DNA of 64,000 nt, from contig JADNRY010000138.1 in assembly GCA_015501585.1 (NCBI GenBank), positions 62,001-126,000 on the forward strand. Reading direction: 5' to 3'. Below, piece by piece: positions 1 through 64,000 of the stretch. Position 1 is the first letter of the stretch. The number at the start of each line of letters is the position of its first letter. This DNA is from Rhodocollybia butyracea. Taxonomy: Eukaryota; Basidiomycota; Agaricomycetes; Agaricales; Omphalotaceae. Both the position numbers and the translations under genes were made by a program. The notes under the pieces were generated by a model that did no database searches, was not told the origin of the DNA, and was given only the letters and a program-made list of their open reading frames with translations.

Positions 1-3000
1 CCTCCAATTCCTCCCTGCCAATCTGATCCTCAGTCGCAAGACTAGGCCCTTGCTCTTGAAACTCTACAGTATCCCGCAACGTTGACTTAATTACTTGTAT
101 CGCTTCCGTGATATCACCTTGAAGTCGGTTCTGAAGCTTTGTAAGAACAAGCCCCCCAGCTGAGAAGCATCGCTCACTTGAAACAGAGCTAGCCATAATA
201 CCAAGATAATCCAAAGCAATTGCAGTCCAGATGGACCAAGACGTTGCGAGTTAATCTATATTTAACTATCATTTGAGCATAACAAAAGAAAAAGTGTGAT
301 GACAACACTTACCGCCCACCAAGTAATGATTGACATGTCAGCTGGTAACGCTTCAGGACCACAGCCCATGAACTTGTTATAGTCCGCATGCCATGCTTCA
401 ATGTTTGAAGGAGGGGTTAAAGTTGATGTTTCACCCCGACAATGCTTATCAGTGAAGAGCCGCTTGGTCTTTGTACTCATCTTCACTGCCAACACTTCGG
501 GTGGCTGACTGGTACTGCCGTGAATCTTAACATAGTGTTTCTTGAACTCAAGTTTGCAAACAGTTAGCTCGACAAAACACAAGCATTTTAGCAGATATGA
601 CTCACCACATCTTCGACAAACATGTTCACTTCAGCAATCATATTATTATCCCAGTTTTCCTCAAAGTGTTTACGCTTTGCTGTAGGGTTGAGAACTACAC
701 AAGAAATATATGAATCAACAGTGACAAATATAGAACTAAAAAGAACAACAAACCTGTCGATATCACATACGCCTCGGAATCACTGGTCTTATTATAGTAC
801 TTTTCAATGACATTGATTGCGGCGGTGAGCGCAGGTTCATAGGCGGAATACGCATCATCATCCCGGCGGTCAAACCAAGCTGTATACAAGGCTTCCAAGG
901 CTGGAATTGCGAGGTAGAGGGATGGATAGCGATCTGAAGAAAATGATTGTTGCGCATCATCGGCGAACTATAAGACTATAAACATTGGTAGCTGGGATAG
1001 AGGAAATACACACCTCCAGGAGACTCGCAAACTCCGACAAATTCTCCCAGCATTCGTTATCCATTCGAAGTCTCTCAAGCTTAGCTTTCTTGGCTGCTGC
1101 TGGCTCGGTAGCAATCAACTTTGAAACAAACATTTCGACGGCCTAAAATCATGGTGAGCTACTGTTAGAATTGAGAAATATAATCACCTTGTGAAGCTGG
1201 GTGGCACGGTAAATCATATTAAAGGTTGATGACCACCGAACCTTCATATCGAGAATCATCATTAAGGGTGTCTTGGTGGCGTCTAGCGCTTGTTGAATTC
1301 GTAAGAATAACTCCTTCCACTGGCTTGATGATTTGACCTACGATAAAAATGTTATTGTATCAGAGAAAAAAATAGGGGTTAGCAACGTACCTTCACCGCA
1401 ATTGCCCAAATTTTTCCCACCACATCTTTAGAGTCAAGCTCAATGGTGTCATCAGTATCATGGACAGAGTAGTGTGCGGCCTTGCTCTGTGTCTTGATCA
1501 TTGACTGAGCCCCAAGATTAATCGTGTGCGCCAGGCAGCTAGGTGTGAAACATCATTTGGAGCAACAAACACTGACGGTGATAATCACTTACCGGACCAT
1601 AGTTTTTAATGCATCCCAAGGATTGCCGGTTTTCTCCTCGATTCGAACAGCCAGCTCCTCAAGCATAGTGAGGTTAGGAGCAGCGTTATCGCAAGTAACA
1701 AACCCGAGCTTGGACGAGATGAGCATTAAAGGAGAAATTTGGCAGTGGCAGTGTCAAATTACCTTCTCTTCGATCCCAGCCCTCACAATTACCTTAAATA
1801 AAGCTTTGCCCCATATGCTCACCGGAGTGACCACCATTTAAGCGGACGAATCCAATTACAGCAGCTCTCAACTTCCAAGAAGCAGTCCCGTCAACATCAA
1901 TCCAGTGAGCTGTAATGGCTAGATATGAATCGGTGTTGCTGGCTTGCCATGCGTCGCAAGTGAGATGAACTTTTCCTGGAGTTTTTTACTACACTGTGAA
2001 TATATTGAATTCAATTATTTTATAACATTGAACTCACAGCAAATAGCTTTTTCAGCTGTCCCATCCTTTTGAAGAACATTCGCATTATTCCAGCACGGGT
2101 CACTTTATGATCTGGAAGTGTGATGACCTCTTTAGCTGAAGACACAACATCAATCATATTCCGAAAACTTGGACGTTCAATGACACTCAAGGCCTTTGAA
2201 ATGGTGAGTATAATAAGCTATGTTCTGTAGATGAAAACTTCGAACACGGACCTGGTTTGTATCAACAATAAAGGTCCAAATAGCCTCATTCATACGGTGC
2301 TGAGAGTATGGGGTTCGCTTTTCTAGAGGAATGACTGCGGCATCAAGAGTACTTTGGCTTTTTCCAGCTTCTGCTGCTTCTTGTTGAGACTTTCGGTCTG
2401 CCAGGAGCTTTGATATGAAGTTATTCTTCTTACACCACTCATAGTATGCATTCTAGTGTCAGATTCATGTGAGAACTCTACCCAGATAGTCAGAATATGA
2501 TTACTAATGCACCTTATGCTGCAGATCCCTCTGAATATGCTTGCGTATCGTTGTACTATGGTCGGTGAGTGTTGGGTCTGATGTTGGAGAGAATCGCCTA
2601 CAATAAATTTAAGCATGGGTTATGATCATAAGCTATGTGGAGTAATGTTTTAGCTCACTTGCAAAGAATACAATCCACTAGCTTAACACTTCCACCGTTC
2701 TTCTTGCCCCTTTCCGACAATTATCGATGAAAGCAGAAACATCGTGTGTACTCTCTGTGTTACTTTCAGGTATCTCCTGGCTAATATTGGTAACCTGGAC
2801 ATTGAGTAGCATTCCATCTTCATCTCACTCATTCATGTCAAGTTCAATGATTTCTGGTGGTTAATTTCAAGAAAAATTGATACAATGCACAAGTTAATTA
2901 CATACCTTTTTCGTGGAGATCCTCATGCTCTTGCAATGATTCAGAGTCAGACCCGCCATTCTTGGCTCGCTTTTTTGTAGGTTGCGTCGAGGCTTTTTCA

Positions 3001-3149
3001 GGCCCAGGTTTTTGTTTCGTTGTATTCACTGATGAATTAGGTTCACCCTCATCGGCTAGTGCTGCTCGTTGTGTTGCTGTACAGCGACGCAAGGAGTCAT
3101 TGATAATGAGTTTTGGATCTGGTTTGTCTCGTTCCCGGGGGTTGGCCAT
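1..3149 (-). CDS. hAT-family transposase with BED finger, partial (C-terminus beyond left edge)
   Basis: This is a cut-and-paste DNA transposase read right to left in about ten exons with short introns. The ATG is at 3149 and the first exon is basic and low-complexity. A BED-type zinc finger follows: Cys pair in DCILC near 2660-2675, His residues in HIQRDLQH near 2515-2545. The RNase H-like core shows TCDAW (Asp codon 1953-1955) and CDNAAPN (Asp codon 1688-1690), then CLAHTINL near 1517-1540. The C-terminal hAT dimerisation region is clear at 1-240, with SSERCFSAGG followed by LTKLQNRLQGD. I saw no stop in the exons I traced, so the gene may be intact. The element's left end lies outside the window. 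Splice sites were read by eye, so exon limits are approximate. The family call is firm; activity is unknown. Confidence 0.88.
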
Positions 3150-3900
3150 GGTGACTCGAGTAGAGGTAGATCCGAAACTTGAAACTCCAATTTTGATTCT
3201 GGCCTGCCTGAAAAAAATTTACGCTGAACTTCGTTCCTACTGCCATGTACTCTGTTACTACCAAAGGCTGGGCAAGTCCTTCTGGACAAGACTGTGGTAC
3301 TTATATCCAGGATGCAGAAACTGAGATTACACACAAAGTAAGCCATATGCACCTCAGTCTTTGCTCAACTGAAAACTGTGACCTGTAGGCGATTACCAGT
3401 GACTCCAACAGCACTGGCGTTATACTTAATAGCTTGGGAGCTGTTATGCACTGCACCGCACATGCTCAAAATACTCTCATTCAGTGCAATGTAGATATGC
3501 AGGAGAGGGAACATCATATTCCAAAGTACACTCAAAAGTAAGCTTTCTATTAATGACTAACATCCAATCTGCTGATAAGCTGTAGATATCACCGCAAAAT
3601 CCAGTTGGCTAGAGCTCAGTTTGGTTACTTTATTTGTCGCCCCTTTGCTTTTTTGTGCTGCTCGAGTGTAGAGTCTGTAGACACTGATTCAGTACCTTCG
3701 TTACACAGTGTTTCTACAGCGTCTTGATAGTTTTAGTTACTGCTTACATCAGTGTGTACTGCTAATACTGTCTACCAATTTTGAATTCAGTAAAGGAAAC
3801 GGCTGGTTCCTACCAGCGAGCTTAGTGAATTGTTCATTACATCATTCGATTTCTTGAAAATTGAATGATGTCACTGGGTTTGTATCAGCGCTAACTTGGC
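3150..3900. other. upstream region of the hAT gene, no gene recognised
   Basis: Short open frames overlap both strands here, but none shows a domain or a convincing splice pattern. The stretch probably holds the promoter and 5' subterminal DNA of the hAT element. Confidence 0.4.
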
Positions 3901-3924
3901 GCTAATTCACCTCTGGCCCAAGGT

Positions 3925-4040
3925 CAAGACCCAGGGCCAGGGGCGAGCAAAATCCTGACCCCGGCCCTTGACCCTCTTTGACCCTCTAGAATGGTCGGGT
4001 CGGGTCGGGTCGGGTCAAGGGTCACTGACCCGGCCCTCCC
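3925..4040. repeat. GGGTC-rich tract, candidate hAT subterminal repeat
   Basis: Four to five head-to-tail copies of GGGTC lie at about 3982-4015. They are flanked by further GGCCC/GACCC words in both orientations (ACCCCGGCCC, TGACCCGGCCC). Clusters of GGGTCGGGTC are common just inside hAT termini. The tract sits upstream of the hAT transposase start, so it may mark that element's 5' end. The other end is outside the window, so the boundary is not proven. Confidence 0.5.
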
Positions 4041-4354
4041 CAACACTATCTACCACTGTCGCTGAGAACTCTCTTTTATTTCAATAGTTTCAATATTACC
4101 AAAGAAGTCAATGGTATGAGGAAAGAGCAGAATAGACTAGCTTACTGCAAAGCGTTAGTGAGAAACTGGTGTCGACAGGCTGAGCGGGAGCATGGTGAGA
4201 GAGCAAAAGTAAAAGTGTTGCCTGGGAAATGCCACGTAAACACTGTGCGCTGACAATCAGAAGTCCATCATCACATGAGTGTGAGTCTTGACAGTTGATG
4301 CTCACTGCCCAGTGGCAAGTATCAACATGCCTGCCCAGACCAACACTGTACAAA

Positions 4355-4545
4355 CATCATACAGACTTTTGTATAAACTTTGCCCAAACTTTGCCCAAGT
4401 ATCATATAAGTGTACAATGTTTGTAACTATCTTATAATTATTGTTTTCGTACAAATACAAACTTTGCACAAAACTTTTGTACAAACTTTGCACAAGTATT
4501 GTAGAAGTGTACAATGTTTCTAACATCTTATAACTATCGTAAAAA
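4355..4545. repeat. imperfect tandem duplication, AT-rich
   Basis: Two copies of a unit of roughly 100 bp. Each contains ACTTTGC, CAAGTAT, AAGTGTACAATGTTT and a TCTTATAA block, starting near 4360 and again near 4465. No coding potential is seen. Confidence 0.6.
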
Positions 4546-4556
4546 GCAGACTACAA

Positions 4557-4670
4557 TTAGGCGCCTTGGCCATCACCCGGATTAGGAAGTTCTTTCCTAG
4601 TTACAGAGTAAGTACTTTGCGCATAACTAGGAAAGAACTTCCTAATCTGGGTGATGGCCAAGGCGCTTAA
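4557..4670. repeat. foldback inverted repeat, 48-bp arms
   Basis: The left arm 4557-4604 and right arm 4623-4670 are reverse complements over 48 bp with three mismatches. They are separated by an 18-bp spacer, and the arms begin and end with GGCGCC/GGCGCT. This is a MITE-like or foldback structure. I found no target duplication next to it. Confidence 0.85.
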
Positions 4671-4797
4671 ATGGCACTTGTGTCGACACCATTCACAAGT
4701 ATTAGTACAAAGACCTAGTAAAATTGTAAGTAAATTACAATGAACAATGTTTGTAGTATAGTATTAGTACTTAGTAGTAGCAAAACTTGTTTTGATT

Positions 4798-4850
4798 GTA
4801 GACAGCTAACGGCGCAAGGCGCTTAAATTAGCGCCCAAACGCCGCACCAC
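4798..4850. repeat. degenerate copy of the TAGACAGCT...GGCG palindrome
   Basis: The sequence starts TGTAGACAGCTAACGGCG and continues through GGCGCTTAAATTAGCGCCC to CGCCG. It matches the left half and centre of the near-perfect palindrome at 10762-10825, but its right arm is cut short. Confidence 0.6.
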
Positions 4851-4859
4851 GAGATACAG

Positions 4860-6823
4860 TATTCTTCACATCTCCTTCAATTTACCTTGGGTTTAGGATT
4901 ACTCCTGCCACCTTGAGTGACTGTTTCTCCTTTATTTCATTCCACAGTTAGGAACTTTTTACTACTTTAAGCACTGTGCTCTCCTCTCAGGTGTGCACAC
5001 CACAAAAGCATCTTATTATTACAAGTTCCCAGTGATAGGGCTAACTATGGGTATGTGGGCCGAAGGCAAAACAACACCAACACAAACACACAATCAGACT
5101 TTTGAGTTCTGGGGTAATTCAAGATTGATCAATGGACTCTATTGCACAAAATGCTCTATAGTCTCTGGGGTTCTCTTTGTACTTTAACTATTCCTTTCAA
5201 AACAAGACTCTGGACTTCAAAACTTTCAAACAAGACAAGACTGGGACTTTAACTTTCAATCAATCAACAACAACAACAACAAGTGCAAGGTCTCTTTCTT
5301 TGTCTGTTCAAATGCAATCCAAGTTCATTCAAGTTCTGTCAGAAGCAAAAGCACTCTGAATAATTCTGTTCTTTCTTCTGCCAGAAGCACCCTATTACTA
5401 CAAGCTTGACAGCAAGCTTGTTAACCTGGGGGGGGAGGGATGCCTGCTCTTTCTGGAGGTCTCCCCTTGATTATATACCCAAGGAAGCCAAGAGTATTGG
5501 TAAGGGGAGCATGTGCTCTGCATACGAGGCTGTATGGCATCATATGGTCAATTCTATTGTGAAATTTTACATCAGACCCGGAAACGGTGAACACAGACCG
5601 CCCCATGAGGCCGTTTCACTCTATTCAGTTCCATTTCGGATCATAGATGTTCAATCTCAAGTTCTTGGTATGTTCTTTTTCATTTATTCTTGATTGTCAG
5701 TACTTACAGTGACTTATGACTGTAAGTAAGTGTGAACCAGTAGTTCACAGGTTCTATAAGTGAGGGAGGACTTGAAGAACGATGTATCTCAGCTATTCTC
5801 GCTTCGATAATTGTCATCTAAGCCCTGCAACATCAAGTTTCATTCTAATCTTTGAAATACTGCTCCAAGGGGACAGATCTCAGTTCTATGCTGGAGCATC
5901 GGAAAACCACCCGGTATCGGGACGTTGTACCGTATTTCCAACTTGTATAAACTCGTTTCAAGGGTTCATAAATTTTCTAAGGTCTCTGATTGTTGGGCAT
6001 TGAAGTATGAGCATATCTATAGAAATATAGGTATGTCTCCTCCTAGTACCTACTCAAATCTCGTCTCTATGGTCGGGGGACTCCTGTATCATCATGCTAT
6101 GCAATTATTTGAAAATGAGGCATTTATCCCAACAACTGATGTAACCATGTTCTGGGACCGGAGAAGTACCCTGGATACCGGTATTTCGATGCCGTCGGAT
6201 GCCTATGCACTGCTTTCGTTCGTTCTAGTGCTTCAGGGTCTCTGGTACATTTTATTTCTTGCCCCAGATTGCCCTTTTGCATGTTCTAAGTTTTATACCC
6301 TTAGTAAGGTATTATCATTCTGAGTAAGCATTTCCTATGGAAGGGAAAGCTTGTAATCGAGTGCTAACTAGTGAAACGATGTAAGAATCGTCCAAACGGT
6401 CCGCAACATCGAAGGTTTCATAGAAAACGGCCTCCTGGTGAGGTAGTTTCAAGTAAATCAATTATATCAAATTCAGAGTATGAGCCGAAATGGCTGATGG
6501 TTTGAGATCAATGTTAGGCCGTCGTGCGCGTGAAGCGGTTGGCAATACAGGCATTGTACGAGCGTGTCCAATTTGGGTTTCAGTGAACACAGCACTGGGA
6601 GAAGGTCTCCAAGTGATATGAACACTACGTATCATGCAAGGACTATCCAGTAGTGGGCTTTAAGTCTAGTTTTAGACTCAAAAAGTCTTGGGGCATATCA
6701 CCAGTCTATAGTAGTAGAGTATAAACACAGTAGATTTCTGCGTGTTTGTTTGAAGTAGTATAGTATACAAATAGTAAAAATTGGTTCCTTACACTGAATA
6801 CTCTACTGGCTTGAGATAAGCTT
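4860..6823. other. unassigned region with two modest open frames
   Basis: Open frames at 5406-5693 (plus, 95 codons) and 5925-6323 (plus, 132 codons) are the longest here. Neither matches a family I recognise. The second contains a hydrophobic stretch, LLSFVLVLQGLWYILFL. They could be exons of a decayed gene. No promoter, RNA gene or transposon end was identified. Confidence 0.25.
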
Positions 6824-7443
6824 GAGTTTGCTAGAGATGTCCACGAGTCCAAGTCTTGACAGGTACTCACAGGTAAGATCCGTGGGAAAACTTGTTGTAT
6901 ATTGCCGATGTGGCAACTCCGGAGATTAGTTAGCCAGATCAGTATGTTCATATGTCCATGTACTTACTCATCGTATTAGCAATACTATACAGTATGTACA
7001 GTATATAAGCTTGCATGTAGTACCGTAGTACTCATGCGTTTGCGAGGTATCTAATACCTTGTTCAACTGCACTAACTACTTGTGTTGGATCCCAGGACTG
7101 ACCGCCTGATTGGACACTCATCGGATTCCCTAACAGAAATCCCACAAAACTCGCAAGTATCTGACTCGCAGATCCCAAGACCCGTTTCCCACGGGTCACA
7201 AGTCAGGCTTTGGGAAATTTCGGTTGACTTGCCTGACTCATATATTTATTTATTGGTGATCAAAACTTACAGTAATTAACAGTATCACAAGCTTAGGACC
7301 CGTGACTACGTCACGGAAAAGCACGCAGTGTTGATACAACAACATTATATTGAAATAGAGATATTTAATCTATTACTCAGTCCAATAGAACCTCTGGATA
7401 GACAATATTCTGAGTTGAACAGTCATTATTACCTGTAAGAAAT

Positions 7444-10326
7444 TTAGAAACCATTCAGCACATTGGAATGGATAAACCTACCCTCAGGAAAAATTGCCTT
7501 GACTCCTTGCTTTGTTGTACTACGTGAAAGAGCCACATATAGTTGGCCATGTGTAAACACTGAGGACTGCAAATTGAGACCCACTTGCTTCACTGATTGT
7601 CCTTGAGCTTTATTGATAGACATTGCAAATGCAAGACGGACAGGAAATTGGCGCCTTTCAAGTTTGAAGGGCAAATCCAGATTAGAAGGGGTGAGTGTTA
7701 TGCGTGGAATAAATGCAGTTTCTCCTGCGTGATCACCACCCAAAATTCTGACTTGTAAAACTCGGCCTGTAAATTGGATCACAATAGCTCGAGTACCATT
7801 ACAAAGGCCAGCTGTAGGATCCAGATTTCTCAAAATCATGATAGGTGCTCCAATTTTCAATTTTAAATGTGCAATGGGCAGTCCTGAGCCATTAATACTA
7901 TTCAGAAATTCTACTGGATATTGAGATTCCCCATCAGGTGCTTCCTCAACCACTGCCTTGTCCGCAGAATCAAATGTTTTGATGTCTCCTTGCATAGTAG
8001 TCAAACATTTAAAATTGAGGCTATCAACTTGATCATTTTTAGGGCAAAGAATGGTACGCTCAAGAAACCATTTATCATGATTGGCCTGAGGTTGAATATG
8101 ATCCAATCCTGGATAAATTGCAGATATGAGGTCACCTACTGTTTGGCCACACTTCATACTTGGATCCAGCTTAATTTGACTATGGGGAGAATTTATCTTG
8201 CCATGGCCTACTTCAAGTAGCCATTTAGCATAATTTCTATCTTCTTCAGTGCCACTATCCAATCGTTTATTTTCTTTCAAATGCAGGATTTCTATATCAC
8301 GCCACAATCTGGACCGCTGAATACATTGACCAACAATTTGCTCTCGACCACCTTTTCGCACCACAGGCAGAATTTGTTGAAAGTCACCACCAAACACTAC
8401 AGTAACTCCACCAAAAGGTGCATTATTATCACGGATATCCTGCATTGTTAGATCAACAGCCTCTTGGCAAAAACGATCCTGCATTGGGACTTCATCCCAT
8501 ATAATCAGACTTGTTTGACGCAACAAATCTGCAAGAAGACCTTGCTTGGGCACATGGCAAGTTTTCCCATCATAAAGCTCAATTGGAATCTTGAATGTGG
8601 AGTGTGCAGTACGCCCCTTTTTTAGCAACAGTGCTGCCAACCCAGATGAAGCACAACATAGAACAATCATACTTTCTGCACGGAGAAAATGACATAGTGT
8701 ATTATAAGTAAATGTTTTTCCTGTTCCAGCAGGACCGTTGAAATGAAGTCGCACATGAGCACTATGTAAAGAGTTAGGATTTTCTCGCTCAAGTTGAGAA
8801 ATTCGCTCATATGCAGATTGATAGAGCTCAATCCACCGATTGTTACGTCTTAAGCAATCTGATATGGTTTGCATAACTGGTTGGTGTAGACCTGTACCAT
8901 TGCCATGCTGTGCATTGTTTGCCAGGCGCTGTTGCAGAGCAGTTTCTGGAGCCACAATATAAAGCTGAGCATATACAGGATTTTTCCCTACTTCAGGCAA
9001 TAAAGAGCCCATAGCATGCCATAGTTCTCCTTTAATCTTAAACTGTCTAGGACCAGTTGTAGGAAGCTCAGGATCATTATGTGGCTGAACATTTAGCCCA
9101 ATTGAAACAAAAGCAAATGCAGCATTGTAACTGCGGATATTCTCTAGAAAATGTTTTGAATCATGATCCCTCCCATCAAATAGCTTTTCAAGCTCCACAG
9201 GAGGTTTTGCTAACCTGGGCAGCTGCACATTTCCTGATTTACAGCATGTGCCAAACTTAGGGTTTCTCAAGGAAGATTTAATGAGTCTCTCAGCAGCCCA
9301 ATGCAAAGCATGACAAAATGGACATTCTACATCCATTTTTCCCAAGTTGAAATGATTATACACTTGATCATCTACCACTGGCTGAAGGGCAATTGGAATT
9401 TGGGAAATTTGTGCAGGCTCATGCTCATCATCAGTAGGAGGGTCATCATTACCTCCCTGATGAATTTGCTCATTCTGTATATGCTGCATCTGAATAAAAT
9501 GCTCCTGCATATTATTGAAATAATCCCAGTCAAAATTCTCATGCTCAGGCCCTTGATTATTTCCTGGTGGGAGACCATCATTATCATTTGGACCCTGATT
9601 TTGAAGCTCAGGCCCATGATTATTCTGTGGAGGTACATGTTCATTCTCATTTTGGAGCTGACCCTGCTCATTATGAATTTGGCCTTGGCCGTCCTGTCTG
9701 TGATACTCAAATGGGTCTTGGTTCTGATGGCCTTGAGGTACATGGCCATGGCCACGCCGGCCACGGCCTCGGCCTCGTGTAGCTCTTACTGGATGTGGAG
9801 GAACTGCCAAAGCATGAGCACGTAAATGAGCAGGTAGATTCAAATACTAAATTGAATCAAAAATTCAGAACAGAATATCAAACTTGTAGAATAAAGCACC
9901 AACCTGATTCTGAGCTGCTAAATCTTGAGGTGGAGGCATCATGGGTGGATTAGGTACTGGTCCCCCTCTTCCACGGTGACGCAACTGAAGGGGAACCAAA
10001 GGAGGTAGTCCCCGCACTGCAGCAGCAGTCTGTTGCGTTAAAGCTAAAGGTTGACCATTGTAATCAATGATCTGAAAAGGGTCTTGTTGTTGAGGATCTT
10101 GCAAGGGATCATGTCCAGGGCCAGCAGCATGGCCTTGAGGTAAATTCAGTTGAAATGGAATAGGAGGGCCAATGTGATGAGGTTGTGGAGTACGCCGGGT
10201 CTCAGGACTTCCCAGAATCCGGCCCTCTCGTTCCCTCTCTCGCTCAGCATTCCTATGCCTTTGAGGAGTGTTAGGTGGAGAGTCCCTTGAAAAGTTATAC
10301 ATCAGAAACAATGAATATAGAAACAT
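7444..10326 (-). CDS. Helitron-type PIF1-family DNA helicase lacking the Rep domain
   Basis: Two exons: 10326-9904 (141 codons) and 9846-7444, joined across a 57-nt intron in phase 0, give about 941 residues with no internal stop. The N-terminus is low-complexity (ERERE, PPQ, HNQGP runs). A Cys finger typical of Helitron proteins (CPFCHALHW, about residue 316) is followed by the region ending KHFLENIRSYN and YAQLYIV. A complete PIF1/SF1 helicase follows: Walker A GPAGTGKT about 512, Walker B IIWDE about 592, GGDFQQILP about 627, SINKAQGQS about 884, and YVALSR near the C-terminus. In canonical Helitron proteins a HUH Rep nuclease sits between the finger region and the helicase; here the two are joined directly. 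The gene lies inside the hAT-like element. It could be a deleted Helitron gene or a captured helicase. Confidence 0.9.
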
Positions 10327-10761
10327 TCTTCAATGCAAATACTATGTACATATAACACAGTCAATCAAAGTACTGTCCTTTTTTAAGAAAAAAAAACAAA
10401 TCAGTAAAGCAGGAAGCACAGAGGGCACAGAAAGCAATAACATACTGGGGACAGTAAGTTGCAAACAGAGGGAAAAGAACAAAGAAGTGAAAAACATGAG
10501 GTAGCCTCATGGATTCACACAGGATCAATAGTAGTATTAAGACCGCATAGCTATTTACAGTATCCACAACCGGTGAAGCGGCGATTTAAAAGTATCAATT
10601 AATTACACAGCCGCAGGCGGTCCACAGGAACCGCAAAGCGGCCGAAACGCGGCTAGAGTTGCTTAGTCACTATTACCAATCAAATTTAAGCGCCCCGACC
10701 GAATTTAAAGTATAGGATATTTATTGTAGTACTTAACAAGTACTGCCACACATGTTTGAGG

Positions 10762-10825
10762 TTGTAGACAGCTCACGGCGATTGGGCGCTAATTTTAGCG
10801 CCCATTCGCCGTGAGCTGTCTACAA
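10762..10825. repeat. near-perfect 64-bp palindrome
   Basis: Arms 10762-10792 and 10795-10825 are 31 bp each with one mismatch and a 2-nt centre. The ends read TTGTAGACAGCTCACGGCG. A TA dinucleotide lies symmetrically near each end, so a tiny TA-flanked MITE is possible. A related half-copy lies at 4798-4850. Confidence 0.85.
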
Positions 10826-11133
10826 TACAAAGCCTAACTGTCAGTACATTTTTACTTCATAACATAGTATGAAATTAGTGTAGCAAGATAGTACAGGTTT
10901 TTGATAGCATTATACACTGTACAAGCAATGTATGCAAGTAAATAATGGTAAATACTTGTGACTATAGCTCTAATTACTTGTTTAATAGACAGATCCACAA
11001 GTACTTGTGAGTCAGTGACCTGTTTCCCACGAGTCAGCCACGGGTCACAAGTCAAGCCTTATAGGCCACAAGTACTTGCGCCACGGGTCGCAAGTATACT
11101 TGACCCGGACTTATGGACATCTCTAGAGTTTGC

Positions 11134-11445
11134 CTAAGTCTGCCTAAGTTGTAGGTTTATACTTAAGTGATTCAAGCTGACCTGAGTAGCATCAGAATTC
11201 TCAAGACTTGAGTAGCCTGAGTCAAAGCTATCTACCCAAGTCAACTTGAGTTAACCTGGGGTTTGGATCAGAATCCTCAAGTTCACTCATCAACTTAAAT
11301 GACCTGATTGGCCTAAGTTGAAGCCATCTACCCAAGTCAGCTTGAGTTAACCTGGGGTTGGAATATTTACTCAAGTTGACTCAAGTCAACCTGGGGTTGG
11401 AATACATACTCAAGCCAGCTCAGGTTGACTTAAGTAAATAAGACC
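11134..11445. repeat. imperfect tandem repeats (CAAGT / ACCTGGGGTT units)
   Basis: Three to four diverged units contain CTACCCAAGTCA, TTGAGTTAACCTGGGGTT and GGAATA...ACTCAAG. They begin right after the right target duplication of the hAT-like element. The target word GAGTTTGC resembles the repeat itself, so the element probably inserted into this array. Confidence 0.65.
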
Positions 11446-11801
11446 TTTCCTGATGGAATTGATTGGCAAACACCAACCGCAACTTTTGTCTGGGACACTT
11501 GCAACTATCCTTCACACTTCAACAGAACACTGTTCAGCCTTTCTTGCACCTATGACCTTGCCGCTGACATTTCTCTTGCCTATGTCGAGAAAGCTATTGG
11601 TGTCTCCACTTTTCCGTCAAGTACCTCAATTCCTAGCCAACAGCTCCGTTGTCACTGCCACAAATCAAATCAAGTTCATCTATACTGCCTTCAACAGGCT
11701 GTCATGGATTTATGCATTAGCAAAGCCAAGGGGGTCCAAAGATTTTAGCGCCCGACGGTGGGTAGGTTAGTTAGTCCACTGACCAGTCTGCAAAAAAAAA
11801 A
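11446..11801. other. no gene recognised
   Basis: A 105-codon open frame (11453-11770, plus) has no recognisable domain. The stretch ends with TTTTAGCGCCCGACGG, which resembles the centre of the palindrome family at 10762. Confidence 0.3.
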
Positions 11802-12315
11802 TTGACACCCAATATATTGACCTGTTTTGGGCACTTTCTGGAGCATTTAGCATATAGTACTTGTGCAGAACACGGTTTCACGGGCGTAGCTACAGGCGCA
11901 TGCACCAGAATTGCAATTTTTGCTAATGTATGGTATAAGCACTGCTGCCACCTCGGCACATTCAGCCCGAATCGGTATGAGGTGCCCCCTAATCTCACTG
12001 AGGAGAACAAAGACCTACCTGAGACGCATGAGAAATGGTGCCAATTCCATGTTCAACAGGTGTGAACATACAAGGTTAGTTAATTATTATTTATGAACCT
12101 TGTCAACTCATAAATCACTGCTTCAGACACTTCGGTAATCCTCTCCAGCAACGAGATGGGCATCAATCCAGAGTCTGCTGCTGCATCTAATATTACATTG
12201 AATGGTGGTCCAAATCAGGGGGAACCATCACGACGCTCATCAAGAAAGCAAACGCGGATGAAATTTAATGACTCTTTCAAGTGCATTTGTGATATTACAA
12301 TCACCAAGGCATCAC

Positions 12316-12575
12316 TGAATATAACACGCCCTATGGGCACACTCCTTAAGAAGACCGGTGAACACGACAAATAGGATACTATTGTGTGTACAACAGTGTA
12401 AAAGACTAACTAGACTCTTAAGTAATTGTACGATACTTATAGTAGTAACAGATTTATTATATAATTAATAATAAATAGAATGATAAGACAGACCGTTTGG
12501 TCTATCGGCGGCGTCTAGGATGACCGTATTGCCGGATACAGTCAGTGGTGATTATGGATAGGTGGAGGCGTTACA
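12316..12575 (-). repeat. 3' LTR
   Basis: About 256-260 bp, TGTAACGCC at the 5' end and CATAGGGCGTGTTATA near the 3' end. It aligns with 13376-13589 and with 56059-56312 (opposite strand). The exact 3' end is uncertain by a few bases. Confidence 0.8.
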
Positions 12576-12909
12576 CCCTCCCCACCAGATTAACATCAGG
12601 GATGTGAATCGAAAATGGTAATGACATCATCACCATCCAAACCATTTTCATTTGGTTTAACATAGAATGATCCCGCATCAAGTACGGGATTTAATTGATG
12701 CGGCGCATCAGATTTTCGGACTTATCCAAATCAAATGATAGTGGGGCGTACCACCAGAGCATGATTTGATTCGGAAATGTCCGAATGTTCAACGTGCAGA
12801 CTCAGGAGTTTCCGAGTAGTGCTTGAGGGGGATTCTCAGTGAGAATCCGACTTGAGAATAAGTAGCAATGCCCAGGTAAGGCATATTACCTGGGCATCTG
12901 AATCCAATA

Positions 12910-13372
12910 ATAATTTATTCGGAAGGTTTATCCTTTCCAATTTTTAAGGAGGTGTCCTCCTCAATAGGCTCAAGAACATATCCAATGTTCTCACTATCTG
13001 ATTCATCGGGGTATTCTGATGATTTTTTGTCATCTCTATTCCTAGATGAGACATAATAGTTAGTGAGGGCCGTGTGGTCCTCAATGCGTGCGACGGCTCT
13101 GACCATCACTTCTAATTTGGCATACTCCAGAACGATCCCCTTGTTCGTGAGTTGCCTGATAATATTGAAGGGTAATCCTCAATGAACCATTTCTGCATTG
13201 GAGCATCCGTGATGCCCATCGTGTAAGTGAGGAATAATAATCCCTCACACCCATATTGGGTGAGTACTCAATAAGGTCAAACTGCCATGCAGCTTGATGA
13301 ATGGTCGTTGCTTGGATGCAACGATCAAAGACACCAATAATGGTGCCTTCAAATGTCCACTCAAGGACAGTG
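12910..13372 (-). pseudogene. gag fragment of the Ty3/gypsy-type element
   Basis: On the minus strand it matches the decayed gag at 58330-58680. WTFEGTIIGVF, RCIQATTIHQAA and QFDLIEYSP are readable, then frame is lost, and a downstream tail (12915-13109) stays open for 64 codons. It is non-functional. Confidence 0.75.
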
Positions 13373-13375
13373 CAG

Positions 13376-13589
13376 TGAACACGACAAATAGGATACTATT
13401 GTGTGTACGACGGTGTAAAAGACTAACTAGACTCTTAAGTAATCGTACGATACTTATAGTAATGGATTTATGATATAATTAATAATAAATAGAATGATAA
13501 GATAGACCATTTGGTCTATTGGCAGCGTCTAGGATGACCGTATCGCCGGATACGGTCAGTGGTGATTATGGATAGGCGGAGGCGTTACA
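13376..13589 (-). repeat. 5' LTR, 3' end deleted
   Basis: Aligns with 12362-12575. It stops at GTGAAC, where it runs straight into gag-derived sequence, so about 45 bp of the LTR end are lost. Confidence 0.8.
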
Positions 13590-13810
13590 CCGAGGCCAAA
13601 AAAAAACAGCGCTGACAGTAGTTGAATGTCAGAGGAAAGGCTGCAAAACTGTTTGGGTATGTTTCCTGTCACTCAAGGCCATTTAAGTACTAATGGGATC
13701 GACATCATGTGCAGTACCATATGGAGTGTGTTGCACTATTACCATACTAAAAAATGGACCTGCGATGCATGTACTAGCTCAAAGCAACGGTAGAGAATAG
13801 CGTGGGGTCT

Positions 13811-14599
13811 TATCTTATCTTGATTTACTATATATATAGCCGTGGGAATGATTACATAGTTAGTTAGTCCGAGGGTAGAGCCCAGGGAAAAAAAAATCGA
13901 CGTCTGGTCATGAATTATATTTTTTGAACCCCCTTGACTAGAATTCAAATGATCTCAAAGACCCCCCAGCAGATAAAAACAACAAAAAATCAGATATTCA
14001 TATATCTAAGGACATGGGGCCCTAGATACATGTTCTGGCATAAATCACGCATAAATTGAAGGCAAACGATGAAGAACTGAGCAAGCTAGAGTTCTTATGG
14101 ATTTTACTTGTTTTGTGTGTGATTTCTCACAAGTCCAAACTATTTCGCAAACGACAATAATTCAGTCAGATCTTACCGCGATTTGGGCCCCACTTGCCCA
14201 AGGCCCCAAGCTAGATACCTTTGGATCTTGTGTCCAGTCAAGATGATTTGTCTTGCTGCATCTTTGAAAAAAAAATTAGTGCGCAGTATGGAAAATGTGG
14301 CTTCAGGAACGGATGGAGCCCGTTCAATCAACTGCTGTTAAAATAAGGGTGGTCCCGATACTCATTTATTATAAAAACAACCCGTTTTGCTTAATGGGAC
14401 TGGCATGTCCTCAAGCATCAAGTATCCCTCGTCTTGATCCCCAAACACACTTCTTTGGCAGACCACAATGTTTTTCAGACAACGAGACATCAGTAGCCAG
14501 AACCCCTGATGCAAATTGTAGTAAAGAGTTTTACTCCAAGGTTACAGTAAAAGAAGGATAAGCATATTACAGTAACACAGCTCATGAATCATTAAAGGG
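13811..14599. other. no gene; 3' part duplicated downstream of the second NLR
   Basis: Nothing recognisable in 13811-14280. From about 14300 the sequence aligns with 37720-37960 (shared CACTTCTTTGGCAGACCA and AACTGCTGTTAA), which marks the left edge of the segmental duplication. Confidence 0.5.
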
Positions 14600-17500
14600 T
14601 CAGTTAAATTGAGGAGTGTAGCAATCAGCCCAGTGGATCCCAAGTTTAGAATTAGTAAATGACACTTTGGTGGTGCCATTACAACTTATAATCAGAGAAG
14701 TTGGGGAGGTGTAAAGTCCAGGATGGAGATGGCTGGGGAGCCACAGGAGAGGTGCAGAACCAGAGACTGATACTAACCAAGAGTCCTGGCCAATGCACCA
14801 TGAGAGTGGATATTTTGTGGGTATATATAGGGACCGGTTGGCAGAATTTGTTTCAAGATGAATTTGAATATCAGATGGCCTGTCCCATATGGCCATAATT
14901 TGGTCATCTGACCCAGAGACAAGCGGTTGGCTATCAGGAGAGAATGCCACTGATGTGACCCTGTCAGTGTGGCCTTCTGACCTTTGCGTTTCCCTGCCAG
15001 ACTGTATATCCCAAATCCTCACAGTCTTGTCACCTGAGCCAGATACAACCTGCTGACTATTAGGAGAGAATGCTAGTGATGTTACCCACTGAGTGTGGCC
15101 CTCCAACCTTTGGATTTCCGTGCCAGACTCCGCATCCCAAATCCTCACAGTCTTGTCATATGACCCAGAAACAATCTGCTTGCTATCAGGAGAGTATGCC
15201 ACTGATATCACCAACCCAGTGTGGCCCTCCAACCTTTGGACTTCCCGGCCAGATTGCCTACCCCAAATCATCACAGTCTTGTCTTCTGACCCAGAAGCAA
15301 TGTGCTGGCTATCAGGAGAGAATGCCACTGATGTGACCCAGTCAGTGTGGCCCTCCAACCGTTGGATTTCCCTGCCAGACTGCCTATCCCAAATCCTGAC
15401 AGTCCTGTCATATGACGCAGAGACAATCTGCTGGCTATCAGGAGAGAATGCCACTGATGTGACCCACTCAGTATGACCCTCCAACCTTTGGATTTCCCTG
15501 CCAGACTGCCTATCCCAAATCCTCACAGTCTTGTCATATGACCCAGACATAATCTGGTGGTTATCAGGAGAGAACGCCACTGATGTGACCCAGTGAGTGT
15601 GGCCCTCCAACCTTTGGATTTCCTTGCCAGACTGCCTATCCCAAATCATCACAGTATTGTCATATGACCCAGACACAATCTGCTTGCTATCAGGAGAGAA
15701 TGCCACTGATGTGACCCAGTGAGTGTGGCCCTCTAACCTTTGAATTTCCTTGCCAGACTGCCTATCCCAAATCCTCACAGTGTTATCACCTGACCCAGAC
15801 ACAATTTGGTGGCTACCAGGAGAGAATGCCACCGACGTGACTGAGTCAGTGTGGCCTTCCAACCTATGGATTAACATCTCCCCGCCATGCCTATCCCAAA
15901 TCCTCACAGTCTTGTCATATGACCAGAGACAATCTGGTGGCTATCAGGAGAGAATGCCACTGATGTGACCCAGTGAGTGTGACCCTCCAACCGTTGGATT
16001 TCCCTGCCAGAATGCCTATGCCAAATCCTGACAGTCTTGTCATATGACCCAGACACAATCTCCTGGCTATCAGGAGAGTATGCCACGGATGTGACCCAGT
16101 CAGTGTGGCCCTTCAACCTTTGGATTTGCTTGCCAGACTGTCTGTCCCAAATCCTCACAGTCTTGTCATCTGACCCAGACACAATCTCCTGGCCATCCCA
16201 AGAGAATGCTACTGATGTGACCAGCTCAGTGTGGCCCTCTAACCTGTGGATTTCCCTGCCAGACTTCCTATCCCAAATCCTCACAGTCTTGTCACCTGAG
16301 CCAGACATGATCTGCTGGCTATCAAGAGAGAATGCCACTGATGTGACCAACTCAGTGTGGCCCTCTAACCTTTGGATTTCCTTGCCAGACTTCCTATCCC
16401 AAATCCTCACAGTCTTGTCATATGACCCAGACACAATCTGCTGGCTATCAGGAGAGAATGCCACTGATCTGACCAAGTCAGTGTGGCCCTCCAACCTTTG
16501 GATCTCCCTGGCAGACTGCCTATCCCAAATCCTCACAGTCTTGTCTTCTGACCCGGACACAATTTGCTGGCTATCAGGAGAGAATGCCACCGATGTGACC
16601 TGGTCAGTGTGACCCTCCACCCTTTGTACTTCTTTCCCAGACTGCCCTTCCCAAATTCTCACAGTGCAATCCTCTGACCCGGACACAATATGGAGGCCAT
16701 CCGTTGAGAATGCCACTGATACAACAGTTCCTGTGTGTCCTGTCAAGCTCATCAACTCTACTTCCGCTGTACCATTGAACTCGATCAACGGAATATCCCG
16801 AAATTGATTCCTCCAATGTGTTAATAGCTTTGACCCAGGTGAGCTTCCAGCCAAGGATGATATATACAGATGTGCTGTGTAAGTGCTTGTAGGATGCGCG
16901 ACGAAAGACAATGTCAATTTCAGTGCATCATAGACATCTGACAACAGCTGCTGCTCATCTTCTGTCTAGATCTCTGTTAGTTCAAATATGCCGCATTCAA
17001 ATCTGGTCTGCTTACCTTTTTGAGCCAGAGGCGAATTTTGTTCAATGCTGCTCCACACCTTGAAGATTCCTTGAGCAAGCTCATTACCTCAATCCAAAAG
17101 AGGAGTTGGTTTCTCAGGAACTTCTCAAGATCCTTCTGCACTTTGTCCCATTTAGGCTCATTGTATGGGCAGATGTTAAATGGTTTGCCCAGTATAGGCA
17201 TGCATAAACAAGTCCTTCACTGATCTCCTTGTGTACCCGTTCCACAAGGTTCTCCACTTCATTGTCAGGTATGAAAGAAGACGCCAAGCCACATATATTA
17301 AATCTAAGGGATAACTGCATCACTTGAAAGCAGTGGCGAGTGAGGACATTATGCTGATGAGTTATGTCACAGTATAAATCCATCCTCTGATCATGATAAA
17401 CAAAATTGGACCTCCCTGGATTGAACATGAAATCCAAGAATGATGTATGGTACCATTCAATCTTGCCATTGGAAATCCTTAAGACAGCATGAAGGCATTC

Positions 17501-19499
17501 TAGCACTTTGGAAATTGTCTCTTGAATCTCTTCGATATGTTCCTGATCATGACCCAATATTTTTGCAAGCCCCTCTACAGATACTCGCTCCTCAGTGCAG
17601 AGTATTGAATGAAGGATATCCCGTCGAGTGTTATATGCATCGGGGGTGTCACGTAAAGGGATAAACAGATCTGTCAACACCTGTTGGTACATGCTGTCCA
17701 CCAAATCCATCCCTGTGGTATTGTCCGACCAATTCTCAACAAGCTTCTTCAGGAAGTGGAGTTGTTCAGACCTAGTGAGCCGGCTGTCTCGTTTACAGTA
17801 CCGTATTGCAGTGGCTGCCGCAATGAAAAGCCCATCAGCGTTCCTAGCAATGTCCTCCAGAATGTTATCATCATCATTGCTTCTCAGCTCATGCATTTCG
17901 CTCTCGAGGTATTTGAGAATATCCTTTTCCACCTCTGCCTTCGGAATGGTGTACAACTCACACACTGCATCTGAGGGGAATGACCCACAGAGTTCCTTCA
18001 GCTGTGGATTAGGCCTACTGGTGATCAGGAATTTGATACCCTGTAAATGCTGCTGCTGTACTTCCAGTGTTTCCAACAGCATTTGAAGAAATTTGAACCC
18101 GCCCTCTTGCTCAATTTCATCAAGTGCATCCACAATTACCAGGACAGGTGGAAGATCGGGAGAACGGGTCACTATGGCGTCCTTCCACGGTTGAACAAAC
18201 AGCACCTCCATTTGTTTTGAGAGGACTTCCATAGCCAACTCAGTTGGTGTACGACAAAGAGCAGATGCAAAGGCTCTGGACTGCCAGCACAGCTGGTATA
18301 CAATGGTTGGTATGATGTAAACTTGTCGTCTTGCGTCATCAAATTTGCGAGAGCAAAAAAAGGTAAGTGGACGCGGAAAACCCTTTGTGGTGTCAAAGTG
18401 GTGTGCTATGGTCCGAGCAATAGTCGATTTTCCGGATCCACCCTCGCCATCCATCCAAAACACGGGTGAAGAGGTTGGGTCAGAAGCCCAGGTCTTTATT
18501 TTCTCCAGCACAGAATAACGGGTTCCATCTGTGCATATACTTTGATCAATTGACCCAGGATCAACATCTGTTGGAGATATATTCCATTGTGCATGTTTAG
18601 AGCGAACCCAATTGTTCAAGAGCAACCGCTATCTTGTGAATTAGCTGCTCAATTAAAACAAGCTAGATGCTTTGACATACCTCAATATTGTCTTTGATAC
18701 CTTCCAAATTCAATTCAATGCACAGTGAGATATCCAACTGAAGGATAATTTTTAGCTCAAACTTCAGACATAAATGGGATAACCACTGACTTGGAATTTC
18801 GTTGTCTGTTCCTGAATCTCTCTCACAAAACGCGCAACCCGGGCCCTATTCTCGGAGCTTTTGAGAACGGCTTTCCATGTTTGTCTACCACAAATATCTT
18901 GCATGGCGTGAAGGTTGTCCCCAAGAACCCTGGCAAATTTTACTTATTCAGACCCGGTTATGAGCTGCTGCGCGCGTGACATACTTTACAAAGTCTTCAG
19001 CAGCAGACTTTATATCCCTGTATACAATATGTACTTAGGAGACTCGATGTAGCTGAATTGGGTAAATCACGCACGAGGACACCTTGGTTTCATCAAGCCT
19101 TGAGTCCACAGCTTCCAGACGGCTCTTCACGAGATTACAAAGCTGTGAAAGATCCTCTTTGTTATCTTTCACAGCCTATCCAATATTCAATATATATATT
19201 GCTGCCATAATGCTCGAGCTACTCACGTTGGCAATATCCGTGAGGACATTTACCGCTTTGACTACATTACCTGCGATCGGTACGCCATCCAAACACCTTT
19301 CCAACCCACTCAGCACAATCTGTGCACCACTGGATGCCATCTTCCACGGAGATGGCGATCCAGGTTGCGGTCCAGGTTGCGATTGAGCGGATCCTCGAGT
19401 CGATTCAGTATGTGATTTCGGAGATGCTGCCCGCGATGAGTTCGAGCGGAAGAACTGGCGGAACTTATCTCGTGTTTGTGAACGCTGAGGTTGCGACAT
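14600..19499 (-). pseudogene. NACHT-WD40 NLR-like receptor, copy A (HET-E type), frameshifted
   Basis: NACHT-WD40 proteins of fungi act in non-self recognition and heterokaryon incompatibility. Here an N-terminal helical region (exons 19499-19227, 19175-19083 and smaller ones) leads to a NACHT domain in the exon ending near 18616. Walker A GEGGSGKST lies at about 18430-18455 and Walker B LVIVDALDE at about 18118-18143. Fifteen WD40 repeats of about 42 residues follow, then a conserved tail ending in CYTPQFN at 14600. Two single-base losses break the frame. One lies near 17170 between NACHT and WD40, where copy B reads on. The other lies near 15923 inside WD repeat 7. An alternative in-frame ATG exists at 19544. 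Apart from these lesions the gene is complete, so assembly error cannot be excluded. Confidence 0.85.
14880..16755 (-). repeat. 15 tandem 126-bp WD40 repeats (copy A)
   Basis: Each unit encodes GHTxxVxSVAFSPDSxxIVSGSxDxTVRIWDRQSGxEIQRLE-like sequence. The units are strongly similar in DNA. Differences collect at the residues after GHT and around the SGSxD turn. Confidence 0.9.
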
Positions 19500-19563
19500 G
19501 ATGGGGGAAGCTAAGGAACAATGGCAAACAATTTCATTGCCCATCGATTTCGCACGCGGTTGA

Positions 19564-19571
19564 CCTTTATA
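19564..19571 (-). promoter_or_regulatory. TATA box of NLR copy A
   Basis: TATAAAGG on the minus strand, 65-72 nt upstream of the ATG at 19499. The short distance to 19544 favours 19499 as the start. Confidence 0.5.
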
Positions 19572-21300
19572 CAGATCTTGAATTAAATGGAGATTTGTGT
19601 CACGAGAACCTTAGAGACTCAGATAGCGTGCCATTGGCTCCCACTGGCTACAAACTCTAACTTGCGTAGAGCAATTCGAGGATCGGTCAAACTCGGACCC
19701 TTTGGCCATGCCATACCATACAAGTCTTGTTAGTTTATACTAATATAACATCTCAGTGTATATGTCAAAGTCATCGTTTTCTTGAGCTGTCCGTGTTGAC
19801 AAATCGAAGTACCGTAGACTTATCTGTCACCGATTTACTTGCCCCATAGTACTACGCGCAGCCACCGCACTACCTGCCACAGCTCTTAGACACTCTCACG
19901 GAAACCTACCCATTACTTTTACTTATGGGTTGGAGGTACTCTCGCACTTCCCCGCGTTTTGATACTTCCTATTTGCACGATATAAAAGATTTCAAAAAAA
20001 AAACAAAACCCATTCGACCGATGGGCATGGGCCTAGGACGCCTCGCTCATTTCGACAAATGAATTTGCAAACTCAGTGTCTTTCACTACTCCCGCTTCGG
20101 AAATCATGGTATGCTGGCCATGGACTCCGCCAGAACAGAACAGAGTGACAACACTGATTGATCGAGAACTGGGTACAGAAGACAGAGCACGGAGAATAGA
20201 TGCTTGGATGGGCTCACGTGTAGTACACGAGGGTTGGCAGTCACTAGTCAAGCTTCAAGGTTGCATGTCGTGCTAGATTTCGTTGTCCTGGGTGTCATTC
20301 TCGAAATGGTCGTTGACTGATACAGCCTGCGGTATTCCCTGCTCCCCCTCCGTCTTTTCTTAACCCTTGTCGCTTTTGTTTCCCATCCGTTTCAATACTG
20401 TTTCAATGTCGTCGTCCAAGCGCTCACCAGATACCTGTCAAATACGCGGCAGACAGCTCGACAAATCTATTATCATTCTCGATAAAAAATTAATAACGCG
20501 CGCATACTTGCTACCATCGCCACGCCCTGAGATCTCCAGCTCACTCCATTCAGACTTCCCGATCGCCCGGCTTTCCCATTCAAGTTTCAAGTTATTTCTC
20601 GTTCAAGACTGTACAGCTCAGCATCTACTCATACTCCTACGTACACATCCTTCATCTACTCGCACTCGAGATTTGGATAGCCACCCAGTACATCCAAGCA
20701 TCGCAATCATCGCCAACTCATCTCTGAGGCGCGGATCTAGTTTTGGCTCCAGTCCTAGAGCCCAAGTGTTGGTCCTGTGCTTAGAAACCTGAAGAGCCCG
20801 ACGATGACAAAGTATGGCGACTAAAACTACATTCAGGGCAGATGGAGCAGACGGAAACCTGGATTATGGCTGATACGGTTAAGCCTATGATTGAGCGATA
20901 ATTTAGCTATGTGTTAATGCGGAGACGGTTCCAAGTGTCTCTTCTGGTACCATTTTCTCCCTTTTTCTGGTTTAAAGGCTTTGACAAGAGCATGAACACC
21001 ATCGCACTTGAGCTTGAAACCAAGCATATCAAACTCTATCCCGTACTCTCCTCAATCACACAATGTACACTTGGTTAGCATCGCATTGGAACAATATCAC
21101 TAGAGATATTCTAGTATCACTGAAGCCCCGAGCCTCACATCGTAGTATATAGGAACCGAAGCAACTGGAAAAGGCAGGCAAAGATGAGCTACAGGACTGG
21201 GTTGAACTCGGGAACAGACAATCGTAATACATTAGAACGAAACCACACCGAATTTTCATGAAGGACGGATATTCGACAGACCTTCCTAAACTTATGCCAA
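19572..21300. other. duplicated intergenic region with two weakly conserved open frames
   Basis: This stretch aligns in part with 43210-44400. A minus-strand frame at 20033-20251 (LRALSSVPSSR) is partly conserved at 43843-44031. A plus-strand frame with ATG at 20406 (MSSSKRSPDTCQIRGRQ) matches one with ATG at 44197 (MSSLKRSSNTCPICGRQ). These look like remnants of first exons, not whole genes. Nothing is recognised in 20800-21300. Confidence 0.35.
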
Positions 21301-21317
21301 CAGTCATGGCCTACAGC

Positions 21318-22652
21318 CTACAACCTAAGCGTTACAGGCGCCATGGAAGTCACCACCTTAACATTTCCCCGCCATTGTCCTTCATCTGTAGACGAAACCC
21401 ATCCCTTCTTCCAAACTTCCCCATCCACCTCGAAACCCAGCCTCCGCTCAACCAAACCGTCGGTCCTGCCAATTGCAATATTATCCTGAAATCCTACAAA
21501 CGTGCTCGCCATATTTGTCTCTACCTCAAACGCTCCTTCGTATGTCTTGGGCAACGTGATATCCACTGGAGAAAGCGAGGAGAAGGCCTTGAGCTGGAAG
21601 TTGCAGAGAGGCGGGGCGGAAGGGAATGTGAGACTGAGCGGTGCGTTGTCGGTTGTGGCAGTGATAGAAAAGTTGCCACCGCATTCGATGGGTGGGGATG
21701 AGGTTGAGGCTACGGCTACGGCCGATGCCGAGGGATGGTAAGGTTGCGAGGAGAGGATTATCGATGCTACGATGGGACTGCGAAGACAAAGAAGAGTTTG
21801 TAAGTGTTATAACTAGTAATGCTGTGCGTACGTACCCGTTGGTAGATTGCATTGATAAGTCCGAGAAGCTAGCGACATCGGAGCTCTGCAGGAATGCAGA
21901 TACGCGAATGCTCGAGTTGCTAGTTGTTAGGTTCAGGAGTGAGCTAGCGGCGAATGTGCCTTGGATGGGTGCGTTGCTTGTTTCAATGTTTATTTTCTGG
22001 GCATCGAGCGACTATGAAGGAAAGTTTATGAGGGAACATTCGGAATGTGGAAGTTGGGATACGTACGTCAACCAACATTGGCACGTTTGAGCTTCGTAAT
22101 GAGATAGTACGGAAATGTACAGTCGGTGCTAGATTATCGAGTTGGTGCGCAAACAAGGGCATGTCCGTTTCGAAGTTTTTGATCTTGAGCACGCCGGTTC
22201 TACGCTTCGGAAGAGTAATTGTAATTTTGAAGTCAATTCCTTGAAAGTCTGATGATTGAGGACGCGACGTGGTCTGCAGCTAGAGTCATCAACCCGAAAA
22301 AAATAAAGCCATTCAAATGACTCACAAATATCCCAACGCCATATTGATTTTCTCTTCCTTGCCTCTTCAACTCGCAAACCTTCACCAAGTCCAAAAGATC
22401 CGACGGGAAACATTCAACAACCACTTTTATTGATACACAATGTACATCCAGTTGATCGCTTTGCGTTAGATGGACCGTTCCCGATGATAGGTCGCCGCGA
22501 GAAACACCGAATATCCTATCGGCCGAGATTCCAGTAGCGAGAGTGAATTCAGCTTGCTGGCTTGAGTAGTGATTTCGATGTAAGGATGGAGTAGCTGGTG
22601 ACCAGGAGGCATCGGTATGGAGAGAAAAGCCCTGAGGAATTGGCCAGGTCAT
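21318..22652 (-). CDS. beta-repeat protein, DUF7330/DUF4097-like, four exons
   Basis: The ATG is taken at 22652. Exon 1 ends at 22326 (donor GTGAGT) and exon 2 begins at 22279 in phase 0. Two further introns lie near 22060 and 21800, and the stop is at 21318. The product has recurring strand-turn motifs (IETSNAPIQGTF, LTTSNSSIRV, ATTDNAPLSL, DITLPKTYEGAFEV). This is the pattern of the Agaricomycete DUF7330 and bacterial DUF4097 adhesin-like beta folds. No signal peptide or membrane segment is obvious. The gene follows NLR copy A and is the only complete one of four local copies. The family name comes from memory of the pattern and needs a profile search. Function is unknown. Confidence 0.65.
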
Positions 22653-22699
22653 TTGGTCAGTTTCCAAGCCTGATGCCAGCGAAGATATAAAGGATATTA

Positions 22700-23060
22700 C
22701 TGTACTGCGGACTCCGCAGGCGCCCCGGGAAAAAAGCTAGGAAGTTCCGTAGTAAATGCGATATGTAATGATAAGCTGCGATCTTTTGTGAATTTCTGTG
22801 GATTCGAGTTTCAAACTAGCCGCAAATGTTGAATGTCGAATGTTGAACTTGGGAAGGAAGGAAGAATGGAAAACATCAACAAACGTCGGCAGTGGTCGGC
22901 TGTGCTTGCCGATAGGAATGACATCACAGCGAGCTAAAGCTTCTAAGTCAATTCTATTAGTATTGGATGTAAGTACCTATCTTGTTTCTACTTACTGTGA
23001 AGAAATCACGCTCATCCAAGTACACTCTTGGTGCCAGTCAAAAACCGTTCGGAAGACTGG
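22700..23060. other. upstream region, nothing recognised
   Basis: The stretch lies between the start of the beta-repeat gene and the tRNA. A plus-strand open frame (22798-23064) has no domain and overlaps the presumed promoter. Confidence 0.3.
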
Positions 23061-23063
23061 ATA

Positions 23064-23141
23064 GGTCTAACCAGGACTCGAACCTGGGTTACGGGAAGTT
23101 GCTCTCAAAATCCCGTGTGATAACCTCTACACTATTAGACC
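23064..23141 (-). tRNA. tRNA-Gln (anticodon TTG) with a 7-nt intron
   Basis: The acceptor arms GGTCTAA and TTAGACC pair completely. The D-arm region is TAGTGTAGAGGTTATCACA, as in fungal tRNA-Gln. The anticodon stem CGGGA/TCCCG encloses TTTTGA, placing anticodon TTG at 23108-23106, with an intron GAGCAAC (23104-23098) after position 37. The T arm is CCAGG TTCGAGT CCTGG. All arms fold without mismatch. Confidence 0.93.
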
Positions 23142-23429
23142 GTTATGCCCGGTTGTGTTGAATAGATGAATGGGAGCAAGTCTACCGATACCATTTCTCA
23201 TGCTCTGCGTGACGACAGTAGCTTTGAGGATCGCTCCATCTCTTTGTATCGCCCCAGCTCATATTACCTGCACGCTATCGGGAAGCAGGAACTTACTGAC
23301 AAAGTTATTCGGCTGCAAAGTCACTGAAAACCGATGGCGACGGTCGGACATGTCACACTCATTTCACCTCAAGGCTCACTAGACCGTGACGCCTTCACGT
23401 CTACATTAGTGGCAATATCTCGGGGATAT

Positions 23430-23620
23430 TCGCTGAGCATGGGGATGTACTTTTATTGTGTTTCGGGATGATAATGGGATTGCGAGGGAGGCTGGGTGGA
23501 TGAAGAAGGTGAGAAGAAGGGTTTTTCGACGACTGAAGAATACGGTGGGGAAAGTCAAGATAATGTAGGAACCGGACAACAACCGGGAGTCAGTGTTGAA
23601 AAGCGAGCCTGGTGAACTTC
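23430..23620 (+). pseudogene. 3' fragment of a beta-repeat (DUF7330-like) gene
   Basis: The plus strand resembles the last exon of the gene at 21318-22652, and also 33060-33290. Shared words include TGGGATTG, GGCTGG and GTGGATGAAGAAGG, followed by a common 3' flank (GTAGGAACCGG). No open frame is kept. Confidence 0.45.
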
Positions 23621-24255
23621 CGTCCGCCATTGGGGTAAAAAAATCCGTCTTAGTATGTACTATGTTGTACGATACATCATATATATATATTGGCCATTAT
23701 CCCTAGAAACATTTCGAGAAGAATCAGTTCAAACGGATGTGATAAAGCGAGGAATCTTTGGCCTGTTATCTACCTGTTATCTGAACCTGTGCGGTGCGAC
23801 AGCTGCGAGTTTGACCGAATTTCAAAATGAGGCCGAAGCTTCCTATCTCTCTATCTCTCTATCTCCCAGCTGCCGAAATGGTTCAAATGTGAAGGCTGTG
23901 CGAAAGTAAAAACTTGCAACGGCTCTCAGGCTTTCCGTATATAGTATTATAGATTTTTGAGACAAAAACTTGGATCCTGGGTGTTCCGGTCTGTTACTCT
24001 TGAATCTCAATTCTTATTAGCTCCAAGTTAGCACTCAACACTGCGGTCAGTCCTCCCAGCTGTGTTGATAGCGAGCGTTCCGATCAAACTATTTGCGGAA
24101 GCCGGGAAGGGCCAGGAGCACCGTTAGCGAGAATTTAGAAATTGAGATAGTCGTGCAGCCCCTTATAATTAATCAAGAGCAGTGATTCTGCAGGTTCTCT
24201 CGCCACCCAAACACAGTTTGCCGGTAAATCTGTGCTCCCTGCAATATTTCTCGAA
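23621..24255. other. intergenic, presumed promoter of the secreted-protein gene
   Basis: Contains an ATATAT run near 23685 and a CTATCTCTCTATCTC run near 23845. No gene or RNA was recognised. Confidence 0.3.
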
Positions 24256-25937
24256 ATGCGCTCTGCTCTTATTCTCTCCGCACTCCTCACTAGCTCCACA
24301 CGTGCTGCACCTCCTACACCAGTGTCAGGGTCCACAGATAACGCACAAGCTTGGCTGCCAGGATCATTGTGGCCCCATGTAAGTGTTGCTAGTGGCTTGT
24401 TGCTATCATACAACCTAATACCTTTGCATTGCCAGCTAGAGCCCACCGTGACCACGGGCATCACCAGGGTGATTGTAAACTTCATCAATGGCACAACAGG
24501 TGAAGCCTTGGGAACCGAGGAGCTTAAAAAGTTCAAAAATCAACAAGCTGTCACCAAAACGATGAGGGATGTTTTTAGATTACCTAGTGAAACGTCCGAA
24601 ATAACCTACAGAGGTTCGTATTTGCCGCAGAATTTACCGGGCTCGCCGATGGATCGGCAATGGGTTTATGTCATAGTCACTGGAGTGGGTCAGCCGTTTT
24701 TTGGATGGATAGCGAAAGGTGGTGAGTGCTCACTCTTGAATCCGGTTCTTCCTGCATTCTTCATAGAATCGCTAGCTAGAGTCCAGCAGGAAGGGTCGAC
24801 AGCTCGAACTCATAAAACGGCTACCGCGCTGTATGCTGGCCTTGCCTTAGGCGCGCCGCACCGGGGCCCTTTTGACGAAAGGGCCTTTAAGGGCAGACCA
24901 GATGCGAAGTTCCTCCAGACGGCTGTTACGCGGGATCAGCAAATCCAATGGAATAAGCTTATGGGCAAGTTTGGGGAACACTTCATGGTACCCCATTCTG
25001 TTATCGATGGTCCCGCGTATCCCCAGACAGAGATCACCGTAACCTTCATTGATGGCACAAGTGGTGAAGACCTGGGAACCGAGGAACCTGAATTTCCATC
25101 CAAAAGACACTTCACCAGAATTTTCGGTGATCTATTCGGACATAATAGCCAGACGTGCAGCATAACCTACAGAGGTCGGTATTCACCCCAGCATTTACCA
25201 CAGTCGCCAATGGATCGGCAATGGGTTTATTTCAAACTCACCGGAGTGGGTCAGTGCACGGAGAAGCCATGTTTTGGATGGATAGCAAAAGGTGGTAAGC
25301 ACTCACTTTTTGAATTGTGCTTTTTTCTCGATAGCTTTGCTAGTAAACTTCCACAGCAAGCAAGCGTACACAAGCTCCTCGGATCCCCCATACTATGTTG
25401 GCATTAGCTTAGGGGAGCCCCGCCGGGGCCGGTTTATAGCCTTCAAGGATAGACCTGATGCAAAGCCACACCAGACCACTACCACGCGGCTTCAACAAAA
25501 AGAATGGAACACAATTTTGGGCGAGTTTCAGAAACATTTCATGATACATCCCTTGCTTCCCACTACCGTGACCTTTGTTGATAAGAACGGTGGACCGTTG
25601 AATGGATATCAGGATATTCCACAGGAGATTGAACCCTTCCTCACCGCACAGATCAATCAAGCTTTAGATGTACCTAAGGGCTCGATAATTTACTGGCACG
25701 GTCCATATCCCGCACAACCGCGTTTTTTTATCAAGGTCATCGGAGGGCACCCGTACTGTCTACCTGATGATGCATGTTTTGGGATTGTAAATCAGCCTAA
25801 TGTTGGTGAGTACCTGCTCCCCGATCTGATTTTCTTCGCATTCCTCATGTAAGCTTTGACATGACAAAAGGCACGCACCCAGACCAAAGAGATATACTCA
25901 TTCTACAGCCGAAAGTGCGAGGCTCTAGGAGCACTAG
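24256..25937 (+). CDS. secreted protein with three internal modules (candidate effector)
   Basis: The ATG at 24256 begins a signal peptide, MRSALILSALLTSSTRAAP. After a first intron (donor near 24378, acceptor near 24435) come three related modules separated by phase-1 introns near 24722-24767 and 25296-25334. Each full module holds GLALGxPxRGxF, FKGRPDAKxxQT, a W-N-L-x-G-x-F stretch, VTFIDG and YRGxY-x-PQ. Modules one and two add SPMDRQWVY, TGVGQ and FGWIAKGG. The third is more diverged. Because every intron sits at the same module edge, the gene probably grew by exon duplication. Splicing after 25805 likely leads to a stop near 25937. No known family was recognised. Secretion is inferred from the leader only. 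Confidence 0.7.
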
Positions 25938-26089
25938 CCGCTCCAGTGGGGTTGACATTGTTGGGAAATATCCTGTACGCACTACTATAACAGGGGCTAG
26001 ATAGGATGATAGAATAGCTGCACAATGAATTTATGCTTCATTGACATCCCAAACATTAGCCTGGATTTTTGAATGAGCGCTTGAACATA

Positions 26090-26730
26090 TTGTTTTGTGC
26101 GGGTCTAACATCTTGTATGTATCTAGGTCTTGGACTAGGCTCGGTACTACAGGCAAAAATTATTTGTCAGCCAGAGGTGATCGCGCAACAGGCGTTGGGT
26201 GCCATACATATTAGCTTGTCCTATTACTTGGAAAATCCCTTGCTAGCGATCAGACTAAGTACCAATACTTGCTGTGATCATTGCACGCTGGTATCTCAAA
26301 ATATCCACAAGAAGCTTATACACCTCACTCGTTGACCCTCACCTCACCTCGGCCTGTGAGGTCGGCTTGGATGTCCAAAAGAAGAACATTCGCCTCCTGA
26401 AGCAGGTACAGGTCCGCTTTCTCCGCCGCATGCTAGGCCTCTCCCATTCCTCTATCGTCTCAGTCCTCTTTACGGATAACGGAGTTATGCCAATTCGTCT
26501 TGAAGGGGCTGCTTGGACACTTAAACACCTGATCTATCTCCTTGAGCTTCACTGCGTCCCGCTGACCCGGGTTCGTTGTAGGGATACCGTACTGCTAATT
26601 TTGCGCACATCCCCGGCAAGGACAGGGCCGCTCCTAGAGGTTAAGCGGCAGTCAAAGAAGTGTCGGGGGTGTGGCGGGCACATTGAGACACCCCAGCACG
26701 TACTCCTTGTTTTCTGATGCTGGCACATCA
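26090..26730 (+). pseudogene. non-LTR retrotransposon (LINE) remnant, C-terminal RT end
   Basis: The open frame 26274-26717 contains QVQVRFLRRMLGLSHSS, then an Arg/Leu-rich helical stretch, and ends with CRGCGG-x4-TPQHVLL. This matches the region after the reverse transcriptase of Tad1/I-type LINEs, which ends in a CCHC-like knuckle. RT motifs and the endonuclease are absent, and there is no poly-A tail. Confidence 0.7.
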
Positions 26731-27119
26731 CTCAAACAATGTGTTTTCCACTGGGACCACGTAATCCCCACTGCCTAGTTTGTCCACGAGGTTCTTCCCC
26801 ATTGGAGGGCATTCATTAATGACAGAGGGGAGGGTGAGTTGCTCAGATAGTAAAGAAGACAAGGAGGAAAATATAGTTCATTGTGTATTGTACATGTACA
26901 CCTGTTGATACCCCTTTGAGAGGGTCTGCAGTCTACCTTCCCTCTGTGGGTTGAGCTCGCTGTTAACGTTGCTTAGGCCCTGCTGTTCCCTCGTGGAACC
27001 CCGCTGTAGGGCGGAGATAATACTACAGCGGGGCCGAGTATAATACTTCCGTCTTACATCAAAGCTGTCATGAATGAGAACAAAAGAAATCTCTTTCCTC
27101 AACTCTACAGTATTCCTAC
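26731..27119. other. intergenic upstream of the acyltransferase
   Basis: No gene recognised. A short inverted match (CCCCGCTGTAG / CTACAGCGGGG, near 27000-27030) could form a hairpin. Confidence 0.35.
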
Positions 27120-28563
27120 ATGTCTAAGCTTGACTTCGTAGTTGTTCCACTCAGCGGGATAGATCAGAACGTTGTGCACAATGTTGGCATTACCTTTGGA
27201 TATGTCGTCAAGGCGGTAGACGTCGCAGCTCTGCAGAAAGCAGCACAGCACACTGCGGACAAATGGAGACTGCTGGCTGGTCGCGTCGAGTGGGATGCTG
27301 CCAGGAAGACTTATCAAGTTCGAGTTCCTGTCTCTAAATCACTTCCCGAGGACTACGCTTCAATAAAATTCACTACCACCGAATTCCCCTCCTTCAGCCT
27401 GAACCTACCCTCTCTGGACGAGGACTCGAGACAAATACTCGACAGACCTCCATTGAAATATTTTCGTGCACGCACTACTCCGTCCTCGTTGAATGCATAC
27501 GCTGCAAAACGCTTTCCACTCATGGCAATCCATGTATCGCTCCTACAAAACTGCACGTGTGTCGGGATATCATTTCCTCATGGTGTGTTCGACGCCATAG
27601 GAATGGGCATGGCAATCCGCGGGGTGAGTGCTGCACTAAACAATCTCGAATGGACACCTCCTATGCTTCATGCATCGAATATCAATATTCTGGAGGACAC
27701 ATTATCGAACCTGAGAGAGGCGGATTCTATGGAGAGTGCTCTTCCTAGTGGGCTTCCCAATTTAACGATGGCGCTTGCTCCTCCAACAATCATGAACCTG
27801 TTATCTTTATGGCTCTCTATTGCGTTTGAGATGTGTGGGACAGATCGACGACTCGAGCAGTTCATCTTGGGCCTCGAACCGTCGAGCATATAATGGTCAG
27901 AATGACGAAGGAGTCAGAGGAATCCGGAAAGCCTCTGGTCTCAAAGGGAGATATGCTTATTGCTTGGTTACTGAAAGTCTGTCAATCCACTTGTACTTAT
28001 ATGGGTAGTGCTCACATCTTAAACAGGCCGCCTACCTTGAAGAGGGATGTAACACTCCCAACAAGATTTCTATTAATTCTGTTTTTTCAATGAGGCAGAT
28101 ACTCTCCGAGATAAACCCTGAATTCGAGCAGTATCCTCATAATGCATATACGCCAATAGCCCTCCCATTGATTGATATTCGCTCTCTTTCCTCAATGTCT
28201 CTCTATGAACTTGCCTTGCGTCATCGCGAAAGCCTTAACGAGAGGCGGAACATCACCTACATCCAGAGAGTTGCAAAGTGGTGGCACAGTATAGGCTGGG
28301 GCATTGTGCCTCTACGAAGAAGGAAGCTGGACAGCTGGCTTTTTTCAAACCAGGTTCTTAGTGGGATCGAGACACTTGATTTGGGTTCCGAGCAGCTGGG
28401 ACTCTGGTTCTGGGGAACTCCGGTTCTACCTGACCATAGTGTTACAATCAACAAGTTCCGGGATGGTGGCTATCTTGTCAAAGCATGTGTACGTGCTTCA
28501 CGTTGGAGAGCAATAGAAAAAGCATTAGAGAGAATGGAGGGCGGGTTGGACCCTTTTGTTTGA
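27120..28563 (+). CDS. BAHD-family acyltransferase, one frameshift
   Basis: BAHD enzymes move acyl groups from CoA to hydroxyl or amine acceptors; fungal members often belong to secondary metabolism. The protein starts MSKLDFVVVPLSG and carries the catalytic HxxxD as HGVFD (His codon 27579-27581, residue 154). LDLGSEQLGLWFWG occupies the usual place of the DFGWG motif. One intron (27977-28026, 50 nt, phase 0) separates the exons. Total length is about 464 residues, normal for the family. The frame changes at about 27831-27836 (ATGTGTGGGAC). A TG duplication or one-base loss there would disable the gene unless it is an assembly error. No clustered biosynthetic partners are visible. The acceptor is unknown. 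Confidence 0.82.
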
Positions 28564-28829
28564 ACTTTTGTCTTGTCCACATGCATTTCGAATAAAAATA
28601 TTACTTTCCTGTAAATGTCTTCACACCAATTGATGAGTTCACTACATAAGCCTCAGACAGACTTAAGGTAGTAACCCGCGGAGTGAAAGCAACCCGGTTC
28701 CGTCTCAACGGTTACTTTAGGGTTGACTCCGACCCAGATGGCTCTTCTAGTAGGCTTTTGGATACTCAAAAACCAAGTAGATTAACCTGGTCAAAATAAT
28801 CAACTATAATATTGACTAATGACTGAAAG
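28564..28829. other. 3' flank of the acyltransferase
   Basis: Contains AATAAAAAT 28 nt after the stop as a possible polyadenylation signal. Nothing else is recognised. Confidence 0.35.
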
Positions 28830-29010
28830 AAGATGACCCAAGACCCGAACCTTCGAGAAGAGGTATGAACAGAATGCACCCTATGCTCTGACGGAAATCA
28901 CAGGCTCTAGTGACGAACACCAGGTGTGTGAGGCGGGGAGCACAGACGACACCACAGATATTGTGGAATCTGTGCTCTAGGTGGGAGATCGTCGTTCGGG
29001 AGTGTTGTAA
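28830..29010 (-). pseudogene. displaced internal fragment of the F-box/LRR-like family
   Basis: Matches 34790-34965 of the larger copy. The minus strand reads LEHRFHNICGVV, APRLTHLVFVTRACDFR and GCILFIPLLEG. The same segment is missing from the neighbouring copy at 29.4-32.1 kb, so it is either a rearranged piece of that gene or a fourth partial copy. Confidence 0.65.
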
Positions 29011-29399
29011 TGGCGGATCCCCGTAACAGTGCGCCATTACAGTCTTTAACAAGCGATGCTACTACATGCCTTTCCCATGATCTTGTATTAGAAAAACCGA
29101 CGACCAAATACAGCAGATGCTCTTTAAATGTTGGTGCTAAAGCATCTGATGAATCTGAAGATCTTACGAATCAGCTTGTGCTGCAACGATGCCGTCAAAC
29201 CTTCCTATTGCTGTTGCCTGCCTCATCATCATCGCATCCATTTCAGGTTGCCCGCGACGTTGGCACATAAACATATATAGCATTACAATATATACGTATA
29301 CCCTACATATAAACACCCCCTCCAAAAGTCCAAAGTATAAGTAAATAAATCCTATAATAGATATTCAATATTTACGATAATATTAGTCTTATTTCCTCT

Positions 29400-32150
29400 C
29401 CCTATCCACGGGTATACATCCCCTACGTACCAAGCCCATCTCACCCGAAGTTCCCCCTCATACTCGTTCTGATACCTACGCCCATGCTCGCACTCACGGC
29501 TCCCTCCGAAGCCGAATCAGCTACATACGGAATGGGACTGTCCTGTACCGGATGCCTCCAGCTAACGAGAACGCCCTCCCGACCAAGGTCCCCGATAGAA
29601 GACTGTGTAGAAGACGGGGTAGAAGAGTTCTGCGCCTGTTTGTCACTGGAGCACGCGAAGCGCACGTCAAGGTGTTTTAGGGCGACAACTTGGCAAAGCC
29701 AACGCAGCGCTGGTTCGGGAACGAGCAAACGCGAGAAGAGCCTCTTCGGAGACGTGCTTGCATTCCGGTAATACAAGCTTTTCGAGGCGGGGGCAGAGAG
29801 GGGAAGGGGTGTCGGTATCTGCATCGGCGTTGATTTCAGACGACGCAGGGCCGACAGTGAATCGAACGGCGTACGTCGTTCACAACGGGGACTGGCACAA
29901 TCTTGCACTCGGGATCAAACCGCTTCTACATCATCGTGCATGGGTCGAGGCAGAGATTTGTGAGGAGGGGAGATTGTAGTAGGCGGGAGATAAGAATGGA
30001 CTAGAGAGGTATATTCTTCGAGGGGGAAAGATGAACGTGAACCGAAACCTGAAACGGAAAGAAGAGGTAAGCAAGAGATCGGAAGTCAGAAGATAAACTT
30101 TCACCTTCAAGAAGAGGCATAAGTTACCGACTCATCATTAAGTGGGATACGACCGCAAACGATTACAGCGACGGCACGAGACTGATGAGGTCTTGAGGTC
30201 TTGGAAAGATAATACAGATTTCCCATTGCTGTTACCTTTCCGATACGAGGAAGAAGGGTACACAGCCGTAGATGACCTCCGTTCCATACCGGGATCGAGG
30301 AAGATATCTACGCTTTTGAGCCACGGGACGTCTTCTGGTTCGAGATCCTCTGTGGAAGAATTGAGCACGCCTACAAAACTGAGATGCAGCTGGATGTGTT
30401 TCCATCTGCGAGAAAACTACACGATGAATTCTAAGAGGGATAGATGTGCGTCGGAGATATCAATAGACCTGAAATTCTGCCGTAGCGGCAAGCTCGCATG
30501 CACATGGACCGCTTCTACGTAGCTCACTTCGCAATACCCTCTCTCCGCCGCTGCAGCCTCCCGGCCAGCTCCTCCGTATCTGCAACCTCATTGACCAACG
30601 CCTTGGGCACATCATTGCACATGTAGACTGGTCCACAGCTGTGGCGTAGCCAGTACTAATTCCTTTCGTGCACCGCATTGTGGTCGGAGGGAAGACAATC
30701 GATGAAGATTTCTGAGATGAGTTCCCGAGGGAGACAGCGGAGCAGGGAGATTAAGCTTTTAGCCCAGTGAGAATCGACAATGGGCAGAGCCGGAAAAATA
30801 TGGAAATACCTGGGGGTATATGGAAATTTGCGGAAGAATCTGGAAGGAGACCGAACCTGTAAAGGTGATTTCGCCGGTTTTGCCTTTTTTTCACACAAAA
30901 TGCAGAAGATCTTGATCCGTTTCATTTCTCTAAGTATTTTTTAGCTCGACCGTTTCTTGAATGACTTATTCTGTCTTATAATTTTCATTCAAATTCTACT
31001 CAAATATTTGACTGTCGTTTTTTTGGGGATTTCCCACACCTGCTCTCTCTTTCGTACCACCACCATCTAGGACCCTCTCCTCCTGTCAGTCCCTCGCTAT
31101 CGTCCTTCTTCCTTTGATTGTTCTCTTATTGCCGCCAGTCTTAACACAGATCTCAGCTTCAGCTAGCTCCATCTCTTTTCCAAAGACAGGTTCCCCCAGT
31201 TATCCACTTTCTTATCTGATTCGACACATCTTGGCGCGTTGGGAAAGGCCTTCTGATTAGAGCTGGTTATATGCTAAGTTTGGTAGTAGCAAAGCGTATC
31301 CTGGTGAGTTCTTGGTGTCTACTGACTGACACATGTTCTGATACGTTCCTTACAGGCGAGTGCATTCATGACACAAGCGCACTTTGTGTGATGGCCGTAT
31401 CTATGACATGGATGGACTCTTGGGCGCGTGTGAGTACTACGCGCGAGATTCTCGATCAATTATTCGCTAATCTTTTTCGTACTAGAACCGATGGAATTGA
31501 ATTTGAGTGTATGCTGTGTATGCTATGAGGAAGGGACGAGGAGGCGTAGTAGTAGTGGTAACAGTAGTAATATGTAGTAGCGTAGTAGCGACTAATAAAC
31601 CGGATTACCCAGATAGTCCCAGATAATTCCAGATATCACCAGAAAAACTGTTTGTATGCGATCGTACGGATAAAATTTGCCTGGAATTTCCATACCAGTC
31701 CGTAATAACGGCAATAATCCGGACGATATTTGGCAGTGACCTGGAAATTTCCAGATTCCCATACATTTCCGGCTGTGTCCAGCTCATCCCATTGTCGATT
31801 CTCACTGGGTTTTAGGCCTTAGGGCTAGATGGGCGCCGACGTGGGTGTTAAGATGTTCGTACCCGGAGATGAGGCCGTTTAAGGTGTTCTGCAGACGGCC
31901 GATTTTGGTAGCTAGTTGGGAGAGTTTGTCGCCAGGAGCTGAGAGGAGAGCTTGGCCTTCGGATGGATTAGCAGGTTAATTGGTGTGCAGGACGTGGGCC
32001 AAGGGAAAATAAATGAAGGTTGGCAGCTGTAGAGCAAAGGAACGCAACGCCTAAAACACTATCCTGTCAGCAGCCCTGCAAGGTTGAGCATGAGGAGATA
32101 TGTAACATACGATGCCCTCAGGGCGTCGGCATAATCTAGAAAAGTGTCTC
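29400..32150 (-). pseudogene. F-box/LRR-like protein gene, copy 1, interrupted by a TIR element
   Basis: Fungal F-box proteins recruit substrates to SCF ubiquitin ligases. The 5' part on the minus strand (about 32000-31816) encodes a coil region ending AHLALR. The F-box resumes after the insertion as LISLLRCLPRELISEIF (about 30754-30700), followed by TPQLWTSL. LRR-like parts survive at 30138-30368 and 29441-29908 (DLEPEDVPWLKSVDIFLDP; DLGREGVLVSWRHPVQ). About 350 bp present in copy 2 (34806-35190) are deleted near 30115. Several frames are lost. The upstream 320 bp (32150-32470) resemble 47690-47960 near copy 3. Confidence 0.7.
30763..31809. mobile_element. 1,047-bp TIR element, 6-bp target duplication TTTTAG
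   Basis: Terminal inverted repeats of 22 bp are perfect (30763-30784 and 31788-31809, starting CCCAGTGAGAATCG), with weaker similarity further in. TTTTAG flanks both sides (30757-30762, 31810-31815). The interior has pyrimidine-rich DNA, the palindrome CTGGAAATTTCCAG at 31741-31754 and no transposase. It is probably non-autonomous. The superfamily is not assigned. Confidence 0.85.
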
Positions 32151-32504
32151 CAAGTGTCTACCCCTGCCCAACTCCCAAGCCCGAGACTGACAAAAGTATC
32201 AAGAAAAAAAATTTATTACATGAAAGATGCATGGCAGCGGAATTTGGGATCTGACAAGTGAGCCCAACAAGACCATATTCCAGTAGACACTTCGCTACCC
32301 GGATCCCTTGGTGTTAGATATGCGACGAAGGTAAAGACAGAGATCGTTCGTAACAGAAAAGTCACACTTGTCACTTGGCGCGCGATCAGTAACGTTCACG
32401 TGTTGTTTTATGTCAACTCGTTAGCTTGCGCGCGGCCGAGTCTTCCCGTTCTTTTCTTTCTAGATGGTACAACAGTCCACTCAGCTCGATTTCAAATCTT
32501 TTTA

Positions 32505-33020
32505 AAATGTTACGTCCTAGATTCAATATTCGCCTCCTGTACTCCACTGCTGGGATAGTACAGTCTAGTACGCCAGTCGTGACTCACGAGCAGATTCACC
32601 GCAGATAAGTAGAAAGTTTGCAAGCAAAGGAAGAGGGACTATGACTGGACTAGGACCCAAGCTAGCAAGGCCCATACTTCTCCGTCCCTCGAGAAAGAAC
32701 CTGGAAAATAGTAGTAGCTTGGGCCAGGTTCCCCCGTTCCCTAAACGCATAAATCGAGGACCAAACGCCGCAGAGACGACATTCATGGAGAAAGAATCGT
32801 GGGTGAGTGGTCTCGATTTGTTTGTTTCGGGAAAATGGGAGAAAAGATTGGACTTGACGGCATAGCCTTGATCAGGAGATGTGTGATAGAGCAAGGGGCG
32901 ATAGAAGTAACTGAGCCCAAAACGGGTGAAAAGTATTCCATCTGGGACAGCACCCATGGGAGTAAGCACAAATCAGCAGCGAAATCAAAAGGTTTCCTTC
33001 TCATTGCTATAGGCCAGAGG
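32505..33020 (+). CDS. possible small spliced gene with mitochondrial-type leader
   Basis: The ATG at 32505 opens MLRPRFNIRLLYSTAG, an Arg-rich, amphipathic start like a mitochondrial presequence. Downstream plus-strand frames read TMTGLGPKLARPIL (from about 32640) and, after an intron-like GTGAGT...ATAG stretch, EVTEPKTGEKYSIWDS (to about 33000). The phases I can read do not join cleanly. It may be a gene with introns I mis-placed, or a decayed one. No family is assigned. Confidence 0.35.
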
Positions 33021-33059
33021 AGGTGAGGGAGGAGGAGGGATGTATTGCTGGTAGAGGAA

Positions 33060-33300
33060 AGGCTGGGAGGCCCATGTCAATGCATCCTCGAGCATGGGGA
33101 GGACTTTTGGGGGTTTCAGGTTGATACTGGGATTGAGAAGACCGATGGTTTGGTTGAGCGGAGGCTGGATTGAGAGGTGGATGGAGAAAGTGAGAAGAAG
33201 GGGCAGGCTTTTCGCCGGATGAAGGAAGATAGCGGGGAAATATTAAGGTAATGAAGGCTGTAGGAACCGGGACTCGTTGATCAGTCTAAAGTTTAAAAAT
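33060..33300 (+). pseudogene. 3' fragment of a beta-repeat (DUF7330-like) gene
   Basis: The plus strand shares TDGLVERRL and EVDGE with the last exon of the intact gene at 21318-22652 (there on the minus strand), as well as the DNA GGTTTGGTTGAGCGGAGGCT. A stop follows ERRLD, and the frame is then lost. Confidence 0.65.
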
Positions 33301-33973
33301 TAAGCCCAGTGAATATCCGTCCGAATCAGCGCAGTTAATCAGTGCTGTTCGATCCTGTATACTATACATCATATCCTATGTATTACAACTACACAGCAAC
33401 CACATTATCCCGAGAAACATGTCTTTGATTTCCCGAAATATCAGTCCAAGATTTTCAGCCTGCCTTTGCTACAATCCTACAGTTCATCGCCGCCTCTTTT
33501 TGCCCATTGCGTCGGCCCCTGTATAATAAGATGTACGGTAGCTCCTTCTGACGATCTCAGCGATCCTAAAATATCATCACCGATATTGTCGCAATCTTGC
33601 AGGCTTTTAGGGACACTACCCAAGTGTACATCGTGCAGTTAGCAATTGGGCCGATGTGGGAAAGAGAGGGATGTATAACGAGAGAAGTGAACGAAAAGGG
33701 ATAATTTGGAGATACGGCAACGGCCACTGAGGTGTTAATGTTGTAAACATAAGTCTACGAAATTCCTATAAACATTGCTCTACTACGAACTACCATCCGT
33801 GCATACGATAGGCACACTAACATATATAGCATTACATATAAATATACGTATACCCTACATATAACACCTCCCCCAAGAGTCCAAGGTATAAGTAAATCCT
33901 ATAATAATTATCCAATATATACGAGAATATTTAGTCGAACAGCTACTTCATTATTCTTATCCACTCTCCCTTA
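33301..33973. other. intergenic; 3' part shared with copy 1 flank
   Basis: From about 33815 the AT-rich 3' flank (CATATATAGCATTACA, ATACGTATACCCTACATATA) matches 29270-29400, so copies 1 and 2 were duplicated with their 3' flank. Nothing is recognised before that. Confidence 0.5.
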
Positions 33974-35930
33974 TCAGCGGGTATACATCCCCTGCGTACC
34001 AAGCCCATCCCACCCAAAGTTCCCCCTCATACCCGTTCTGATACCTACACCCATGCTCGTACTCATGGCGCCCTCCCAAGCCGAATCAGCTACATACGGA
34101 GCGGGACTGCCCTGTACCGGATGTCTCCAGCTCACGAGAACACCCTCCCGACCAAGGTCAGCAATAGAAGAGAGTATACGGGACGATATAAAAGACGGGG
34201 ATGGCGACGAAACGAACATGGTGCTGCTCCTTGGGCGGGTCGCCGATGCCAAGGAGGAAGAATCCTGAGTCTGCTTCTCATTGGAGCGGGCAAAGCTTAC
34301 GTCGAGGTATCTTAGGGGAACGACTTGGCTACGGGTGGATATGGAAGAAGAGCGTGCCAATGCCAATGCAGCGCTAGTTCGGGACCGGGCGAACGCCAAC
34401 AGCGCTTCCTCGGAAGCGTGCCTGCACGATGGTAAGACGAGCTTTTCGAGGCGGGGACAGAGGGGAGAAGGGGTTGTCTCAGCGTCAGTGTCGGCGTTAG
34501 ACAACGCAAGGCCGACAGTAAGTCGCTGGACAAGTACGTCGTCCACGATTGGCACCGGAACGATCTTGCATTCGGGATCGAACCGGTTCTGCATCATCGT
34601 ACATGGGTCTAAGCAAAGATGTGTGAGCGCGGAGAGGGAATGAAGGCAGGAGATGAGAATGGATTGAGATTTTAGGGGCGCTGAGAGGTATAGTTCTTCG
34701 AGGGGGGGAGACGGAGCTGAACCTGAGAGAAATGGTAAGAAATGGTAAGAGGTACGAAAGGGACGTAAGGAAGGAGATGAACTTTCACCTTCAAGAAGAG
34801 GCATGAACGGTATACACCCTATTCCTCTGCGGAAATCGAACGCTCTGGCGATGAAGGCCAGGCGTGTGAGGCCGGGAGCACGGATGACACTAAACAGATT
34901 GTTAAATCTATGTTCTACTTCTCCTACCGGGAGATCGTCGTTCGGAAGAGTGAAGTGGAGGGATAGTGCCCGGAGGGAATTGAGCTGGATCATATCGGTA
35001 GTAGATGCAGGGTCGACAGGTGTGAGCAGTACACCTAGTGTGCAGCTCGATAGGTTAGGCGAGTTCGCCAGGATAGAAAGCGTTTGAGGAACCGTCAGAC
35101 GGGAGGAATCACATGGTGATTTAAAGGTGAGGTCGGTAAGGTTGGCCCAGGGGAGCTGCAGCTGGTGGAGCGGCTGGAAGTGTTGGTGCACCGCAAACGA
35201 TTGCAGCGACGGCGCGAGACGTATGAGGTCTCGGAACGGTAGTAAGGGTTTCCCATTGCTGTTACTTTCACGGTAGGAGGAGGAAGGGTAAACAGCTGAG
35301 GATAACCTTCGCTGTGTACTCGGTTCAAGGAAAATCTCGACGCTTTTAAGCCACGGGACGTCCTCGGGTTCAAGATCCTCTACGAGGGAGTTGAGTAAGC
35401 CGACGAAGAAGGGGCTGAGATGCAGCTGGATATCTTTCCATCGCCGAGAGAAGAAGACGATGGATTCTAAAAGGGAGAGGTATGCGTCTGAAATAGACCC
35501 TGAAAGTCTGCCGTACCCTGACATATGGATAGACATCGAAAGCAGCAAGCACATTGACCGCTCTACCCACTTTTCAATACCTTCTCTCCGCCACTGAAGC
35601 CTCTCGACCAGCTCCTCTGCATCCGCAGTCTCATTAACCAACGCCTTCAGTTGTAGCCAATGATAACTCCCTCATACCCTCCAAAATGACTGTTAGCGGT
35701 GCTTCCATGGGGGCTCTGCACCGCATTGCAATGGGAGGGAAGACAAGCGATAAAAATCTCCGAGATAAGTCCGCGATGGAGACGGCGTAGCGGGGATATG
35801 AGGCCTTGAGGGCTAGATGGGCGTCGAAGTGGGTTTTGAGGCAGTCGTGCGGATGACCGGTACCATTAGGGTTGTTCTGTAACCGGTTGGTTTCGTTGGG
35901 AGAGTTCAGAGTGAGGTGCTGCAAGGAGGT
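33974..35930 (-). CDS. F-box/LRR-like protein, copy 2 (best-preserved), N-terminus decayed
   Basis: A long open frame, 35641-33974, encodes about 555 residues of LRR-like sequence (DLEPEDVPWLKSVEIFLEP, LSILANSPNLSSCTLG, LRALSLHFTLPNDDLP, LCPRLEKLVLPSCRHASEEALLAFA). It ends with a conserved tail, DLGREGVLVSWRHPVQG. The frame has no ATG at its 5' end. The F-box lies just upstream in other frames (LISPLRRLHRGLISEIFIACLP near 35800-35735; MEAPLTVILEGMRELSLATT near 35700-35640), preceded by a coil piece AHLALKA. So at least two frame changes separate coil, F-box and LRR parts. Unmapped introns are the alternative. It would act as an SCF substrate adaptor if expressed. Confidence 0.7.
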
Positions 35931-38216
35931 GGATGAGGGGTGTAACGTGTAACTGGAATTGGCGAACAGAACATTGGTTTTGAAAGAATTGTAAGCCTCA
36001 AGATCTCAAGCTCAAGAGCTCAAGCGCTCAAATGTCTAGGCGCGTTCAAGTGAGCAATACAAGCAGGTAAGTTGTAACATCAGACTCACAACCCCTTCCC
36101 CAAGCACTCCCACAGCATAAAGCACGGAGACGTATAACGGACCATAAGTCATCTGCCAGGTAGTGTCACACACAGCGATACATCAATACGAGCCCAGGAT
36201 GAATGAAAGTCGAAGTCAAAGAGCCAATGGTGAATATAACGCGTTAAAATGGTGGTTCGCGATAGTCTTGAGCTTGAGTTCCACGAGGGTCAATGGTCAA
36301 ATAGACGGAGATCGGGAAGAGAGACGAAAAAAGCACAGCCTCAGCAGCTGTCTCCCAAGACCACGTGCAATTGATTTCCGGCCCGTTTATTAACGGTATC
36401 CGTGAAGGCAAAAGCTTCGCTTGAGCTCTCTTGAGCTATCGTAGAACAGACCTTAAAAGGTAGCCAACAATAGTCATGCATTGAAAATCATCTGCAAGTT
36501 CTTTCTATCTATTGAACTTCAAACTCACAGAAGACCTCATCGATTTTCTTTGGATTTTCTCTCCAAGGCTTCAAGGTTGTTCCGGTGAGTACACAAGTGG
36601 CTACTAGGTACTCTAGAAACGGGTATTCCGCTTGAGTGCCGGGCCAGAGTGAGGTACAGCTGAATCAATTTCATGAGAATTCCGCCGATGCCACAAGAGA
36701 GGCTTTGAATCTGGACTAGCTTTGGAAACTGAAATCTTTGGCTGGCGCGTGGCTTCCAGTAAGATCCTTTTACCATCTGTGACTTAATTAGATTCCAGTT
36801 ATTAGTGACGGTGGACAAAGATTTTTCTCTTAGCAAGTTGAATTGGGTTATTTAGAGGCGCGCACTACCGGAGGGGCGAAGGAACAACTCGAAATGAATT
36901 ATTCATAAGTTTAGCGCTCGGACTCATACTAAAAGGGTACCACTATCACATTCACCAATCGTTGTGGCACTAGTCTACTGAGTACCCGCTTGTCAGCGCT
37001 TTTGCCCCTTGCGCGCTAGAAATTGCAATTCCAGAGCCGCTATCATAGAACGTGTTTCGTTCAAGGCAATTCCACCGAATCCTTGTTTTCGACATTCATG
37101 CAAGGATTGGCTGAGATGCACACATGGGACAACCCTGGACTGTTTGCGTTCCGTCCCTTGAGGGCAGCTCGTCATTGTGTCCGCTGTCTAGTCTAAATTG
37201 CTCTGGAAAAAATTGCTCTGTCACTCCTGTGCAGCAAAAGCCTTGTTGTATTCTATCATGGAGTGATCTTCATCAAAGCATATGCGTATATCAAGTATCA
37301 AGTTACACCACCCCTCCGGGCTCTGGGTCCAAACAAGTGTTCAAAAGGTGTAGACACGCCACAAATGCTCGTAATTGTCTTTCAGTCCTTGTTTCATTCT
37401 GGCATCCGCTCTACCACACAAGCAAGTATCTATCTAATCCCACTGACTAATCTCCACGGCGTACTGCGATGAACTCCCCAAAGATATGATTCATGATTCA
37501 GCCCCGGACTTGGGCTTGAAATGGTAAGGATGGCTGTAATTCACTGGATCACTAACCAGTGCCCGCCCCTGCATTTATTTAATCGTTGGGATACTCTTGG
37601 ACTTTGAGACTGATTCAATCAGATCTTTCCGCGATCTGCATCCCCAAAGTTGGATAACCTTGTATCACTCCAGACTTGACCTGCTTACTGCTCGTGCGTC
37701 TTTCAAGAGACAATGCGCAGCACGGCAAACGCGGTCTATGTATTCAGGAACGGACAGAGCTCAATTTTTGAACTGCTGTTAAGATATGCACGGTCCCTAC
37801 GTTTATTAATATTCCTTATAAAAACAAACCATTTTCCCTTAATGTCTTCCAGTATCTCAAAACGCACTTCTTTGGCAGACCAGACACAATGTTCTTCCGA
37901 CGACACAACGGCAAGCGAGTTCGGTTCTCAAACGTGGCAACTGCCCATCTGCCACGGACAGTTCTGAATTAAAATTTTACTTTGTGCGTTTAATGCCATC
38001 CTCTATGGGCTCATCGATCTACTATTCCTCTCCCGGGGGACCTCCCCGGGGACATAGACGTCGCCTATTTGAATCGTGGGTTTTGCTTATGAGATCACTC
38101 GAGTAGCTAGAAGCTCTGGTACAAATTGCGCTTAGAAGTGTTACTAGAAGCCTACCGTAAAACATGGATAAGCATATTACATACCATAGTAACACAGCTC
38201 ATGAATCATCGGAGGG
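35931..38216. other. intergenic; right part duplicated from NLR copy A flank
   Basis: A minus-strand frame of 99 codons (36537-36836) shows no known domain. From about 37580 to 38216 the DNA aligns with 14160-14600, the 3' flank of NLR copy A. The motif CTCCCGGGGGACCTCCCCGGGG (38031-38052) is a local GC-rich inverted repeat. No RNA gene is seen. Confidence 0.4.
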
Positions 38217-41200
38217 TCAGTCATATTGAGGAGTGTAGCAATCAGCCCAGTGGATCCCAAGTTTACAATTAGCAAATGACACTTTGGTGGTGCCATTACG
38301 GTTTATAATGAGAGAAGTTGACGGGGTGTAAAGTCCTGGATGGAGATAGCTAGGAAGCCACAGGAGCGGTGCAGAATCAGAAACAGATACTAACCAAGAG
38401 TCTTGGCCAATGCACCATGAGAGTGGATATTTTGTGAATGTATATAGGGACTGGTTGGCAGAATTGTTTTTTTCAAGGGGACTTTGAATACCGTCCCATA
38501 TGGCCATAGTTTGGTCGTCTGACCCAGACACAATCGGCTGGTTATCAGGAGAGAGCGCCACTGACGTGGCTTTGCCGGTATGGTCCTTCAACCTTTGGAT
38601 TTCCCTGCCAGACTGCCTATCCCAAATCCTCACAGTGTTGTCATCTGACTCAGACACAATCTGCTGGCTATCAGGAGAGAATGCCACTGATCTGGCCGAG
38701 TCAGTGTGGCCCTCCAACCTTTGGATTTCCCTGCCAGACTGCCTATCCCAAATCCTCACAGTGTTGTCATCTGACCCAGACACAATCTGCTGGCTATCAG
38801 GAGAGAGTGCCACTGATGTGACCAAGTGAGTGTGGCCCTCCAACCTTTGGATTTCCTTGCCGGACTGCCTATCCCAAATCCTCACAGTCTTGTCATATGA
38901 CCCAGACACAATCTGCTGGCTATCAGGAGAGAATGCCACTGATGTGACCCAGTCAGTGTGTCCCTCCAACCTTTGGATTTCCCTGCCAGACTGCCTATCC
39001 CAAATCCTCACAGTTTTGTCATCTGACCCAGACACAATCTGCGGGCTATCAGGAGCGAATGCCACTGATGTGACTGAGTAAGTGTGGCCCTCCAACCTTT
39101 GGATTTCCCTGCCAGACAGCCTATCCCAAATCCTCACAGTCTTGTCATATGACCCAGACACAATCTGCTGGCTATCAGGAGAAAATGCCACTGATGTGAC
39201 CAAGTGAGTGTGGCCTTCCAACCTTTGGATTTCCCTGCTAGACAGCCTATCCCAAATCCTCACAGTCTTGTCATATGACCCAGACACAATCTGCTGGCTA
39301 TCAGGAGAGAATGCCACTGATCTGACGAACTGAGTGTGGCCCTCCAACCTTTGGATTTCCCTGCCAGACTGCCTATCCCAAATCCTTACAGTGTTGTCAG
39401 CTGACCCAGACACAATCTGCTGGCTATCAGGAGAGAATGCCACTGATGTGACCAAGTTACTGTGGCCCTCCAACCTTTGGATTTCCCTGCCAGACTGCCT
39501 ATCCCAAATCCTCACAGTGTTGTCAGCTGACCCAGACACAATCTGCTGGCTATCAGGAGCGAATGCCACTGATGTGACCAAGTTAGTGTGGCCCTCCAAC
39601 CTTTGGATTTCCCTGCCAGACTGCCTATCCCAAATCCTCACAGTCTTGTCAGCTAACCCAGACACAATCTGCTGGCTATCAGGAGAGAATGCCACTGATG
39701 TGACCAAGTTACTGTGGCCCTCCAACCTTTGGATTTCCCTGCCAGACTGCCTATCCCAAATCCTCACAGTGTTGTCAGCTGACCCAGACACAATCTGCTG
39801 GCTATCAGGAGAGAATGCCACTGATGTGACCCAGTCAGTGTGGCCCTCCAACCTTTGGATTTCCCTGCCAGACTGCCTATCCCAAATCCTCACAGTCTTG
39901 TCAGCTGACCCAGACACCATCTGCTGGCTATCAGGAGAGAATGCCACTGATGTGACCCAGTCAGTGTGGCCCTCCAACCTTTGGATTTCCCTGCCAGACT
40001 GCCTATCCCAAATCCTCACAGTGTTGTCATCTGACCCAGACACAATCTGCTGGCTATTAGGAGAGAATGCCACTGATGTGACCAAGTTAGTGTGGCCCTC
40101 CAACCTTTGGATTTCCCTGCCAGACTGCCTATCCCAAATCCTCACAGTCTTGTCAGCTGACCCAGACACAATCTGCTGGCTATCAGGAGAGAATGCCACT
40201 GATCTGACCGAGTCAGTGTGGCCTTCCAATCTTTGGATTTCCCTGCCAGACTGCCTATCCCAAATTCTCACAGTCGTGTCATATGACCCAGACACAATCT
40301 GCTGGCTATCCGGAGAGAATGCCACTGATACAACAGTTTCTGTGTGTCCTGTCAAGCTCATCAACTCTACTTCGGCTGTACCATTGAACTCAATCAGCGG
40401 AATATCCCGAAATTGATTCCTCCAGTGTGTTAATAGCTTTGACCCAGGTGAGCTTCCAGCCAAAGATGATATATACAGATGTGCTGTGTAGTTGCTTGTA
40501 GGATGCGCGAAGAAAGACAATGTCAATCTCACTGCATCATAGGCATCTGACAATAACTGCTGCTCATTTTCTGCCTAGATCTCTGTAAGTTCAAATATGC
40601 CACATTTAAACCTGGTCTACTTACATTTTTAAGCCACCAGCGAATGTTGCTTAAAGCTGCTCCACACCGTGAAGCTTCCTTGAGCAAGCTCATTACCTCA
40701 ATCCAGAACAAGAGTTGGTTTCTCAGGAAGTTTTCAAGCTCCTTCTTGACTTTGTTCCGGTCAGGTTGATTGTATTGACCAGATGTCAAATGGTTTGCCC
40801 AGTATAGGCATGCATAAACAAGTCCTTCACTAATCTCCTTGTGTACCCGTTCTGCAAGGTTCTCCACTTCATTGTCAGGTAGGAAAGAAGATTCAAGGCT
40901 GCATATATTGAATCTAAGGGATGACTGCATCACTTGGAAGCAGCGGCGAGCGAGGAATTTATGCTGGTTGTCTATGTCACAATGTAAGTCCATCTGCTGT
41001 TTCCGATAGACAAAATTGGAACGCTTTTTGCTGAACATGAAGTCCAAGAATGATGTATGGTACCATTCAATTTTTCCATCTGAAATTCTTAAGACAGCAT
41101 GAAGGCATTCTAGCACTTTGCAAATTGTCTCCTGGATCTCTTCAATATGTCCCAAATCATGACCAAGTATTTTTTGCAAGTCCCGCTACGGATACTCGTT

Positions 41201-43136
41201 CCTCGGTGCAGAGTATTGAATGAAGAATATCCCGTCGAGGATCAAATGCATCTGGAGCATCATATATGGGGACAAACAGATCTGCCAACACCTGTTGGTA
41301 CATGCTGTCTACCAAATCCATACCTGTGGTATTGTCAGACCAACTCCCAACAAGCTTCTTGAGGAAGCGCAGTTGTTCAGTCCTAGTGAGCCGGCTGTCT
41401 TGTTTGCAGTACCGTATTGCCGTGGCTGCCGCAATAAAAAGCCCATCAGCGTGCCTAGCAATGTCCTCCAGAACGTTATTATCATCATTGCTCCTCATCT
41501 CATGCATTTCACTCTCAAGGTATTTGAGAATATCCTTTTCCACCTCTTCTTTGGGAATGGTATACAACTCACACACCGCATCAGAGGAGAGTGACCCACA
41601 GAGTTTCTTCAACCGTGGATCAGGCCTGCTGGTGATCAGAAACTTGATACCCTGTAAATGCTGCTTCTGTACTGCCAGTGTTTCCAACAGCATTTCAAGA
41701 AATTTGAATCCGCCCTCTTGCTCAACCTCGTCAAGTGCATCCACAATCACAAGCACAGGTGGAAGATCAGGGGAGCGGGCCTGTCTGGCCGCCTTCCATG
41801 GTTGGGCAAATAGGTCACTCATTTGTTTTGAGAGATTTTCCATAGCCAACTCAGTTGGCGTACAACAAAGAGCCAATGAAAATGCTTTTGACTGCCAACA
41901 AAGCTGGTATACAATGGTTGGTATGATGTAAACTTGTCGACTTGCATCCTGGAATTTGCGAGAGCAGAAAAATGTAATTGGATGTGGAAGACCTTTTGTC
42001 GTGTCAAAGTAATGCGCGATAGTCCGAGAAATAGTCGATTTTCCGGATCCACCCTCGCCATCCATCCAAAACACAGGTGAAGAGGACGGGTCAGAGGCCC
42101 AGGTCTTTATTTTCTCAAGCACAGACTGGCGGGTTCCATCGGTGCACAGACTTTGATCAATTGATCCAGGATCAACGTCTGTTGGCGAAATATTCCATTC
42201 TGCATGTTTAGAACGAACCCAATTGTTCATGAGTAACCGCTATCTTGTGCATTAGCTCAATTGATCCAGGCTAGATGCTTTTACCTACCTCAATATTGTC
42301 TTTAATACCTTCCAAGTTCCGTTCAATGCACAGCAAGATATCCAACTGGAGGATACTTCGTTAGTACGGATGGCAATGAAATACTACGACCACTGACTTG
42401 GAATGTAGTTGTTTGTTCCTGGATCTTCTTCAAAAAACGGGCAATATTGGCTCTATTCTCGGAACTTTCGATCACAGTTCTCCATGTTTGCCTACCACGA
42501 ATATTTTGCATGGCGTGAAGCTCGTCCACAAGAAACCTGTCCAAAGTTTATCATTCAGACCAAGTGATGGGTAGCCGTGTGACAAACTTTGCAAATGTTT
42601 CAGCAGCAGACTGTAAATCCCTGTATACAAGTAAGTACTTAGACATCGATGTAATAGCCGAACATGGCATTGAAACTGATTACGCACGAGGACACCTTGG
42701 TTGCACTAAGTTTAGAATCCACAGTTTCCAGACGTCTCTTTGCAAGATCACAAAGCTGAGAAAGATCCTTGTTGTTATCTTTCACGGTCTATCCAATATT
42801 TAATGTAAATATTGCAGCCATAACGTTCAAGCTACTCACGTTGGCAATCTCCATGAGGACATTTACCGCTCCAACTACATTACTTGCAATCGGTACGCCA
42901 TCCAAGCACCTGTCCAAGCCATTGAGCACAAGCTGTGCACCACTGGATGCCATCTTCCACGGAGACGGCGATTCAGGTCGGGATTGTGCGAATCCTCGAG
43001 TCGATTTAGTATGTAATTGGGCTTATCTATTCATCAACGTACCTATGGACGGGTCCGGCGATGCTGCTCGCGATGGGCCCAAGCAGAAGATTTGAAGGAA
43101 CTTATCTCGTTTTCGTGAACGCTCAGGTTGCGACAT
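38217..43136 (-). CDS. NACHT-WD40 NLR-like receptor, copy B (HET-E type), probably disrupted
   Basis: Same architecture as copy A: N-terminal helical region from ATG 43136, NACHT exon (42230 to about 40620), then 15 WD40 repeats and the tail ending CYTPQYD. Walker A GEGGSGKST is at about 42033-42058 and Walker B LVIVDALDE at about 41730-41754. The frame breaks near 41169-41174, where an A5 run of copy A is A6, just after VAGLAK. The first exon carries an in-frame TAA (43025-43023) within about 37 extra bases absent from copy A. Those bases contain GTACGT and TACTAAAT, so they might be spliced out. The WD40 part is fully open for 778 codons. Either a recent pseudogene or a gene with an assembly indel. 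Confidence 0.85.
38490..40370 (-). repeat. 15 tandem 126-bp WD40 repeats (copy B), highly homogenised
   Basis: Neighbouring units differ at only a few bases. Variable codons are those after GHT (TE, DS, NL, DW, QF, HL, YS, GK) and in SGSxD (Y, A, D). A long antisense open frame across the array is a by-product of the 126-bp period. Confidence 0.92.
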
Positions 43137-43200
43137 GATGGGGGAAGTTAAGGAGCAATGGCAAACAATTTCATTGCCCATCGATTTCGCACGCAATTGA

Positions 43201-43208
43201 CCTTAATA
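43201..43208 (-). promoter_or_regulatory. degenerate TATA box of NLR copy B
   Basis: TATTAAGG in the position where copy A has TATAAAGG, about 70 nt upstream of the ATG. Confidence 0.35.
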
Positions 43209-44689
43209 CAGATCGTGGATTGAATGGAGATTTGTGTCATGTGAACCTCGGAGATAGCGTATGTATCATGTCATTGGCTCACATTAACTACCAAAAGGAA
43301 CTTGCGTATAGCAATCCAGGTTCTTGGCGAACCTTTTGGCCTCAAGGCAGGTTGTTAGTGCCTTCATAATTTATACTGATATGACAGCTCAAATGGTATC
43401 AAGTCGTCTGCGCTTTCTCGGCGAAGTCATACGTAGTGACCGCCGTGTGAGATAGATCCGTGTTGACAAAACAAATGCACCATACCGTTGTTACAGCTTA
43501 TTCAAGCTTCAATATTCCTGCCCAGAGCTGACGTTGAGCTTGCGTCTTTGCGATTGCTACCGATGTTTGCCAGCATTTTCTTTTTCCGTTGCAGCACTAG
43601 CCTTGACTTGGCCTTGACACTTATCTACCAGGTTAAACACTTCTTATCTTTTATTGGAAGGCACCTGGCGGGAGAACTATTTGGTTGCTGCTTGGTTAAG
43701 ATTGTGCACCGTCGATGGCTGCAGTTCCGCGGGGACTAAGATACGAAACGACATCTCTGACATGGAAGCGAGGCCGCTTGAACACATGGGCGCCTTTTGT
43801 GATCACTTTGGCGCCCGGATCAACTTTTTTTTCAACACATGTTCATCTTGCGTCAACGCCGTTACGATCTCGAAGGAATTCGTCTATTCCGACAAATGAA
43901 CCCGCCGGCCGCAACCTCAGCGTTTTTTCACAACTCACCCTTAAATCATGCTGGTCACAGGCTTTTCCAGCACAGAACATAGGGACAACATCAGCTCGAG
44001 AACCGGGTACAGAAGACAAAACACGGAGCATAGATGCGGGGATGGGTTCGTGTGTACACGAGGATCAGCAGTCGAGGTTGTCGTCGTCGAGTTGTTTTTT
44101 CTGGGGGTATCACACGAAAAGGTACGTTAATGATTGGTATTCCACTACTATTGGCTCTTCCTCCACTTCCATCTTTGCTTAGCTCTTATGAATTCAATGT
44201 CGTCGCTCAAACGCTCGTCAAATACATGTCCAATATGCGGCAGACAACCCATTATTGATTATCATTTGCCCGCACCAAACCACCGCCCTGGGATCCCCAA
44301 GCCTTTGCATCTCAATTCATCCAGACCTCCCGATCGCGAGTCACCCTAGTATTACTCGACTTTAAATCCTTCCCAGCGTCCCCTTCAAAGCTTCAAGCTT
44401 CAAGTTCAAACTGTAAGTTCTTTCCTTGTTCGAGATTGTGCACATCCATATACATCCAATCGTCGCTAATATCATCTCAGGTGTGGATTTGGTTTTTAGC
44501 ACCAGCCACAGTCGCTGCAAGACTCCTCTCTCTATGTCTCCTTTGTGTCTTGTACCTCCGCGGATACCATTGCGGCCATGCCCGTGGGCTCTAGTAAGGC
44601 AAAACCTGACTTTGCCCGTAGCGACACCCGTTGACTTTGCATGTAGCAACGCTGTGAACAGGAATTTCAGAGATAGCACGGAAATGTAC
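43209..44689. other. duplicated intergenic region, counterpart of 19572-21300
   Basis: Aligns with the region upstream of NLR copy A. It includes the short frame starting MSSLKRSSNTCPICGRQ (ATG 44197) and the minus-strand frame at 43843-44031. No complete gene is recognised. Confidence 0.45.
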
Positions 44690-45240
44690 CGTCAGTGCTA
44701 GATTATCGAGCTGGTGCGCAAACAAGGGCATTTCTGTTTCGAAGTTTTTGATCTTGAGCATGCCGGTTCTAGGCTTCGGAAGAGTAATCGTGATTTTAAA
44801 GTCGATTCCTTCAAAGTCTGCATTTGATGATTGAGGATGCGACGTGGTCTGCAGCTAGAGTCAACAACCCGAAAAAAACAAAGCCATTCAAACGACTCAC
44901 AAATATCCCAACACCATACCGATTCTCCCTTCCCTGCCTCTTCAACTCGCGAGTCGCAAACCTTTACCAATCCCAAAGGATCGGACGGTAAACATTCGAC
45001 AACAACTTTTATTGATGCACAATGCACATCCAGCTCTGCGTTAGATAAACCGTTCCCGCCAATAGGTCGCCACGAGAAACACAGAATATCCTATCGGCAG
45101 AGGTTCCAGTAGCGAAAGTGAATTCGGCTTCCAATATAACACTTTTTTGCAGGGCACGAGCAGCAATTCCATTCAATAAGATGACAGTCTCCAAGATGAG
45201 TAGTCGCGTTCTGCAAAAGAAATAATTCACGTGCGTTCAC
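44690..45240 (-). pseudogene. 5' part of a second beta-repeat (DUF7330-like) gene, truncated
   Basis: Copies exons 1-2 of the gene at 21318-22652. It reads AEFTFATGTSADRIF, VSRGDLLAGTV and SIKVVVECLPSD, with the same GTGAGTC donor after the WDI region and the same exon-2 start. Homology stops near 44690, so exons 3-4 are missing. The extreme 5' end is also replaced. Confidence 0.7.
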
Positions 45241-45347
45241 CACTCAAGTACTCACTCGTGACGCGCTTGCTGCCGAGCGCACAAATGACTTGGGTATGCC
45301 CATGCGTGTATTTAAACTCGCATAGGTGTACTCCACAAAGTTTAGAA

Positions 45348-46111
45348 ATGACCCGAATGCCCTTCACATCCTCCCTTCCCTCCAGTTCCTCGAAATTCAC
45401 CCTCTCCTGCTGCACCCCCACCGATATTCCACAAATGGTATCAACATACCTTGCTGCATTCAGTCAAACCCAGTTAGACTACTTCCGGCCTCCTTCCCTC
45501 GACAGCATGCGCGAATGGTCTACAAAATGTTCTTTATTACGCTTCGCTGATCCTATCAGCAATCCAAACTTGTGAATAATGGGACTGGAGATCTTGTAGG
45601 GCTTATACAGTGGCATGTCCCTGAGGGCATGAAGGGATTGGACGAGGGGTTTGAGGTGTTCAAGGTGTTTGGAGATGAGAGCAATGAGCTTGCGAGAAAG
45701 GATATTTCAACTACGCCGGAGGGGGTCAATGAAGAGAGTTTTTCTGTGGTATAAACAAGATGAGTGATAAATGGGATAGTGAACACATGCTAGGTAATAC
45801 ACTAGGTGATCCTCTCCTTACGCGTTTAGCTCATATGTTGGGAGCTAGTTCTCGTTCTTCTCTGCACGTACCCAAGCTACCAAAACCGAGATGCTGCCAA
45901 AGTGCTCATGGAAAATGTACTCCACAATAATGAGGGTATCCAGGTCTATGTGGAGTCATTGGGTAGTGCGACAGGATTGTATAAGCGCTATGGGTTCAAG
46001 GAAATTGATAGGCTCAAGTTTGACTTGAGCAAGGCTGGGAGGGAAGGGAAGGCTGTGATGGATATCATGATTAGGGAGCCAAATGTGCCGGGTGTACCTA
46101 TGAACGAATAA
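45348..46111 (+). pseudogene. GNAT-type N-acetyltransferase remnant
   Basis: From ATG 45348 the frame runs to SLLRFADPISN. It then continues in other frames as VNNGTGDLVGLIQWHVPEG (about 45572-45630) and YPSYQNRDAAKVLMEN (about 45872-45920). It ends with VESLGSATGLYKRYGFKEID (about 45950-46010). This is the GNAT order: acceptor half, beta-4/motif A (normally Q/RxxGxG/A, here QNRDAA) and motif B (LYxRYGF). At least two frame changes and the G-to-D change in motif A suggest a dead gene, though missed introns could explain part of this. Confidence 0.65.
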
Positions 46112-46489
46112 GGCGTGTAGCCTTGCACGCGTCTGACGTGGTAAATCAAGTTTTGGGGTGTTCCTATTGCTCAATTGAAGAGACTCAACTCGAAAGTAAA
46201 CCGCAACCAAAAAACTTTGAAACAAGCTTCTTCGTTGCTTGACATATGAATTACAAACAAACTAGTTATCTAACTTCAGCTCGCCTATGGAAAAATACTA
46301 GCAAGAAACAAGCTCAGTCCTCACAGGGTGGATCAATGACCTAACTCGGATGTGCTCTTAATATCAATACTGACATATTACGAAGAAGGTTTCGGGTCAC
46401 CAGGGGGCAGGGATTACACGAAACAAGGATGCGGACACTGGACAGAGGACGAGTAGAAAAATCGACGACATCAGTATACGGAGTGGATC

Positions 46490-47530
46490 TATCCTTACAG
46501 GATACCTCCAGCTAACGAGAATACCGTCCTGACCAAGGTCCTCGATAGAAGACAGTATAGAAGATGGAATAGAGATGGGGAACCACTATAGTGCGGCTCA
46601 TGCCGCGGGTCGCCGACGTCAAGGGAGGAAGAATCATGAGCCTGCTTGTTGCTGGAGGAGGGGAAGTGCGCGTCGAGGTGCTTCAAAGGGCCGAGTGGAA
46701 GAGCGTGCCAAAGCCAACGCAGTGCTGGTTTGAGACCAGGCGAATGCTAACAGCGCTTCCTCAGAAACACATCTCCATGATGGTAGGACAAGCTTTTCGA
46801 GGCGGAGGCAGAGGGAGGCAGGGGTAACGGTATCTGCGTCGACATTGACACCAGATGCCGGAAGACAGACAGTGAGTCGTCGGACGAGGACCCGGTCCAC
46901 GATTGGCGCAGAAGGAATCTTGCATTATGGACCGAACCGGTTCTGCATGGGTTTAAGCAGAGATGTGTGAGGGCGGGGAGGGAATGAAGGCAGGAGATAA
47001 AGATGGACTGGGAATGACTAGGGTAGTTCTTCGAGACCATAAGACAAGAGGCCGGAGGAGTCACAAGGTGATTTGAACGTCCGCGGTTGGTGAGGTTTGC
47101 CTAGGAACTGATGCAGAGGTTGCGAGTGTTGGGACGTTGGCGGACAGCGACGGGTTGCAGCACCGGCGCGAGACTGATGAGGTCTCGGAAAGGTAGTAGG
47201 TGTTTACCGGTACCTGTCTTCACGATAAGCGGGGGAAGGGTATACGGCAGTAGAGAATCTTCGTCCTGCACTTGGATCAAGGAATATTTCGACGCTTTTG
47301 AGCCATGGGACATTTTCGGGTTCAACATCGCCTAAGACAGAGTTGAGCAGACCGACAAAAGGGCTGCATATGTTTCCATCTGCGAAAGAATGACATGACG
47401 TACCCTGACATATGGATAAACATCCACAGCAGCAAGCACGTTGATCTCGACGCCCACTTCTCAATCTCTCAATACCCTTTCTCCGATGCTGCGGCCTCCC
47501 TACACCTCCTCCGCATCCGCAGTCTCATTA
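46490..47530 (-). pseudogene. F-box/LRR-like gene, copy 3, heavily deleted
   Basis: Pieces in the same order as copy 2: a 5' segment near 47520-47450 (the ADAEE/VE region), DVEPENVPWLKSVEIFLDPS (about 47330-47270), a block LCLRLEKLVLPSWRCVSEEALLAFA (about 46820-46745), and a 3' end without the normal tail. The central several hundred bases are lost and frames change repeatedly. Confidence 0.7.
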
Positions 47531-47689
47531 AGCTAGGCCTTCGGCTTTAAAACACCTAAGGGCTTTAGCATAATGTAAAAGGCACATTCAAGCGTCTCCA
47601 GGTTTCTGCCCCTCAAATCTCCCTGCCCCTCGGCCTCAACTTCCAAGCTCGAGATTGACCAATACAAGGGCGTGCGGGTTGGGTGTAAC

Positions 47690-47960
47690 GAGTACCGAGA
47701 AATTTTTTCATCACATAAAAGATGCATGGCGACGTTCGGAACTGACGTGGACAAGTGAGCACAACGAGGCCTTATTTCAGTAGACAATTCCGTACCCTGG
47801 TTCCCTTGGTATTACTGGAGATATGGAAGTGCGAGAGAGAAAGACAGAGATATCGAACGTTCGTAACAGAAAAGTTGCGCTTGGCACGCGATCGGAGTAA
47901 CGTTCACGTGTATTTTATGTAAACTCGTTAGGCCGGGCCGTGATGCCGTTACAGCGGGTT
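47690..47960. other. upstream flank shared by F-box copies 3 and 1
   Basis: Aligns with 32190-32470 (AAAGATGCATGGC, GTTCGTAACAGAAAAGT, GTAACGTTCACGTGT). It is probably an ancestral promoter duplicated with the gene. Confidence 0.55.
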
Positions 47961-48716
47961 GGTCTGTCGGTCTCTTCAAGGAGTCAATACCCTCCTGGCA
48001 GTAGCTAACGAGTAGCTAAGGCAATATGGATGTAACACGGATCTGCACCGTAACTGTAAGATACGGGGTCACCTATAAAGGGTCCAGGAGAACACTTTTT
48101 ATGGCAATATTTTTTTGCCATATTTATACAGTTACTATATCAGTACTATATAGGAACATGGTTACTGGTACAGCTGTATGAATCCCATAACCTTACTGTA
48201 CATCTGTAAACAGTACCTGGGAGCAATTTTACAGCCATATTTATCTGGTTGTTATACCTTGTGTTATACGGGTTGTATATGGGTACGGTTAAATATTTGG
48301 TGGATATTGATGTATCTTTAGGTCTCAGAACAGTCAGAACAGTGGTTTTTTAGTTGCTGGAACTTACCTACAGCAAGAACCACTCTTGAAAGTAGATATT
48401 CTAGCTCAATATCTACTGCTGAATACGAATGCCATATACCATCCGGCATCTACAAACAATCCACAAAGGGCAAGATATGGAAAAATTATGGCCATAACCA
48501 AGCCGGAACTGTACACAGTGCAGTGCAGATCCAATCCCTATCAGCCATATCAATAATGTAGCACAGACCGAAAAGGTAATGATGTTTACAGCTTTGATGT
48601 TCCTAATAAGGCAATTTACATAGGTGCTCGGTCGGTCGGTGTCCACAGTGTTGGCTTGAAAAATCGACCCGATATTATGGGTTCCAAATTTAGTCCCCCT
48701 CCCCCCCCCCCTTGCT
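47961..48716. other. AT-rich intergenic DNA with a poly-C tract
   Basis: Several TATATA/TACAGT words occur but no gene. A C-rich tract (about 48695-48711) ends just before the MITE-like element. Confidence 0.4.
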
Positions 48717-48943
48717 TGTAGGGAGGCAACAGAGTCACCGTGACACAAATTTTGGATCCCTCAGTTTTGCCTGAGTTAGCACCCGAAGCCAATCTGACTG
48801 TAACTTTGGCGACCATTTTTTCATTTTTACAGCTCCCTTCAAGATTACTTCTTTTTGTTCCACGGTTCCGTGGGGCCCTGGAAAGCACCTCCGTGGCCGT
48901 AACAACAACGCAACTCTGTGACAGTGACCGTTGCCTCCCTACA
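48717..48943. mobile_element. MITE-like element, 14-bp perfect TIRs
   Basis: TGTAGGGAGGCAAC at 48717-48730 is inverted at 48930-48943. The next bases (TCAC, GTCAC) also pair loosely. Flanking 8-mers CCCTTGCT and CCCTTATA share their first five bases, which may be a decayed hAT-type target duplication. Confidence 0.55.
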
Positions 48944-49615
48944 CCCTTATACAGTATCTACCTACACCTGAGGTTCCTTCTCACGCCGCATAGCCATTGG
49001 CTACAGGTACAGCCCAACTTGAATACACGAGTACACGCTCTCTACCAGTCTCTCCGCGGGGTCTTGGGTTCCACTATCGATCTCACTATACTTAGTTTAG
49101 ATCTTAACTTCTTTCCAATTTAGTCAAAATTTAGCCCGCACCTGAGGCGGCATCTCATCTATGATCTAGGTCATGGGTTGATTAACCACTTCACTGGTCC
49201 GCTTTATGAATACGTTCAAACTCAGTCAGCACACTATTGCATGGTGAAATAAACTTCATTATGCCAGGCTCCAGCGCATATCTAGCGTTGTCAAGCAATG
49301 TATACATGAGAACAGTTGTAAAAGAATATTCAGGTCACATCAAAGTTCCTCAAAGATACGGTCATCATTTGCAAAATTCCTGAGTGAACCGAAAAAAAAA
49401 AAGACATTTTCATGTGGAATCATACATGCAAACGGTGCAGAATGGACCAAGCCGAACCGCAACCCCGATGGAAAGCAATATCAAAAGTTGGGGTTATTGA
49501 TCTGGGGGTTGCCGCTCAGCGATCGGGTTGTAAAACAGAATTATCAGAGTACACAGCCGTTGCCAAAGCTCTATTCTCATGCGATTACTACTTGCATGGT
49601 GACATAGACAGGTCT
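48944..49615. other. intergenic, upstream of NLR copy C
   Basis: No gene recognised. An A-run lies near 49391. Confidence 0.3.
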
Positions 49616-49623
49616 ATATAAAG
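49616..49623 (+). promoter_or_regulatory. TATA box of NLR copy C
   Basis: TATATAAAG about 130 nt upstream of the proposed ATG at 49752. Confidence 0.5.
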
Positions 49624-49751
49624 GATCAGAGGTGAGACCGTTATGCCTCTTCCCCGATGTCTCAACCTAGTGGGTGAGAACATTTAAGTGCTTTCTGTCC
49701 TCACAGACTAATGCTATCAGTGTAGATTCTTTGCGTTCGCTACTAATTTCG

Positions 49752-52700
49752 ATGTCATCGGCTCAACGTTCACACAAAACAACATGCCCCTTGGTAGGCG
49801 GTGAAAGAACAGACTCTCGTTGCGAAACTGACTTACTCCAGACAAAGATGTAACGTCGCAAAAGCTTCGAGAGGAGCTGATATTTGTTCAAGGTGCAGGG
49901 ATCAATGGGAATAAGGTCTGCCTGCCTAATACAAGGCAAAAAATCCTTAAGGAGATCTCGGATTGGGCCTGGAAGGAGGACAGCAAAATGTCTAAAACAT
50001 TTTTGCTTTGTGGGGAGGCAGGTACAGGAAAATCTGCCATTGCTCATACAGTTGCACAACGGCTTCAGAATGATGGCTTTCTGGTTGCATTCTTCGCCTT
50101 TGACCGGTCACTTCTGATGAGTAGGACGCCTAGCAATGCTCTGAGCACTATTGCTTATACACTGGGTGTTGGTGATGCTCACTTTAAAGAAGGATTAATT
50201 CGAGCTTTTGAGGAAGATCCTTCGGTCTCAAGCGGTGAAAGCATACAAAGGAAATGGGAAAAGCTCATAGTGGCACCTGCCCAAAGGGTTGATTCAACTA
50301 AGCATGTAGCCATTATACTTGATGCTTTAGATGAATCTGGTCCCCAGGAACCTGACGGGCCAAGGGACAGCCTGCTGTCAGTCTTAATAGCTGGAGAAAA
50401 TGATCTCCCATCCAATTTTCGGGTTTTTACAACATCGCGATTGGAAAATGATGTGATAGTATATGTGGAGAAGTTCATCAATGTACATTCATCCCTCAGG
50501 ATCCAAAAGATGAATAATCTTGAAGGGGCTGAAGATGACATATACAAATTTGTTGTGGGCAAAATGTCAAAAGGAGGTGGATTAGGAATTCTGGATAACA
50601 CCGAGTGTAGGGCCCTTGCTGCAAAAGCTGAAGGGTACTTCCAGTGGGCATCCACTGTATGCAAAGCCCTCAGTGGAGGTGGCAAAGGGGGACTGTCAGT
50701 CTCAGCCCGTTTCAAGGAATTCATTTCCACAGCGCCAGGTAATCACAAGGACTTGGCACCACTTGATAGCCTCTACCAGTCCATACTTACAGAATGTTTT
50801 GATTGCCAGAACAGAGAGGCAATGAAAGCATACAAGAATGTGATGGCACTGGTATTGGCTATGTTTGAACCTCTTACAAAGTCCTCATTAAAAAACTTCG
50901 AATTGAGAGGCCGTCAAGATCACAGTATAACAGCAAACGAGGGTGGAACTGTTAATGCAGTTCTGAATTTTTTGGGATCTCTCTTCACTGGAGTTGATGA
51001 ACCAAACATTCCCATAAAGCCAGTTCATACATCAATACGAGACTTCCTTCTGGATGAAACTCGGAGTGGAGTGTTTGTTGTTAATATTGTTCAAGGACAC
51101 ACTACCCTCGCACGTGGCTCATTAGAAGTGATGATGATGAAACTGCACTTCAATATGTGTAGTCTGGAGAGTTCATATGTCTTCAACTCCCAGGTGATGG
51201 ACATGAAGAATAAGCTAGCGCAAGGAATTCACCATGAGGTTGAATACGCAAGCTGTTTTTGGGATGAACATGTAGGCCAGGCCCCATTGGAGAGCAGTTT
51301 GACAGTTTTGGTGGAGAAATTCTTGAAGCAATCTTCTATCTTCTGGCTAGAGGTCTTGAGTCTGTTACACAAGGTACATCTAGCGCTGAGAGCTGTTGCC
51401 AATATCAAAAAATATCTCCAAATTGTTGACCAGGTAGGTATTTTACAGCGTAGAAATCTTACATTGACTAAAGACAATGAAGCCATATGATTCTGACGTG
51501 CAACCTCTATTTCGCCCTGTGTCCAGAGCAAAATCAATTTTAAAAAGATGGCTCCAAGGAAGAGGTAACCCCCGGAAAAGCGAAAGCGCCAATATGGAAA
51601 GATTACTGGGTGAGATACAACAGTTTGTGAGGATATTTGGCCAAGCAATTACGGATTCCACACCACACCTTTATCTCTCAGCAATACCTTTCATACCACG
51701 AGAATCAATTCTTCAACAACTGTATGGTAAATATGGCAGGAAATCTGCGGTTGTTTGTAACGGACACAAAATGTGGTGGTCACATCATGAAGCTACCCAT
51801 AGGAATACTGACACCGTAAAATCAATAGGATTCTCCCCTGATTGTCGAAGGCTTGTTTCCGGGGGTGTTGACAATTTAGTGCGGGTCTGGGATGTGGAGA
51901 GCTGGGAAGCAATAGGACAACCCCTGACAAGCCACACTGGCCAGGTAAACTCAGTTGCATTCTCCCCAGATGGAAGGTTGTTTGCATCTGGGTCTGATGA
52001 CAGATCAGTACAAGTTTGGGATGCAGAGACAAGGCAAGCAGTCGGGAAGCCTATGAGGGGGCACACTAGCTGTGTAAACTCAGTTGCATTCTCTCCAGAT
52101 AGCAGAAAGATTGTTTCTGCCTCTGATGACAAGTCAATTTGGATTTGGGACATAGAGAATCAGGAAGCATTAGGAGGTCCTCTAAAGGGCCATACTCGTG
52201 AGGTTACCTCGGTTGCATTCTCACCAGAAGGCAGACATATTGTGTCTGGCTCTTATGACATGTCAGTACGGATGTGGGATGCACAGACTGGGAAAGCAGT
52301 GGGAGCACCCATGCGGGGCCACAATGACTGGGTAAAGTCAGTTGCATTCTCCCCTGATAGCAGATGGATTGTATCTGCCTCTAATGACAGGTCAGTACTA
52401 CTCTGGGATGTAGAGAGAAGAAAAGAGGTAGGAAGTCCCATGAAGGGACATACTGCCTGTGTAAATTCAATTGCATTCTCCTCAGATGGGAGGTGGATTG
52501 TCTCTTGCTCTGAGGACAAGTCAATAAGGGTGTGGGATGTACAGCACAGAAAAATGACAGGAACACCTCTCCAGGGGCATGTCTCCAATGTGAACTCGGT
52601 TGCATTCTGATGGAACAAGAATTGTATCTGCCTCTGATGACAATTCACTACGGGTGTGGGATGCACAGGCCCGGAAAACAGACGGAAATACTTCGAAAGT

Positions 52701-53880
52701 GCATGATCACTGGATCAATTCAGTTGTGTTCTTTCCAGACGGTAGAAGAATTATGCGCCGCTGTGATGACAAATCTCCACAAGCATGGAATGCTCAGAAA
52801 GGGCAACCCGTGGGAAGCCCCTTAAAGGGTCACAATGACTGGGTAAGGTCAGTTGCATTCTCACCAGATAGTAGAAGAATTGTGTCTGGATCTGATGACC
52901 AGTCTGTGCGCGTGTGGGATGCAGAAAATGGAAATGCAGTAGGAAAACCCATCAAGGTCCCTGACTGGATAAGTTCTGTTGCATTTTCTGCAGATGGGAA
53001 GAGAATTGTGTCTAATTTATTTGACAACTCAACACGGGTATGGGATGTAGAAACTGGGAAGTTAGTGGGAAAGTTTCTGAAACGGTACACATACACCCGT
53101 AGTATTAAATCAGTTACATTCTCACCAGATGGAAACAGGTGTGCATCTGCTTCTGAGGACTTCTCAATACGGGTTTGGGATACAGTTAGTGGGCAAGTGG
53201 TGGGAAACCCTCTTGTTGGTCATACTGCGGGAATTTCCTCATTGGCATTTTCCCCAGATAGCCAAAAGATTGTGTCTGGATCTCATGACTGTTCTATACT
53301 GGTCTGGGATATAGAGAAAGGGGCAGCAACGGGAAGACCGCTGGTAGGGCACACAGATTCTGTAAAGTCAGCTGCGTTCTCACCAGATGGCAGATGGATT
53401 GTATCTGGCTCCCGTGACAAATCTGTGCGGCTTTGGGATACTGAAAGTGGCAAAGAAATGGGGGAGGCCATGAGAGGTCACACCTCTGGAGTCAATTCAG
53501 TTGCATTCTCTCCAGATGGAAGAAGAATTGTATCTGGCTCTAGTGACATGTCAATTCGTGTCTGGAATGCTGAGAACAGCAAGGGTATAGAAGAGCACCT
53601 AGAGGAACGGATACCTCCATACTTCTGCTTCCACCACTATCATCACTCTCAACTCCCTTTCACAACTTTCCACATCAACACTGAGGGTTGGCTTTGTGGC
53701 GCAGACCCTTCTTGTGGCTCGAACTCTGCACTTCTACTGTGGATTCCCCCTGAATATAGGCAATCACTTATTGTACCACCCATGCAGTTGTTAATATCAA
53801 CTACCGGACAAACTACTTTAGATTTGCATAACTTTGTACATGGTGTTGAGTGGGCCAGATGTTATGCAGAAGGTGAGTAA
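49752..53880 (+). pseudogene. NACHT-WD40 NLR-like receptor, copy C (diverged), 5-nt deletion
   Basis: Exon 1 is proposed at 49752-49800 (MSSAQRSHKTTCPLVG), then a 41-nt intron to 49841. The next exon reads VCLPNTRQKILKEISDW before the NACHT domain. Walker A GEAGTGKS lies at about 50015-50038 and Walker B IILDALDE at about 50310-50333. A 40-nt intron (51434-51473) leads to 14 WD40 repeats from about 51810. The frame shifts in repeat 7 near 52608, where NSVAFSPDG has lost five bases. It ends CYAEGE at 53880. Splicing at 53873/53944 would instead add a hydrophobic tail. Unlike copies A and B there is no long N-terminal helical domain, and the WD repeats are clearly diverged from each other. Confidence 0.82.
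51805..53600 (+). repeat. 14 tandem WD40 repeats (copy C), diverged
   Basis: Period about 129 bp. Each unit carries VxSVAFSPDGRxIVSGSxDxSVRVWD followed by an xxGxPLxGH linker. Sequence identity between units is much lower than in copies A and B. Confidence 0.88.
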
Positions 53881-54690
53881 AATGGTGGGTACATAAGCCA
53901 GTAATACAAATCATTGTGAAAGCCAGAAAACCAACTTCCTGTAGGATGTGTCACACCCTGGCCATCATCTGTTAAAGCTACTCCTAATCAAGTATTATAT
54001 ATCCTGCTTGGGCATTTGCCTCCTTTCTTCTGGCTTTTGGCCTATATTATTTTCTTACTGTGTCGTAGCGATTAACAGTGTTGGAGTTTGTCATCTATCA
54101 TCTTCATTATACTTACTATGGAACAGTCTTCTCACTTGCTACTATCTATGGAACATTCTCTTGGTGTAACTACTGGTATGTGAACTAGTTGTACTATCTT
54201 TATCCTGCCCACTTGCCATTGCTTTATTATCATGCTATGATCTAGTCTTGCTTGTTTATCTTGCGCTATGTTCTACTCTTGTCCTCTAGCTTACTCTCAT
54301 TCCATCTCTGAACACTTCACATGTTGTACTTATTATTATTAGCCTACTGGATTTGTATTCAAGCTCTGTATGTACTTGTGGAATATCAAGTTGTGTCTCT
54401 GTTAGTGTCTGCATCCTTTCTCTCCCCTGCACCTGTGTTGCCAAGGCCTTACTGAAGTGCCAAGTGCACTGTCTCTCTTATCAATCAATTTCTAATAAAC
54501 AGCCTTACAGAAATAAGTAGATTTATTTTGTTCCACCACAACTGAGGGACACTACTGGCATTATCCAACACGCTTTTAATAATTATTAACTTGTTATAAC
54601 AAGTCTAGAGATTTTACAATTATTTCTTGCTATTATCAAGTGTACATAATGACAGGTGCCACATAATTAAATGCCCATCAGGGATTCTCA
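53881..54690. other. 3' flank of NLR copy C, no gene
   Basis: T-rich DNA. AATAAA-like words (TCTAATAAACAGCC, about 54491) may be polyadenylation signals. Nothing else is recognised. Confidence 0.4.
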
Positions 54691-54691
54691 T

Positions 54692-54800
54692 GTGCGTATG
54701 GCAGAGTGGTTCTGCTGCTGTCAACGGGTGTCAACGGGATCACGAAGGTGTGATCAGCAGGTTGGTAGTTCAATCCTTACTGGTAACATTTTGTTATTCT
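54692..54800 (+). repeat. tRNA-like sequence (SINE or tRNA pseudogene)
   Basis: An A-box TGGCAGAGTGG (54699-54709) and a B-box-like TAGTTCAATCC (54766-54776) lie 57 bp apart, followed by a T-run (about 54798-54806) that could stop RNA polymerase III. The acceptor ends do not pair, so this is not a functional tRNA. Confidence 0.5.
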
Positions 54801-54805
54801 TTTTT

Positions 54806-54885
54806 ATTAGGTTAGGTTAGGTTAGGATTAGGGGTTTGCGCCGCCGCGGGGGGCTCGCGCGAAAGTTAGAGGTTAGGGTTGGGGA
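54806..54885. repeat. telomere-like TTAGG repeats and GC-rich patch
   Basis: Four TTAGG units run head to tail, then ATTAGGGG. A GC-rich patch (CCGCCGCGGGGGGCTCGCGCG) and TTAGGGTTGGGG follow. The match to the fungal telomere unit TTAGGG is imperfect. Confidence 0.55.
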
Positions 54886-55098
54886 TATTTTGACAGCGTA
54901 AACGAGGCTTTAGCGTGCCTGCCGGATTAATGATTACAATATGATAATTATAAACCTGTCTTATTATAACAATAAAAAATCATACAAGCTAATACCTACT
55001 AATAGCAAGTAGATAATTATTATATCTGTGTCCTGAGCTCCAACTGGAAGGAAAAACAATTAATTTGGTTGTCTTGCACTGATATCGATTGTCTGAAC

Positions 55099-55350
55099 CT
55101 ACTGGATACATGTAGCGAGTTCATCAAGTAGAGACCCGCCAAGAGCAGCAGAAAGAATCGCTTCAATGGTCAGACCCAGTGAAAATCGCGTCGATTGAGT
55201 TGGTTGAAATTGAATGATATCGATTGGCCATTCACACAGTGGAGGTGAGCGCCCAAGCTTGACTCTTTTGTTCAATCCTCGATTGAAAAACCCGCGTGCA
55301 TGAACAGTGATGCCAGTAATACGACGCAAGTAGTCTCCCGGGCTCCCCTA
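55099..55350 (-). CDS. unidentified C-terminal exon
   Basis: An open frame preceded by a splice-acceptor-like CATAG. It reads GDYLRRITGITVHARGFFNRGLNKRV to LLDELATCIQ and a stop. The composition looks protein-like, but I recognise no family and cannot find upstream exons. Confidence 0.25.
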
Positions 55351-56058
55351 TGCATAGCAAAGCTTGTTAGTCATATATAGTATTTAGCAGGGACAAGGGG
55401 AGGAGAAGAAGAAAAGGACATGTAGTGTCACGGATGAGTTTAACTTGGTAAATTGGACAGGGCATCCATAGAAGTCACTGTATACATAGGAAGCGCACCG
55501 CAGCTGATTCATAAGTTATCATACTCTTTTTCACGCGGTTTACTTTTTCAGCTTCGAACTCACCGCCTTTTCCAAAGAACCCACGCTAAAATGAATAAGC
55601 GCACCACACCACTTGAATGTGTATATTTTTGCCAAATCTTACCCCCAAAAGTCACATTTTCTAACTGTTAACCAATTGGTAACATAACTCTCAAGCAATA
55701 AGTTAGTAAGACCCAATACAAGACTAAGAAAAACAGTAAACCACTCATAACATATACATACAACTGCCATGTAACAAGTCTGAACAGTCAGTCCTAATAC
55801 AATGCACTACAAGTGATCTGTTTAAGGCCTGTTTCAGCAGGTGACCATGAACTGCTAGCAGTTAAACCCAGGAAGCACAGTGTAAAGTAGCCTGGAGCAT
55901 GTACTTGAATGTTTTATAGTATTTTCTTATATTGTTTCATTGTCTACACATCATGCAAGTGCAGTTTAAATCAGTTTAAACCAGTCTGCACCAGTTTAAA
56001 TTTGCACTGATTTAAACTGCATGAACCATGATGAATTTGACCAGTGAACCAGTGCAAT
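55351..56058. other. intergenic, no gene
   Basis: Contains short inverted repeats of CAGTTTAAA/TTTAAACTG at about 55960-56015. No coding potential is seen. Confidence 0.35.
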
Positions 56059-56312
56059 TGTAACGCCTCCGCCTCTCCATAATCACCACTGACCGTATCC
56101 GGCGATATGGTCATCCTAGACGCCGCCGATAGACCAAACGGTCTATCTTATCATTCTATTTATTATTAATTATATAATAAATCCGTTACTGTAAGTATTG
56201 TACAATTACTTAAGAGTCTAGTTAGTCTTTTACACTGTCATACACACAATAGTATCCTATTTGTTGTGTTCACCGGTGTTATTAAGGACTTTGCCCATAG
56301 GGCGCGTTATAC
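56059..56312 (+). repeat. LTR (5')
   Basis: Starts TGTAACGCC and ends near GGGCGCGTTATA. It is the reverse-complement match of 12316-12575. The exact 3' end is uncertain. Confidence 0.82.
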
Positions 56313-56479
56313 TTTTTTGAACATCAAAAAATTACTATTGTGTGAATAACACAAAGCTATTAGTTTAACAAGCTAAAAACAGTTATACTACCAAGTATAA
56401 CAACCATTATTCCAACTCGCTACACAATCTATACAAACCCGCTCCATTTTTCCTTGCCGCTATATCATTCACTGTCCCT

Positions 56480-58800
56480 ATGACCTCTCGAAATCAATCA
56501 GAGAAGTCATATCAGAGTGTGCGCGATTGCGCACTTTCCATTTGTGGTGACGTGTCACCACACTCAATCTATTCAGTCGCATCAGTGACTCATTCGGTGC
56601 GTGCATCTGAAGGACGGCACTACAGGCAGGACAAGAGTCCACCTAATGAACAGTCTATGACTATTTGTAAGAAACGGCCCACCCGAGAGGGTTTAAGTGA
56701 GATTTCTTCTGCGCTATGAGATGTAGTGGCATCACTCGACAAGAGTACACAAGTACTCAATTGTATTCTCAATATAACTGAGAAATGGGATGCATCTAGC
56801 ATCCGATCTAATGAAGAAAGATCTTCTTCATCGAGAAACAGCAATAGAATCACTATTGCTGCACCCACACCGAGACGGCCTGCCGTCACACCACCGGTAT
56901 TGCACAACGCAACACCATATATTCATACCGAGACAAACAACTCGGTACGCCAATGGCGTGAGACTGTGCCCAAGGCACCATCAGTCCAACAATCACTGTT
57001 GGAAAAACAGTATTCACAAGGGATGACCAAGTCACTCTGTCATGTTCCTGTATTCCGACAGGAATATGCACCAGTGTCAGTAACTACACCGACACCCATC
57101 AACACATCCCGCAGGAGACAGATTCCCAATGCAGAGGCAGCGTCTCTGACACTGCGAGGTCCCAGGCCATTACCTGTGACCAAATCTCGCTCACCCCAAA
57201 GTGCAGTGAACATTAACAATGAACTGAAGTTACCTTGTAACTTCAATCAGGTAGTAGCGATACCACCACAGGAAAGTACAATGTACTTACCTACTGCAAG
57301 GGCGCCAGTGGTACCCAATATTATTATTACACCTCCAGTAGTTGTACTGAACACTACTGGAAATCACTCCAGTATGGGACCGCAACATGGTACCCTTCCG
57401 GTAGTTCCTACTACCATATCCATTGCCCCGGTGACACAAAGTGTTGCCCCTCCGGTAGTACACACTACCGTAAGACTGCCCAAATTGCCGCCCAGCAATG
57501 CGCCAGAGCCAAGTTCAATGCCAGTACCAAGGGTATCGACCGAGTTGCAACCACAGCCGCTTCCGTTGGGAGTAGCTAAAGATTGGGTGAGTCACATAGC
57601 GGTTCAACGCCAACATAATGCCAGTCTCCAAGATTTCGGATTTGCGCCATCTGGGCTTCCCGACCAAATGGTGGGATATAATGTTGACAGAATACCTGTT
57701 GACAAATTGACTACTCCCAGAGAAATCTGGGATCGATTTTACATCCCACCTGCCGAGTCCTTTCCAGGACCAAGCAACAATGCCAGAGCAAAAGCTCCTA
57801 GCAAAAATCCCGTGAAGGGGGGAGGAAGCATAAGAGTGCTAAATCCAAAGGCCGCAAACGCAGCCCGTGGTCAGATGAATCATCAGACCCAAGTGACACC
57901 GAGTCAAATACTGACTCATTGTCTAATGCCTCTTGGCTAGACAAATTTGCAACCCGCAAGGGTAAAATTACTAAAAATGAGCAGCGTAAATTACTGCGCT
58001 CACTTGCATCTAAGATGCAAGAAACAACAGGTGATGACAAAGGTCATTCCCGATGGAAACACAAGGTACACAAAGTGTACCGTAAACAAATTTGAGATAA
58101 GGTAGGGAATCCTATCCCTCCCATTGAGAGCTGTAAAGCTCTTAAAGTTCCATCTCCGGATGTCGATGTCTTTGAGAGGTGGCTAATGTCACTTCTCCAA
58201 TGGATGGTAGTCAACCGCATATGCGGTGATGAATATGATGCTACACGGACCACCGTGCTTGGTATGTTTCTCCAGGGCAAAGCCCTTGACTGGTACAACA
58301 ATGACGTCGCTGGTATACACCATGCTGTCCTGAAGTGGACATTTGAAGGCACCATTATTGGTGTCTTCAATCGTTGCATCCAAGCAACAACTATTCATCA
58401 AGCTGCACGGCAGTTTGACCTTATTGAGTACTCACCCGATATGGGTGTGAGGGAGTATTATTCCTCACTTCCACAATGGGCATCATGGATGCTCCAAACA
58501 CTGGATGATGCAACAATGCGGAAACAGTTCATTGAGGGATTACCCTTGAATATTATCAGGCAACTCACAAACAAGGGGATTGTTCCGGAGTATGCCAAAT
58601 TAGAAGTGATGGTCAGAGCCATCACACTATTTGGGTATTTACATGTAGGTATGCGAAAGGTGCTATAAAACAACCTAACAAAAACACTACTGCACCTAAC
58701 CAGACTATTGATATGTAAGGGAGAGAGGGCGGGTTGTCAGAGATTCCCCGAGGGAAAGTCTTGTAATATTGGATATACGTGCGCGACTGCTCCAGGTTCA
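56480..58800 (+). pseudogene. gag of the Ty3/gypsy-type element, decayed
   Basis: The ATG at 56480 opens a low-complexity Ser/Pro-rich N-terminus. An in-frame TGA lies at 56717-56719, a frame change near 57820, and another in-frame TGA near 58094. The capsid region reads VFERWLMSLLQWM, FLQGKALDWYNN, LIEYSPDMGVREYY and QFIEGLPLNIIRQL (about 58160-58580). A broken CCHC zinc knuckle (CN...GY...RDC) lies near 58765-58795. The order matches Ty3-type Gag. Confidence 0.8.
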
Positions 58801-58885
58801 AGACTGTAGCGCTAACGTGGGTAACTAAGCTTAGACAAACAAAAGGTCTGGATGTCTACCACAAGCTATTGTCCTTAGGAAAAGA

Positions 58886-61800
58886 GTGTACACAGTTTGT
58901 GTGTTCAGTTTTGTCATTTCTTAATTGGGTAGTGAAAACAGCTTTGACCTCATCCACTGCAAAATATTTGTCATTTTTCAAATAAGTAATGAAATCAGCT
59001 TTGACCTCATCCACTGCAAATTTGTCACTTCTCAATTAGGCAATGAAAACAGCTTTGGCCTCATCCACTGCAAAAGTTTTGAAATTCCTAATTAAGAAAT
59101 AAAAGTCTATTGAAATAAAATTGCCTAATATAGTAATTTATAAAAATTTCCAAATGTATCTAACTCTATTAAAAAAAACATAAAACCGGTTAAGGTGTTT
59201 GAAAATTGCCTTATTTGGAAATAAAAACAGCTTTGACCTCATCCACTGCAAAAATGGAAAAATTTCCTAATTTAGTAATTTTTAAATTGGCTTGGGTCAT
59301 GACTTAGGCCAGGTAGGTCATGACTAGGTCAGGTAGGTCATGACCTAGGTCAAGTAGGTCATGACCTAGTTCACCCAGGTCATAACCTAGGTCAAGTAGG
59401 TCATGACCTAGTTCACCCAGGTCATGACCTAGGTCAGGTAGGTCATGACCTAAAAAAGTAGGTCATGACCTGAATCAGCTAGGTCAGGTAAGTCACATTC
59501 TTGCCTGACAACCCAGAACAGGGCACTGTGACTTAGCTTGATCTTGTCATAATCTACAGATATGTAAAAAATCCCAATAATCCCAATATGTTACTACACA
59601 TTTCTTGTCATGATTCTATGATATTTCATTCTTGCTTATATTCTCTATCTCACCATCCTCCACTCTCACCCTTCACCTCTTAAACTAACTATATATCCCC
59701 CTCCTAGACCATAACCTCCTCCTCCTAGACTATACCCTCCCCCTCCTAGACCATCCCCTCCCTCACCTAGACCATGCCCTCCCTCACCTAGACCATGCCC
59801 TGCCCCACCTAGGCCATATCCTATCTCACCCCAGGCCATGACCTACCAACCCCAGGAAAAGACCAACCTGACCTAGGTCATGTCCAATTTTTTAGGTCAT
59901 GACCTAATTCCCAGGTCATGCACTTCAGGCAACCACATATTTGGTCTTATTAGTCTACACTTTTGTTACATTGACCTTACTAAAAAGACCCAAAAACCTA
60001 GGCAAAACCCGGGCAGCTAGGTCATGACCTTGGGATTTAGGTCATGACCCAGTTCAGTCACCCACATATTTGGTCTTATTAGTCTACACTTTTGTTACAT
60101 TGAGCTTACTAAAAAGACCCAAAAACCTAGGCAAAACCCAGGCAGCTAGGTCATGACCTTGGGATTTAGGTCATGACCTGGGAATTAGGTCATGACCTGG
60201 GAATTAGGTCATGACCTAAAAAATTGGTCATGACCTAGGTCAGGTTGGTCTTTTTCTGGGGTTGGTAGGTCATGGCCTGGGGTGAGATATAGGATATGGC
60301 CTAGGTGGGGCAGGGCATGGTCTAGGTGAGGGAGGGCATGGTCTAGGTGAGGGAGGGCATGGTCTAGATGAGGGAGGGTATGGTCTACTAAGGAGGAGGA
60401 GGGTATAGTCTGGGAGGAGGAGGGTATGGTCTAGGAGGGGGAGATATAGTCTAAGAGGTGTAGGGTGAGAGTGGAGGATGGTGAGATAGAGAATATAAGC
60501 AAGAATGAAATATCATAGAATAATGACTTGAAATTTTTAGAAACATATTGGGATTTTTTACATATCTGTAGATTATGACAAGATTAAGCTAAGTCACAGT
60601 GCCCTGTTCTGGGTGGTCAGGGAAGCATGGGACTTACCTGACCTAGCTGATTTAGGTCATGACCTACTTTTTTAGGTCATGACCTGGGTGAACTAGGTCA
60701 TGACCTACCTGAACTAGGTCATGACCTACCTGACCTAGGTCATGACCTACCTAGCCCAGGTCATGACCTAGCTAACCTAGGTCATGACCTGCCTAGCCTA
60801 GGTCATGACCCAGGCCAATTTAAAAATTACTAAATTAGGAAATTTTTCAATTTTTGCAGTGGATGAGGTCAAAGCTGTTTTTATTACCATATAAGGCAAT
60901 TTTCAAACACCTTAACCGGTTTTATGTTTTTTTAATAAAGTTAGATATATTTGAAAATTTTTATAAATTACTATATTAGGCAATTTTAGTTCAATAGACT
61001 TTTATTTCTTAATTAGGCAATTTCAAAACTTTTGCAGTGGATGAGGCCAAAGCTGTTTCCATTGCCTAATTGAGAAGTGACAAATTTGCAGTGGATGAGG
61101 TCAAAGCTGATTTCATTACTTATTTGAAAAATGACAAATCTTTTGCAGTGGATGAGGTCAAAGCTGTTTTCACTACCTAATTAAGAAATGACAAAACTGA
61201 ACACACAAACTATGTACACCAGGTAGGTCATGACTAGGTCAAGTAGGTCATGACCTAGTTCACCCAGGTCATGACCTAGACCAGATAGGTCATGACCTAG
61301 TTCACCCAGGTCATGACCTAGACCAGAGAGGTCATGACCTAGTTCACCCAGGTCATGACCTAGACCAGAGAGGTCATGACCTAGTTCACCCAGGTCATGA
61401 CCTAGACCAGGTAGGTCATGACCTAAAAAGTAGGTCATGACCTAAATCGGCTAGGTCAGGTAAGTCCCATGCTTCCCTGACCACCCAGAACAGGGCACTG
61501 TGACTTAGCTTAATCTTGTCATAATCTACAGATATGTAAAAAATCCCCATATGTTTCTAAAAATTTCAAGTCATTATTCTATGATATTTCATTCTTGTTT
61601 ATATTCTCTATCTCACCATCCTCCACTCTCATCCTACACCTCTTAGACCATACCCTCCTCCTCCTAGACCATACCCTCCCTCACCTAGACCATGCCCTGC
61701 CCCACCTAGACCATGCCCTGCCCTACCTAGGCCATATCCTATCTCACCTCACCCCAGGCCATGACCTAATGCCCAGGTCATGACCTAAATCCCAAGGTCA

Positions 61801-62037
61801 TGACCTAGCTGCCCGGGTTTTGCCTAGGTTTTTGAGTCTTTTTAGTAAGCTCAATGTAACAAAAGTGTAGACTAATAAGACCAAATATGTGGGTGACTGA
61901 ACTGGGTCATGACCTAAATCCCAAGGTCATGACCTAGCTGCCCGGGTTTTGCCTAGGTTTTTGGGTCTTTTTAGTAAGGTCAATGTAACAAAAGTGCAGA
62001 CTAATAAGACCAAATATGTGGGTGACTGAACTGGAAT
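58886..62037. repeat. nested inverted-repeat array of GGTCATGACC palindromes
   Basis: The left arm (58886 to about 59935) and right arm (about 60170-61219) are reverse complements over about 1 kb. Each arm has CTTTGACCTCATCCACTGCA repeats at its outer side, then GGTCATGACC clusters, a tract of CCTAGACCAT-type repeats, and a shared CAGAACAGGGCACTGTGACT word. Between them are two 129-bp direct repeats starting CATATTTGGTC (59936 and 60065). A third module (61220-62037) repeats the inner left arm and then the inverted 129-bp units. GGTCATGACC occurs about 36 times. There is no gene; the only open frame is a GHDL peptide repeat. Confidence 0.9.
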
Positions 62038-62297
62038 ATCACTACAGCCAGCTTGACACTGGTGATTCCGACGAAGACCTCCATGTGTCTTGCCGCAATA
62101 TCTCCAGCACACGCTACATTCAATAGGCTTTGTGGACATGGTAGCAATGTGGTAGCAAGTTGCAATGTGCGTCGGATATTCTGTTTGTGCATTGTGTCGT
62201 CTATTTCATATGCACATTTCATTGGATATTCCGCATTTGATGTTTCAAGTCTAAAAAATATGATCACTTTCTCTTTTCTTCCAACCTTGTTCATAAA

Positions 62298-64000
62298 AAT
62301 GGGTTCAAAAGGAAGGAAGCCATTCACACAGGATACCGATATTGAAAATAAGGAACCATCAAGAAAGCACAAGCATACTGCAAAGCAAGCTGACTTGGGT
62401 AAGTTCTTTAAAACATTTTTCTTATGACACTGAAGTGTCCACTAGACAGCTTGGAGAAGGATAAATTGCTTGAGAAGCTTCAGCAACAGGTTAAGCAGCT
62501 GGATAAACAGACTCAGTCACAGAAAAAAACTCTCAAAAACTCTCAAGGTATGGCATAGTGATTCTGTTTTTTTTAAAAGTTTATGGGTACTTTCAGAAAA
62601 GGAAAAGCAGTATGAACAGAAGAAGGCAAAACTTGATGAAGAGTATGAAGATATATTTGGATGTCCAGCGCCCGAAAGTGAAGAGGACTACAAGCCAGAA
62701 AACAACAAACCATCTGGCAACAGTGATGAAGAAATGGAATCTGCAGGGTTCGGCACACCACATTTCCCTAGTTTGGTATGCTTTTCTTCTTTATTCTATG
62801 CATTATAGATGATATATGTAGTTTGGATAGGTGCGTATTGTTACTACTATCACCCAGTCTCCAACACACCCAGTACCACACAAAAGTTGTACCAAGACAC
62901 CCACCACAAAGATGGCTTTGAATTTCACGGGCCCACTCCCAACTCTGTCTTGCGCACAACCTCAAGTTGAAGCCACTGTTGCTGCTTATTCAAAACCTTC
63001 CCAGTCAAACAGCTCGCCTGGACCAAACAAACACAGCGGTGACAGCGAGCCCGGAACACCACCACCCAAAGTGCGGCTGGACACAGATGGCAAGGCGCTA
63101 GCACACTACTTGGGGATCACAAAGAAAATACTGGCTTCTAGTCTTTGCGGTTATGAATCTCTCATTATTCATGGTAACATGTTTCCATCTAGTGACATTC
63201 AGATAGGGTGGGCAAATGAGATTTGGGAGATGTATTGTGGGAATTATATCCCAGAAGGCGAGCGACCTATTGAGCTAACAGAGGAGATGTCAACGATGGT
63301 ATGTAACTGGCGCTTCATGAATATCATCCTGACCATTCCATTACTGATGTTCCGCAGAGGAACATGTGTGTGGGCTGCTTCTCGGACTTGTATTGAGCCT
63401 TTGATTCAACCACTGTTCAAATTCAAAATGGGAACTGGAAGAAATACTCTAAAGTACAGCAAGGAGCTCTACCTTATGTTGAGCACTGACTTTGGCTGGT
63501 ATTACAAGGTAGGTTTTTCTGAATCCCAATGAAAGCTTAGTACCACCTGCTAACTGTTAACCTTCGTTGCAGAATCCCGTTGCTAGGACAAGGTATATGC
63601 AACACCTGATAATTCTCCAAAGCATCTGCGTAGCTCTTTTCTATGGAGCTCAAGCATATGGTAAACATAAACACTTAAGCTTCAATCTGATACCTGTTGA
63701 AGAATGGCCTTCATATTTACCTTGGTAAGCAAATCCTTTTTATCTGGTAATTCTCTCATTTCGCCTTGGTTTTAAGATTGAACACTGCTTAACTCAGTGG
63801 AAAGACGGGTATTATACCTCCACCAAGCTCAACGAAAACATCAGCAAACCAGTGTACATGCAACATCTTACCAGAATCGGCAAATGGATCAGTTTGGACA
63901 AGACCGTAACTGAAACGATTTGCCATCAGTGGTTCATTCTCGCGAAGTATGTACATTGATATTTTCAGTGTGTTTTCACCTATTAATTCTATTCTAGTCA
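62298..64000 (+). CDS. coiled-coil / DUF6532-like basidiomycete protein, partial at right edge
   Basis: The ATG at 62298 starts MGSKGRKPFTQDT. Exons join cleanly at GACTTGG/GTAAGT and at CTCAAG/GTATGG, where both introns are phase 1. The coiled-coil part is LEKLQQQVKQLDKQTQSQKK and KEKQYEQKKAKLDEEYEDIFG. A Pro/Ser-rich linker (about 62840-63080) leads to a globular part: LGITKKILASSLCGYESL, IQIGWANEIWEMYC, MQHLIILQSICVALFYGAQAYG and VYMQHLTRIGKW. The ordering recalls the Basidiomycota-specific DUF6532, but I cannot confirm it. One or two splice joins after 63500 are unresolved. The gene continues past the window. Function is unknown; homologues are often transposon neighbours. Confidence 0.6.

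What the first reader, a model, noticed from the sequence alone, without database searches (positions are those of the whole stretch)
6824..11133. hAT-like element with exact 8-bp target duplication whose only gene is a Helitron-type helicase
Seen: inverted ends TAGAGATGTCCA... at 6832 and 11125, flanked by identical GAGTTTGC on both sides. Known: 8-bp duplications and short TIRs mark hAT transposition, whereas Helitrons have neither. Inference: a Rep-less PIF1 helicase has been captured by a non-autonomous hAT element, or a Helitron fragment inserted into one and the composite then moved. An intact 941-codon helicase inside it suggests cargo that is recent or kept by selection.
Basis: partly seen in the sequence, partly recalled or inferred. 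Interest (0 to 1): 0.87.

Follow-up and report, generated by a model that had tools for sequence, protein, structure and literature searches.

The report
Helitron nested in hAT-like MITE
A short, common fungal DNA transposon was hit by a second, rolling-circle transposon that carries a helicase gene; a near-identical second copy of the region without that insertion shows two ordinary, separate events, not capture of a helicase gene by the first element.

Summary
In detail: 12-bp inverted ends and an exact 8-bp duplication GAGTTTGC bound window 6832-11125. The capture reading does not. The ends belong to a MITE family (338 exact ends per strand, control 2 and 1). The helicase lies in a separate 3430-bp insert (7288-10717) with Helitron anatomy: 5' TC, 3' hairpin plus CTTG, between A and T. 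Its 5' end has 15 other exact copies, each with the 3' hairpin 1.05-2.0 kb away. Decisive: a second copy of the region on the same contig (97.9-99.9% identical where probed) has the MITE and its duplication without the Helitron, an exact empty site. Repeats reading GAGTTTGC once, without the MITE, also exist. So the Helitron entered a resident MITE; nothing indicates that the composite moved. The gene (947 aa as modelled) is a RepHel gene lacking its Rep part in frame. CTTG-ended Helitrons and Rep-less helicases are reported in Pleurotus (PMC4289320, passages). Ordinary nested transposons; low interest.

The parts
6824..6831 (.). left copy of the 8-bp target duplication GAGTTTGC
   Evidence: site reads GAGTTTGC once, without MITE, in L077 and L078
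6832..7287 (+). left part of the hAT-like MITE, TIR TAGAGATGTCCA; holds a further insert of about 254 bp at about 6892-7145
7288..10717 (-). Helitron of 3430 bp, 5' TC end at 10717, 3' CTTG end at 7288, lying between A and T (a shared base leaves the boundary uncertain by 1 bp)
7288..7321 (-). Helitron 3' end: hairpin CCGTGACGTAGTCACGG followed by 12 nt that end in CTTG
7377..10326 (-). Helitron gene, 3 exons (introns 9903-9847 and 7481-7433, inferred from splice signals and homology; start uncertain), 947 aa: low-complexity N-terminus, RepHel N-terminal region, PIF1 helicase; Rep part missing in frame
8736..8738 (-). Rep deletion junction (LHFN|GPAGTGKT), at positions 1980-1982 of the insert
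10718..11125 (+). right part of the MITE, inverted TIR TGGACATCTCTA at 11114-11125
11126..11133 (.). right copy of the target duplication GAGTTTGC

Best explanation
Two successive, independent insertions. (1) Shown: a hAT-like MITE inserted into a repeat-derived sequence and duplicated GAGTTTGC. (2) Shown: the region exists in two near-identical copies on the contig; whether by real duplication or by an alternative haplotype joined at the contig end is open. (3) Shown: in one copy only, a Helitron lies exactly between A and T of the MITE. (4) Shown by homology: its gene is a RepHel gene lacking the Rep part in frame. (5) Inferred: since it has no Rep, either it was mobilised in trans by Rep from another Helitron, or it lost Rep after landing.
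For: The second copy L076 aligns to 6132-12335 with 3 substitutions, one 8-bp indel and the 3430-bp insert as the only differences; it keeps the TIRs and GAGTTTGC on both sides. Eight fetched MITE loci (L009, L012, L013, L020, L021, L022, L025, L026) run through the insertion point unbroken; the others are too diverged there to tell. 10 of 10 copies read (of 15 others found) start TCCTATACTTTAAATTCGG in different flanks and end AAGCTTG; the next base is T in 10 of 10, and the base before the 5' end is A in 8 of 10. Hairpin: 27 + 29 matches with up to 3 mismatches, control 0. RepHel homology on both sides of a gap of roughly 740-760 aa. C611, 98% identical from the junction to the 3' end, continues upstream into the RepHel linker.
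Against: The 3' end is CTTG, not CTRR. In 2 of 10 copies the base before the 5' end is T or G, not A. No Rep-coding member with these ends was found, so the mobilising partner is unknown. No hAT transposase with these TIRs was found, so 'hAT' rests on ends and duplication length. The second copy of the region lies at a contig end, so it may be a joined haplotype; only about 9 kb of it was read, and shifts of offset between the probes show further indels of about 0.7 kb in unread parts.
Confidence: 0.97

Rival explanations
1. The Helitron entered the MITE elsewhere and the composite then moved here by hAT transposition.
For: Intact TIRs and an 8/8 duplication would permit it.
Against: The second copy of the region has the MITE at the same site with the same duplication but no Helitron; no other copy of the composite was found (such counts are lower bounds).
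Confidence: 0.02
2. The helicase is a gene captured as cargo by the hAT element itself and kept by selection.
For: A long intact reading frame.
Against: The gene sits inside a unit with its own recurrent ends and an exact empty site; 8 nonsynonymous to 1 synonymous difference against C611, which lacks bases at 3 places.
Confidence: 0.01
3. The Helitron was in both copies of the region and left one of them by precise excision.
For: PMC4289320 (passage) mentions footprints of somatic Helitron excision in maize.
Against: The Helitron-free junction is also the state of MITEs at eight other loci, and L076 shows no footprint at the site.
Confidence: 0.02

Closest known systems
HELPO2-type Helitrons of Pleurotus ostreatus (PMC4289320, passages seen)
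   Same: CTTG 3' end, subterminal hairpin, AT insertion; putative autonomous copies encode a RepHel of about 1400 aa in one ORF
   Different: this copy lacks the Rep part and lies inside a MITE; no direct sequence comparison with HELPO2 was made
Rep-less helicase group of P. ostreatus (PMC4289320, passage seen)
   Same: Helitron-type helicase without the Rep initiator
   Different: that group is described there as apparently not belonging to a specific Helitron family; this one has defined Helitron ends
hAT MITEs (general knowledge)
   Same: short TIRs beginning TAGAG, 8-bp duplications, hundreds of copies of the ends, the short fetched ones without long open frames
   Different: no autonomous partner identified here

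Membership tests
Helitron | 5' TC and 3' CTRR ends | tested here: inconclusive
   5' TC met; CTRR not met: the 3' end is CTTG in the window and in 10 of 10 copies, as reported for HELPO2
Helitron | hairpin shortly upstream of the 3' end | tested here: met
   CCGTGACGTAGTCACGG, then 12 nt to the end
Helitron | insertion between A and T without target duplication | tested here: met
   empty site; T after the 3' end in 10 of 10, A before the 5' end in 8 of 10
Helitron | Rep (HUH) plus helicase in one protein (autonomous copies) | tested here: not met
   helicase and RepHel N-terminus present, Rep part absent; so a defective or non-autonomous Helitron, not an autonomous one
hAT superfamily | 8-bp target duplication and short TIR | tested here: met
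   that TAGAG fits the hAT end consensus is recalled, and other superfamilies with 8-bp duplications exist (recalled)
hAT superfamily | cognate hAT transposase | tested here: inconclusive
   46 hAT dimerisation-domain matches; 1 kb beyond 20 of the 46 scanned with up to 2 mismatches: 0 matching 3' ends, 0.6 per set in base-shuffled sequence

The most novel reading that the evidence does not exclude
A helicase-only Helitron: a derivative that lost the Rep nuclease in frame yet still moved recently as a unit with an intact helicase gene, relying on Rep supplied in trans. It landed after the two copies of the region separated (0.1-2% diverged where probed), and no donor copy was found in the assembly.
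Probability: 0.2. Interest if true: 0.35.

Novelty: new member of a known kind. Interest (0 to 1): 0.14.

Why it matters
It is a clean case of nested transposons in which the pre-insertion states of both elements survive, and it shows that a Helitron of this fungus inserted recently. It also warns that a perfect target duplication round a foreign gene does not mean that the gene was captured. If the Rep-less form really moved, it would bear on whether Rep and helicase can act from separate Helitrons.

Tried and rejected
Rejected: capture by hAT, mobile composite, selection on the helicase (reasons above). Not supported: the Rep deletion as a widely shared architecture. Of the 120 listed homologues (of 1178 found), 48 have matches on both sides of the junction; 47 of these have 290-778 extra residues there, and the remaining one (P0027) aligns through what looks like the ordinary linker and does not share the junction; the other 72 lack a match on one side and say nothing. 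Microhomology at the deletion: compared by eye only with diverged relatives, nothing clear. Looked for an autonomous hAT partner: the two long open frames of L010 (a 3885-bp pair of ends) have no hAT domain; 1 kb beyond 20 of 46 hAT loci gave no 3' end (L090 holds a separate copy of this MITE beside a hAT gene). Loci with a single end or no usable pair (L001, L002, L014-L019, L026-L028) were left out of the duplication count. Three genome matches to the 5' end with 2 mismatches were not looked at.

Full report
Observation. The genome (95.6 Mb in 1381 contigs; the best-scoring protein relative is from Amanita muscaria, so probably a basidiomycete, which is inference) holds 338 exact copies of the end on each strand against 2 and 1 for the reversed pattern. 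Of 14 other loci fetched with both exact ends, 11 have a perfect 8-bp duplication, 2 have 7 of 8 and 1 has 6 of 8; they span 0.4-5.7 kb, 12 of them 0.4-1.7 kb. They were taken from the first 100 places listed, long pairs preferred. This is a MITE family of hAT type by its ends. No transposase with these ends was found, so 'hAT' is by anatomy only.

The helicase is in a separate insert. In eight fetched MITE loci, element positions 405-456 run straight on into 3886; the rest are too diverged at that point to tell. The 3430 bp between, window 7288-10717, read on the minus strand, start TCCTATACTTTAAATTCGG, end in a hairpin CCGTGACGTAGTCACGG followed by GTCCTAAGCTTG, and stand between A and T. 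The first 19 bases occur 16 times exactly in the genome, ours included, and 3 more times with 2 mismatches, with no control match. Each of the 15 other exact copies has a 3' hairpin in the same orientation 1.05-2.0 kb away, two 5' ends at C492 sharing one (coordinates). Both ends of 10 of these 15 were read: all 10 have the same start, the same AAGCTTG end and T next; the base before the start is A in 8, T in C886 and G in C1179. In C1179 the flank is itself another CTTG end. These are Helitron hallmarks, except that the end is CTTG and not CTRR. The Pleurotus ostreatus family HELPO2 is reported with CTTG (PMC4289320, passages seen).

Both pre-insertion states exist. The contig repeats itself: six probes of 801 bp and two longer stretches (about 9 kb in all) between C423:145700 and its end at 165182 match C423:58016-81010 in direct order at 97.9-99.9%; shifts in offset show further indels of about 0.7 kb in unread parts. 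In that second copy the MITE is present with GAGTTTGC on both sides and no Helitron. Over the 2782 bp read there the only other differences are 3 substitutions and one 8-bp indel. It may be a true duplication or the other haplotype joined at the contig end; either way it shows the pre-insertion state of the Helitron site. The flanking sequence is repetitive (its first 471 bp have dozens of copies). Two other copies of the repeat (C572, C1256) carry the flanks with GAGTTTGC once, 1 mismatch in 44, which is the pre-insertion state of the MITE site in a paralogue; two more (C477, C782) match with 3 mismatches and read GAGTCTGC once. So the order is MITE, then separation of the two copies, then Helitron.

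The gene. With two small introns (57 and 49 bp, inferred) the gene encodes 947 aa and ends in NIVYPEVLLD, like its relatives. Residues 170-369 of its main exon match residues 1-187 of the Amanita muscaria RepHel P0001 (46%), and residues 342-787 match 925-1367 (58%; the first two dozen of these lie before the junction and the overlap is probably spurious). The part between, roughly 740-760 aa and by inference the Rep nuclease, is missing. The nearest relative in the genome, C611, is 98% identical from the junction to the 3' end and has the ordinary linker upstream of the helicase. C1094 and C1140 (99.9% identical to each other over the stretch compared) hold the N-terminal half at 79% DNA identity and run on past the junction into the part that ours lacks, up to about residue 278 of P0001. 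So this copy is best read as an internal, in-frame deletion of a RepHel gene. None of the 48 listed homologues (of 120) that match on both sides shares the junction. Differences from C611 over that half: 8 nonsynonymous, 1 synonymous, 2 non-coding, and 3 places where C611 lacks 1, 1 and 11 bases; about 1007 and 301 sites. The numbers are small and compatible with no selection, and C611 is itself broken. The intact frame needs no selection: the insertion is recent.

How it works (inference). Helitrons move by Rep-driven single-strand transfer (general knowledge; also a passage of PMC4289320); a copy without Rep must borrow it. Other Rep-coding Helitrons exist in the genome (48 matches to PF14214, 46 of them over the curated cut-off, many in long open frames), but none was shown to have these ends. 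Whether Rep was lost before or after landing cannot be told from one copy.

Verdict. Novelty: a new member of known kinds. Whether this particular nesting is in print was not searched beyond, of which listings were seen; of papers only passages of PMC4289320 and PMC12730594 were read.

Noticed in passing
L009 (C212:46380-52290) and L012 (C246:16659-18516): Two other MITEs carry inserts (about 5.0 and 1.0 kb, no similarity to each other at the threshold used) at the same A|T position (TTTTTAA|TAGCATT). The L009 insert begins TCCCCGACT and has the inverse AGTCGGGGA plus a hairpin near its other end, like Helitron2/Helentron anatomy (recalled). These MITEs look like repeated Helitron targets.
   Followed up: partly
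window 54559-55040: Pieces 89-100% identical to the interior of the L009 insert: a related element in the window.
   Followed up: no
C423:58016-81010 (window about 1-19010 and the stretch before it) and C423:145700-165182: A direct repeat of at least 19 kb, 97.9-99.9% identical where probed, running to the contig end: a recent duplication or a joined haplotype.
   Followed up: partly
window about 6892-7145: A further insert of about 254 bp inside the left part of the MITE, with AAAAC on both sides, absent from the MITEs compared.
   Followed up: partly
C492:74581 and 74792; L059 (C1072); L073 (C1179): Head-to-tail Helitrons: two 5' ends 211 bp apart, and 5' ends directly or 2 bp behind another CTTG end.
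   Followed up: no
window 80-226 and L075: A hAT dimerisation-domain match, with fragments of a Copia-like LTR element upstream (by eye).
   Followed up: no
window 14600-18625: A NACHT-like gene and long WD40-repeat frames on the minus strand (domain names by eye), with similar sequence at about 38-40 kb.
   Followed up: no
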